Positions 1 through 64,000 of a DNA stretch of 64,000 nucleotides are shown one piece after another. Every line of letters begins with the position of its first letter. The stretch's first letter is position 1. Source of the stretch: Melampsora larici-populina 98AG31 (lineage: Eukaryota > Basidiomycota > Pucciniomycetes > Pucciniales > Melampsoraceae); contig NW_006768853.1 of assembly GCF_000204055.1 (NCBI RefSeq), positions 20,177 through 84,176 on the forward strand, given 5' to 3'. The notes under the pieces are model-generated. The model was not told the DNA's origin. It ran no database searches and saw only the letters and a program-made list of their open reading frames with translations. Made by a program: the position numbers and the translations under genes.

Positions 1-2316
1 ACAGTTTCACCGTGCCCAAACAAGCTCGAAAAGCTAGCAGCTAAATAATCAAAGTCGAATTGGAGCAGTCAGTAATCTGTCATTTAGATAGAGGCTCCTA
101 AGATGAATAACTGGATGTACCTGCGTCATACGTGTCCTCTTTCTTGATGCTTTGCAAAGCGTGAGTGTTGCCTGGGCCAGAAGATAAACCAAACGATAAC
201 CCTTGGCCAAACCCAGAGTGAGAGTGCAAGCCTATCACACACGGTCGATACAAAGAGAGAAATAAACAAACAGTCAAAGCAAGAAAGAAAGAAAGAAAGA
301 CAAAACAGGTCAGATTGAGACAGGTTTTAAGCTAAGCGAGGAGATCATAATCGGAAGCTTACCTGGTAGAGAAATAAACAAACAGTCAAAGCAAGAAAGA
401 AAGAAAGACAAAACAGGTCAGATTGAGACAGGTTTTAAGCTAAGCGAGGAGATCATAATCGGAAGCTTACCTGGTAGAGAAATAAACAAACAGTCAAAGC
501 AAGAAAGAAAGAAAGACAAAACAGGTCAGATTGAGACAGGTTTTAAGCTCAGTGAGGAGATCATAATCGGAAGCTTACCTGGTTCATCCTTGATGTGTAT
601 CTTGAAATTTTGAGACGAAGTCCCTTTGGTAGGTTCCACCGGATCAGAAGACAGCACTATCGTGATCCCTTTGCCTACTCCAGAGGGCGAGGCTACAAAT
701 GAACCCCTGGTTAATGATGATGTTCATACGGATGGAATCAAAAGGAACGTACTGGGTTCAAGTTTAATTTTTTTCTTGTCTTCTGCATTGGCGATAAAGA
801 AAGATGGTCAGAGAAGTATGTCAAGATAATGACAGGAAGACTTTGGAGCTTACCTTGACCCTGACCTTGTTTATCTTCAGACCTACCGATATCTGCAAAG
901 ATCGCAGATCTCTTGGAACTAGACGCTTTTTGAAATAAAAGTCGGGCAGGTGATTCAAAGAAATTCTCGGTAGAACCTCCAGATTTCTTGAAGGTGGGGG
1001 ATAAATCGAGATTCAAATGAGACGATTGCATCTTAACTCGGTCGTCAACTTTCAATCCCTTGTGGAACACTCGGGATTTCTTGATAATAGCGAGGTATTC
1101 GTAGGTCCGGGGGGGAATTTCACGAGTAGCCATTCCGGCTTGCTGAAATGAAATCAAACCATGGGATTGGATATGATATCGAAGGAAAAAGGGTATATAC
1201 AGAAGAAATTACTGACCACGCCCTTTGCCCAGACCCATGCCCCGTTCCACGTCATGCGGTACTGGAAACTCGGATCCCATGGGCAAACCAATATGGCCCC
1301 ATCGCCGGAGGTCCCTTTTTGGGATTGCTCATGGAAGATCTGAGCCGTTAATTCGTGAAGCGCAATGCGCTTGCGCGCATCCTATCACACGACGAGCTCA
1401 GGTTCGTGAAAATGAAAAAGAACAAAAAGGATATGAGGGGTGGTAAAAAGAGAAATCACGAACCTCCAACTCTTTGGTGAGTTCCCCCACCTGCGCGTCT
1501 GCGCCGGTTGAGCCGCTCGCCGAAGCAATGAACTGCTTGGCGGCGCTGGTCTAAAAGCAAGAGGAGAAGAACGAAAAGATGAATACATGACAGAAAAAGA
1601 ATGACAGTTAAGGACAAACCTGAGCAACCTTTTTGGCCTGTTCCTTGGGATTTTCAGTATAAATCGTCACCGAGCCCTTGTGCTTGGTGGCTTTGGCAAG
1701 CAAATCTACAAAGCTCTGCCAGGTAAGACAGTCCACAAGGAATACCTTTTCTCGACCCACCTGACCCATCCATCTCAAACGCGGAGCAAGGTCGCTTTTG
1801 AGAACCATGTGGCGCATTCCGGGTTCGTACTCCTCACATATGTCGCCACACATGCCTTTGAAGTCGTTTAGCGACTTCCCAAACAAACACTTCACCAAAT
1901 CAATGACGTTACCTTGATTGAACATCTTTGATTCAATCAAGTTGTAGCGGACAGCCGCGCTAGCAGCACTTTTGCGAGTCCTGCTAGCTACCTTAATCAA
2001 CGTCGGTTGTTCAGCTGCAACTTCCATTTCCGTATGGATTTTGAACTTGACCTGGACAATCATTTCGTTTCGTTGGTCAAATTGAATCCGAGGCACGGTG
2101 CCGATCCGGTACAGCGGATTTTGTTGGCTACATGTTGCAGGAGCGTCGTCACCGGTTTTATTAGACGGCTCATCAAAAACTGAAGAAAATATAAGGGGGT
2201 TCAGTTTAGGCAAATCAACACTGTATAAGCAAGGAGTTGCACATACGTGCATTCATGTGGCCTTGGACCGCGGGCACGTCTGAGTCATTTGGAACGGGGG
2301 TTTGATGGTTAGACAT
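1..2316 (-). CDS. unrecognised multi-exon gene, 3' part beyond the left edge
   Basis: I do not recognise this protein. The chosen start is the ATG at 2316 (begins MSNHQTPVPND); from there the exons 2316-2247, 2179-1620, 1550-1464, 1381-1217 and 1142-854 join with consistent phases (1, 0, 0, 0, 1) at GT..AG borders. Further exons lie near 805-773, 722-579 and 227-137, and the gene continues off the edge. The first half looks globular and contains a K/R-rich stretch (KVASRTRKSAASAAVRYN); the middle is Trp/aromatic-rich (CPWDPSFQYRMTWNGAWVW). The later exons are Gly/Ser-rich and carry three psi-K-x-E-like motifs (IKLEP, IKDEP, IKKED), which is the pattern of SUMO acceptor sites. That pattern plus lack of a signal peptide hints at a nuclear protein, which is inference only. 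The join from the ~790 exon to the ~720 exon is uncertain (donor GTTCCT would keep frame). Confidence 0.6.
228..578 (-). repeat. tandemly triplicated intron with 108-bp units
   Basis: Read on the minus strand, the intron following the exon that ends at 579 consists of near-identical 108-bp units. Unit borders fall exactly at CCAG|GTAAGC (donors at 578, 470 and 362). Each unit therefore begins with a consensus donor and ends with a pyrimidine-rich tract and acceptor (TTATTTCTCTACCAG). The last unit ends at a different acceptor (GTGTGATAG) next to the following exon. A GAAA microsatellite near 282-300 varies between units. The exon on each side joins in phase 1 whether the region is removed as one intron or in three steps. 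Confidence 0.8.
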
Positions 2317-2645
2317 TTTATTGTGTTGAATCGAGAAGATGTCAAGCTGCTCATGCAAATGGTATTAGGAAAATGATAAAAAAACGATGGGATTAGAAAA
2401 AAAAATCCAAAAAAAAAGTCAGGTTCAGAAAGAAGAAAAACAGAGAGAAACAAACACACCGAAAACAAGACAAAGGTGATGTGTCAAGAAAAGATTTAAA
2501 GCAGGTTTATGATGGCAGAAATTCGAAACCTGCGAGATTAGCGAAGACAAATTGGTCAGAAGATTGAGACAAAGCCAGGTCAAAGATAAAGATTGTACTT
2601 TGTGAGATCGATGAGTTAAACAGAATAGTTGGGCAAAAGCCCAAC

Positions 2646-2653
2646 TATTTATA
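2646..2653 (-). promoter_or_regulatory. TATA-like box upstream of the left-edge gene
   Basis: The minus strand reads TATAAATA here, about 330 bases upstream of the chosen ATG at 2316. The A/C-rich leader between the two holds no long ORF. Position and orientation fit a core promoter, but no transcript start is known. Confidence 0.35.
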
Positions 2654-5600
2654 CCTTTTGGGTGTCATCAAACCCAACCCCGTTTTCTTAAACGCAACCG
2701 CCTTTTCCGTTATGAAATCATATGGGCTCATGAGGTCATATGAGGTCATAACCCCATTTTTCATATGTTGGTGACCATAATAAAATCAAAAGATATGAAT
2801 TCGTGGTTGAAATCTTCGGCATCGTTTGATAGAATCGCTGTTCTTCTGTCATTCATAAAAAAGAGGCCAAGCATGAATCAACTTCATAATGGAACTCTTG
2901 CGGTCAAAATAAACACAGAAACCGTGAAAGAAGAAACCGTGAAAGAAATCTTCGGTAAGAATTGATTAATTGTTGATGGAATTCCATCGTTCTATAGAAA
3001 CGTCGTCCTTTCTTTATTGCAACAAAAATACTGAAAGAAACAATCAACATTGTTATCGAAGTCTTGAAGATAAACCAAACACATACCCTCTTTGCTTGTT
3101 ATTGAAATTTTGATGAAGGTCAGGATCCGTGTTCCATGGGACGCCTATGTTGATTGAAGTTCTCATGATGAGTATCTTATGATTGAAATCTTTGGTAATG
3201 AAGAAGCAGAAACATGTTTTTACGTACCATTCGAAAGGATGAAAGCCCCAAAATGTCAAAAAGAGGGTCGAAGGCTGAAGCGGCCTGTGGAGGATTTGAC
3301 GGTGGTTGAGGTTGGTCGGTATAAGAACCGGAGGCCTGTTCAGACTTTCGAAACTTTCGTGAATGGAAATTGATGCTTGGAAGCATTACAAGACAGCTGA
3401 AGACAGCTATGATCAACATAATTTTGCGGAATCAAATTAACGTTTAGGCCTGTGAAAACAAAAAAAAAAAGAGTTTTGGACGACAGATTAAACCCCAGTT
3501 AAAACTTGGAAACACACAACCCCGCGAAATTTACCAATAGTTCTTACAACAGCTGTATGTACACAACACTTCCGTGGCAGGTATGGTGGCAGGTATGCCA
3601 TCTTTGAATGACCAGAATTGCCCAAAGCTGAAGGCTCAAGACTCAGTTTGCAGAATAATAGTCCAACAAATTCTCAACAAACATGATCATGAATCAGTTG
3701 AATTCCTTCTTTGAACCTTTCAAACACCACCAAGAAGTAAGTGACATGTGCAAACCAATCTCACCAAGCTTGACATAAAGAATTCCAAGCCAAATCACTT
3801 GGCTTTGTCAGACAGGCATCTGTCAAGCTTTTTGTGACTGTACATAGTCCTGTCATTCTCAAAAAAGCTTGTCCAAGTTTTCCTGCAAAACTCAAGCAGT
3901 TTGGTATGGAATTTTCGGCAAGCTTTGGAAGAACAACAGTACTTTAGTGAAACTCCATGAGAGCTGGAAAGAAATGACTAGTGATGTAATCAAGAATAAC
4001 TTATCAAACCCAAAGATACCAACCAAACCATAACAATCACAATGTAAGACCAAATAAACCCAATGATATTTCTCGGGAAGAAAAAATAGAAGCAAAGGAT
4101 TTTCTGTGGTAAAAACAAGACCAAGAGCTTGAGACCAAATCCCAAGAGAAAAAGATAGAAGGCATATACATAGGGGTATGTAGGCAAAACAGGATTGAAA
4201 GAAAGGCCTCAAGATTGCTTTTGAATGTGCTTTGTGATTCATGATTCAAGTGAGAGTAGTGAACTTTATCCATTACCAATTATCTTCATTTGTTCAGTAT
4301 AAGTGTCTTTGAATCTTGATGAATCACAAACAAAAATTGTTGTATTGAATGTAGATCTAACCTAAATGAATGGTTCTTACAGTGTGAAATATAAATCACC
4401 TCAAATCCAGAAAAGAATCCATTGGCATCACCACAAATGCTGGTATATAAAGGAAGAGACAGAGGTAAGGCTTCATAGTATATTGATCAAGCAGTAAAGG
4501 TTTGGGTTGACTGTCAAACAAGAAATTTGCTTAGGATTCGCTAAGATCTTAAAGGTTTGTCTCACCATAAGCTTAAGCTTAAGCCCTTCTTCCAAAACAG
4601 CCACATCTACTTAAGCTTAGGGCCTATACACAGACTTTGGCCCAAGACCAGCAGGATTTTTGAGCAAGTCCTTTTCTGAGGGCTCTAGAATGTTGTAAAA
4701 GCTTGCAATACATTCATCATGGGTTCTTACAAACCTTAATGTACATACACTTGTGCCACTGGTATCACCACTTTACTTGAGCAATTTGACAAATTTGGAT
4801 GTTAAGGTATTGTGGATCTGGGCCATACTCAGTGTGTGGGACTGCAAGTGTGCTGAACTATTCAAACTCACTATACCGGCTGTATTTGTGAGGAGTGCAC
4901 TGTTGGACATACTGTTAATCAAGGATATGATAAGAAATGTAAAGTGTGGTCTTCATGTGGTACACTTTCAGTACTCAAGACCTTACACCTAAGCTCCAAG
5001 AGCACTTCAAAGAAGTAATATTGTAAAATTACCCTGTGTCCGCATTGCAGATACTTTTTAAATTATAAAACATTACACCTTGAATCTAGTTTCAAAGATT
5101 CACAAAACCATTACAAAAAATATATAATATAACAATGACAACTTGACAGTCTAGTTTCAAAGACCCATATGAATGACAAATCACAATACTTATGAAATAA
5201 TAATGTAAAAAAACCTTGGAAGGATGATACAATAAGAAAGCATAAAAAGAACTTATTAAGAATGATAAGAAGAAAACTCACAGGTCAAGGAAGATAGTAT
5301 AGAAAAAATAATTACTAGACTATCAAAAGTTCACAAACCAAGAAGGACTTTGGGTAAGGAAAATATTAGGTAAGAAACTAATAAATAAATAAAATACTAT
5401 TACCTACAAAAGATAGCACCAAAGAAAATATCAGATGACATGCTTCCTTAGATTTTGGAAAGTCTTAAGAAAACACCAGCCAGAGGACTCTCTTGGCCAC
5501 AGACATAATTAAGCAACACCAGCAAAAAATATTGCTGAAGTATCAAATTAACTATACAACTAGGTTTCAAGAAAGGTATAAAAGCTATGGATTCTTGCCA

Positions 5601-7165
5601 CCAGAATGAAGGGGCATCATATTTTACTTCATCAAACTTTCAACATGGACCAAAGTCTGTCTTTCCTTTTGAGAATCCAGTTCTAAAACTTGATCTCTGT
5701 CTATATGTTCTATTTAATTATCTAGCAGAAATACCCAGATGATCTTTTATTTTGTCCTGTTTTCAAAACCAAGATCCAGATGTCTTCTTAAAACTTAATA
5801 CCATAAAATAAATGTAACCCAAATGCCTCTTACTTTCTTTTCGGAAATAAATCTTAGTTGTCATAACCTAGTCACTGAATCCCTTTCAATTCTTTAACTC
5901 CATAGTCAACTTGATTCTACAACCCAGTTAAATTATTTAAACCTGCTCTGTGCTTCCTTACCACTTATTTTGAATCCACCAGAATTTATCTAAATCTTGC
6001 TCTTAACAGTAAGTGCTTTTTACTTAGTCAATACCTTAAGTTCTCGTAACACATAGCTGTACGAAATCCCTGTATATTCTTCAGAATATCAGGCTACTCT
6101 AAGATCCCAGCTTCAAAGATAACACAGGTCTAGGAGTGACTCTTCCCTTGCTGTGATCCTACAGTAGGCCTGTGCTCCCTTCAAAAAGAATATTTTATTT
6201 TTGAGATACAATATACTACATAACATTACAATCCTGTTGTGTTCTGTGAGCAAAAAAAAAAGATGAGGGGGTCAAGTTTTTTTTTTGGACACTCACAATT
6301 GTCTAATTAGAAGGAGAAACACGAGTTTTCTTTGGTCTTAGAAAACTCATCAATGGGATGAAAAGTTTTAATAATTATAAGCTGGAGGAAAGATTCTCCT
6401 CACCCAAACTTTTTTCCCCTTCACAAGCCCAAGCCTGCCTGTTTGTCATAACTCACTTGCTTGAATTCTTGCAAGGAGTAAAGTGTGGGAATTTGGTGAT
6501 TGTAAACCTAACCTGGGTTGAAATTTTGGCTGGGAGCTGTTAATAAATGTCAACTTGATACACAAAGTTTACCACCAAAGAAGTAACTGAGTATACATAC
6601 CAAGTTTTTTTTGGCAACCAGGTTAGGTTTGAACACAGCTAATGTTGTATCTGCCTTCAAACATGTTTAAAACGTTGGTCAGCTATTCCCATTCTCCCTT
6701 CCTCCTCCTTCAATCTTTCTTTCTTTTTTTTCCTTTTTCCATCTTTTCTCAATTATTTTCAACCTATCAACACCCATGTCTTGAGCCAAGAAAGACCCCA
6801 ACCCTTCAAAGCCCAATAAGCACAAGTGGACTTATTCCCAGATTGATTTTCTCCTTAACAAGTCTTTAACCAAGAAGGAGGCTGGAAATATGACTTGGAA
6901 AGACTGGAAGCCTGTGGCCTTCACCAATGTTCTCAATCAATAAAATTAAGCCTATGAAATAAGATACTGTGGAGAGGTAACAAGCAAAAAATGTGTAATT
7001 AGAAGTAAACCTATTCTATTTTTGTTTTAATATCTTTCTTGATCTGACTTTATTTGTTTCTTTTAAAAAAAAAGGTTTATGTCCTTCTGCTCAAAGGTTG
7101 AATTGGTTGGACCACAGGTGAATGCAGGATTGATATGACTGTGGAATGGTGGGAAGGAGATAGTA
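2654..7165. other. AT-rich intergenic stretch without recognisable genes
   Basis: Only short ORFs occur on either strand, with no domain, no credible chain of splice sites and frequent stops. I see A/T homopolymers and short direct repeats (for example GAGGTCATA twice near 2730-2750) but no terminal repeats that define a transposon. Confidence 0.5.
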
Positions 7166-7432
7166 TCAAAATAACTTGTGTTGATCATCTTTACCTTTCA
7201 AATCGTATGAACTGGTCATACCATTATGTATGTAATTGAACTCAGAAATGTCAATTTTGTTCTTTGATTTGTTCGGAAACGTAAGGGCTTTGATCGCACA
7301 TTGAAGGCGTTGGTTGTGATTGCTCTTGGCGGGGGTTCGCCTACCTGAGAAGGTGTTGTGTGAGTTAGGATATCGTCTGATTAGGTTTTTTGGATTCATA
7401 GTAATTTTAGATTGAGCTGATGAAGAGTGCAA
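7166..7432 (-). CDS. possible small gene, divergent from the KEN-box gene
   Basis: An 88-codon open frame lies on the minus strand, with a downstream in-frame start MNPKNLIRRYPNSHN. It is basic at the N-terminus, which could suit a mitochondrial presequence. It reads away from the gene starting at 7685 and would share a promoter with it. An internal CAG|GTAGGC could be a donor, so the true product may be spliced. I recognise no domain. It could equally be a chance ORF. Confidence 0.25.
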   Translation of the reverse strand: MHSSSAQSKITMNPKNLIRRYPNSHNTFSGRRTPAKSNHNQRLQCAIKALTFPNKSKNKIDISEFNYIHNGMTSSYDLKGKDDQHKLF

Positions 7433-7684
7433 TCTTTGGAATATGTAGGGTGATCAGATGAGATTGAAATGAAATTGATAATTTGAGTTTGAGCTTGAGA
7501 TGAAGAAGAAGAGTTGAAGGAAGTTCTATGTGAATGTGGTGGTTTGACTTAAATTGATTTCTAGTTTCTAACTCTCATCGATTCACTCTTCATTTTCTCT
7601 TTACAATTCTACTCACGATCATCGAATTCATTCATCCGATTAACAAAAATTCACATTCACATCTTCACAAACAATCAAGTCATC

Positions 7685-9499
7685 ATGGTTTCCAAAACTA
7701 ATCAAATCAGACATCCTTTACCACCACGTCCAATCTCTCATCATCATCATCATCAAAACAAAGAAAACCAACCGATCAAACCATCCAAGAAACCTAATTT
7801 AATATCATCTCAATCCATGAACCAACCAACTTCACCATCAAAAGAACATCGTCCATCATTCAAATTACCCAACAAACCTACCTTTCATTCAAAACCCATC
7901 AATCAACCATCCATTCAAGATGACCAAACCCACACCAATCCATCCATCAAATCTAATCACCAAAGGACCACCAAACCGATCCATACAAGAACAGACTCAA
8001 TCAGATCGTCAAGTTCAACATCAACTCTCTTATCATCTACAACAAGAGAAGACGCTATGATCCGTCGAAACTTGATGTCTCCAACCGAAACCAATCAACA
8101 AGAAAGAGTCTTAGCCATTGTAAAAGTCAAACAAGCCGTGCTTGAAGCTAAAGCAAGAAAACTTCCGAAACTGGCTCATCGAAGTTCGAATGTCTATACG
8201 CCTAAACCTTTGTTGTTGCCTTATAAATTAGCTAGATCTGCTTCGGTGAATTTAAATCATTCGAAACGGATCAGTTTAAGATCTAATCTATTAAACGATC
8301 AAATCAGTTCTCCTTCTAATCTAACTGTAAGTTTCCAAAACCACATAAATAAAAAGTTTCAAATGAAGAGGAAACTGATTCTCTTTTTTTCGGGGGATGG
8401 TAGGGAGAAAGACCTACTCATAGACGTCAATTGAATTCCGAATCAATCATCTTTAATCATAGAAGAATGTTTACTGAATCGATGACGACTACTACAAACA
8501 CTTCGCTTTCTTCACCTGACCAAGCTCTACCACCAAGGATTTATTCTCCTAGATCTGGTTCTGGTCATCGAAACCATCAACTTAGTCCTGATCATAGAAG
8601 ATCTCAATACGATTCATTTTATCAGGTAAGCTTTTTTGGATTTCGGTTTGTAGAAACACTTGAAGTAGGTTGCTTGAAATCTGAGTTTTGGTTTGGGTTT
8701 GGGGTTTTTTAGTTGATCGGACCTGAGTCTGAATCGCTTGGTACAAGTTTTACACATGATCATAGGTTTCGTGCTCATTCTACAGTTCAGTAATGATTGC
8801 TTTTCTTTGATCTCGATTGATCTGTTGACTGATCTGTTTCTTTTTGGTTGATCATTTAGGATCGTCGACGCGATTCAACCAATTCAGTGGTAAGTTGTCC
8901 ATCTTCTGAAGCTTTTCTTACTGTTTAACCACACGAACTGAATTTTGGATGATCTGTGGTGTTTTTTGAGAGTAGTTGTTGTCACCTGTTACGATTGGTT
9001 CATCATCGACTTCCTGGAACACACAAACCGATCTAGACCCCGTCCAACTTCCAAAACCTACCCATAGCGCACTAAGAATAACCACAGAAGCTCCAGTGAG
9101 TGTTTCAATTTCCTTCCAAAAAGCTTCTTAAACCAAACCATTTAATCCTTTTTTCTTGTTTAGATTGGAAATCGAGATTTGTCTAAAGAAACTAAGCTTA
9201 AGAAACTAAGGTCCTGTAAATCAGATGGATCAATCTGTTTAAAACCTTCAAAGGTTTCATTGATTTCTTTAAACAATCAACCTATCTTATCACAAAGAAA
9301 CCTTTCCTATTCTCAATCTATTTCCCAGAATTTAAGTGATCTAAGCACTGGAAAGGATGGGAAGGATGGAAATGGGAAGGTGACGGCTATTGGGAAATTG
9401 AAATCGATCTTGGAAGAGAATGAAGATGAAGTAGAATTCGATTTGGAAAAAGAAATTGTAGATCGGTTGTTAAAGTTTAAAAGGTTGGTTTGGAATTGA
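7685..9499 (+). CDS. Ser/Asn/His-rich protein with KEN-box-like motif
   Basis: The start ATG at 7685 follows a CA-rich leader. Exon 1 (7685-8326) and exon 2 (8404-8625) join in phase 0, and exons 8860-8889, 8976-9095 and 9164-9499 also read in one phase. The exon beginning at 8713 is clear, but its donor between 8760 and 8800 is not resolved. The product is low-complexity and probably disordered: a His run, then NKENQP near residue 26, then Ser/Thr/Pro/Arg-rich segments. The C-terminus is a charged, possibly helical segment (EVEFDLEKEIVDRLLKFKRL). KEN followed by a proline is the form of an APC/C degron, so a cell-cycle-regulated protein is possible, but this is inference. No enzyme domain is visible. 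Confidence 0.65.
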
Positions 9500-10576
9500 A
9501 GAACAAGATGGATTTTGTATATTCATGGGAAGGTTTGGTGGGTTTTTCGCCCAGTTGGATCGGTTTTGGATCTCTTTAAAATTCATTCTTTTTTTTCGAA
9601 ATCGTTTTTTTTTTCTTCTTCTTTTTCTTCTTTTTCTGGAAGGGATTAGTGATGACTTTTTTTTTTTGGATGTGAAAACTTGATCTCTTTGTAGTTTATC
9701 ATTTACTTTTTTTTATATGGACTTCTTTTAAAATGTTGTATGATTTTAAAACTAGAGAAAAACACACACACATACTCATACTAAAAAATCTTTTTTTAAT
9801 TTATTTAATTTTCTTTAATTATTAAAAATTTACTAATCATTCTTTTGAACTTTTTACTTTTTTTCTTTTTTGATTACTTTACTACTTTTCTACTACTTAT
9901 TCATACTTGATAAGTTGGATTATTAGTATATCATTTTTTTGGTTTTTTTATTATTTATATTTTAAAAATCAACTAGATATCAAACTCATTCATTCATTCT
10001 GTTTTTTCTCTTCCTTTGGATATCTGTTTTTTTTCATCCTTGATCTGTTTTTCTCTTAATTTCTCTTTTAATTTAATTCTCCTTAATCCAATTCTCTTCG
10101 ACCTTTCAAATCCTAAACCATTTTGTTTCCTTCCATAACAAACATCCCTCTAAAGATTTTCTTTTCCCTCTTTCTCTTTACATCCTAATCATTTTTTTTA
10201 TCATTTTTTATTCGATTTGTCTTACTACTGTTGTTGTTGTGATAAAAAAAAATCGCATTCTTAATGAAACTAACTAAAAAAAACTAACATTAATTATTAA
10301 TAAACTGGTTTCTTTTATTTGAATGGTTTAATGGTTTATGTATGAGTTTGAAAGGGAAAGGTAGTGGTGATTGATCTAGGTTTGGTTATATATTGACTTG
10401 TTTTGAAGTATGGAATGGTATGGGAGACTTGGTCTGTAGTTCTGAAATTGTAAGAGTGGTGAATAGGTACACAGGTTGTCATTAAGGTTTAAAGCCTTTA
10501 ATATTCTTTAGCTGAAAAGTTCAAAGTTCAACTCATATTCATTCCCATTGGCCATGGTACATTCAAGTGTCTGTAG
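9500..10576. other. AT-rich 3' flank and intergenic DNA
   Basis: Very T-rich and A-rich tracts (long poly-T runs from 9590 to 10060) follow the stop codon at 9499. There is no ORF of note, and I see no repeat boundaries until the hAT target duplication at 10577. Confidence 0.5.
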
Positions 10577-10605
10577 GACTCAAGCAAGTCTGGCTCGCAG
10601 CGTTG
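10577..10605 (+). repeat. left end of hAT element: 8-bp TSD plus TIR
   Basis: GACTCAAG (10577-10584) is followed by the terminal inverted repeat CAAGTCTGGCTCGCAGCGTTG. The same 8-mer follows the right terminus. Confidence 0.85.
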
Positions 10606-13600
10606 AGAAAAGCACGCAGCGCCAGGCGCAGGCGCTCCGCTGGCCCCGGAATCCTGGACCTCGGCGTTGCACTTCCCGCTATCATTCGGGGCCATAAATT
10701 CGGGAGGTTGCGCTTTCCGCTGATGAACCCCTAACCCACGCTGACCTTCCAGTTTCCAGCCTGCGTTCAGACTTCACCACCCACCCAAAGCCAGCCACCA
10801 TCCATCCACCATCCATTTCCATTCACGCCTTGCGCACAGATCAAGATCTTCAATTCAAGCTTTCCAATTTGGCGCCTTTACCATATCGATCGAATATTTT
10901 CAATCTTCTTCTCAGAGCTTTCTTTGCGCTATGGACTTTCCATGCCACTGGATCGAATCATCACTCAGTCTCAACAATCAGTGGCTTCGATACTTTCCAT
11001 GCCGCTGGATCTCATCATCTCTCAGTCTCGACATTCAGTGGCTTCGATGTTCGAAATCGTGGACCAATCAACTGCTCTTGCTCATAAAGGTATGTCCGTT
11101 TCTTCCCATCATTCAATCTCATTGACTCCCATCATTATAGTTATAGTTGTTGATCTTTGGGTTAAATTTTCTAAATCCTTATATACTCAATCGATTCCAT
11201 CAACCCAATCCATATTTAATTACTCGATCGATTCCATTAACTACTTCATTGACTTCATTAACCCACACCATTCGAACTTCGTAGTCACCGATCATGTCTA
11301 AGCAATCTACCCTTAAATCATTTGTTTCTTCGGGCTACGAGACTGACCAAGAACCTGCCAGCCAACCTCGACGATCTTCTCGTGTAGTTACACCTGCCAG
11401 ACGCCAGCCTGGAATGATTGTTCCCTCTTCCGACTCTCGCCGTGGTCTAGTAGACTTAGGGTTAGGTAGGGATGTGCGCGATGGACATGTCCATCGTCGC
11501 AGAGAGCGCTCGGCTTCTTTACCTGGTGCTCTAGATCTTGGTGAACCAGCTCGTGCTTTAGTTTCCTTATTCCAAGTAAGTCGTTTTATTTTCTATTTAG
11601 ATTTCATGAATATCGTATCTGATTAGTTGATCTTTCCTTTGTATGATTGATACAAACATTACGTAGGGCACTGCTACCGGTACCTCGAACCGAAACCGAC
11701 GAGAACGTTCGGTCTCGTTCTCAGAGGTTGGGGTAGCTAGCTCATCCTCTGTGAATACTTCAGGTTCAGGTCGTCTTCGGCCACTGGTAAGTCACAATTT
11801 TTTGGTTATCTCAAATTTCTATCTCATTTAGTGATTGATTCCAAATGTCAAACACCAGAACCTATCGGGTCCACCCACAGTTGACTTGCGGCAGGACTCG
11901 GACGAAGAGAATGAACGTATTCGCAAACGAAAACGCAATCAGCCCGTCGAACTCGAATACGACAGTCCGTATGTGTACTTTGAGGATCCGGAATATGGAG
12001 TTAACCAGCATGGCGAGCCAGATGTAAGTATATTTCTCGTTCTTCTCTCGCGTCTCAGTCATGAACTCTGATCAAAACAATGAAGACTGACAATCACAAC
12101 ATCTATAGCCTCCTGAAGGACCACCATTGTCCTACACTTGTCGATTATGTAGGAAGGTAGTTCGTATCAGTGGTAGTTCTCGATCAAACCTCAAGGTTCA
12201 CCGAGATGGAAGCAATGCTCCTGGAAAAGCAGGAGCAGGCTGTCCTCGTCGTCGTCAGGCCATCACAGCTGGTGCCAAGCTCCCACCCACTGTGAACGAA
12301 CTCCGAGCTCAACGTCTCCAGAACGCTCATCAAGGCTCACTCGCCACATTTGTAGCAGCCCCGCCAGCGTTTTCAGTCAAGACACTCAACCAATGTCTGA
12401 CTGTTTGGCAAGTTTCGCAAGCGCTACCATTCAAGAGAATCGACGATCCTCTTCTAAAGGCCATTCTATTTTGGCTACGACCTGAGGCACGAGTATACGG
12501 TCGAAAGTGGTCGGCCGATGAGGCGAAACGATTATATTTATCCTTTCGCACGTTGGTCATTGATCAGGAACTCAAGGTGAGTTTTTTTACTTTTCATTCG
12601 ATAATAAAATCAAGTTGATCCAATCATCATTCCTTTGTCTTTTGCTTTTGACAGGACTTAACTAGCAAATTCTGTTTGATACAGGATGTTTGGACGGTGA
12701 AAGGCAATCTTCATGCCTTCATCGGGGCATCGGTCTCGTTCATTACCAAAGATTGGAAGTACGTAGTCCGGCACTTAAGTTTCAAGCTTGTGGCATGGCA
12801 TCACAAAGGTACCCTGCTCGCTGAGCCAATGGTGGCGATCTTAAAGAAGAACAATCTTTATCAAAAGATGAGTTTTTTGTTTTCTTTTTTTAATTTTTAA
12901 TCATCCTTTCAAATTTGAACAATTGTCTTTACTTTTCGGGTGCTGACATTGATTTTGATATTTTACATGCTCGCCAACGTCTCAGATTCCGGCAGCAACA
13001 ACTTCACTCTTGAACGGGAAATGCACCGACAATTGCATGATGAAGGTATTCGATCAGGGCATGATTTTGGTTGGAAACCAAAATCAATGTCCATCAGGTG
13101 CTTCTGTCACAAGATGGGCCTGATTGTCAAAGCTGGTCTCGACGCCCTTGGAATGAAACCGATGCGGGTTCGTCACCATGCTTTAGGTAGGTTTCCAGCC
13201 ATTGACACTTTGGCAGTGATCGAAGAAGACGACGAGGCAAGAAGTGGCTCTCCAGATTCCAACCTTGACGACCTTGATAGTGATAATGGTGACGATGTGG
13301 AGAGTATTCACAGCAGTGATTCAGATGAAGCTGAATCCAATGCTGACCCTGATGAAGAAGATATCGAGGAAGAAGATGAGCCTCAAATTTACCGGAACCG
13401 CAAAAAAGCTTACCTTTTAGGTGACACGTACATGAAGCAACTCACCAAAGATGTAAGTTTTTCATATTTATCTCTATTCTTTCATTTCTTGAATATTATC
13501 CTCTAATACTTATCTTTTTGAAGATGGAGACTGTCAACAAGAAGTTGACTCGATCGAGTGGACATCGTGCCGATTTCAATCGGCGACGAGAACATGCTAA

Positions 13601-15256
13601 TATTCAACGCAAAGCTGAAGGTTTACGACCCCTCAAGGCTCTCTTGTCAGGGCATGGAATTCGTTGGGGAATTCGAGCCGAACGTTGGGAGCGGATGTGG
13701 GAGGCTCGCAATGTTTGTATAATTTTCGTTTCATATCATTTTTGAATATTTTCTTTCATGTGACAAGGCTAACAAATGTGATTTTAATTAGTTGATAGAT
13801 ACAGTTATGAAAGAGGACTTGACTGAAGTGCACTCCAAGAGACGACGTCCAAGAAAGGACGGTAAACGAGATGGCTACTTTGAGGAGCTAGTCTTCTCCG
13901 TGGCCGATTGGCAAGCCATGAGGGACATGCTAGATATACTGACGGTAAGTTTGGAAGTTGATTTTGCTCAGTTTTCTTATTCATTTCTTTTTCTTGATGG
14001 TTTTGTTTATTTTTCTTACTTTTGGTTTCTTCGTCACCATCTCTTATAGCCATATAAGATAATGACTCGCGATATGGAAGGCGATAAACCGACCGGGTGT
14101 ATGGTATTAGTAAAATACGTGCAGCTCAAATCTTCGATGGAAGAACGTTTGAAAGTTATGCACGACAACGATCCGCTCTTTCCGATGGTAGATATTATGA
14201 TAGATAGAATAACCAAGTATTTGGGTGAGGCACTTGAATGTCAGACCTTAGTTCTAGCGGCGATATTTCACCCCGGTCTTCGTCTTAAGTTCTTTGCTCA
14301 CGCCTTTGGAAACAATTCGAACCATCACTTCCGGGCTCAAGACTTATTAGAATCGTGCTTCACAACACAACACGATTCACCTGACCATCAAGATCCAATA
14401 ACCAACACGACTCCACCACCTGACTCCCCACCCGGTACCAACGACTTTTTAAACTTCTACAATGATGTGGTCACTTCAAGCAAACTTAATGAGCTCGAGC
14501 GTTACATTCAAGGTATTGATCCAATGGCTGCGACCGATATGAATGATCCACAAACCGCATTGGACTGGTGGAAAGTACGTGATCTTCTCGCTTATCTTCA
14601 TTCTAACATGTACTGATCAATCTGTCTCTAACAGGCACAAGGTGGAAAATACCCAGTCCTATCGGTTCTTGCTCGTGATTATTTAGCGACACCAGCGGCT
14701 TCTGCTGCCCCTGAGAGATCGTTTTCAATTGCAGGTCGAGTTTGCACAGCTGAACGGGGTGGAATGCTCCCTCGGATGATTGAGATGACCGTTAGTGGTC
14801 AAATCTGGGCAAATGAAGGTGTGCCCCTTATTGGGGATTTTGGTGAAGTTGGCAAGGTTCTAGAATTTGGGAAGAAGTCAATCAAAAAGAAAACTAGACA
14901 GTCTCACTTTTAATTTTCTTGTTTTACTGTTTTTTTTATTCAATTTAACTTTTTTTTTTTTATTTTCTCTACGCTCTTTTAAAATACTTTACTACTGCTT
15001 GTTTTATCTTTCTAGACATTCTTTTATGTTTCTCTTGAACAATATGAATTCATTTTCTTTTTCCAAAAAAAAATCGCTGCTTTTTTGCCTGAAGCGCTGC
15101 GAAGCGCTGCTCGGCCTAAGTTTAGCTTTCAGTTGACATTTTGCCGCGAGTTTTTTTTTAGTTTTGCTGAAAGTTGTCAAGATTCAGACGGTCCAAATTA
15201 CACTGCGCTTCCCAATCGGCGGCAAGCAGCGCTGCGCAGCGCTGCGAGCCAGGCTT
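10585..15256 (+). mobile_element. full-length hAT DNA transposon (4.67 kb)
   Basis: The element is bounded by imperfect inverted repeats (CAAGTCTGGCTCGCAGCG at the left, AAGCCTGGCTCGCAGCG read inward from the right) and flanked by the 8-bp direct repeat GACTCAAG, the target-site duplication length of hAT elements. Both ends carry dense subterminal GCAGCG/GCGCTGCG motifs, the kind of arrangement hAT transposases bind. The interior codes for one multi-exon transposase without visible stops in its exons. TIRs, TSD and open coding sequence together suggest a fairly recent insertion. Confidence 0.88.
11294..14913 (+). CDS. hAT-family transposase (BED zinc finger, C-terminal dimerisation domain)
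   Basis: This is the element's transposase. The chosen start is the ATG at 11294. Exons 11294-11575, 11667-11786, 11859-12023, 12109-12576, 12655-~12870, ~12986-13452, 13524-13712, 13792-13944, 14050-14574 and 14635-14913 have GT..AG borders. All but the ~12870/~12986 junction are multiples of three with phase 0. The first 150 residues are Arg/Ser-rich with acidic patches. A BED-like zinc finger (YTCRLCRKV...H.DG...C) lies in the fourth exon. The middle has the RNase H-like stretch including DSGSNN and a long acidic insert. The last two exons carry the hAT dimerisation signature (LDWWK, then YPVLSVLARDYLATPAASAAPERSFS). The protein ends in a basic tail. Its partner DNA is the element's own ends. 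Confidence 0.88.
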
Positions 15257-15264
15257 GACTCAAG
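15236..15264 (+). repeat. right end of hAT element: TIR plus 8-bp TSD
   Basis: The inverted terminus CGCTGCGAGCCAGGCTT ends at 15256 and is followed by GACTCAAG (15257-15264), matching the left flank exactly. The final G of the left-type TIR is shared with the duplication. Confidence 0.85.
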
Positions 15265-16830
15265 GCTTCAAATTCATTAAGTAGCAAAAACGTTTGTAAC
15301 ACAGTCACAAGACTTTTGGTTTGGAATGTATTGTGATCAGCGGGGTTGGAAAACTTAAACTTGATGAGTTGAGATGAGATGAGATGAATTCTGGAAGATT
15401 TTTGGGTGTATTATATGTAGATAAGTCTTGGCTTGCAGATCAGTTCAACTTCCATGATCTTGGTATTGGGATCAATTTGGAACCATGAAATGGAAGAAGG
15501 ATTTCTTGTGTCTTTGAGAATGATATGGTTTTGTTTTTGTGAAGATGGTTTGCTTTAGATTGGTAAGTTTGGTCTTGTACTGATACATGCAACACAAAGG
15601 TTCTTTGGAGGACTCTTTGTGATCAGATAGATCAGGATATCTGTAGGATCATATATGGTATTTTTGGCTAGAATATGTAATGCTTCAAGTTCCAGTTATG
15701 GGTAGTAGGACTTTCTTGGTGGTCATGGAACCTTGAGCTTTATGAGGTGATCTCAACATCATCACAAGGCTCCAGATGACAGATTTCAGACATGTGAGAT
15801 GCTCCATGAACATACACAAAGACTAGGTTCAAAATAAGACCCCAAAGATCTCTTTTTACAAAGTTCAATTGTGAGAAAACTAAATTGTTACTCATCCAGA
15901 TGAGCCAATATCTGAGCATCTCTGTATGTACAAGATGGCTCTCAATTTACCCATCCTGCTGTACATATGTAGTGTGGGTGCACTGCTATGGCTCAGGTGT
16001 GTAGTGATCAATGCTTTATTACCAATTATACTTCCAATGATTTTCCCATGCTCAATTGAAGGGAAGTTGATTGGTGTTTGTAGAAATTGAATTATGAAAG
16101 TGGAATATCTCTATACTAGACACAAGATACATATATAATATTTTTGGGCCAAAACCATCCACATGGCTTTGGCTGGGTCATAAGAAACATGTCAAAGAAA
16201 AAAAAATGAAGAAAATCTATTCAAAATTGACTTTTTTTTGTGGCTCATGGTTTCACCACAAAAACATTGTTGTAAAAGAAATCACATTTTGGCTCTAGTA
16301 AGACAATAATGATATCTGGTCTCCTGTTAAATTGCAATAAAAAATCATTCCGATATTGCTTGTTGTTCTGTTTTGAAAAAGAAAAAGTGAAACGTAAGTT
16401 TTTACTCAATAAAACTTCAAACTTGGATGTAATTGAAGGCAATACAGCCAAATTTTGGGTTTTAACCAGTTAAAACTTAGGTTTCAAGTTCACAAACTTT
16501 TTCTTTTCAAAAGAGGCATAACAAGCAATATCAGAATGGCTGTAATGGGATTAACTACAAAATTCCATATATTGACAAACCAAAAGTCACAGACACCACT
16601 TGTTATAAGCACACACTGTCACCAAGCACATGATCATGTGTGTATAGGCATTTTAAGAATCTCAACTCACAATTTGACACGTCCACAAAAATCATCCTCT
16701 CTTGCCTGATTTTTTAGTTTATAAGTTTTCATAGCAATCTAAGCTGTCTTACAAACATTTAGCTCATCCAGTTGTATTGGTTCTGATTCCAAAATGTTGT
16801 CTTCACCAGATTGTTCATAGATCACTCCAA
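15265..16830. other. intergenic stretch without recognisable genes
   Basis: Short ORFs only, many stops in all frames, and no clear repeat boundaries. The minus-strand frame at 16245-16451 is short and has no recognisable motif. Confidence 0.45.
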
Positions 16831-17139
16831 TTAATGAGACTTACACATAAGATCAATGTAGATCTCTTTAGAAGTTGAAGAAACTTTACCCGGAGGTTGT
16901 GGTCCGATATACAGGCCGGGGTTAAACATCGGTACATATGTATCTCGATGCTCCTCGATGCCGGGTTGAATGTGCTCCGAGACGAACTCCATCCGAATCC
17001 GAAAAGCGAAAAGGATTCGGCAGTGATTTTGATGTATGTATTGTACGGGCGGTGAAAGATGGAATCGAGTCGGTCGGAGGATAAAGGTCATGATCGATCG
17101 GATCAGTGCACATGATGATCCAATAAATGTGTTTTGCAC
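16831..17139 (-). CDS. possible small gene, divergent from the fatty acid hydroxylase
   Basis: A 102-codon frame has a basic, aromatic N-terminus and then a more protein-like stretch (EHIQPGIEEHRDTYVPMFNP, then GLYIGPQPPGK). The N-terminal Arg-rich part would suit a mitochondrial import signal. TTATGTGTAAGT near the 3' end could be a donor, so a downstream exon may exist. It is transcribed away from the hydroxylase gene, with about 570 bases between the starts. I recognise no family. Confidence 0.3.
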   Translation of the reverse strand: MQNTFIGSSCALIRSIMTFILRPTRFHLSPPVQYIHQNHCRILFAFRIRMEFVSEHIQPGIEEHRDTYVPMFNPGLYIGPQPPGKVSSTSKEIYIDLMCKSH

Positions 17140-17713
17140 TGGTTCTTGCTGTTAGCATTTACTTTACTAATCTTGTTTCGAGTCAAGAGTCGAAGTGGGT
17201 GAGAGTCTTGATGGGTTAGGTGTGAGTTTGGTTGAGGGATGGGTTTGTTTGATCAATTGATTGATTTGATCAGGCACCGATGATGAAAACGTAAGATTAA
17301 CCAAATCCTTGAAACTTCAAATCGAGATCCACGCATTCAAGAATCAAGTCGGTTGGTGATCTGATATGTAATCTAATTTGGATGTTTAATTTCAGAATCT
17401 TAAGACTAAATTTAAGTGTCATCAATTCATTTCAAACTCAATTAAACTTGGCTTATTTAACCAATTATCTCTCTCTCTGTTTCTGTGTGTCTCTCTGTGT
17501 GCATCGAATCGCTAAACTTATTGATCCATTTCCTTGATTACCAACCTCGAGAGCTTCTTCTGATTATCTTTATTATCATTTTTATTTTTATTTTTATTAA
17601 CCTCAACTTACTCACTCTTTAAACTAATCATCATCTTCAATCGATACTCAAACCAACCGATCCCATCTCAATCCAACCCATAAACTCATCTCGATTCTCA
17701 ACAAAACACAAAA

Positions 17714-19223
17714 ATGTCTTCACTCAAACAACAACCAACACCTGAACCACAAGATTTAAAAAGCAATCGAATCTATTTACCCGAAGATGTTGCTCTTCAT
17801 CAGACTCTTAAAGATCTTTGGGTCTCATTCAATGGAAAGGTTTATAATCTATCGTTGAGTTTCTTGATCACTCGAACAACTTGATGGATTTGAAACCCCA
17901 TTTACTAATCTTCATCGATTCTTCATTAACTCCAATCAACCATCAATCAACCACCACTACCCATTCACCCTCCATTCAACTCAATCGATTCACACAATCC
18001 AACAGCCACTTTGCTTCAGATCATCCAGGTGGAGATGAATTACTACTCAAATACGCTGGTAAAGTATGTACTCATCTCTTGACTCACTCCAATCACCAAA
18101 CTCATCGTACATTGATCAAATCAGGACCTCGGTGCAGCCATGAAAGATCCAGACGAACATGTTCATTCAGATTCAGCATACTCAATGTTGAACGAATTCC
18201 AAATCGGGATCATTGGCAATCCCGAAACGATAGTAGATCCGAACCTAATCATTGATGATGATTTCAAACCGAGCTCAACCGATATTACTGATGATTTTAA
18301 TCGAAACCGATTCTTAGATTTAAACCAACCTTTGATTATGCAAATGTGGAATTGTAACTTTTCTAAAAACTTTTATCTTCAACAAGTTCATCAACCTAGA
18401 CATCTTTCACAACCGGCTAGATTGTTTGGTCCTTGGTATTTAGAAATGTTTACAAGAACGTCTTGGTATGTGGTTCCATTGGTTTGGTTACCGATTGCCA
18501 CGTTGATTGGGATCAGATCGGTACAACAACATTTGGAGAATGGTGATGAGTTACAGATTGGCTTGGCGAAGACTTTGGGTTGTTTTTTGTTGGGCAATTT
18601 GATTTGGACTATCTTGGAATATGTTCTTCATCGGTTCTTGTTTCATATTGATGGAGTCTTACCTGATCGTCCTATCTTTCTCATGTTACATTTCTTACTA
18701 CATGGAGTACATCATTATTTACCGTACGTGATCGATCTGATCTGATCAACTCGATGTCTTGACTATCAAACTGATTGGTTTTTTTCTCGGTTTCTGTAGA
18801 ATGGATCGACTTCGATTAGTGATGCCACCATTACTCTTCTTAGTCTTGTCTTATCCATTCACTCAATTGGGACATGCACTCTTCCCAGCTGCTTATGCTA
18901 ATGGGATCATTTCGGGTGCATTTGCGTTTTATGTACTTTATGATTGTACTCATTATGCTTTACATCATACTCAGTTACCCAATTATATTAAAGAAATGAA
19001 AATCTATCATATGGCGTAAGTGGTTTGAATTTGGATTTGGTTTTGGTTTCTTTGGGGTTCTTGATTCTTGTCTTGTAGATGAAACTGACTTGATTTTGTT
19101 TGGGTGGTTTTCTTTTTTCTTGTGGATCGGTTTAGTCATCATTTTAAAGATGCTGATCTTGGATTCGGTGTGACTTCTAAGATTTGGGATTATGCTTTTG
19201 GAACAGTTTTACCTGTTCGATAA
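17714..19223 (+). CDS. SCS7: fatty acid 2-hydroxylase (ceramide very-long-chain fatty acid hydroxylase)
   Basis: An ER membrane enzyme that adds a 2-hydroxyl group to very-long-chain acyl moieties of ceramide/sphingolipid. Five exons (17714-17853, 18006-18063, 18125-18723, 18800-19015, 19136-19223) add up to 366 residues with matching phases, close to the family size. An N-terminal cytochrome b5-like domain is seen: LWVSFNGKVYNL, then SHFASDHPGGDELLLKYAGK with the haem-binding HPGG. A linker (HVHSDSAYSML) follows, then hydrophobic segments (around WYVVPLVWLPIATLIGI and LFLVLSYPF). The di-iron histidine clusters of the fatty-acid hydroxylase superfamily are present: EYVLHRFLFH, HFLLHGVHHYLPMDRLRLVMPP, DCTHYALHH and YHMAHHFKD. 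The third cluster is completed only by the last splice. A T-rich 3' flank follows. Identification is firm; the symbol is by family analogy to yeast. Confidence 0.93.
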
Positions 19224-20070
19224 ATGATCAATGAGGTTTATTTGATTAGATTTTCTTCTTTTTTTTTCTAAGATTTTATTGAGCTTTTCCTGTTGTGTTT
19301 TTTTGTGTTTTTTTTTTCTTTTTGGATACCGTTTGTTTTTTCTTACATGGTTTTTTTCATGATTTCTTTTTTTTTCGTTTGCTCGTCTTTGTTATTTTTT
19401 TTGTTTGAAAATTCTTATTTTTGGTTTTCTTTTTTAAAAGCACTTTTTTTGAATGAATGAATGATTAAGAAAGATTGTGATTTGGTTTTTTTTAAAACTT
19501 GTTGCTTTTTAATTTTTTTTTTCTTTACTACAAAGTGTGATGTTCTTTATATTTTTTTTTATTAAAAAAATTGATTCCTTTTTTTTGATGATTTCTTTTT
19601 TTTTGATGATTTCTTTTTTTTTGAGGTTTCGGTTTCTATTGAACAATGATACATTTTTTTCAAGTTTCTTTGTTTATTTTGTTTTTGGTTTTGAAAGTTT
19701 TGAAGAATTATGAATATTTTTTATTTGAAATTTCTAAAGTGTTCAGCTTTTTCTTTTCTTTTTGATTTGAAAATTTATGGTTTGTGTGAGTGTGAGTGTG
19801 TGATTTTGACTTTTTGATTTGGTTTTGGATTTCTTTTTTTTTAAAGTTTGTGATGTGTAATCTTTTTGGTTTGAAATTTCTCAAGTTATTGGTTTTTTTG
19901 GATTTGGTTTGTGAGGATTCATAAAGTTGAGGTAAGAGTATGGGGGTTTGTTGAAGATGATCTCAAATGGAAAGATTCATAGAATGGATATGTATAGGTT
20001 GTGAGATTAAAAGAGATTGAGAGTGTAGGTTTGGGAGAAAAGTTTGGGGTTGGGTTTGAACTTTCACTCT
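19224..20070. other. T-rich 3' flank of the hydroxylase gene
   Basis: Long poly-T/TG-rich tracts on the plus strand and no ORFs. GATGATTTCTTTTTTTT is repeated in tandem near 19585-19622. Confidence 0.5.
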
Positions 20071-20072
20071 TA

Positions 20073-20223
20073 GGGCTTGTTCACTTACGGAAATTCAGGT
20101 GAGAAATTGCGTTCTGTGAATTTTTTAATGTACAAATGAAACTTGCTCCAGCAAATATGTAGACACTTTAAATTTTGCAGAATGTGATTTCTCATCAGAA
20201 ATTGCTTAAGAGTGAAGGTGCCC
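20073..20223. mobile_element. short MITE-like element (about 150 bp)
   Basis: The ends are imperfect inverted repeats about 45 bases long: GGGCTTGTTCACTTACGG.. at the left against GGGCACCTTCACTCTTAAG.. read inward from the right. Both share GAGAAAT and ATTCTG blocks further in. TA dinucleotides flank both ends (20071-20072 and 20224-20225), as for a TA-targeting family. There is no coding capacity. The superfamily is uncertain because TTA/TAA flanks could also be read. Confidence 0.5.
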
Positions 20224-20225
20224 TA

Positions 20226-22198
20226 AACTCAGTTTCCAAGACTTTTCCAATATAAAATAGATCAGTTGGTTTATTGGTTTGATTGAGTTGTTTTTGGAAA
20301 CCATGAAAAATCGTATATTAAGATGATATATTAGATTAGAACTTAAAGGATGAGGTTTCTTTGTGATTTGAAAAAGAGATCATTGATTGATGAGATGAGA
20401 TGAAATGAGTGATTTTCATTGAATAGTTTATTGGCTTGGATCTTTTGAGAGATTGGTTCTGTGCCAGTGGTGAGCTTTGAGGGTTTTGAAATGTTCAGTT
20501 GGATTACAAGTCTTGAAGGTAGAGGGTCAGAGGCTTAGTTCTATGTTTTGGTTCACAGTGGAACTTGTCTGGTAGCAATAACAATTCATGATGGTATAAA
20601 CTAGCAAGCAGGAGTGGCACTCCTGGTGATCCAGTTTGATATGATGGAAATCAGGTTGGAAAGTTCATGATGGATTTAGAAATGATGTATAAACCAAAAA
20701 TATTCCTTTCACCAGTTTATGTTATAAGGATGAGTGATCAGGAGATGTGGTCTAGCAAATCCATATACTAGTAAACAGATTACTTGGATCTGATCAAAGT
20801 CTTGATCAATTTCAGGGTTTCAGAAATCTACAATGATTTGATGGGATGTTCCAAGTGGGCCTGAGGTGAGTACATATTGGAATCCATTCAAGGGGGGTTG
20901 GTATAAAGCTGTGCAAAGAATGGGTACACAAGCACATCTTGGAACACTCCATGACAGTCTCTGAGGGGGTGGATGGCTTGCAGGAGACCGTGTCAGGATG
21001 CCCTGTGCAAACAAAGAGGACATCCTGAATGTATCTGAGTGTCCTTGTGGAGTATGGTCTCTCATCAAAGTCCAGGAAGTGAATATATGTTTGGGCTTCA
21101 AGACCCAAAAAGACACATTTTTGAAAAAAATAACTTTTGGAGGTTCCAACAGGGTTGTTGAGATAGGCACATCAAGGGCCTCATATCTAACTCTGTTACA
21201 ACCAATTAGAATTCTGTCACACAGATATCCACATTGATAGACTCTAACCATACATTGGCAAAGAGAGACTATGATCTGTGGAAAAGAAGATGAGAAAGAA
21301 ATTGAGTTGTTCCCAGAAGATATGAAATGAGAGCCAGTAAGCTCATCATGGTCTTGATGTTACTCATGTTGGATTCTAGATCTTTGGTGTCATCTTTGGC
21401 TTATTTCCAAGTAATTCCTTATAATTCTTTGTATAGTATAGTTGAAATATATTATACCAACAGTACAATATACTGGTATAGTATAGTGGCAGCCTTGATG
21501 TTCACCAGGTTTGGAAAGATCATCTGATCAAGAACTTCTTGTTGGCCTTGATGCTAAAATGAATCCACTGTTAGTGGTATCTGCATCACCACTCAAGTTG
21601 GCATTCAAGATGATCCATACTGATCTGACACAGAAATGTAGGCTTAAAAGTTTTAAAAGAATTGCATGAAATCAACATTTGAGGATCAAGAATTAAAGTT
21701 TGTGTTGAATTGGAGATCTGATGGGAAGTCAATCATATCTAATTACGAGTAAGTCTGACTGGTGCTTGAGGATAGAGAAATAATTCAAAAGTCGTTTTTC
21801 ATGATGTTTCAAAATCAGTTCAAGCCTTGAGATAACCCAATTAAGAGGCAAACAAATGACTGGCCGTCTTTTGGCATTCTCGGATTCAGATCAATGTTAA
21901 ATGAGATCATAGAACCACAAGTTCCCGAAAAGAAGTCCCGTGTTCAGGAAACATGCAATTAAACAAATAAAAGTCCTTTACTTATACAATCGAGAGTACA
22001 TGAGTTCAAGACCTTCTGTTCAAATAGGTCCCAAAAGGTTATAAACCTTTGATGTGCTCGAATCAATGAGTTTTTCGAGCGGTGATAGAAGTTTTGGACG
22101 TGCGGTCGGTGAAGATGAAGGCCATCGATAAAAACCAAGAGGAAGATGAATTGACTTGCGACGAACAAAAAGAGAAACGGTCTATGAAGAAGAGATTC
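20226..22198. other. intergenic stretch, no supported gene
   Basis: Overlapping minus-strand frames at 20812-21251 are the longest ORFs. They have no motif I recognise and disagree about frame, so they look like chance or decayed transposon sequence. The rest has short ORFs only. Confidence 0.4.
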
Positions 22199-22607
22199 TT
22201 AAAGAGATTGATATGTATGTTCTTGACGAAGATCACTTCGTTTTGGTTCTATAAGAAATAAACCCTCAAGAAGAAAATCAGTACAAAACCTTTGAGAGTA
22301 TATATATAGAGAGAAATTCTTTTTCGAATAGGACTCACGTATCAGTGGGTTTAGTTGTGCAAGATAAACGATTGCCCACATTAGATAACAACAGATTATC
22401 GAAGCTAGTATCGAACTACGAACAACACTAAAGAAAGGAAGATAGGGTATGGTTGTTTTATGCGTGAGTTATGAGAAGTCAAAAAACGACCAGATTGAAA
22501 AAAATGATGACGTACACTTGATTATCACCCTTTGGTGCTGCTGACCAACCTAATCCAGCTAAAAGGGCTGCGATGATCAAGATACCGAAAATAAGAAATC
22601 CTCCCAT
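22199..22607 (-). CDS. VMA9: V-type proton ATPase subunit e
   Basis: A small hydrophobic subunit of the membrane (Vo) sector of the vacuolar H+-ATPase. Three tiny exons on the minus strand (22607-22516, 22427-22339, 22248-22199) join in phases 2 and 1 to give 76 residues, the usual family size. The first membrane helix is LIFGILIIAALLAGLGWSAA, followed by the PKGDNQ loop. The second helix lies in SILASIICCYLMWAIVYLAQ and leads into LNPLI. The C-terminal tail PKRSDLRQEH is characteristic of subunit e. The start at 22607 is chosen on family length: an in-frame ORF continues upstream to 22862, but its low-complexity extension is unlike the family and is probably leader. The gene is easy to miss because no single exon codes for more than 31 residues. 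Confidence 0.88.
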
Positions 22608-23543
22608 TTGATTCGAAAAGTCGGCAAGATGATGATTTGTCCGCGAGAGGTTTGATGAGATTGAAGGTTGGCGTTGGTTGAAGCTGGTTGAGCTGATTAA
22701 GTATGACGACGATGTGGTGTGTTGATCAGATTCTATGGAGCGAGTCTCGAGCATGGTTGAGCTCTGTTCGCCAGGACCTACAAGATGTATGTATGGATCA
22801 TGTGTTGTGACAGGTAAGATCACATGACCATTCTCATTCAATATTTCTGGCCCCTGCACCATAACCAGCCTGCACCGTCAACGAGGATTTAAAATGCCTG
22901 CCTGATTGACGAGGACACTCAATGATCACTCTGACCTTGCAGCAATTGTCATCCATCTTTGCAAGAAGGACGACTGAAATAAAGTCGACCGGATCCTGCT
23001 AGCGCAGGAGCTAAGGACCTCCTTCCCAACAACCTCTCCCCACGAGAGAGGGCATCAAAGAATATGACGGCTCACTCCGCACAGCCATCATCGACACTCA
23101 ACACCAACTCACCAAAGAAAAAGAAAACACCACCAAACCAGCACAAGGCTCGATGGCCTGAAATCCTTGAACCACTACCGGGAAAGAGGCCAACAGACTC
23201 CGACAACTATTTCAGACTATTTTGTCGTTATGGCGCAATTGGCACTTCTGAGCCACCGTAGATATCATAGAGATCGGGTTGTAGTTATGTTACGCCGACG
23301 TGATCTTCTTGGACTGGCGTTCCTGGCACCCATCCCACACAGTGTAATCGACGCCATCAATCACTAGATCTCTTTTCTGCTCATCGTTAGAAGTCCTTGT
23401 AGTGTGGTGCTTTCACTACATCCAGGGTGGGCTTAGCCTGCTCGGGTTCCCATTCCACTCACGCAACCACGTACATAAGGGTCTCGCATGGGTCTGGTAA
23501 ATCACAGTAATTTTATCTTCCACTTCCTCTCTCTCTCTCGACT

Positions 23544-23642
23544 GTGTCCTCTTCATAAATACTTTTTGTTTCTCCGCTGTCCTCGTCATAGATACTTTGT
23601 GGTTCACCGCTGTCCTCTTCATAAATACTTTTTATTTTGCCG
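23544..23642 (+). repeat. three 33-bp tandem repeats before a secreted-protein gene
   Basis: Three consecutive 33-base units (23544-23576, 23577-23609, 23610-23642) share the pattern CTGTCCTC.TCATA.ATACTT and end in CCG. They end about 60 bases before the ATG at 23706, so they lie in the promoter or 5' leader. Confidence 0.7.
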
Positions 23643-23705
23643 CTGTCAATCTGACCAAAAAACTTCAAAATTCAAATATCTGATCTTGTTCAACTTCAGT
23701 TAAAA

Positions 23706-24270
23706 ATGGCCTACAAGCGAACAAACCCCATCTTTTTTCTCGCCCTTGTGTTGCTGATCGCAGGAGATTTCGGGTCGCACATCTTTGCAGATGCTAATTC
23801 TATAGAATGCAATGTTTATTGGGAAGGACCAGCAAGTTACAATGGCAATAAAAATAGTTAGTTCAACATTTCCTTTCAGCCTGTAGTTTTTAACTTCTCC
23901 GTCACCAATAAAATTCATTTCTATCATTTTTGTGGATATTGCTAACTCACGCGAAACTTCAAACATCTTCCGTTTGAAAACTTTCACGATCAAAGAGTGC
24001 ATTACAGTTAATGGCGATGGAGTCAAAACCACTTATATTTGTACTGCGTGTTACAGGGGAGATGGGAAACCAGCCTGTGCGAAAGAAATTCCTTATATTG
24101 AATCTATGGCCAGATGGATGGCAGACCGCTTACTTCTTCGTTTCTTGAATCATCTTACAGCTGCTAAGGACTGTGTTGGCCCCCATCCATTGAGCTCAAA
24201 AGGGGCATTCACTTGCGATGCCGCGATGGACGAAAATCCAACAACCTCGCCAAAGCGACCTATTTGTTGA
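23706..24270 (+). CDS. small secreted cysteine-rich protein (candidate effector)
   Basis: Exon 1 (23706-23856, phase 1) begins MAYKRTNPIFFLALVLLIAG, a typical signal peptide with a hydrophobic core, and cleavage is likely after GSHIFA near residue 29. Joining to an acceptor at 23995 (exon 2, 23996-24270) gives 141 residues. An alternative acceptor at 24006 keeps the same frame. The mature part has about eight cysteines, including IC..CY and a terminal Cys, the build of rust small secreted proteins. The frame of exon 2 is open upstream of the acceptor, so intron length is somewhat uncertain. No enzymatic domain is seen. The role in host interaction is inferred only from secretion, size and cysteines. 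Confidence 0.68.
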
Positions 24271-24835
24271 GTCAATTTGCATCTCATACCTCAGGAAAAA
24301 CTACCTGGACTGTCTACTTCCGTTCTAGACGTTTTGAGATGCATACTGATATTTTGAAAACATTGGGCTCTACTTTCTGGATTTTGTGATCAAAAGTTTG
24401 CTTCCATTACAACGCACAGCACGTACGGGAGACCTACCGTTGTGTAAGCCGGCATTTAAACCAGCGTAAGTTTACCTTCAACTCACTGTAATGAAACTTA
24501 TGACTGATTGCTACGTTGCATGTATCAAAAACTGACGATGTTAACATGGTATTTAGAATGTCCTTCGGAACAATGTAAGGTCCAAGGAACATAAAACAAG
24601 ATACATGGTTTGATGCTTCAAGAGCCAGATAACTCGTCAACGCGTGTGCACTTGAATGTGGTTCTTACCTGTCCATGATATCTTTCTCTGTACAGTTGTT
24701 CTCATGATCCTTGATTTCTATGTGGACCTTCATTCCTCTGTGTGCCATATAAAGTTATCCCTTCCCTTTTTCAAACGTGTGGTATCAGAACATAAAGATA
24801 TACAGTAGTAAAAAACAAATGTGGTTATGACGAGA
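24271..24835. other. intergenic, nothing recognised
   Basis: No ORF with splice support or a family motif; 3' flank of the secreted-protein gene. Confidence 0.45.
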
Positions 24836-25120
24836 CTGAAGGGAAGTCTAGTCAGTATAATTTGAGTGATGAGAATCACTATGAATGTGAGGTTCATGAG
24901 CAGAACAGGCCTGAATGGTAGTCTAGTTAGTATGACTAGAGTGATAAGAATCAATATGAGTGTAAGGAACATAACCAATCTGCTCAAAGTGATAGGTAGA
25001 AAATGGCGAGTTTAAAATTCTCAAAACAAGAGCAAATATAAATAATAATGGTAACCTGAAGGGAATTCCAGGTAGTATAGCTGTGTTGAGCATCACTATG
25101 AATGCAAGGAGTCGAAAAAA
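24836..25120. repeat. imperfect direct repeats
   Basis: Segments starting near 24836, 24910 and 25057 share the order GAA.GG.A.T..AG.(C/T)AGTAT followed by GATGAGAATCACTATGAATG-like sequence and a run of G/A-rich bases. The copies are diverged and unevenly spaced, so they read as an old duplication, not a satellite. Confidence 0.5.
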
Positions 25121-25429
25121 CCTGCATGAAGTGACAGATAGGAAATGTTGAGAAAAAAGAGAAAGGTCAAAAAGGGTAAGAGTCCTTTATCTTTGATGTA
25201 TACACCAAGCATTCACAACAATCTGACCATAAGAAGATATATTACCAAGATATGCCAACATCTGTGATTGATTAAGATTAGTAATAGATGACAAAAATAT
25301 ATGAATGAGATGTTAGATAACCCAAACAGTAGTCATACATCATATATGCCATGATCTCAATCCCTTCCCTGGTTCTCTAAGTCTAAAAGATGATACTCTT
25401 GTAGAACACCTTGTGCTTATAAGGTGGCG

Positions 25430-25640
25430 AGATTTGGTAAATGTTTCTGATAGCATATCAGTGGTAGGGATGTATCTGAAAGTAAAATTTTCACTTCAAA
25501 TATGTTCACAAATCCAATGAAATCTAATATCAACATGTCCTGTGCCAGTTTTGGAATTGAGCATTTCTTGATAACACAATTGTACCTTGATTGTCAGCTA
25601 AAAGTGAAGGTGGTGTCAATCTTTATGAAGTGTTGATGTC
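25430..25640 (-). pseudogene. decayed Ty1/copia RNase H fragment
   Basis: The minus strand, read in two frames, gives DNQGTIVLSRNAQF and then GHVDIRFHWICEHI. This is the copia-type RNase H order (DNQ.A..L..N...., ..KHIDIR.HFIRE). A frameshift separates the two pieces and stops follow. Only this fragment is recognisable; no LTRs were found around it. Confidence 0.55.
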
Positions 25641-27848
25641 TTTCATAAATTGAGTCGACCATCTTAAAAAACATGTCGGTGCTGTATTTGCTTGATGAGG
25701 GGTGCACACAAGTTCCCTTTTTGTCTCAAAGGCAGTGTGCCTGTGCTTGTCCAAGGGACAGATCTTTGGGGCAGTCCCTCTGGGTTCAATTTTGGGGTAG
25801 GCATGCCCAGGTTAGCTTTGGGCCACCATTCTCCCAGCTGTTGAGTAGGGTCCGAGGGAATTTTTACCTTTGATACCCAGTTTCCCACCACAAAGTCCTT
25901 GACACATCCCCACCAAACCATCAACAACATACACCACTTACACACCATGCCCAAAGTCAAATATTCCCTGTCAACTGAATAGATCCAACCCACCACTGGA
26001 TTTGTTGAGGAGTGGATGGGTTTTTTCATTTATGCAGATGCAAAAACATCAACAGACTGACGCTACACTCATTGCCAGCACTGTAAGGCTAAGCTTGATG
26101 GAGAGCCATTGGGTATGTATGTAGGTACAATTTTCAATGTATCACTATTCAATGCTTGAGTTGAATCCAAAAAAACCAATACTATTGTTTGAGATGAGGG
26201 GTCTGAGATATTGGAATATGATTATATTGGTCAAGACATTCATTGTTAATTTGTTGAGGTTAGGTGGTTTTTTAATCATCTCTGTGAGTGTTGGTCAAGG
26301 TTCACAACATTTTAGTCAATTAAATGCATGAAACAGGTGAATGTGGTCCAATCTGAGAGTTAGAAAGATGTGCTCTTGATTTGTGATGCAAGGGGTTGGA
26401 CACATGATGGTTTTCTCAATGTCTTCTATTTCAATTTTCTCTTATATGTATGTGTGATTTTGTCTCCTTTACATTTCTTTTTCTCAACATCTGCAGAAAA
26501 GAATCCCAAGGTAATAGTATTTCTATCTATCTAATTGTGTTATATTGTTCAACAAGTCTGATAAGCCCCTATACTATCATTTTTTATGTGTTCAAAATTC
26601 TCCCTTTTCTCTCTCTCTCAAATGTCTCAGCTTTTATTATGAAGTTCTACCTTGGTAGGTTTGCCTCCTTATTTTTGATCTTACCAAGTCTTGTCAACTC
26701 TTTATTGTGGGATTCATATTGTTTCTCTTTTGTTAGATCTTTCCACACCAAGAACTCTTTCTGTTGGATTCTTTGATGAAGATGAATATTTGGATGAGGT
26801 GCTTTTTGAAGATATTTCTCAATGAATGTTGATGTGATCCCCGCTTAGATCACTTCATGCAGCATGAGGAATTCAAAAACATGCTCCTTTTGATGTCTTT
26901 GCACCATTTTGTTTCGCTTTTTTATTTCTTTCTGATTTTCAACAACCCAAAGGCATACCTCAGCGCCCCCACCACAGGCATACCTTTGGAAAGCCTAGAA
27001 ATTGTGCCCAGGTCTGCCCCAATTTAAATTCTGCACCCGCCATGTGACTCATGGACAACAAATTATTCAACCAGATGAAAAATTCTCGCCCAAATTTTGC
27101 TGTGGTATACACCAGTTTCAAACTTCCAACTCCTGACATGTTAGGTAAGTGTTTTCCCACATTGCAGCAAGATTGTTGGTCCTTTGGTGTAAGGCTGTGT
27201 ATTGCGCAGTTTTGGAATGCGCAGCACAAGGCGCAGTTGTTCCAAACACAAACTCAGTTCTGATTCTTCACAACATCCAAAACCTTTTTGTATCAAGACA
27301 CCCTATGACACCTGAACACAGCCATGTCTTTGCATTTTCCTTGTTACCTTCAATTTTCTGATGTACATGTTATGGACACAACTACACAAAGAGGTTTTGC
27401 TGCAATACAGCTATGTATCTCTGAAACCGCCAGCTGTGACGTCTACATAACCATTGGACTTGATGATGCCTGCAGAACTATGTACATACTCTTTTGTTTT
27501 CAGCCTCTTATATTGAAAAACACAAGGGTTTTTGCTGGATTTTTGCCAGGTTCTGCTTCGTGTGGTTCTTTATGAAGAGAAAAGCCATTGATCTTTTTCA
27601 AGACAGATGTGGGTGATGTAAACATAGAGGCTGTGTGATCTTAAAACATAGTATGATTTCATAAGTGAGTTGATTACCTGGTATGGTTTGTCAAAACCTA
27701 TCTGGGCTTGTCTGGTAATGTTATCAAGGCATATGATGCATCATAAAGTCTTTCCTCAGCTTGATCAGAATCAAAATTGAGATGATATGATAAAGTAGCA
27801 TGGTACCAAGATTTTTCACTGCAGATAGGTGATTATTCTCACCTCAAA
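25641..27848. other. degenerate sequence, probably old transposon debris
   Basis: Short frames on both strands without splice support. Near 26055-26120 the plus strand, with one stop, reads RYTHCQHCKAKLDGEP, which resembles a BED/C2H2 finger from a hAT-like element. Otherwise there are T-rich tracts and no recognisable repeats or genes. Confidence 0.35.
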
Positions 27849-27851
27849 TAA

Positions 27852-28925
27852 GGGTACGTTTGGTAGCGATTATTTTCGGCGATTATTTTGAATAATAGCG
27901 ATTATTTTGAAAAATAATCGCTGTCAAAAAAAGACGTTTGGGACCACTTATGGTACCCAGAAATAAACTCCTTCCCCGTCCCAAAAGGAGTTTAAAACGG
28001 GACTTTGGATAAACGCCAAAAGGGAGTTTATCAGTGCAATAAACTCCCTTTTGTACTTGACAAAATTTCATCTCGAAAGCCTTCAACCAGCTTCAACCCT
28101 CGTCAATCGATCCAATATGTATTCGCTTCATAAGATGCTTGTTCTTTGACTCAGTCAACACCTTCAACAATACACCATCATACTCAAGACTCACAAGCTA
28201 ATCTTCACTTCTACTTCTTGCTCCTGGCTGCCTTTCCTTCTGCTTACCAATCATCTTCTGAAATCTATCTTGTGTTTCTCAAATATGAATCTAGAATTGA
28301 ATTGATTTTTCTGTGTAAAAAGTTATTGTCTTTTGTGATGTGCAAATGAAGTCTTGAAAACCAATTTTGATTGAAGGAACGAGTTATCAATCGTTCAATT
28401 TCCAGTCAATTGTGTAATCTCAATCAATCGGTCAATTTCAATCAATTGTTCAAAACCAATCAATCATTCAATTTCATTCAATCAGTTGATCTCAATCAAT
28501 TGTTGAACTCCAAAGAATCTCAAAACACATCACTCTTGAAGGATGAGATAGATAGGAAGTGATGGAGAGTGTTGAATTTGGTGGGACACCTTTCTGTTAT
28601 CGCGAGCGTGTTCGGGCAAAAGCTTGTTGTATGGGGACAAAGGTTGTGTCATATGATGATTACTTGTATCATACATCACCAGAGGATATCTATATGGGTG
28701 GATGCGAAGTGGTAGAATGTGAAGTGAGGTGAGGTGAGGCGAGAAACCTTCAAAGACAGTTTGCTATAAGTTGGGATTTTCAACCAAACATGATTTTCTC
28801 AAATGTACCCATAACGGAGTTTATTTGAAAAAAAACTCGATTTGAACAATAAACTCATTTGCCCCGGGGCAATGTACCTGGGGTCAAACGGAGTTTACAA
28901 TTGGTAATTGCAACCAAACGTACCC
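27852..28925. mobile_element. PIF/Harbinger-like MITE (1.07 kb)
   Basis: GGGTACGTTTGGT at the left end is exactly mirrored by ACCAAACGTACCC at the right end, and both sides are flanked by the 3-bp duplication TAA (27849-27851 and 28926-28928). A GG(G)-starting TIR with a TWA target site is the PIF/Harbinger pattern. Near each end, copies of AAACTCC(C/G)TTT and GGAGTTTA form further inverted motifs. There is no transposase. The interior holds a CAATCAATT-rich low-complexity array at about 28385-28510. Confidence 0.75.
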
Positions 28926-29021
28926 TAATCAATACATCACAGATTCAACGTAACACCGCAGTTATTGCCACAGTCATTACTCTTTTGGTTGTTGATTGAA
29001 AGATACCCAAGATGAAATTGG

Positions 29022-29539
29022 TCACTTGTGCCCATAAAAATAGTGAAACAATTCATGTGTGATACCCCTGATCACCTTAAGCCTGTTGATGGGGAGACGA
29101 TTGAAGATAGGCAAGTGAAATGAATAAAGGCTGAGCTCACAACCAGCAAAGACCACCCTTGAACACCCGAGTGATTCTCGGGTGCAATGCCTCCGACAGA
29201 AGCTGCCCGAGGGTTTCCGTCGAGAGATGATTGTACCACTCAGGTCGATCCTTCGGGCCGGCCTTCTCCGAGGTTTCGAATATGTCATGGATCTTTCAGA
29301 AATTTTTGGTTGGCGATGAAATGACAAACAGACTGGAAAGATCTACGTCTGTCTATGCTGCAGTTTGCCTGATAGCCGGTCGAGTAGCTCAGTAGGGAGT
29401 GGAAGTGATGAATATAACGAAATTTATACATCTGTGCATGTATGTAGATCTCCTAAAGACGGACTTCAAACAGTTTGAAACGAGAAGAGTTGAGACCAAG
29501 AAAGGCTCTGTATATTCTCAAAGAAGATGAATTTTCCAT
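29022..29539 (-). CDS. small unrecognised protein, three exons
   Basis: Exons 29539-29465, 29292-29144 and 29082-29022 join in phases 0 and 2 to give about 94 residues. The central exon reads FETSEKAGPKDRPEWYNHLS and continues with TETLGQLLSEALHPRITRVF; the last ends ITHELFHYFYGHK. The first exon begins MENSSSLRIYRAFLGLNSS, and its LRIYRAFL resembles the LYR-type motif of small mitochondrial assembly factors, but the resemblance is short. The first donor (GAA|GTCCGT) is weak, so the first exon may be wrong. Base composition of the central exon is clearly richer in GC than its surroundings, which supports coding. Confidence 0.42.
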
Positions 29540-30599
29540 TGATGATCGAGATATGATCAGAGGCGCATATAGGAGATGGAGAAAGGGGTATGAAAATGAA
29601 CCAAAAAAAGAAAATTATAAGGAGTAAGAATCTGATCGGAAATGTGCGAGTACATACACTGATGCATGACGAGGGAATTACATCAGGAAAGAATGGTGAT
29701 CTGATTAACATGTCCACGCTTCAAGATGCAGTTTGGAGGATAAAATTGAAGTGAGAAATCAAGATTGTGGGTCTTTTAGATTGATTCTGTGAAGAATGAT
29801 CGAGGTGATCACATTGTATCAGACAACGATCAAAAGTCTGCTTTGAGTATCCTAGAGCCCCAGCCTGGTGTACCACCAATTCCAGTCTGATAAGTGCAGA
29901 AAGAGTATCGTTATCTCGACCCCACTCAAGTTCTTGAATGCGTCAAGTCAAGTCAAGAACAAGATATGACTGATGATGAATCTTGGTTGGGGAAAGGTAT
30001 TGGTACACGACATCTAAACGTCATCATCCGACCGACCGAAATGTGTAACAGGTATTGCCTGTTATTGCCCCACAGGAAGATATATGTGCAGAATTTTACC
30101 CCAATCGTTTTTTGGTATTTAAAATTCTAGAAATCCAATCGAAGGCCACTTCCCTTTGACTTTACCTTTTGAGCTCTTCCTCCTTTTGATTGAGAGTTCT
30201 TAATTCCCAATCTCAATTATCCTAACCCTATTGTGATCATTCTTATTATCTAAATCGTTAGCATAAACCTTGAGTTGACCATACTTAAGTTCCCCCTATT
30301 TCTCCTGTTGACTTAATCCAATTGATATTAAATCAGAAAAAAAATTATCAACCGACCAATCCGCATCTCATCATCATCCTGAATCGTTAAACGGTTTTTG
30401 ATTATTACCAGTCTCAATATCGCATTAAAAGAATCATAAATATTTTCCTGCTTATCATTCTCATACCACCTCATCGATCATCATCATTACCCACTCTCGA
30501 TCATCTTAAAATCAGTATCATATAGACACTTCTTTGTCCTTGGCTTCTTTTTCTCTACCTCTTAATCTATAACGTCGCAAAAACAAACGTTCAGTCACA
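29540..30599. other. intergenic and 5' flank of ATP-citrate lyase
   Basis: A short plus-strand frame at 29894-30130 has no recognisable motif. The last 450 bases are CT-rich with many ATCAT repeats, as in leaders and promoters of other genes here. No TATA box stands out. Confidence 0.4.
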
Positions 30600-33500
30600 A
30601 TGTCTGCTAAAGGTAAGTCTTTCTCTTTTTCTTTTTGAATTTTGATTCACATCTGATCGATTGGTCTTTTGTTTCAATTCATAGCTATCAGAGAATATGA
30701 TGCCAAACTTTTGGTAGGTTATTGGTTAGCTCGTGCTCCTCAATTCGGTGCAGCCTGTCCAGTTCCCAAATCTTTCAAATCACCTGAAGTTAAAGTAGCT
30801 CAAGTAAGCATTTGTTTTCTCTTTGTTCAATTATGCACAAGTTTTACTAACTTTTGGGTTGGTTTGTCTTTTTCAGATCAGCTGGGATTCCGCTACCAAC
30901 ACTATCACACCTGATGCTAACTTACCAGCATGGGTGTTCACCGAGAAATTGGTAGTTAAACCTGATCAGTTGATCAAACGTCGTGGAAAAGCTGGATTAC
31001 TAGGTTTAAATAAGACATGGAACGAAGCAAAGGCCTGGATCATTGAAAAGGCTGGTAAACCTGTGAATGTCGAAGGAGTGGTTGGTACTTTGTCCAACTT
31101 TATTGTTGAGCCTTTTGCTCCTCATCCTTCCGATACGTAAGTAACCAATCTTCTTTTGGATTGCCATGGATGATCGGAACACTCACGATCGAATGCGATC
31201 GCTCTTGTTTGTTTTCCTAGCGAATACTATGTCTGCATCAACTCTGTCCGAGAGGGCGATATGATCCTTTTCACTCATGAAGGTGGAGTTGATATCGGAG
31301 ATGTAGACGCCAAAGCCGCCAAAATCACCGTCCCAGTTGATGGTGACTTACCCACCCGTGATGAATTGAAATCCGGTTTACTCGCCGCTGTACCTCCTCA
31401 TCGTCAAGACGCTTTGGTCGACTTCTTGGCTAGACTTTACAGCGCCTATGTCGATCTTCATTACACTTACCTAGAGATCAACCCACTTGTCTGTATGGAG
31501 GCTGCTGATGGATCCCCATCCATTGCTTTCCTCGATATGGCTGCGAAATTAGATCAAACCGCTGATTATCTCTGTGGTGCCAAGTGGGCTATCGCTCGTG
31601 ACACTTCTGGTCCTGTCACGGATGCTGGTGGTGCCAAGGTTTTTGCCGATCGTGGTCCTCCAATGGTCTTTCCTGCTCCATTCGGTCGGGATTTGACCAA
31701 AGAAGAAGCCTACATTCAAAAACTCGATGCTAGTACTGGTGCTTCCTTGAAATTGACTGTCTTGAATGCTGAAGGTCGTGTTTGGACTATGGTGGCTGGT
31801 GGTGGTGCTTCGGTTGTATACTCGTAGGTTTTCTCTCACACAACAAACTCATGAACGTCATTTCTCAAATACTGACGGATGTAAATTTGCCCATCATCTA
31901 GCGATGCCATTGCTGCTCATGGCTTTGCACATGAACTAGCAAACTACGGTGAATATTCAGGAGCACCGACTAAGAACCAAACTTTTGAATATGCCAAGAC
32001 GATCTTAGACTTGATGACCCGAGGAGAACCACACCCCGAAGGAAAAGTCTTGATCATTGGAGGTGGTATCGCCAATTTCACCAACGTAGCAGCCACGTTT
32101 GCTGGTATCATCGATGCTTTGAAGAACTTCAAGGAAGGACTTCATCGTCACAAAGTCCGAATCTTTGTCAGACGTGGTGGTCCCAACTACCAAGATGGAT
32201 TGAAGAAGATGAGGTTGATTGGTGAAACTCTTGGAATTGAGATTCAAGTCTTTGGTGTAAGTCTCTGATATTCCTGCATGCTCACAATGTTGCCGATTTT
32301 GACTTGGTTCCTTCGTCTCCGTCGTGGCCGCATCCTGATTTGTAATCTGTACAGCCCGATACCCACATCTCTTCTATCGTCCCCCTCGCCCTTGGAATCA
32401 ACAAGCCTGCTGCCAATGGCCATACCAACGGATTAACTGTCACCAATGGCCACCACGTCAACGGAAAATCACACACCTCTAACGGCTCTCCAGTGGAGAT
32501 GGCCACAATCGTTCCTAGCAGCCGAGAGGAACACGGTGTAATCTCGTTTGAACAAAGTGCACCGTCTAATCGACCCTGGTTCCGCCCTTTTGACGAAAAC
32601 ACTCGAGGATTAGTTTATGGTCTTCAACCACGAGCTATCCAAGGCATGCTCGACTTCGATTTCGCTTGTGGTCGAACCAAACCATCAGTGGCAGCTATGA
32701 TCTATCCTTTCGGTGGTCATCATGTCCAAAAGTTCTACTGGGGTACCAAGGAAACTCTCTTGCCGGTCTATGCCACCATCGCCGAGGCTGTCAAGAAACA
32801 TCCCGATGCCGACACCCTTGTCAACTTTTCTTCTTCGCGATCCGTTTATCAATCTACCCTCGAAGCTTTAGAGTTGCCTCAATTGAAGTCTATTGCTTTG
32901 ATCGCTGAAGGAGTACCCGAAAGACACGCTCGAGCCATCTTACATCTCGCTCAGAAGAAGAAAGTCATCATCATCGGTCCTGCTACCGTCGGTGGAATCA
33001 AACCTGGATGTTTCCGAATCGGTAACACTGGTGGTATGATGGACAACATTATTGCTTCCAAACTTTACCGACCTGGATCAGTAGCCTATGTTTCTAAATC
33101 TGGGGGAATGTCTAATGAACTTAACAATATCCTTTCTCTCACTACCAACGGTACTTACGAAGGTATTGCCATTGGTGGTGATCGATACCCTGGAACAACT
33201 TTCATCGACCACATGCTCCGATACGAAGCTGATCCCAACTGTAAGATGCTTGTCCTCTTGGGAGAAGTAGGAGGAGTCGAAGAATACCGTGTCATTGAGG
33301 CTGTCAAAGCTGGTACGATCAAGAAACCCATCATCGCTTGGGCCATCGGAACTTGTGCCAAGATGTTTACCACCGAAGTGCAATTCGGACACGCAGGATC
33401 AATGGCCAACTCGGATTTGGAAACAGCTGACGCCAAGAACCGAGCCATGAGGGCTGCAGGATTTGTGGTTCCGGACACCTTTGAAGATCTACCAGCTGCA

Positions 33501-34582
33501 CTTGCCAAAGTATATGCCGGATTAGTCAAGGACGGAACTATTCAACCTATGCCCGAACGTGATCCTCCTAACATCCCTGTTGATTACAAATGGGCACAAG
33601 AACTCGGAATGGTTCGAAAACCTGCCGCTTTCATCTCGACGATCTCTGACGAACGAGGAGCCGAGTTGTTGTATGCTGGTATGTCAATCACTGATGTGTT
33701 CAAGGAAGACATTGGAGTCGGTGGTGTCATCTCCTTACTTTGGTCAGTTTCACCCTCGTTCTCTTCCTCTCTTTTTCGGATTCCAGCGTGAAACTCATTC
33801 TTCATGTCTTGATTTAGGTTCAAACGACGTCTTCCACCATTTGCGTGCAAATTCTTGGAAATGTGCCTTCAGTTAACAGCTGATCACGGTCCGGCCGTTT
33901 CGGGAGCAATGACCACTGTCATCACCACTCGAGCTGGAAAGGACTTGATCAGTTCATTGGTTGCTGGTCTCTTAACCATCGGTGACCGATTTGGAGGAGC
34001 CTTGGACGGAGCCGCACGAGAATTTTCACGAGCAAAGGACACAGGCTTGACGCCTAGGGAATTTGTTGACACGATGCGAAGGGCAAATCGATTGATTCCT
34101 GGTATCGGACACAAGATCAAATCTAAATCAAATCCAGATATGAGAGTAGAATTAGTCAAAGACTTTGCTCGAAAGCATTTCCCATCTAACGAAATGTTAG
34201 ATTACGCTTTAGCCGTTGAAGATGTCACTAGTTCAAAGAAGGATACTTTGATTTTGAATGTCGATGGTTGTATTGCAGTTTGCTTCTGCGATCTTTTGAG
34301 GAACTCTGGAGCCTTTACTCGTGAAGAAGCAGATGAATATATGCAGGTAAGTTATATATCGTTTACTTCTCATCACTTCAATTCAGCTGACTTTTGGTTT
34401 TGGTTTTTTAGATTGGTACTTTGAATGCTCTCTTTGTCTTGGGACGCAGTATTGGATTCATTGGACATCATATTGATCAAAAGAGACTTAAACAAGGATT
34501 ATACCGTGCAGAACAATCTGATATCTTTATTGATATGGGAGGTCCTTCTATCTCAAACCGAGTGGTGGTTCGTCCTCATTGA
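30600..34582 (+). CDS. ACL1: ATP-citrate lyase, single-chain
   Basis: A cytosolic enzyme that cleaves citrate with CoA and ATP to acetyl-CoA and oxaloacetate, feeding fatty acid and sterol synthesis. Eight exons (30600-30612, 30685-30803, 30877-31136, 31221-31823, 31902-32256, 32355-33742, 33818-34346, 34412-34582) sum to 1145 residues with consistent phases. The N-terminal half is the ATP-grasp/CoA-ligase beta-like part ([18 protein letters not shown]-like [22 protein letters not shown]). A low-complexity linker rich in [14 protein letters not shown] separates the halves, as in animal enzymes. Then come the alpha-like CoA-binding and phospho-His region ([20 protein letters not shown] with the catalytic His) and the citrate-synthase-like domain ([41 protein letters not shown]). 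The fused single gene is the basidiomycete/animal form; ascomycetes use two genes. Symbol by homology. Confidence 0.95.
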
Positions 34583-35633
34583 AGGATGGAACAAAAGTCG
34601 AATGGTAAGCATAGTTTCTGAACAGAGATATAGAGTCGATACATTTGTACTCATTTCAATTTGGTCATTTGGTTTTGTTTTGACGATAATCTCAGGTTTA
34701 TAGAGTATGAGGTTTAGTTTAATTCATCCTCATTTTTTCTCAAATACATACATGAAAGCTTTTTTGTGGGGGCGGGGTGTTTTTATCAACTTTTTCTTCA
34801 TGGTTTCTTTTTTTAATTCCTTTTTTTATTATACAGTAGTAGTAAGCTAGTAGTAAATCACGTAGTATGTTTGGTTTTTTTGATTCAATGAAAAATTTAA
34901 GTATCAGAAAGAAATTCAGACTATTTTTTTATCCCTCTTGTTTCTCATTCTGAGTCTTGAGGTTTGTGAACGATTTGATTAATGTGATGTGAGTTTGGGT
35001 TTGGGTGAGTCGCTCGGATTTAGCGGGTAGGTTGAGTTTGTTTGAGAGATGAACTTGTAGTTCAACTGTTAACATCGACCTTGGAAAACTGGTCTTTGCT
35101 CAGGTCGCGTGTATGTGTAGTTGATGGAGATATCTGAAGGGTAATTGAAGATAAATATGTCAAGTCCTGGTCAGGTGCTTTGTGTATTTGGTCACCCTGA
35201 TGAGTTTTACCAAATAGGAAAAGTGGTATTAAAAGAAACTTGAAAGGAAGTATTACCGGTGGGAAGTATCTAGATACTTGGAAAGTTGTCACCTTAAAGA
35301 ATATATATGGCTCCTACGTTACCGAAATCCTACTGTTGTAAAGATAATACTTGACTATTCAATAAAAATTAAAAAATATGGAAGATCAAGGCGCAAAAAG
35401 AATGAGATAGATAAATCATGAAGGAACTGAGTCAAGATTTGCTATGAACACCCTTCAAAAAGCATCCAAAGCATCCCTGACTTCTTAATTAGTTAGTTAG
35501 ATGGACTGAAATATTTGCAGCTTTCACTTCAAAGAAACTGGATTCATTTAATTGTCAACACGTCAGTAGCTCTACTATACCTCAAGTGGGGTACTAGGTT
35601 TTTTATATATAGTTTAAAGTCTGGAGCGTTGTA
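34583..35633. other. convergent intergenic region
   Basis: Lies between the stop of ATP-citrate lyase and the 3' end of the minus-strand secreted-family gene. It is T-rich, has no supported ORF, and shows no strong terminator hairpin. Confidence 0.5.
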
Positions 35634-37388
35634 CTAATCAAAGTTGTTGAACGCATTATTAAAATCAGCTACATCGGACAGTGAAGTAGATACAAACAAA
35701 TTTCCACTTACATAATATTCAAATTCTTCTTTACTATAGGGACCTTTCTCTAGGATCATTGATTTCTTAATGTCATAGCCATATGGTATCTTAAGGGTGT
35801 GAGTGATTTGATGTGTATCTGAACTGATGAGGCAAGAGTAAAACTCTTGATCATATTCTTGAAGCCATCTTTCATATATCTCCCAACCGAGATTAACCCA
35901 GAATGTTCTCGTTGCACCAAACTCTAAATGTAAAGTAGTGTCTAATAAACTTTGAGGAGAAAATCCTAATGCTTTTGTTTGATTTTCATAATGAATATCA
36001 GATTTTATAATGGTGCTCCAGGCATTGGGATAATTATCCATTAAGTTTATAAACCATTTTGCAAAATATGTACATGCTGATTGATAGAATAAACTTTTGT
36101 TTTGAAGTTTACCTTTGTTGTGTAATCTTTCATAAACATCAAAAGTCCAATCCACCTTATGGATTGTCATAGGAAATATCAAATTTCTTACTTTCCATAT
36201 CAGTGGAGATTCAATATGAAAATCAAAGTTTGGGAACCATTTCTTTCTTCGCTTCAATATAAACGAGTTTCCTTTGCTCCATAATTCATTCATTTTATCA
36301 AAATCTTCAGGACGGTTTTTGATAATCAAGTTTCCATGGTGAGCAGCTGCATAGATCACAGTCACAGCTGGTAATGACTTGTAGTTCTTTGGATCAGGAA
36401 GTTGATGTATGATGTGATCTTTTGCTTCCATTCTCAGAATGTAGGGAACCGATGCACTGTCAAGGTGCTCCTCATTAACCTGTCCCTTCTGATAAAGACT
36501 TGGAGCTGGATGAGGGGGATCCCATTGATTGTTTTGTTGTTGAGAGATAGGTGACTCATCAGCTTGTCCTCTTGTGTAATATTCTTGATCAACTCTAGGT
36601 TTTCTTTTTTTCCTGCGGGATTTTGTGTTCTTTTCCCAGCTTTCATATTTCCTTTTTTTACCAATGAGAGGTGAGCCAATGCCTACACCGTCATTTATGC
36701 TCTCTCCATTGCTTATAGATGTGGTAGATGACCAGATTTGTGGCTCTAGATCTTCTCTGAGCGAATTGGTTGGTACATTGGCAAGTTCATACATGACCTC
36801 ACCAGAGGGCCAAGTGTTGCTGTGACAGCCATCCGTCACAGGACTGGTTGGAGTTCCTGCTCTATACGGCAGCTCTTTTTCTGTCGCCAAACTTGATGAA
36901 GTGCTTGAAGTTGTGAGATCTTCAAGATATTTCTGTAGTACATCATCACTGTTATCGTATGCATATCCGCCCCCAAAATCTGATCCAAAAAAAAGTCAGA
37001 TCAAAAACTTCTCAGATCACAAAGTATCGAAATGCTACGACCTGAAAAAACGTCTGGATGAATGAGGAATCTTACCCAGTGATGGAACACAACCAAATAA
37101 TTCTTCATCGGTATAGGAAGACAAGTGTTCCTTGATCTCGTGAAGAGGACCGTTTGGTGAACAAATATCTTGATAATGAGTATTGCAAGTATCAGAAATA
37201 GAGTGGAATGAATGTATATAAGGCTGAACGTCATATCCAGACTGCCAGGAATGTGCGATCTGGTTACGATAAGGTCTAGTTCCTGCAAAACTGTTGGTGT
37301 CAACGACAAAATTATCGAGGTTTTCCCAAGTAGGCCTCAGGATACAAGGTCTTATAGATATGATGATCAAGAATTTTTTTGATAACAT
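35634..37388 (-). CDS. secreted local-family protein, copy A
   Basis: I recognise no domain. Two exons (37388-37076 and 36979-35634) join in phase 1 to give 552 residues. The start at the M of MLSKKFLIIISIRPCI is chosen because it gives a signal-peptide-like N-terminus, and the paralogue at 43395 starts at the same place. The first 200 residues are polar and variable. A strongly basic stretch (KKRKYES...SRRKKRKPR, near residue 211) looks like a bipartite nuclear localisation signal. The C-terminal 280 residues are best conserved with the paralogue: KDHIIH..PDP, VIYAAAHHGNLII, RRKKWFPNFD, QSACTYF..WF, LEFGATR, and a YG(Y)..KKSMILE.GPY ending. Secretion plus an NLS would fit an effector that enters host nuclei, which is inference. 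Confidence 0.65.
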
Positions 37389-40017
37389 TTTTGTTTCAGT
37401 GAACCAAGATCTATGATCATTGGAATGGGAGCAGATGGAAAGCTTGGTTTTTGATGAGCACCTTATATTTTTATCTGACATTGCCTCTTGAAATCGGAAG
37501 CTTCTCGGTCTAATCCCCGAGCCAGGACTAATTCACAATCTGTAAATGTTGCAGTTTGTTGTGATCATGCTCAAAACTGCCGAAATGACGACGAGGAAGC
37601 TGGTCCCGAATGTGAATTCCTTGGTAATATTCATCTGACAGGTTTCAAGCAAGAAATTTTCCGGCAGTCCTGGAGCGGTATTAGAGATGAAAGGCTTCGG
37701 CAAAAGAAAATGGGCTCGATGGACTATATACTCCACACAAGCACCACCGGCACCACAAAGGGTGAAGATTAAGGTGGCCTGGGACTCAGATTGAGCGGCC
37801 CGAGGTATGGATCCGAAACGACTTCTTGGACAAGAACCGCAAAGGCGAACCTCCCGCATTATGGAGAATGACTTGAGACCAGAAAATCTTTGTTGACTCT
37901 GATGTCATACACAGATCATTTATGGAGTCCATGGTTGGCATACATCATTTCTCAACAGGCCTGATGATATCATACTTACACCTCCGTACTTACACCACCG
38001 TGGGCTGTCAGTGTAAGCCTTCAGTTCTACATAACCCTCTATAGCCAATTGATAAGCTGTGTAGCCAACCCAAACTCGTTGCAAATGTGTATTTACGATG
38101 GTTAGAGATCTACGGCTTCTACGACTTTGTGATTGGAGCTCAAGAGACGTCTCGAAACGGCGCCTTGTTCAGTAGCCAGAAAATGTCTCGGCTCGGATGA
38201 ATATTGCAAGAAGACTTACATCAAACAGGTATACAGCACGATTCCGCTATCATTGTTTGCCCTTCTGCTGAGACACTCGATGCGGTGGTACGGAAAGCCG
38301 TTGTAGCGCATTGCAAGAGGTATCGGGTCTTTACAGATTACAATTGCTTGATCTGAATTATTATTTTCGATGTGGAAGTCTCGGATGTCTCAGAAATCAG
38401 ATAGGTAATCTTGAAGTCTTATCTTTCTCGCGGACTGCCTTTCGGAAAGGCTTTCACCAGCGGGGTAGGCGCACTAGCCCCAGAAAAACTTCACTGATCT
38501 TTGCCTCTGTTCCTCTTCTCTTGAGTGTTACCGGTTCATATTGTTTTAAGATCATCTGGTTTTTGCAGGTCTCGGGGAAATCATGATTCTCCAAAAAAAT
38601 CAGACTTGGGATGTATTTACTCACTTTATATATAAGATGCATAAGAGATTTATGCATAAAAGGTGTGAGCACTTATGAGTTGCCTATACATAAGTACCAC
38701 TGTTATGAATATAAGCGAAGAAAGTATTCCAGTGAGGGTTTTTTGGGCTGTTAACAATCTGGTATTGTGAAATAATACACCATGAAGTAAGGTGGGACCT
38801 TTCTAGAAGGTTTTTGCTCTACAGTGTACTTCAAAAAATAAAGCCTACAGGCATACATGGTGCTATGACATAGCACCTGATAGTGCTAGCCAAAAGAATA
38901 TACCAATTCTCACATTATGGCTATCCTAGCATAGGTGGGCCATTGACACAATTTCCACAAGACCAATCATCAGGTTGAGCTTAAGGCTTGGACCGGGCCC
39001 CAGGGGTTGGGCCACCCAAGCAGGCTTGGGCTTTATTGTCCCTCTGAATGTACTCTCAGGTCAGCCAAAAGGCCAAAAAGAAGGGCTTGGTGGGGATGAA
39101 AGATGATCTGAGAGGCTCAGAAAGTGGTAAAAGGACCCAGAAAGCAGATGAAAAGAGTTTTAATGACCATAATGGCAAATATAATGTGCCTCAAATCACC
39201 AATTTCCTTGTTGCTGTGCCACACAGGAGATGTTTTTTTTTCATCAGGCCAGACAAAAGCCTTAGTTAAGTTTTCTGAGAGCTCCACACCAGTAAACCTG
39301 CAAGAGGTAATTGTACCCAGTTTCTTCTAGTTGAGGGTAGAACCTTTTGTTACTTTAGGGTCAAAAGCAGTCCAGACCCGCTGGCCCTTCATTGTGCTAA
39401 AGAATCCTCATTTTTTCACATGGTACCCCCTACTACATTCTTGTGATGAGTTTAATTATTGCAGTGTGACCACTATTCAAAAGAGAGAATTCCTTGAGTT
39501 TAAGATTTGTCAATCTTGATTACACACTGAATTGATTGGCCTCAATATTGATTACACACTGTGATTGACCTCAGTCTTGATTAAAATCAGGTGAGATTTG
39601 GATTGCTTTCAATGCTTGTTACAATTATCAATTTTTTTGATCTCAAGTGCCATGTGTCCTCAGGAAGCTCCATTGGTGCTGTGATGTGACACAATGGATT
39701 TTTTTCACAGGATAGAAGAGTCTTGATGATGCAGGAAGTTCCCAAATTTGACCAACAAATCCTACCACTAAGAGAAACACATTGGACAAAATTGTTTCAG
39801 CCTTATACCAAATCAAATGAAGTTGGTAAAGTCATAGCTGACTACATAATTGTTGAAAAATCCAAGCCAACACTTCTGAATCAGTATGAATCTGATCATG
39901 CTTTGGTTTTTCAGCTTTTCAATTAAAGAACAGTACATAAACAAAGAGGTTGTATAGCTACACAAGCAGCTCTACAAACCCTCCAGTGAGCTCCTATTAT
40001 TTCTCTATGGAGTCTAA
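37389..40017. other. region between family copies A and B, no supported gene
   Basis: The plus strand at 37488-37772 and minus strand at 37533-37859 have overlapping ORFs with no recognisable motif. A GC-richer block at 37500-38500 may be an old captured fragment. 39723-39926 holds a 67-codon frame (MMMQEVPKFDQQILPLRE) of unknown origin. Confidence 0.35.
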
Positions 40018-40600
40018 ATTCTGGAGCCTTGTACTTATTGTGAATGTTCAAAGCATCATGACAATGGTTGTAGACATTGAAACAGCTACAAATAATTTCA
40101 GCTTACACGGTTCTCAAATTCTTTTTTACTATAGAGGCCTTCCTCATGGATCATTGATATCCTGATATTTGGTCATATGGTACCTTAAAGTTTTGCACAG
40201 CTTGATGTGAATCAAGATTGATGATACAAGCATAAGAATATTCATCATACTCTTGAAGACATGTTTCATATACCTCCCAGCTAAGACTCACCTAGAATGC
40301 CCTTGTTGTTCCAAAATCTGAATGTAAAGTGACATCTAATAAGGTTTAAGAAGACAGTCAAGAATTTTGTATAATCCTCATATCAAGCACCATACTGCAA
40401 GATCATCTGCCAGTTGTTTTAATAATTACAAATCCAGTTAGTAGACCATTGTGTAACATATGTACATGCTGATGGATGGGCTAAAGTTTTGTTTTCAAGG
40501 ACACCTGTATTTCAAATACTTGAGAACAAGATGAATGTCCAATCCACCTTGTAAATGGGTGTGATACCTTTAGACCAGATATGAGGCCCATTGTTGATAT
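40018..40600 (-). pseudogene. secreted local-family copy B, decayed
   Basis: The sequence aligns by eye with the 3' halves of copies A and C. It shares the 3' junction (TCTGGAGC.TTGTACT at 40020, like 35621 and 41581), segments matching TTTCATATACCTCCCA, ATGTACATGCTGAT and GTCCAATCCACCTT of copy A, and the same order. Frames are broken by many stops and indels, and no 5' exon was found. The match fades past about 40600. Confidence 0.6.
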
Positions 40601-41629
40601 ATTGATACTTCCACAATCAAATTCTGTGGTTTGATAGTACAAGATTTATAACATATCTATCATGCATAGGCTATCAGTTCTCAGTGCTAATACTTTGTGG
40701 AAAATTGATCAGTTGCAAACTTCCTGCAAGATCCAAATTTGTTTCATATGGACAGCTAAAAAGATGTTTCTAGCAGTGCCATGTTCAGAGGCTAGAAGAT
40801 GTATCAATTTGGGTGGCTCAGCATTGCAGGATTACTTACATCATAGAATATCTATGCAGCATATTTGTGGTTGGTCTCCTCTTCTATAATCTGCCATTGT
40901 GTGCAAGGCCTTTGGTATACACTGAAATGGATATTGAAAATGTATGTTTTCTACACATAAAGATCACAGTTGCATCTACAAAGCACTTGAGCATTTGTCT
41001 GCCCTCATCATTCTTGTATTTTGGGCTGCATGTGTAAATGGATCCTGATTGCTCAAGAATAATCAAGGTGGAAGAAGAGGAAATCAGGAAATAACATGAG
41101 TGAAGAAATATTGAAGATAACCATGTAAAAGATACTCCACAGACACCAACCAACTTTGCTGTCAGCCCCATGATATCAATTGTCATTTGTTAAATCAACT
41201 TCTACATTGTTTCATATTTGCCAAATTCTGAAACATTTGATTTCAATCAAAGATGCCTCACATTGAAAGATCTGGTGTGCTCTTGCATTGAAACCCCTTT
41301 GGAGATAAGCCCACAGATCTGAGCTGTAACCTGGCTCCAGGTACTCTTATGCAAATAAATGAAAAGATTTAGTTTCTGGGAATGCATCCAATGACTCCTT
41401 GCATATCCAAGTCCAAGAAATCTTTTCTGACTGTGCTTCAAGGAGTCAACCAAGTGGAAGAAGATGAGCTTGAATTTAGATGTGTGGAGAAGTAAGGGTA
41501 GAAAACATAACTTACATATTCAAGATGACTTGTTCCTCTCAGCCTTCAAGTTTGCTGCTAGAGTATTCTTGTATAGCCTAGATTCTGGAGCTATGTACTT
41601 TGTGGATACAAAGCGGGATACAAAGTTCC
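40601..41629. other. region between family copies B and C, nothing supported
   Basis: Overlapping short ORFs of 70-100 codons on both strands without shared motifs. The upstream part may be undetectably decayed remains of copy B. Confidence 0.35.
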
Positions 41630-43395
41630 TTAAACTGTTGATATCAGGATTCTAACACACATTGTTCCACTTACGGCATAATTAAATTGTCTTTTATCAT
41701 AGGGTCCATCCTCTAGCATCATTGATGTCTTGACACTATATCCGTATATTTGCTTAAAGTTCTTCATTAAATGCTTTGTATCTGTGTTGAAAATGCAGGA
41801 GTGAATCTCTTCATGAAACAATTGAAGCCACCCTTCAAATATCTCCCAACTAAGTTTAACCAGAAATACTTCTCTCGTTCCAAATTCTAATTGTGAAGTA
41901 ACATCTAACAAGTTTTTTGGATTGAGACCTGTCCGATGTGAATAAAGATTGAAGGATAAATTTGATTCCAAAAGTTTCTTCCAGTTATTTTGGTAATGAT
42001 CAAGTAAGTTTGAAAACCAAGCTTTAAAGTATCTACAAGCTGATTGATATACCAAGCCTTTGTTTTTCAATTTCTTTGTTTTTTGAAGTCTTCCAAACAA
42101 ATTACAAGTAAGTTTCACTTTGAAAATCAATATTGGAAAAAGTATATTCTTTGATTTCCAAATGAATTGAGATTGAATATTTGAATCAAAGTTTGGAAAC
42201 CATTTCTTCCTCACCTTCAATAGAAGGCTACTTCCTGTCTCCCAGAATTCATTCATCTCATCAAACACATCAATATGCTTGTTGATGATTAAATGTCCAT
42301 GGTGAGCAGCTGCGTACAAAAGATTCTTTGCTTCAAACCCTTTGTAATGGTTTGGATCAGGGGTTCTGTGTATAATGTGATTTTTCATCTCCTTGTAGAG
42401 AACTAATGGAATCAATGTATCATACTCAAAATTCTCCTCAACTTGGCCCATTTGATCAAGAATAGACCTTGATGATGAGTCTGGTACCTGATATAGCATT
42501 CGTTCCAGGGGCCCATATTGATTATTTTGATGTTGGCAAAGAAGCACTTCATCATTCTTTTCTTCTGTGCAGTATTGTTGATAGATACCAGTGGGGTTTC
42601 TTCTATTTGGAGATACGATGTCTTGTTCCCAACCTGTGTGTTTGCTTTTGTCACCTGTGGAAGGTTCTTCAAAGCCATTACTATTTATTGGAGTCTTGTT
42701 GCTCTCAAATCCAGAAGATTTATCAAGTTGTGTATTTTGACTGCCTTGCTGTGTAATTGTTGTCATAGTGTCAAGTTCATTTATGGTCCTATCCTGGACC
42801 AGGGTACTTATGGGGTAGCTGCTATACATGCTAGAAAAGGTTTGAGAACCTTTTGGATTGGTCAGTTCTCTGTTGGTATGTTTGCTTGGTTGACCAATTG
42901 CTGCTTTGTCTGTTACTGAAGTTAAAAAACTGTTTGAATGCTGTATATATTCAATATGTTTCTGTAGTGCATTACCACTGTGATCATATGAGTTTTCACA
43001 TTGTGAACCTGACCACAGATCAACCAAAGGCAAAAGACTGTCAGCTCACATATAACTGAAGTATTTGACTTCCTTGCAAACAAGGAACTCTCACCAAGCG
43101 ATTGGATGTGACAAGGTTTATGGTAATTGTTGGGTGGTTGTTCCTCTTCACTTCGAAAAGATAAATCAACTGGATAAAGAGGTTCCAAATCATTGTGGTA
43201 GGAATTTGGAGCAAATTGAAAGGGATCCATACAATTATCATGATAATTTTCATACCCCCATGAATGGGTAAGGTGATCATGATTTGGCAGTATTGCACTA
43301 TCGTTAGGATCGAGGCCAAAACTATCAAAATCCCACATCGGCATCGAAATACATGACCTTATTGATAAAAAGATGGAGAACAATTTTAGAATCAT
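41630..43395 (-). CDS. secreted local-family protein, copy C
   Basis: A paralogue of the gene at 35634-37388, on the same strand with the same exon structure. Exons 43395-43095 and 43008-41630 join in phase 1 to give 559 residues. The N-terminus MILKLFSIFLSIRSCISM is signal-peptide-like. The 5' exon boundary shares the SLG|G junction with copy A, and YDHSGNALQKHIE matches YDNSDDVLQKYLE of copy A. The conserved C-terminal block is present: HIIHRTPDPNHY, LLYAAAHHGHLII, VRKKWFPNFD, YQSACRYFKAWF, LEFGTREVF, YGYSVKTSMMLEDGPY. The basic cluster of copy A is not obvious here. Reading frames are open, so the gene is probably functional. Function unknown. Confidence 0.65.
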
Positions 43396-45553
43396 TTTGG
43401 TTTCTACGGAAATGAGATCTAACATTGAGAAACTCTTGAGGTTCTGGCATACTTCCACTACCTTATAGATCGAAAAAATTAAACGTACATAGCTCATGAA
43501 ACCAGGCACTCCACATGGAAAAGTTGGGGTTGACCGAAACTCAATTAGATTATCAAAATTCCCTCGTTGTTGAGTGGCAGCTTATTGAGAATCCAAGTCA
43601 TTGATTATTAAATTTACATGATTCATTTATCTTACAAGTCTCAAGAAGGCAAATGACGCAGTGGCCTTGGAATGGCGATCAAAGGGAGTATGTGGACTTT
43701 AACTTGACCAAGTCCCTCCGGTCAAACACCGTTTCCTCGCAAGCTCGTGTGGGCTTCGAGCTTGCAAGGTCAAGAGCGCTCTGTAAGAATTTGGACTTGT
43801 GTTAAGGTGAATTTGGGCTCGCCGCTCATCTACCGTTGGATGCAAAAATCTCGCGCGATTCTGCTCGCAAAACCAAAATCCGTTGGCGGAGGATCCTGAC
43901 CAACCTTTTTGAGACCAACAGTAAGCTGTGTACACACTCCAAGCTTGATCTGATGAAATTGGAATTCTTACATGCGTCTCACCCTTCGATGGTGCAAGAT
44001 GAGGTGCAAGACAGGCGTTACGTAGCACGTTCTTGCTAATTTGTGATCGTTCCGTCAACTGGCTCTTCTGATTGTATGTATCAGGATACCATGCTTTGTC
44101 CCTCATGATTATCAACCTCTAAGCCACGAGCTCTTGAGTGCTGACGTGCTACCCATGATGGCAGTGACACGTTGAGAAATTTGAACTTCTTGTCATGATG
44201 CGGCAAACCTAAAAGTCCCACCGGCAAATAAGTCCCATCGACAGCAAACTTAGTTAAGTTTGATGATGTGGGATGTACGGCTTCCGGCATCATGTTTGGA
44301 GCTGCGTACGGCATCAATGTTGATATAGTAGAACGTGTTCCACTGCTATGTTGCTTTACCGCAAGCCCCAACAACCGCGCGCATGAGCCTGCCCGGAGCC
44401 TGCCAAGGGCTTGCCACTTATTGTTAAGTTTGCAAATCCAGCCTGATACCAAATCGAGTTTTTAGTTACCCTACCATCCATACAACAAACCCCTCAGAGG
44501 GCTCCGATAAAACTCCTAGCGTTTTTTTCTGCGTCTTCTGCCCTCCCCAGATTTCCAATACCAACTCTGGAAGTCAAGCTGACAAAGGTCTTCTATTTTT
44601 GTCACATTGAGATTTTAAGCGCCAATCTGCTGTGATTACAGTTGTGAACTTGTGTTTACATATGCAACAGCGTGAATAGTTGTGCCAGGTTGAACAATGC
44701 CTTTGGTGAACCAGATTGTTGTCCAAAAAGTCTGGGGCATATCAAAACTTAACCAAGTCCCTTGCCAAAGGCCCGAGGCTTGAGTGAGGGATGTACTGTT
44801 AAAAGCAGCTTCCTTGCTCAAGAGGTGAGCTGTATTGGCTCAAAGAACTTTATAGCAGCTTATGTTTTTCCTGGGTCAAGAAACCTTCCTTGGTGCATAA
44901 CATACACTTGAACTTCAATCTGACCCTTATCTCTTTGGGAACTTCTACTTTCAGGTGATAGACAAGTGGGCATCTTTACCCATTCTTGAGGAAGACAGGC
45001 TTTAAGCGTGCACACCACATAGAATTTTTTGAACAAGACTCCCAGTTTATGACCCAAAAGCAGGAATTTCACACAATTTTAGAAGAGCTTGCAGTACCAT
45101 ATGTAATAAGCATTTGCAGTCCTATGTTTGTTTTGCTTTGAGCCCTGTGTATTTAGCAATTACCCAAGGAATTTGCAGTAGAGATTTACAGGATAGAAAG
45201 TCAAAATCCAAGCATGTTCCCATAATTGAGGAATCTCTTCATGGATGCAGTTCCAGAAAGAAAAAAAAAAAAAAGAAAAAAACTACAGCCAAAAGGGGAT
45301 TCTGAAATCCGGGGCACATTCCTGTATTTTAACTTAGGATCCCATCATTTTTGAGCCAATACATGTGCTGACTTCTGAGACAAGAAAACCATTCTTAGTG
45401 TTAAGTCCCTTACTCATTGGGCCTTTGGCAAATGACTTATTTGAGTTTGGAGAAAATCCTGTTGGTCAAAACATAGGATCTTGCAGGAGGCACAATATGT
45501 GGGAGGAGTCCACAAAGGCATGCCTTGAGTACTCAAGAGGACAGTTTCATTGA
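43396..45553. other. mixed intergenic region left of the retrotransposon
   Basis: Minus-strand frames at 43699-44115 and 44081-44452 are GC-richer than their surroundings; the second includes VDGTYLPVGLLG, vaguely transposase-like. No family can be named. A run of A/G (45257-45280) is simple sequence. No supported gene. Confidence 0.35.
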
Positions 45554-45802
45554 CACTGGTGACCAAAGGCACGACATCATTGGTGAGTTCCATCGGGACA
45601 CATGACGCGGTGTATGAGTTAAAAGAGACGGGGCCGGGACAATACCCGGCCTGAAGATGCACAGGCGATACAAACTGTGAAAATTTTTAATCTTCACAAG
45701 TCTGTACGCCCCAGAACACTCATACACCCCAGTCTTTAATCTATAAATCTACGATTTAAGCTTCTAGCAGAAATATAAAACATATATTTCCCTTTTTTCA
45801 AA
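45554..45802 (+). repeat. split direct repeat A1
   Basis: 249 bases nearly identical to 51491-51739 (starts CACTGGTGACCAAAGGCACG, ends CCCTTTTTTCAAA). Left terminus of the retrotransposon. Confidence 0.9.
45742..45748 (+). promoter_or_regulatory. TATA-like box inside repeat A1
   Basis: TATAAAT lies 70 bases before the gag ATG at 45818, and the same box recurs in A2. It is a plausible core promoter for the element's transcript. Confidence 0.35.
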
Positions 45803-45817
45803 AATTAGAAATTAAAG

Positions 45818-47895
45818 ATGGCAGAACAAGGTCAAGCTTCAACCAAAACCTTCAACAAAGACGTACAACAAATTCTCAAAAATCATGATAGAGAAATGAA
45901 TCAACAAGAAGACACAAGCACAACTAGAGGAAAAGGGAAAGCGACACGGGGAAGAGGTAGAGGGGGCAGAAGAGGTCGAGGCGGCGCGACATCAACTAGA
46001 CCGACAAGAAGTGCAACAAAAGGAAAGATACGTAAACCAAAGGATGCTACTACAGAAGATGAAGATGAAGAGTTAACAGAGTTGGAAGAAGTAAAAGAAG
46101 ATGAAGAAGGAGACAGAAGCATAAATGGAAGTGTGGAAGGAGATAAGGAGGATGAGGAAGAGGTAGATGAAATAATATCTTTAGGTAAGTTTGAATCAAA
46201 TAAAATATTCCAAATTATTCCACTTTATCTATCACACTATTAGAAGAAAAGGGCCATATCCCGTAGAGTCAAAGAAAGGGACATATCCCGTAGAGTTGAA
46301 GCGCAAGACAATGATAACCTGAAACAAGACGGGTGAAAGAAAGAGTCAGAAATAGAAGTAGTCTTCATACTGAAACCACACGGGTGGATCAGAAGTGCTC
46401 TTACAACTGTTGCCACAAGGGTGGGTCAGAAATGCTTGATATAGAAATTAGAACTGTTGCCACACGGGTGGGTCAGATAGAATAAGTCACTGTTGCCACA
46501 CAGGTGGGTCAGAAAGATCTAGAATAGCCCTCGTTGCAATTGAAAAACATTATAAATTTTGAAGTCCTAGGAGCAGAGAATAGGTGCTGATATAAGAACA
46601 CATTCTATCTGGTTGGATGATACACAGGAGATGAAGCAGAGTTTGTCATGGAGAGCGCTCACATTGAGAGAGAACACAATCACTATGCAGAAGAGTTGAT
46701 GAAGCTGTATCGAAAAGGAAAAACAGGAAGATTCCAAATGTTGAAGATGTCTTATGAGGAGTGGTGCAAAAAGAACGGTTCTAAGCCACGAATGATTCAG
46801 ATGCTAGGTTGTTCAAGTGATGAGGAAGAGGAGCAGGTGTCAGGAGCTGTGAAGAGGAAAAGCAAAGCACAAGACACCGATAAACCGATCAAAATAGGGA
46901 AGACAATGAACCCAGGGAAAGTCTTGACTCACCGCCTGATTGAACTCTCGGCATATTGGAACAATAAGATGGTGGCCTGTTTCGGATACGTCCCGCTCAC
47001 GATTTTTGTACCAGCCTGGTTACTAGCGGATACAACGCACATGGCCAATAGGCGGAAACAGTCCTCGTCTTGCTCCAATGTCTTGTCCTACGTAGGTTTG
47101 AGGGTACCTAGCGAATGGAGGCAAAGTTTTCTTATGTGGTCAACCTCATTTAACTTATGCGTACAGTACTGGAGAACAAAATACCAACGTGAAGATATAG
47201 CGTTGAGATTAGAAGAACATTATAAATTAGTCCTAGCAATAAAAGCAAAGTATCATGACACATTTGCACCAGCTTTGAGGTACGACATCACCCATAGAAC
47301 AAACGTTTTCAGTCATGCCTTGTCAGATGGAACCTTATCGGATGTAGGAGAACATAATGAAGACCTAGTTGAGCAAGCGATAACGGAATCCAAAGCTAAC
47401 GGCGATCACCGCTATTTTGATAACCCATACATTGTAGGAGGAGCGTTAGAAAACATCAACCCCTGGACAGGCAGAAACCAAATCGGTTGGGACTTACTAT
47501 CTAACTCAGATGAACAAATCACGGCAGTCACGGGAGGACGGATGTTGTCACACTTAGCAACACCAGGGAGAAGTCATCATGAACATGGTCACACTCAGTC
47601 CAATGGACAGCATCATCACGACAACTTTGGGAATCACGTAGGATATGATGACCACGAGCAAAGTGGGAGTCATGGAGGAGTTAGTAATGGACGTGGGAGA
47701 GGAAAGAGAGGAAGAGGAAGAGGAAATGGACATGGAGTAAGTGGAAGAGGCGGGATCATGAGGACAATGACTCAACAAGCCCCAACCACGATGATAAACG
47801 GAGTGGCGGTCCCGAAGTTTGGACCAGGGGCCTTTGAAGCCTTAAAAGCAGCAAGACAGGCAGGGACAAGCAATAGTGCGGGAAGTCAACAGTAA
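45818..47895 (+). CDS. gag-like protein of the Ngaro element, spliced
   Basis: Exon 1 (45818-46184) and exon 2 (46628-47895) join in phase 1 across a 443-base intron to give 544 residues. Exon 1 encodes a Gln/Thr-rich start, an RGRG/RGG basic patch (residues about 40-65) and a long acidic Glu/Asp stretch. Exon 2 encodes a globular middle (SYEEWCKKNGSKPRMIQMLG, then LIELSAYWNNKMVACFGYVP). It ends in a His/Gly-rich and RGRGKRGRGRG tail likely to bind RNA. There is no CCHC knuckle. The protein is the presumed nucleic-acid-packaging factor of the element. Both exons are open, unlike the downstream genes. Confidence 0.72.
46185..46627 (+). other. intron of the gag-like gene with repeated GGGTGG motif
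   Basis: Donor GTAAGT and acceptor TACACAG are good consensus sites. Inside, the block TGTTGCCACACGGGTGGGTCAGA occurs in four versions (46369-46393, 46406-46431, 46452-46477, 46489-46513). ATATCCCGTAGAGT occurs twice near 46255-46300. Confidence 0.6.
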
Positions 47896-48209
47896 GTTGC
47901 AATTGATTCTTGATAAGAATAGAAGTACTTTAAAACATTGAAATGAAAAGAACATAGTCAGAACCCCAAAAGTTTGAGAGTGACCCACATGAGAAGTGAG
48001 AGTAAGAAACTGAGTCAGCCACCCCTGTTTTTTGTTTTGATCAGATCTGAGACCGCAAGTTACAGAAAACGTGGAGACACACCTCATGAAGTGAATGAAG
48101 TTACACGAGACGTAACGGTCCAAAGAGCAGATCACGACCAACCAAGAGACCAGAGTAAGATTCTAATAAAGTGCAACAAGGAGACAGTCACTGACATTTA
48201 GAAATAGGT

Positions 48210-49928
48210 GTGGAAAAAGAGCAGGTCCTAATTAAAACGAATCAATCATGCATAAATATGCAAGAACCAAATAACAAAAGAGAAACTCACGGTAAATGGC
48301 CGACGAAAGCGAGGTGTGAAATGAACATCAAGAAATGTAGAGAGCTAGCGGCAGCTTGTGAAGTTGAAGGCAAGGTGGACGAAGTTATAAAAGGACTATG
48401 CGAAGGATTCACTCAAGGAATCCCGGAACATTACCTGAAGAACAAAATATGGTGGACACCAGATAACCACAGTTCCGCGCTGGCTGTTAGAGAGAAGATA
48501 ATGAGGAACTTGTACAAAGAAAGGGCAGTTGGAAGAGTTTTTGGGCCCTTCACACATGAAGAGATGTACAGGAAATGGGGCTTCTTCCGGACAAATCCTA
48601 TGGGTAGTGTAGTGAACAACGACGGATCGCTGAGGATGATGAATGATTTATCATACCCGGTCGGTAACGAAGAAGTACCATCTGTGAACTCCATGGTGAA
48701 TAAACACGACTTCAACATGTCATGGGACAACTGTTATGCGGTGGCAAGCTATTTCAGAGCAAACATTAAGGTGGCAATTCAATTAGCAACATACGACTGG
48801 GAAAAGGCGTATAGACAAGCGTGTACGAAGGAAGAAGAGTGGAGGTACTTAGCGATTAAGGACTTTGAAAATTGGATATGGATGGATATTGCTGTCCCGT
48901 TTGGAGGAGTAGCAGGGTGCGGAACCTCTGGTAAAGTGGCAGATGCATGGAGATTAATCATTCAGCGAAGGCTGGGAATAGATAGGATATTCAGATGGGT
49001 GGATGACAATATGATAGTGAAAATAAAGGGAGGAGACTTACAAATAGAAGATGTAGTGGAGTTGAGTACACAAATGGGTGTGAAAACGAACCGGGAGAAA
49101 CTGAGAGGATTTGCCGACAAACAAAAATACCTAGGATTCATCTTCAACGGAATCGAAAAAACGGTACGGTTGCCGGACAAAAATTACAAGAACGCATTGA
49201 TCAAATCAGTAACATGTTGGATAATGATGGACCATGGGGTCTGAAGGACGCAGACTCACTGATAGGGAAAATCGGACACCTAATGTACACCGTACCTCAC
49301 ATGAAACCATATATGAGAGGCCTATATTCTTGGTTAAATCCATGGATGAATCACAACGCAAAGAGACATCTGTCTAGAGCGGCTAGAGAAGATCTCAAAA
49401 GTTGGAGGGAAACCTTGTGAATTAAGACCAAGACGAATAGTGCCGGCAGTGGAACCGGAAAGGATTGGTTGGGTGGGTGACGCGAGTGGAAGAAGGATAG
49501 GAGTGATAATGGAGTTTGGTTGGTTGAGGTTCAAATTAAAGAAGGATTGGGCGACAGTAGGATTGAAATCAGATGAAACACGTCGGGAAATCGGGTGGGC
49601 CAAAACGGCCGCGATAAGAATAGGACTCCTGATGCTGGAAGTTTTGACAGTAGTAGGAGGAAGGAACTTCTGGGTAAAAACCGACAACACAACAACTGAG
49701 TCAACCATTCATAAAAGACGGTCCAAAAACGAACAGGTGAACGAGGAGTGGAAACAAATTCAAGAAATTCTCTTACGTTTACAGTGTGATATAACCGAAG
49801 AACAAGTCAAATCCGGCGATAACGACGCAGACGGTCTATCGCGAGGTCGAGACGAAGAAAACCAACAAGGACCGAGAATCGAAATCGATCTCCCAGAGGA
49901 TTTAGCACTGCTATTGGAAAGAGAATGA
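48210..49928 (+). pseudogene. reverse transcriptase-RNase H of the Ngaro element, frameshifted twice
   Basis: The polymerase that copies the element's RNA. The first frame (to 49244) has RT motifs: FRTNPMGSVVNNDGSLRMMN, YDWEKAYRQ with the first catalytic Asp, DIAVPFGGVAGCGTSGK, and the WVDDN box. At the A-run near 49179-49185 the homologous sequence moves to the next frame, giving the connection segment DADSLIGKIGHLMYTVPHMK and PYMRGLYSWL. Near 49405-49420 it moves again into the RNase H frame (GWVGDASGRRIG, KTDNTTTES, SGDNDADGLSRG). No clear ATG opens the first frame; MQEPNNKRE near 48260 is possible. Two shifts in one enzyme suggest decay or sequence error, since frameshift signals at both are unlikely. 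Confidence 0.8.
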
Positions 49929-51043
49929 TTTCACCCAAGGTAGAAAAGAAGATAACATTATTTCTACAAAATGCAAAAGGTGAAATAAAATGGAGAGAAA
50001 ATAAAGTGCAAGCTCACATGCTATCAGGAGGGTGGGCAGAATGTACGTTAATAAGTTATAATAGTGGAGTATCAAAGTTATTAAAATTCGGAAATGAAGA
50101 AGGGTATGAACGGAAGAAGCTGTTACCACTCTCATTAGAGATATTGTACGAGTTTGTCGTTTGGGCAGGGAAGTAATTAGAAGGAAATGTAACATTATTA
50201 GAGAAGAAGGAAAGGACATCAGCAACAATAGAGGTGGAAACACTCAAGAAATATCTTACCGGAGTGAAATGTTGGCATCTATTTCATAATGAAGAGTACC
50301 CGAAGTATGACCCGCTGAAGTTGTCAGTATTATTGAAGTCGTCAAAAGTAGCGGAAGCAGCCTTTAGAGCGTTGGAAAAAGAACAGAAGAGGCCGGTTTT
50401 ACTTCGTCATCTGGTACAACTATTACGTCACCTGTCGAACGGAAATAAGAGAGATCAGGTAGCCTTAACGATAGCGTTAGTGGCGTTCTGGGGAATGGCA
50501 AGGCTAGGAGAGCTGGCTTCAGATGACAAGAAGAAGAAATTAGCAAAACGAAATGACGTACATGCCTCAACAGACGGAGATAGACTGACGATCACAATTT
50601 ATAATGCGAAAACCGCAAAGCCAGGACAAATTCAATACATAAAACTCAAGAAACAACGATCGTACCTTGATGCAACAGCAGCGCTAGAAAGAATGGTGAG
50701 CAAGAATAAGACAGGACCGAGAGATCCTCTCTTCTCTTACCTAGAAGAGAACGGAACACGAAGTACAATTTCAAGGAGCAAATTGATAGGAATCTACAAA
50801 AGAGTGCGGAAATCACACAACGGTGAATCGAATCTTTCGGGGCACTCGTTCAGAGTAGGAGGTGCTACCCTAAGATGGAATGAGAACAAGCCAATAGAGG
50901 AAACCACGATGATTGGTAGATGGCAGTCCAAAGCATACCAAGGTTACCTGAGGAAATATAGTCAAGAAGAAAAGAAAGAATCGAGGGACCTGTGGAAATT
51001 GCTGCAATACGAAGACTGGCAGAACCAAGAAGTGAGTGTATAA
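49925..51043 (+). pseudogene. tyrosine recombinase of the Ngaro element, one in-frame stop
   Basis: The integrating enzyme of the element. Its ATG overlaps the RNase H stop (ATGA at 49925-49928). One frame runs to 51043, interrupted only by TAA at 50174-50176. The catalytic set is visible: Arg in MARLGELAS, His-x-x-Arg in LSGHSFRVGGATLRW, and the nucleophilic Tyr in the YQGYLRKY region following IGRWQSKA. The N-terminal part (residues 1-83) would be the core-binding domain, which the stop separates from the catalytic domain. The C-terminal catalytic part is intact. Confidence 0.82.
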
Positions 51044-51334
51044 ATTGGAAGGATGTTAAGAAGAGAGAGATACTGATTCCTTGCATTGAACAAAAGATCA
51101 AGGAGACACATGACATAGTGGAAGTAAGGGGAAAAGAAGAGAACCAAATCAGGAAAAAGGAGTGATTGTGGGGAAAGGGGAAATGAACGATAAAGGAAGA
51201 TGAACTAGAAACTTGTAATTAGAGTTTGACGGAATTAAACAGGAGATCTATTTTGATACAGACACCTCTGAACTCAGGTTGTAGATAGGTTTTCGACGGG
51301 CTCAGGACGCCAATTGTCCAGAGAGAAGGAGGTA

Positions 51335-51488
51335 GAAAACCTTTCTCAGACGAGCAGTCCGCGGCCTACGGCCCCCCCACACACCAGGTTGGAGCCTTCA
51401 AAAAGGCAAAGACCTAAACTGAGATTGCTTGAAAAAGAAAGGCTAGAAAACTATGAGAACTGAACAAGTCACAGTCTAGAGATGGATT
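51335..51488 (+). repeat. split direct repeat B1
   Basis: 154 bases nearly identical to 51895-52048 (starts GAAAACCTTTCTCAGAC, ends AGAGATGGATT). It directly precedes A2, with only two bases between. Confidence 0.9.
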
Positions 51489-51490
51489 GC

Positions 51491-51739
51491 CACTGGTGAC
51501 CAAAGGCACGACATCATCGGTGAGTTCCATTGGGACAGATGACGCGGTGTATGAGTTAAAAGAGACGGGGCCGGGACAATACCCGGCCTGAAGATGCACA
51601 GGCGATATAAACTGTGAAAATTTTTAATCTTCACAAGTCTGTACGCCCCAGAACACTCATACACCTCAGTCTCGAATCTATAAATCTATGATTTAAGCTT
51701 CTAGCAGAAATATAGAACATATATTTCCCTTTTTTCAAA
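51491..51739 (+). repeat. split direct repeat A2
   Basis: 249 bases matching A1 with a few substitutions. It is joined to B1, which is the internal junction expected of an Ngaro/PAT element. Confidence 0.9.
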
Positions 51740-51894
51740 GACCGTCCCACCCACCCTACAAAAAGTCGCATGGGAAGGAACAGGGTAAGGAGAGCTAAGA
51801 AAGAAGAATAGAGATGATGAAACAAACATACGAAAGAGGTACATAGGAAAGAGGTAAGAAAGCTCTCATGGGCCACCCACCTGCACCCACCCAC

Positions 51895-52048
51895 GAAAAC
51901 CTTTCTCAGACAAGCAGTCCGCGGCCTACGCCCCCCCCACACACCAGGTTGGAGCCTTTAAAAAGGCAAAGACCTAAACTGAGATTGCTTGAAAAAGAAA
52001 GGCTAGAAAACTATGAGAACTGAACAAGTCACAGTCTAGAGATGGATT
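51895..52048 (+). repeat. split direct repeat B2, right end of the element
   Basis: 154 bases matching B1. It is separated from A2 by 155 bases that occur only here in the window. Confidence 0.88.
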
Positions 52049-54776
52049 ATAAAAGAATAACCAGCTACCAATTGATCTCTCAGGATCCAATTTGAGAATC
52101 CCATATAAGAACATTCAGGAGACAGAAAGAGGTTTAAAATTACATCATTCCAAACTCTTGATCCCACAGAGCAACTTGCTACAAGAGTTATAAAGCATTT
52201 GAGATCAGAATGCTTCTCCATCTTTTTACTCTTCCCCTTGTTCTTTGCATTTTACTTAATTTTCATCCAGCAATGTCCTATCTAAGAAGCTGCAATTCTT
52301 TCCTACTGAACTTATCCTGTTAATCTCACGTAAATTTGTTTTACGCAAGTTGTCGATATTCAGTCCTTCTTGCGATTGGGGCCTCAATTTAAGATATAAA
52401 AGAGCCATATTACCGTGTTTGAAGAACAAAATCCCAATCCCCCTCACAGAACTCAGCAATCAACATTCTTAACTATCATGCATCTTCTTTCTGACCGCGC
52501 GATTTGACAGTCCACTACATTCTACCTGCTCAGTCTTTCCATCTATCTGATTCCTGCGGTTCCACTTTTGTTGTTGTTTTAAACCGCAATAATCTCAAGT
52601 CTTAACGTGCANNNNNNNNNNNNNNNNNNNNNNNNNNNNNNNNNNNNNNNNNNNNNNNNNNNNNNNNNNNNNNNNNNNNNNNNNNNNNNNNNNNNNNNNN
52701 NNNNNNNNNNNGACCACGCGCAGGAAACCTTCCTGTGATGTGTGTTGTTAATGCCTTTTCTTCTTATTTCCTGTGTATTCCACTTTTCCTTACGTTTATA
52801 GTTTTGCATTGTGATATTTATTTCTGTTGTTGCTCTTTTTCATGGTGGACTTTGCTATTACACTCAATCCTTTGGTGCATTCGCGCCTCACTCACTCAGC
52901 CTTATAAGAGGGAGGTTCCTAATCCTTTTCTGAAATAAATCACATCCCAACCAACAACAACTACCATCTAATTATAGCCTTGCATATCTATGCTACTGTT
53001 AATCCAAAAGATCACTGTTAAATTTTGAACAGCATCTGATTCTGCCTCTCTTGAACTTTCAAGCAAAAGCCCTACTTACCTGATGTTCTCAATAACTTCA
53101 AATTCATTTATGCGTATTGAGTGCAACAAACTATTTGGCCCAAAATTGCAGTCTGCATTGACTGTAACAGAACACTTACTGCATTTCAGATGACCAATAT
53201 GTCTACCACCAAGACTGAAAAGCACAGTAACGCCAAGGTTAAATTGGTTGCAGTGAATACTGTCAGTTCACTAACAAGAAATTGAGAGATATATCTCCTT
53301 CCAATCATATCATGGATGTTCCTAAAATCAACTGTATAAATACCAACTCATCATCATCAATCAAGTTTAAGAGATGCTGGTGTGTATTTTTTGCAACTTC
53401 TCTGTTGCTTTCTTGATTTTTTTTGATTTGATTTCTGTGTGTCTGTAAAAGAACCATAAGCTGTGCCGTGTTAGTAGGTGACTTTGAAAACCACAGAAGT
53501 ATGTATTGAATGGTCAGTTTGACAATTGAACTGGTGCGGGCATGCCCGCATAGTCTCTAGTTCTTACAAAAGTGACAATGTTTATTAATTGACATTGTCT
53601 CTCTTGCTATTCATCCTAGAGAAGTAGCAATTGGACACTATCGTTAAGGACAGTATAGTTGACCTTTCTTTGTTGTAGTAGTCCCACTCCATACTTTGGT
53701 TTGAGTGTTGTGCAAGATTTTATTTTTTGACTTATGTGGTGCAGAAGACACCCACATCAATTCTTTTGCTCTGAAGGTGTTGTTTATTCAAGAAGAAGAA
53801 ACTGTTTTTTTAGAAAATCTCCTTGTTCAAGTATTCCTGAGCCGTGAGTAAACCTAGATTTTTTTACAAAAAATTACCTTCACAAATTGTATCCATGTAA
53901 AACTCTTCTCATAGGTTATCAAACCTCAAGTCCAAATAATCTAACTGACTCAAAAGGAATCAATTCAACAAAAGACAATTCTTGATCAAGAACAATTCAA
54001 AAGATATTATGTAAATTAGATATTAACTTGATTAAAAAGCTTTCGAATAGAAAAATAAAGAGATCAAACCAGCTTTAAAAACAATACTCAAAACCAATAT
54101 CAATCAATCAATTTCTTAAGAAATCAAACTCATTTCTGTCAATCACATTGATCTTCCTACTATTTACGCATGATACATGATAATTACATTTCTTTTCTTG
54201 TTTTCAGATCATATTGATTCAAAACAAAGAAAAAACAAAAAAAATGAATAACCTAAAACCAAGATAGTAAAAAACTGAACCAAGAAAAAATAGAACAAGA
54301 AAATACTTATGAGTTTCATTCAACATTCAAAACGTTTTTCACAATCTAATGAAAAAACCCAACTATTGCTTTTTTTTTCTTTCTTTGTTAAATAATACTA
54401 ACTATGAATTACTTGCTAAACAAAAGAAAAAACTAAATGATACTGAACTAAACTAAACTTTGCTAAACAAACCTACATTTCTTTTGTTTACAATTTTGTT
54501 TACAATTAATAATACTGAACAAAGAAAAGAAAGAAAGAAAAAAAAATTCTAAAAGAGCTTTCAAGATTCATATATTTCTCTACATAAATAAAGAATTAAA
54601 TCAATAAATAAAAGATTATATATATATATATCGTTTTTTTTAATCAAACCAATTCCCATGTGTCACTAATTTTCTATTAGCAGTAGGCATTCTAATCAAT
54701 CCAACTAAAAAAAAATTCAATAACCCAATTCAAAACGTCATCAATTTTCTCTTTTCAATCAAATCAATTCAAATCT
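52049..54776. other. intergenic region with assembly gap, no supported gene
   Basis: Short ORFs only. A perfect 14-base palindrome GCGGGCATGCCCGC lies near 53535. From 54100 on, A-rich sequence and a TA repeat (near 54618) form the 3' flank of the arrestin gene. Confidence 0.45.
52612..52711. other. assembly gap (100 N)
   Basis: Exactly 100 undetermined bases, a conventional size for a gap of unknown length. Sequence on either side may not be truly adjacent. Confidence 0.99.
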
Positions 54777-57700
54777 TCAAACCCAAAAACCAATCCCCTT
54801 ACCATTTCCATTAGACTCTTTTGATCTAACTTCTTCTACGACTTTTCCAATCTCTTCTTCTTCATTGATCGTAGGTGGATTAATCACAGGTGAAACAACC
54901 ACACTAGAAGCAACAGAAGATCCAGAAGGAGAAAGAAAAGGTTCATTTCCACCACCTCCACCTCCTACAAGACTACTACTCCCATTCCCATTTCCATTTT
55001 CCATCACTTCTCTTCTTTGTTCTGTTTCCCATGCTAATCTTAACCTAGCCTTCTCTTCTAATGCACTGACTACCACATCTCGATCATTTTGGAGTGCTTC
55101 ATAGATCATGCCGACTTGTCCTGAAAGATAGGCTTCTCTTTGGGCTACTGCTTTAAGATATGCTTCTCTCTGTGGATCAATTAGTGTAGGTGGTGGTTGT
55201 GGGATAGGTTGAATAGGAGTAACATTATGGTTTGGGGTGGTCTCAGTGGATGTTACCTCACCCACCTTGAAAGATGGACGTGTCTTTAGATTCACTGGGG
55301 GTGGTGGGGGTGAGTGATCACGCTGGGGTGATGGAGACAATGAGAATGTATGACGTTGTGATAGTGAGAGGGTTGAGAGGGGTAATGAGGAAACTGTATG
55401 ATGAGGCGACGGTGAAAGTGTATGGCGGTGGGATGGCGAGAGTGTATGATGAGTAGGCGGTGAAATTGTATAATGAGGTGAAGACGAAGGTGCCTGCCGA
55501 TGTGATGGAGATGGAGTATGATGAGTTGACATTGGGAGCGAATGATGTGGTAGTGACGTGGGAGTAGAAGCTCGATCAGAGTAAAGTGATGAAGAGCCAT
55601 GATCCACCATACTGGTTTCAGCCTGATATGAGTTTGATTCATGTGAACCTGAAGTGAAAGTGAAGTTAACATGATATTATGATACATCGCATGGACAAGG
55701 AAAGCTCACTTTGGTTGGTCAGATGTAGACTTATATCTGGTCCTGTTCCATTGTCATCTGCTGTTTGATCGACGTGAGCTCCATATGTAGGTAAGGTGGT
55801 CGTTGTCAACATCGATCCTGCCCCTATCGAATCAACTCGACGGTTCCGATAAGATGCGCCTAGTGCCCTTTTATCATCTTCAGCCGTCGCATAACCTGAG
55901 TTCTGCTGTTCGGGAACCGCATTATCGAGATTCCCGAATGTGGGAGAGTCCAATGGGTTGGTGGATGTCAAAGATACCATCCTCGAGTTTCGTGATGGTA
56001 CATACGAACTCTGTGAATATAATGTGACGCTACGGCTCAAAGTATCGGGTGTAGTCCTGTGAAATAAGCTCTGGGTATGCTCAGCTTCAGCTTTGGCTTT
56101 TAAAAACAGTTGTTGTTTTTCGTCTACTGATCCACTGATGACGCGTTGGTAAGCACCTAGTGGGGGTGGAGGTGCAGGTCTTAAAGCCTCTGGATGATTT
56201 GGCATAGAGTTGATAGACGTGATAGGCCATTCGACTTCTGAGGCGCGAGATGGGGTAGCCGATCTGGCTCGACTGTAAGGATCGCCTTCAGGAGCCTCCG
56301 GTGTGCTTTCCAGGTTAGGTTGACTAGAACTGCGAGTGGTACGAAAAGAACCTTTCGGAGCTCGCGCTCGAGTAGGGTCATCATTCAAGATGGGTTGATG
56401 ATAGGATACCCGGGGGTCAAATGTAGTCTTGCGAGAGGACTCAGAGGTGGTTTGAGTTTGATGTGAATGTGAAGGATAATGACCAGACTGCCGAGAGTCT
56501 GAAGGTCCAGGCCTTGGGACACCGTGGGGTTCGAAAAAAATGGCGGGATGATGGGCGGAATGATGTGGGGTGATGGCAGAAGGAAATGGTCTCGGGCCGT
56601 TTCCATGAAGGGGAGGATATTGGAATGGAACACCTACGCCAGCGCCCACGCCCGTGAAAGAAGTGATCGATTGAGGACTCAAGGCCTGAGGATGTCGGAA
56701 AGATGGGTGTTGACCCAAATGATTGTTTCGATGAGTCTCATGAGGAGCGCTGGTCTGAGATCGAAGGATATCTGGCCTGGAGGTAGTGACAGGTAGGCAG
56801 AGTGTTGGTACCACTCCTATTTGCTGAATCGTGGTCTTTGAAAGAGCTCGACCTCGATCACCAATGATGATAGGCCTTCAAAACATCTTCAGCTTGAGGA
56901 GCTATTGCAGATGATCAAAAGAGAAAACGTGCAAATCAATCAATGATAATTACTCACAGCTCAGCGATGATCAGCTCGAGGGGCATCTTCTTCTTATCAG
57001 AGTATTTGCCAGTGGGTTCCAACACAGCTCTGACATGCATAAGATAATGAATCGAAAGATATTGGGCAGTGTTAACAGTAACTCTGGAGTGTGTATCTGG
57101 GAGGATACCTCGCACGTCGAATGCTAGGCAGTTCTTGTGAAGCAAAGTTTGTTGAACTCTTGCATGAACATCAACTACCGTACTGATTTTTCTGTCGGGA
57201 ATGTCCGATTTCTTTGGGCTACTTGCCGTTTCTTTCTTTGGTGGAGAGTTGTTTTTCACAGTGCTGTTGGATTCATCATCGGGAATGGATTTGGTTTTTG
57301 TTGGTTTAGGAGACTTTCCGGGATGAAAGTAACAAGTTACTTCGCTGAGATTAATTTCGAACCGGTTGACCTTGATAGGATGAACAGACTGGCTTTCTAG
57401 CTTAATATGAGCAGTGATATCATCCCCCGGACCAAGAGCTATGGTCCGACGCGTGACTTCCATTGTTAGACCACGGTCTTCAACGGTACGAAGCTCAGGA
57501 GGTATAGGCTGATAGATCGGCCAAGAGGAATGTAGATCATGACGAACTATATCGACAACAGCAGAAGCGGTAACCAGCAATGGTGAACTGTTTCGTCTGA
57601 ACCAAGAAGTAGCACTGCCTGATGGATGACGAGGACGAGCACAGAGAGTGGCTTGCAATACATAACTGATTCCAGTTCTGACTTTTGAATCCAGGATGAG

Positions 57701-58328
57701 AGAGGGCGGAAGATCTTGAGGCAAATCGATTTTGAACTCAAAATCACCCGAGGCCAATGGTGCCCATGCTAAAACACCTGCCGCAGACGCGTTTGAAGTC
57801 TGGGACGCGCCAGATTTGGATTCGGGGATAGATTTGCTCAAGTCCAGATTTGATGAGTCTTTGAATGGCGCACTAGACGATCTAGAATGAGGAGACTCGC
57901 TAGAAGTTGAAGCTGCGGCTTTCTTATGCTTGGATTTGGGAGCAGGTTCGTCTTGGATTCGGGCCGTGTTAGGCGAGCTCCAGAGGACAACCGGCTTAGA
58001 GTTGATTGTATCGGTATGACGGGAGATACCATGATTGGTATTGACGATGAGACCTTTGGGAGAAGGAATAGATTCGATTTTTTGTAATTCGATGTGAAGA
58101 TAGGCAGCGTAAATGCCTTTAGAGCCAGGCCGAACCTCTACAGTGCCGGCTAGATGAGGAGCTGGACGATCGTGATTAGGATCAGCTGGAATCGAAGGAT
58201 AGCCTTGAACAAAGTTCTTATGAGGAGGTGGACGGATCAAGCTGGAAGAAGATAATCAAGTGAGTGTCAGTCAAGCGTGTTATGATGAAATTGAAAGAGA
58301 GATTCACTGACACTTTTGCATTGGACAT
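54777..58328 (-). CDS. arrestin-like protein (LDB19/ART1-type)
   Basis: A probable adaptor that links membrane permeases to a Rsp5-type ubiquitin ligase for endocytosis. Four exons (58328-58312, 58241-56958, 56875-55710, 55648-54777) join in phases 2, 2 and 1 to give 1112 residues. The tiny first exon MSNAKV leads into LIRPPPHKNFVQGYPSIPAD, then PHLAGTVEVRPGSKGIYAAY and LHIELQKIESI, an arrestin N-like fold with a long Ser/Lys-rich insert. The second arrestin lobe holds SGDFEFKIDLPQDLPPSL, ISYVLQATLCA, RRTIALGPGDDITAHIKLES and VNTAQYLSIHYLMHVRAVLE. The C-terminal half is disordered: Pro/Ser/His-rich with an imperfect HHTLSPSHR repeat and a coiled-coil-like REAYLKAVAQREAYL segment. I did not find a clear PPxY ligase motif except for PPPPLGAYQ. 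Family assignment is by fold pattern, so LDB19 is a suggestion. Confidence 0.75.
55300..55560 (-). repeat. tandem Ser/Pro/His repeat inside the arrestin gene
   Basis: The coding strand repeats units of about 9-12 codons around HHT.SPSHRHTLSPSP. Copies differ by substitutions, so this is a decayed minisatellite within coding sequence. Confidence 0.6.
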
Positions 58329-58691
58329 GATGAAGATGAGATTGTAAAAGATGGAGAGTGAGTGAATATGAAGCGAGCGAGTATCGATTGTGGATTATCG
58401 GTTGGAATCTTGATAAAGGTGATGTCAAAGTTTTAAAGTTTGATAAAAGGTCAAAGCTGCATGACACTAGATAGATAGCTCTTTACCAAAATGTGTTATG
58501 CTGTAGTTGAATTGGAATAGTGAGATGAGTAAATCAATTGGATCGAGAATTGAGAAGAAAGTCATCGATCATCAACGTCATCTTCATCAACCAATCCTCA
58601 ACTATTCACTGATCAGAGTAAGTACATTCCCTTCAAATAACAGTACTATCAAAGGCTGTGCTTCTTCTTCTGCTTCGGAATAGGTTCTACA

Positions 58692-59507
58692 CACTACACC
58701 AAATGTAATCTTTACCGGGCGGTAAAGAAAACTACTGACATAGAAAAGTCCTGAGGCAACAGGAAGAGAGCTAAAAATCTGAAAAAATATATACCTTGTT
58801 CCTAGATGTTGGGGCGTCATGATGAGTATTTTTTTGTATTTTACACACAGATATTGGTTTATGTACTAACGATAAACACTGAAAATCATCAAAAACTCAC
58901 ATGTAACAATACCTGAAATATGGGTCATGAGTATGAAGACAATATTTTGTGGTCTAAAAACTCCAATAACTTTTGCAATTCTGCTCCAAATAACTCGATT
59001 TTTGGTTCATTCAAAAGCTGAACTATTCTTCTTCACACTTCATAATGTTAGTAAGGTGCTATCTAGTCATTTAAACACTCTACATATGTTCAAACAGTTC
59101 TGCATGAATAGCTCTGTAGGATCTTTTTTAGACCAGCTACAGATGTGATGTCTCAATGAAAAATGTAGAGGAAAGGCTCACCTTTTTAATGCACTTTGAA
59201 TCAAGTGATTTGATTCAGAACTGCAAAAGTTATTGATGTTTGAAGATTCCAAAATCCTATCTTCAAAGTCAAGGGCCAAATTTCAGGTATTGTTACAGGT
59301 GGGTTTTTGATGATTCTCAGCCTTTATTGTTAGTACATTAACCAATATATGTGTGTAAAATACAAAAAAATACTCGTCATGACGCCCCAACGTTTAGGAA
59401 CAAGGTGCATATTTTTTCAGATTTTTAGCTCTCTTCCTGTTGCCTCAGGACTTTTCTATGTCAGTAGTTTTCTTTACCGCCCGGTAAAGATGACATTTTG
59501 TGTAGTG
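58692..59507. mobile_element. CACTA-type MITE with about 235-bp inverted repeats
   Basis: The left arm (58692-about 58925) and right arm (about 59275-59507) are inverted copies with few mismatches. Both termini read CACTACAC inward, and the flanks carry the 3-bp duplication ACA (58689-58691 and 59508-59510), the CACTA/EnSpm pattern. Each arm holds the palindrome-rich CTTTACCGGGCGGTAAAG close to its end. The 350-base centre has no gene. The 3' ORF starting at 59349 reads out of the arm by chance. Confidence 0.82.
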
Positions 59508-59510
59508 ACA

Positions 59511-60082
59511 GGAACTGGGTTAAAAATAAGGATGCCACTATTTAACGCCCCCTCGGCGAACATCCGGCGCCCCTCGGGTTTTGACAAATACCCGCGCGGC
59601 CCGTTGATACCCGATGATTTTCAGTGCATATCTCACACCCTCAGACTCCAGGGGCTCCTTGAGGGCTCCCTAAGAGGGCACAACTTCACAGAAGCGCCCT
59701 CAAATTACCTATTTGATGCCCCTTCCATCCTTGAAGGGGCATCAAAGAACAATAAAACATTTGACAGGGCGTCAAAGCACTTTGACGCCCGGCCCGGCCC
59801 CATTCCTTCACGGCCTGTGTGTTCAATGCCTCCAATGGAAGCATTGATACACATACTCATAAGGACCCATCCCACTCTTGAAGTCTTGAAGTGTCTTTCC
59901 TCGCCTGTTTTTCATTTTTTTCTTGTGATCACCACCTCTTTCAAACCACATCAACATACTTCAATCAACCAACCCCGCAACCTCACATCACCTAATACAC
60001 CCACTACCTACCAAATCCTATTATTAACTCCGCTACAACTCACCAAATCTCCCTCGAAGTACCTCGAACCTTGTTCCACAGT
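59511..60082. other. 5' flank of the MULE transposase with hairpins
   Basis: GC-richer block (59540-59830) with two strong hairpins, then a CA/CT-rich leader up to the ATG at 60083. No gene is seen. The block may be the terminal region of the MULE, but its mirror would lie beyond the right edge. Confidence 0.4.
59712..59790. repeat. two perfect inverted repeats upstream of the MULE transposase
   Basis: TTTGATGCCCCTT (59712-59724) pairs with AAGGGGCATCAAA (59734-59746) around a 9-base loop. GGGCGTCAAAG (59767-59777) pairs with CTTTGACGCCC (59780-59790) around a 2-base loop. The stems share the G(A/C)(T/C)GCCC-type core in opposite orientation. Confidence 0.7.
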
Positions 60083-63000
60083 ATGGTACACATACCCCGG
60101 CCTCCCCCACCTACATCAAATCCCACTGTACACGTAAATCGCATCCCCAACCCTGACTCAATTCAATCGAATCAGGATCATCCAGTCCCCGCTCCAGTTC
60201 CTCCGAGCGGATATGTTCCACCCAGTGAATATCCTGGATATTCTCGTGGTCATCATCCACCACCTTCTTTTCACCCACCTCCGTCCTTCCCTCTTTCTGG
60301 CGTTCATCACCATGGTCATAACGCTCACGCTCAACATCTATTTCCACCCGGCTTGTACCCACCTCCGTCGTACCCACCTCTCTACCCATCATCGTACCCA
60401 CCATCTTCATATCCATCATCTTCTGGCATTTCGTACCCGGCCACATCCTATTCGGATTCAGGTCCAGCCAGCATGATTGCGTATGCACATGCTGGGCATC
60501 ACTTTCAATCCGATTTGAACCATACCCAACACCCTCACCACTCTCCTGCTGCTCATTTCGATCATCGTGCCTGGCAACCGTTGTACTCTCAACCGAATCC
60601 ATGTTTGTACTCAATTGATCCATATGCTTACCACCATACCACTCGTGATAAGCATATTAAGGATCATAACGCGACTCCGACTCACAAAACCAACACCAAT
60701 ACTACTACCGCTCCCCCTCATACACCTAATTCTGACGAGCCTTCCGCTACTCCTACCGAAACAACCACCTTTGCTGCGACTCCAACTACATCAACCGGAG
60801 ATTTGGAACCTAATCAACTGGAAAACGAGAACAACTTAGACCTCATTCAGTTGGCATTAGATAACCATGAAAGAGACGCCGACTGGCCTCCAATTGGTAT
60901 GTAGAAGATGATTCACCTTGCTACCTTCCGTTATCTGTACACTGATACTATACACATCATTTCCTCATCAGGAGCCACCCCTGTTCGCTTGCTTGAAGGA
61001 CCTAGAACTGGAAAGGAGTTTATTGAGATGGAAAACGGATTGATGTACCTTAAAGCTGTCGCCCGATATCAAGGATACGCTGTCGCCATCAAAAGTCATA
61101 AAACCTTCAACCAACAGACCATCCGCCTTTATCTACGATGTTCTCTGGGTCACAAAGTCCAATCCGTTGCTCGAATTTGGTCTTCATCTTCCAAGAAGAC
61201 GGGCTGTTCTTTTGAGGTGTCACTCAACTACCGAACTCATCTTGACCGCTGGATTGTGTGGCAAGACACTAAGAATCCAGTTAAACTCACTCACAATCAT
61301 GCTCCCTTCGAAAACCCTCACAATATGTCTATTTATTGCCGATTCAACACCGCCAATTCACAAACAATTGATGACCTTTCTTCAGCAGGCTGCCGCGCGT
61401 CGGTAATCAGGGCACTCATTGATGTAGAACCAGGATCCCAGCCCTTAGTACGGGATATTAACAATGTTCGATACCGTCGGCGGGAGACTTGGCTCAATGG
61501 TCGCACACCGGTGCAAGGATTGTTTGATTTGATTGTGGATAGTCAATGGGCACACCGCACCTTAACTGCATTGAATGGGACCCTGCTTAACCTTTTCTTC
61601 GCTAGTCCTTCTGGAATTCGTTTGGCTCGACGTTTCCCAACGGTTCTCAGTTTGGATTGCACGTACAAGACGAACCGTTTCAATCTGCCGCTTTTACACA
61701 TCGTTGGAACCACCAATACTCACCGATCATTTACCGTTGCTATGTGTTTTTTGACAAACGAAAAACAGGATCAGTATGAGTGGGCCTTGTCCCAACTCAA
61801 AGAAATCATTTTCCAGGATGAGAATCAAACCACAACCGTCAAGCTACCCGAAACTTTTGCGACCGATGCTGAACCTGCCCTCTACAATGCTATCTCTACC
61901 GTTTTCCCTGATTCAACACACATCCTTTGTGTTTGGCACATCAACATCAATGTGGCGAAGAACTGCAAGAACAAATTCTCAGAACCGGAGTGGACCGAAT
62001 TCATGAAACTATGGAATACTTTCATTGCCTCTACTTCACAAGCCAACTACGATACAAATCTCGAAGCTGTCAGCAAAATGGCCAAAGTTCACGAAGTCTT
62101 TGCTTACCTTGAAGGCACTTGGCTCAATAAGACCGATAAATTTGTGACATTATTCACCTCCAAGTCTCCTCACTTTGGGAATTCATCAACTTCACGTACA
62201 GAAGGCAGTCATTTTAGAGCGAAAAGATTTCTTGACGGGCAAAACAATGACTTTATCACCTGCTTCAATGCCTTCAAACGATTTGAAGATCATCAAACCA
62301 GCGAAATCAATGTCTTGGTCGGCATCGAGAAGACAAAGACACTCCAAGGCCTTCCTGCTTTCTTCAAAGAGTTAAACGGCGTGGTCTCACACTTCGCCCT
62401 CAAAAAAATGAAATTACAGTACGATTTATTGCCCGACGCGCTCAACAAACCATGCACTCACACGTTTAGAGGTGCTTGGGGTCTCCCATGTGCACATGAG
62501 CTCGCTGCAGCGCGAGATAACGTGGACTATCTACCAACTGACTCAATCCACATGCAGTGGAAACTCGAGATGGAACTTGCGCCGCATACACACGAAGGGC
62601 TAATTGAAGCGGCAAGAATCAAGTTTGATAACTTACTTCAGTTACCTGAACATACACTTCGTAAGATTTTTACCGAAATCGGACTCCTCGAAACTGGACT
62701 TTTCTCTCTTGTACCCATTCTGGACGCCGAAGTCAAAAGGGACAATAAAGGCCGTCCTCGAGCTATCAATGGCAAAATTAAACGGGCCGCTTCTCCTGAT
62801 ACAAGATGGAAATCGGACATGGAACTCGCTGAGGCCTCGAAACGGCCTCGTGTCAGCAAGTGCAGCCTGTGTTTGAAACCCGGTCACAACATTACCACCT
62901 GTCCGCTTCGCGCCAGTCAGACTTCTGCGCCTTCCAGGTCATCTGGAACACCATCGAATTCCAAACGAAGTGCAATTCCCAAACGTACATTGAAAATGGT

Positions 63001-64000
63001 ATTGACCGAAGAAGAAGAATTACTTGACGATTTTTATGACATGATTGAAGATAAGCCTATAGAGGACGTTGTAGACCCTGCCTCACCTGAATCTTATGAT
63101 CTTTGTGAATTTGATTCTGGCGTTTCACAAGACTCAGAAGAGGGTGAAGAATCAGAAGATCAAGAGGGGGAAGATCTATGCGAATTCTGTGACGATCCCC
63201 TTCCCGCTTTCCCTTCGAAAAAGCTTATTAGCCTGAAAGCTCTGCTCTTGGCTATCCCTAGAGTGGTCAAAGGAAACCCTTTGTCGGTCAGTGTTTTTGC
63301 GTTTGACCTTTTGAAATGTCCGCTTCTGCTCACGTTGTGTGGACTATTTTGAACAGTGGACTCAAACGGCTGAGTATTGTCAATTACATCGAGCCGAATG
63401 TAAGACTATTCCACTTGGCGTCAGCAAAGGCTGGCCTACGGTTATAGATTTTGATGGTTTGCAGAAGCAAGTACACTCGCGATTTTACAACCACTTGACA
63501 TCTAACACTTATTAATCAACTGCTACATAGCCGTATCAAGCAGCATACTCAGATATTGAGCAATATCATTAGCAAAACGGAACCATCAGTTTATTTCGAT
63601 TACTCTAAGAAACATAAAGGGAAGCGTATGGACAGCGTGACCGATCTAGGAACATTTGAGGTGGAGCAACCAGGATAGTGAGTACTCCACCCCACCCTTG
63701 AGTGTTTTCTTGGTATCTGATCTATTTGCTTGGTCCCATCAGTTATGGATATCAAGGTTATCAAGTGTTTGTAAGAACCCTGGAGGCTATCTTCATCAAT
63801 GATCCAAATTTGCCACATCACCTTGACTTTCGCAAAGCCGCACCTCTGACTCCGGAATCATTTATTCGAAAAGTCCTGATTCCTGAACTTGCTACGTGTT
63901 TAATTGCTGAGGATATGAACTTGGAACGTACGGACCCTCAAGTGAAGGAGACCTTGGAAATCAGCCGGGAATATGGTGTTGTAGTTTTTCCACTGTCTGA
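60083..64000 (+). CDS. MULE transposase with C-terminal RTC4-like domain, truncated by the window edge
   Basis: Exons 60083-60896, 60972-63286, 63357-63470, 63541-63677 and 63743-beyond 64000 join in phases 1, 0, 0 and 2. The first 270 residues are a Pro/His/Ser/Tyr-rich disordered region. A FAR1-like N-domain follows (GKEFIEMENGLMYLKAVARY). The MULE catalytic core has LSLDCTYKTNRFNLPLLHIVG (first Asp), FATDAEPALYNAI (second Asp), and SRTEGSHFRAKRF (Glu). A SWIM-like zinc finger (CTHTFRGAWGLPCAHEL) and a CCHC knuckle (CSLCLKPGHNITTC) come next, then an acidic linker. From LCEFCDDPLPAFPSKKL on, the sequence matches an RTC4-like domain: YCQLHRAE, PLGVSKGWPTVIDFDGLQ, LGTFEVEQPGYYGYQGYQVF, SREYGVVVFPLS. 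The start of this domain is in the same uninterrupted exon as the transposase. No stop is present in the exons, so the copy may be active. The end lies beyond the window. Confidence 0.85.

What the first reader, a model, noticed from the sequence alone, without database searches (positions are those of the whole stretch)
60083..64000. MULE transposase fused to an RTC4-like domain
The sequence shows one exon (60972-63286) that encodes the DDE core, SWIM finger, CCHC knuckle and then the first zinc-binding-like part of an RTC4-like domain (CEFCDDPLP..PS.KL). Later exons continue that domain in phase up to YGVVVFP. RTC4 is known as a fungal nuclear protein tied to telomere capping phenotypes. As a transposase tail it could direct insertion site choice or tether the element to chromatin; that is inference. 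If the fusion recurs in many copies, it is an undescribed transposase architecture.
Basis: partly seen in the sequence, partly recalled or inferred. Interest (0 to 1): 0.78.

Follow-up and report, generated by a model that had tools for sequence, protein, structure and literature searches.

The report
Jumping gene carrying telomere-linked RTC4 domain
In a rust-like fungal genome, a large family of cut-and-paste jumping genes makes one long protein that joins the DNA-cutting transposase to RTC4, a fungal domain tied to telomere upkeep in yeast, and often to a ubiquitin-removing enzyme, so RTC4 "gene family expansions" reported in rusts may really be jumping genes.

Summary
The fusion is real and recurrent. 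The window copy is an intact 5,754-bp Mutator-like element (window 59530 to 65283, 1.3 kb past the window end) with 21-bp inverted ends, an 8-bp target duplication and an empty site elsewhere in the genome. In this genome 91 of 122 RTC4 matches lie 1.6-5.9 kb (median 1.9) behind a MULE match on the same strand; within 6 kb no MULE match lay on the opposite strand or downstream. Of 19 RTC4-bearing elements with both ends found, 18 have exact 8/9-bp duplications. Median dN/dS is 0.28 (RTC4) and 0.25 (OTU). RTC4-less MULE-OTU relatives exist here and in Puccinia striiformis, so RTC4 was probably added to a MULE-OTU transposase. No paper holding both RTC4 and transposase was found. RTC4's role in the element is inferred, not shown; restriction to telomere ends is unlikely.

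The parts
59530..64000 (+). the transposable element; its 3' end lies outside the window at window-scale 65283 (contig C89:85459), total 5754 bp
   Evidence: terminal inverted repeats found by blastn and the repeat finder; exact 8-bp TSD; paralogous empty site on contig C11
59522..59529 (.). left copy of the 8-bp target site duplication AAAAATAA; right copy directly after the element
   Evidence: 22 of 24 elements have exact 8- or 9-bp duplications, swapped flanks 2 of 552
59530..59550 (+). 5' terminal inverted repeat GGATGCCACTATTTAACGCCC; partner at L009 5940-5960 (outside the window), 90% complementary
   Evidence: the motif GGATNNCACTATTT occurs 239 times in the genome against 14 for the reversed control
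60083..60896 (+). exon 1: Pro/His/Ser-rich N-terminus, ATG at 60083
   Evidence: open frame, GT-AG intron 60897-60971 of 75 bp, in-phase splice
60972..63286 (+). exon 2: MULE DDE core (PF10551 at residues 496-597; D500, D570, E682 and CVWH assigned by eye), degenerate SWIM-like motif near 62453, CCHC-like knuckle near 62861, first zinc pair of RTC4 (CEFC, near 63179)
63287..63356 (+). GT-AG intron, 70 bp, phase 0
63357..63466 (+). exon 3: second zinc pair of RTC4 (YCQLH) and start of the RTC4 core
63467..63530 (+).
   Evidence: agrees with the phase-2 intron at this place in most other copies
63531..63677 (+). exon 4: RTC4 core
63678..63742 (+). GT-AG intron, 65 bp, phase 2
63743..64000 (+). 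exon 5: rest of RTC4 (to YGVVVFP near 63972); continues beyond the window as the OTU-type protease (window-scale about 64203-64620 for the Cys and His boxes), stop codon at 64776-64778
   Evidence: PF14474 match C89:83920-84165

Best explanation
This is an intact, potentially autonomous cut-and-paste Mutator-like (MULE) DNA transposon whose single protein carries two extra modules behind the DDE transposase: a complete RTC4 domain (putative zinc-binding N-part plus helical core) and an OTU-type ubiquitin protease. Shown: one reading frame, inside the terminal repeats, many copies, 8/9-bp duplications, an empty site, low dN/dS on both added domains. Inferred: the DDE core cuts and pastes the element; the OTU module strips ubiquitin from the transposase or from proteins at the cut; and RTC4, added to an older MULE-OTU transposase, docks the complex onto host DNA-end or chromatin proteins so that ends are handled in the element's favour. 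Likelihood of the description: about 0.93; of this particular role for RTC4: about 0.3.
For: Pfam MULE and RTC4 both above cut-off in one spliced protein. 91 of 122 RTC4 matches are behind a MULE match, same strand, median 1.87 kb; within 6 kb none had one on the opposite strand or downstream. On contigs C1-C18, 17 of 52 RTC4 matches are bracketed by an inward pair of the terminal motif, 0.26 expected. Exact 8/9-bp duplications in 22 of 24 elements, 18 of the 19 that carry RTC4; swapped flanks 2 of 552. Empty site on C11, 121 of 122 bases across the junction. OTU: 19 of 32 distinct places examined, GNCG in 19, His box in 18; profile match to the OTU-like tails of RTC4-less MULEs, probability 99.9%, one of which passes PF02338; the model of P0001 matches OTU proteases and the IS256-family ISCth4 transposase by Foldseek. 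Median dN/dS 0.28 for RTC4 and 0.25 for OTU. MULE-OTU without RTC4 in 5 loci here and in P. striiformis P0038-P0041. Gene calls from other, mostly unnamed sources: P0001 holds PF10551 and PF14474 plus the OTU-like tail, though without the SWIM-like, knuckle and CxxC part; P0036 reads the same exon 2 into CPFC; P0002, Melampsora americana, holds SWIM-like, knuckle-like and RTC4 parts but no MULE core in its gene model.
Against: No transcript was seen. The OTU of the window copy matches no Pfam model on its own. A clade of copies has no OTU, so OTU is dispensable; RTC4-less MULEs exist, so RTC4 is dispensable for MULEs in general. No solved structure was found to resemble the RTC4 model (inconclusive), so its role cannot be read from its fold. 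The ISCth4 superposition is poor (TM-score 0.30 to the target). Six of the 32 distinct places had in-frame stops in the aligned part. 31 of 122 RTC4 matches had no MULE partner in the printed list; 35 of 52 RTC4 matches on C1-C18 were not bracketed by exact motif pairs. Of six copies fetched, L042 showed only a mismatched left end and no right end, and C1:2172915 (L043) no duplication. The left side of the empty site is only 22 bp, and none was found for L044.
Confidence: 0.85

Rival explanations
1. RTC4 acts as a targeting or tethering module: it binds a chromatin protein and steers insertion to particular chromatin.
For: Yeast Rtc4 is in cytosol and nucleus and genetically linked to telomere maintenance (PMC6162548, passages). 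Target duplications are AT-rich (87.5%).
Against: Copies are spread through the interior of megabase contigs, not confined to contig ends. No fixed target motif beyond AT richness is evident by eye. Telomere repeats are barely assembled, so telomere bias itself could not be measured. AT-richness was not compared with RTC4-less relatives.
Confidence: 0.3
2. RTC4 and OTU form a counter-defence module: they stabilise the transposase or undo host silencing or checkpoint marks.
For: OTU or Ulp1 domains ride on Ginger1, Ulp1 on Mutator and OTU on Helitron proteins, and a role in repair after transposition was proposed (PMC2836005, passages). At C64 a UCH-type ubiquitin protease, not a MULE core, precedes the CCHC-RTC4-OTU part; the near-identical C47 locus was read only 1.5 kb upstream.
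Against: OTU-less RTC4 copies form their own clade. No activity test.
Confidence: 0.3
3. RTC4 is passive baggage: a host exon captured by chance and carried along.
For: MULEs are known to pick up gene pieces (recalled, not tested here).
Against: Median dN/dS 0.28 among diverged copies without stops, CxxC/CxxH in 29 of 32 distinct places, the same intron trio in 26 of 32.
Confidence: 0.07
4. The RTC4-OTU part is a separate host gene that happens to lie next to the MULE, joined only by gene prediction.
For: Introns separate the later parts.
Against: The first zinc pair of RTC4 is in the same exon as the MULE core. Terminal repeats and target duplications enclose both. The arrangement repeats at 91 places.
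Confidence: 0.03

Closest known systems
DNA transposons with a protease tail (Ulp1 in Mutator of hydra, lancelet and plants; OTU or Ulp1 in Ginger1; OTU in Helitron; PMC2836005, passages)
   Same: a transposon protein that also carries a ubiquitin- or SUMO-type cysteine protease
   Different: an RTC4 domain between transposase and protease; a MULE with OTU instead of Ulp1; rust-like fungal host
Muta1 MULE of Aedes aegypti (PMC5225508, passages)
   Same: MULE DDE core related to IS256; 8- or 9-bp target duplications
   Different: Muta1 transposase is 504 residues with a predicted zinc domain; no RTC4 or OTU is mentioned in the passages read
Fungal host RTC4 genes (P0003-P0031, chiefly Mortierellomycotina; Ganoderma P0032; yeast Rtc4, PMC6162548, passages)
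   Same: the same domain with the CxxC...CxxH part and PF14474 core (30-41% identity to the element copies among the printed best rows)
   Different: no MULE domain among the 30 proteins found
Puccinia striiformis MULE proteins P0038-P0041 and L085 of this genome
   Same: MULE core plus OTU-like tail in one protein, homologous to the window family
   Different: no RTC4 in between
'RTC4 protein family' larger in Puccinia novopanici (45) than in P. sorghi (15), PMC9370660, passages
   Same: the same domain family in rust fungi, multi-copy
   Different: read there as DNA-damage-response proteins helping the pathogen; the word transposase does not occur in its main text. That those copies are transposons is my prediction, untested

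Membership tests
Mutator-like element (MULE) | MULE DDE transposase domain (PF10551) | tested here: met
   84.6 bits, cut-off 27.6; P0001 model matches IS256-family ISCth4, E 9e-6 but TM-score only 0.30
Mutator-like element (MULE) | terminal inverted repeats | tested here: met
   21-bp arms, 90% complementary, 5712 bp between them; L040 has 122-bp arms at 94%; L042 lacked a recognisable right end
Mutator-like element (MULE) | 8- to 9-bp target site duplication (as for Muta1, PMC5225508) | tested here: met
   exact in 22 of 24 elements, own copy included
Mutator-like element (MULE) | transposition activity | not testable with these tools
   only indirect: intact frame and a 99% identical empty site
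SWIM finger | CxC...CxH and a SWIM model match | tested here: not met
   CTHTF...CAH in the window copy; no SWIM family among matches up to E 10. Position and spacing resemble a SWIM motif (motif recalled)
CCHC zinc knuckle | CX2CX4HX4C and Pfam cut-off | tested here: inconclusive
   CSLCLKPGHNITTC fits; zf-CCHC_2 16 bits, cut-off 27
RTC4 domain (PF14474) | Pfam match above cut-off | tested here: met
   55.4 bits, cut-off 23.7, profile 11-120 of 121
RTC4 domain (PF14474) | N-terminal CxxC and CxxH shared with host RTC4 | tested here: met
   CEFC...CQLH; 29 of 32 distinct places by pattern
RTC4 domain (PF14474) | telomere-capping related function | not testable with these tools
   the name rests on yeast genetics; even there the function is called unclear (PMC6162548)
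OTU cysteine protease | Pfam OTU match above cut-off | tested here: not met
   no OTU match in the window copy up to E 10; the homologous domain of RTC4-less L085 passes PF02338, 26.2 bits, cut-off 23.3
OTU cysteine protease | catalytic Cys and His boxes | tested here: met
   GNCG in 19 of 19 OTU-bearing distinct places, His box in 18 of 19
OTU cysteine protease | OTU fold | tested here: met
   on the relative P0001, not the window copy: Foldseek to viral OTU, DUBA, OTUD3 and A20, probability 1.00, E 1e-4 to 1e-3
stand-alone host RTC4 gene | no transposase, not bounded by transposon ends | tested here: not met

The most novel reading that the evidence does not exclude
RTC4 is a transposon module in rusts: taken once from a fungal host gene into a MULE-OTU transposase, spread in it to some ninety or more places, and then passed on to other gene kinds (a UCH-CCHC-RTC4-OTU gene at C64, probably also C47, and a gene with a different N-terminus at C1 and C45 whose C45 RTC4 is sister to the window copy). 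There, with ubiquitin proteases, it manipulates the host's DNA-end or damage response. The reported RTC4 'gene family' growth of rust pathogens is this transposon family.
Probability: 0.35. Interest if true: 0.8.

Novelty: new variant of a known kind. Interest (0 to 1): 0.62.

Why it matters
It is a recurrent transposase architecture that my searches did not find described, joining a transposon to a host domain whose function is unclear. About ninety MULE-RTC4 places, with OTU-less and RTC4-less sister families in the same genome, allow the roles of these domains to be compared. It also suggests that an RTC4 family enlargement, published as a DNA-damage-response trait of rust pathogens, may be an unmasked transposon family; rust annotations and enrichment analyses should be checked for this.

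Tried and rejected
Host RTC4 in this genome: a search of the own genome with P0003 was asked twelve times and never answered. Instead: of the 30 best RTC4 loci, 26 have a MULE partner or MULE-core homology upstream; L015 and L022 show only the knuckle (28 bits) and L022 proved to be the UCH kind; L029 and L033 have another N-terminus. L033 nests inside the element clade; L029 was not in the tree but its frames are nearly the same as L033's. A separate host copy is not excluded.
Full report
What is there. The window is C89:20177-84176 of a 98.3-Mb, 243-contig genome without a name. At 60083 starts a gene of five exons. My first model gave 1471 aa; comparing it with other copies showed that the second RTC4 intron is better read as a GC-AG intron at 63467-63530, giving 1473 aa without a stop. 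The gene runs out of the window and stops at window-scale 64776-64778.

The element. The end GGATGCCACTATTTAACGCCC and its 90% complementary partner, with 5712 bp between them, enclose the MULE, RTC4 and OTU parts. The 8 bp outside, AAAAATAA, are repeated directly after the other end. A joined-flank query matches contig C11:1287650-1287771 across the junction at 121 of 122 bases, with the 8 bp once. The right side agrees over 303 bp (99.3%), the left side only over 22 bp, because a dispersed foldback repeat (58692-59507, arms of 352 bp) lies just to the left. No such site was found for a second element, L044.

It recurs. PF14474 has 122 matches and PF10551 154 (150 printed; 150 of 191 candidates scored, so lower bounds). 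91 of 122 RTC4 matches have a MULE match 1602-5948 bp upstream on the same strand; within 6 kb none has one on the opposite strand or downstream. Seen from the MULE side, 75 of 92 strong MULE matches but only 18 of 58 lower-ranked ones have RTC4 downstream. The terminal motif GGATNNCACTATTT occurs 239 times against 14 for the reversed control. 100 places are listed; I used the 99 on C1-C18: 33 inward pairs under 10 kb. 17 of them enclose an RTC4 match (17 of 52 RTC4 matches on these contigs, 0.26 expected from random placement), and 14 are 0.95-1.73 kb long without MULE or RTC4 matches, as expected of non-autonomous derivatives. Exact 8- or 9-bp duplications flank 22 of 24 elements checked (18 of 19 with RTC4, 4 of 5 short ones); swapped flanks match in 2 of 552 (19 of 24 before three ends were moved by one base). 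L042 was left out because only a mismatched left end was found. The exact duplications are 87.5% A or T; the window is about 60%.

Gene structure and selection. I aligned the window protein to 36 loci, that is 32 distinct places of the 122 (the 30 best RTC4 matches, the window copy and L042). In 26 of 32 the RTC4 part has the same intron trio (phase 0 or 1, then 2, then 2, further predicted introns allowed); L011, L013, L017, L018, L029 and L033 differ. Six of the 32 have in-frame stops in the aligned part. CxxC...CxxH fits 29 of 32; GNCG is in 19 of 19 OTU-bearing places and the His box in 18 of 19; 13 have no OTU. Median Nei-Gojobori dN/dS, for pairs with dS between 0.1 and 2, is 0.275 for the RTC4 core exon (167 of 435 pairs, 30 of 32 places) and 0.252 for OTU (48 of 136 pairs, 17 of 32 places); frames with stops were dropped, which biases towards constraint.

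Is the tail an OTU protease? In the window copy no Pfam model says so. But the family profile aligns with the tails of RTC4-less MULEs (L085, P0038-P0041) at probability 99.9%, and L085, a single 1035-aa frame, passes PF02338. The model of the relative P0001 (mean pLDDT 57.8; block means of the tail 44-92, mostly above 70; its RTC4 part poor) matches OTU proteases in the PDB; its core matches the IS256-family ISCth4 transposase, with poor superposition.

Where did RTC4 come from? A search with the RTC4 part of P0003 gave 30 fungal proteins, most of them from Mortierellomycotina, also Zychaea and Ganoderma: 29 with PF14474 precomputed, none with a MULE domain. In a tree of 35 rows, host and element rows separate on a branch with support 84/89; long branches make the root and the Ganoderma position unsure. 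OTU-less copies form one clade of six, plus L040 and L033 elsewhere (10 of 30 host proteins used; six copies with stops, and L029 and L041, left out). MULE-OTU proteins without RTC4 are in Puccinia striiformis (P0038-P0041: no PF14474 up to E 1; P0001 against P0039: core 37% identity, OTU part E 1e-8) and in five loci of this genome, where PF02338 lies 1.38-1.40 kb behind a MULE match that has no RTC4. The simplest order is MULE-OTU first, RTC4 added in between, OTU lost in one or more branches; this is inference.

Outside this genome. A search with residues 1020-1471 gave 3 proteins among 5022 candidates: P0001 (MULE core, RTC4 core and OTU-like tail, but without the stretch from SWIM-like motif to CxxC), P0002 (Melampsora americana, no MULE core in its gene model) and P0003 (a host protein). 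P0036 reads through the same exon 2 into CPFC and on. P0001 is 968 aa on a 3159-base contig and runs through two RTC4 intron sites, which hints at an RNA-derived contig; I could not see the contig.

How it may work. The DDE core, ends and duplications make cut-and-paste transposition of the MULE type the obvious engine. In other transposons OTU and Ulp1 domains were proposed to act in repair during or after transposition (PMC2836005, passages). Rtc4 of yeast is found in nucleus and cytosol, is linked genetically to telomere maintenance, has an unclear function, and its protein level falls in zinc deficiency (PMC6162548, passages), which would fit a zinc-binding domain. I therefore favour a docking module for DNA-end or chromatin proteins; targeting and counter-defence remain open. 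Most copies on the long contigs lie far inside them, which argues against restriction to telomere ends.

What follows. PMC9370660 (passages) reports 45 RTC4 proteins in P. novopanici and 15 in P. sorghi and suggests that they help the pathogen against DNA damage. In the present genome 91 of 122 RTC4 matches sit behind MULE cores, so that reading should be re-tested. Two further gene kinds carry RTC4 here: UCH-CCHC-RTC4-OTU at C64 (UCH 31.0 bits, cut-off 23.9) and a gene with an unmatched N-terminus at C1 and C45, which suggests that the module moves between genes.

Noticed in passing
L022 (C64:401399-404641) with L094:3838-5199; similar locus L015 (C47): A reading frame with a UCH-type ubiquitin protease (PF00443, above cut-off) continues into CCHC, RTC4 and OTU without a MULE core: two ubiquitin proteases and RTC4 in one gene. 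L094 also holds a duplication of the UCH part (2296-3090 and 3838 onward). The upstream part of L015 was not fetched.
   Followed up: partly
L029 (C1:1695819) and L033 (C45:430479): RTC4 joined to a different N-terminus without Pfam match, no MULE or OTU homology in the 3.2 kb held; the RTC4 of L033 is sister to the window copy in the tree (97/87), so RTC4 seems to have moved into another gene kind.
   Followed up: partly
L085 (C79:204000-208800): Single-frame 1035-aa MULE-OTU protein without RTC4, a likely ancestral architecture; five such loci by MULE/OTU distance.
   Followed up: partly
window 58692-59507: Foldback element with 352-bp arms (85% complementary) directly beside the MULE insertion; its outer arm matches 37 other places at 95-100% among the 40 matches scored.
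   Followed up: no
contigs C1-C17, e.g. C1:2845270-2846997, C5:418109-419836, C9:1906372-1908099: 14 short (0.95-1.73 kb) pairs of the same terminal motif without MULE or RTC4 matches, three of them 1728 bp long: probable non-autonomous derivatives of the family.
   Followed up: partly
C94:220506-221083: Long TTAGGG array, one of very few assembled telomere-type repeats in this genome.
   Followed up: no
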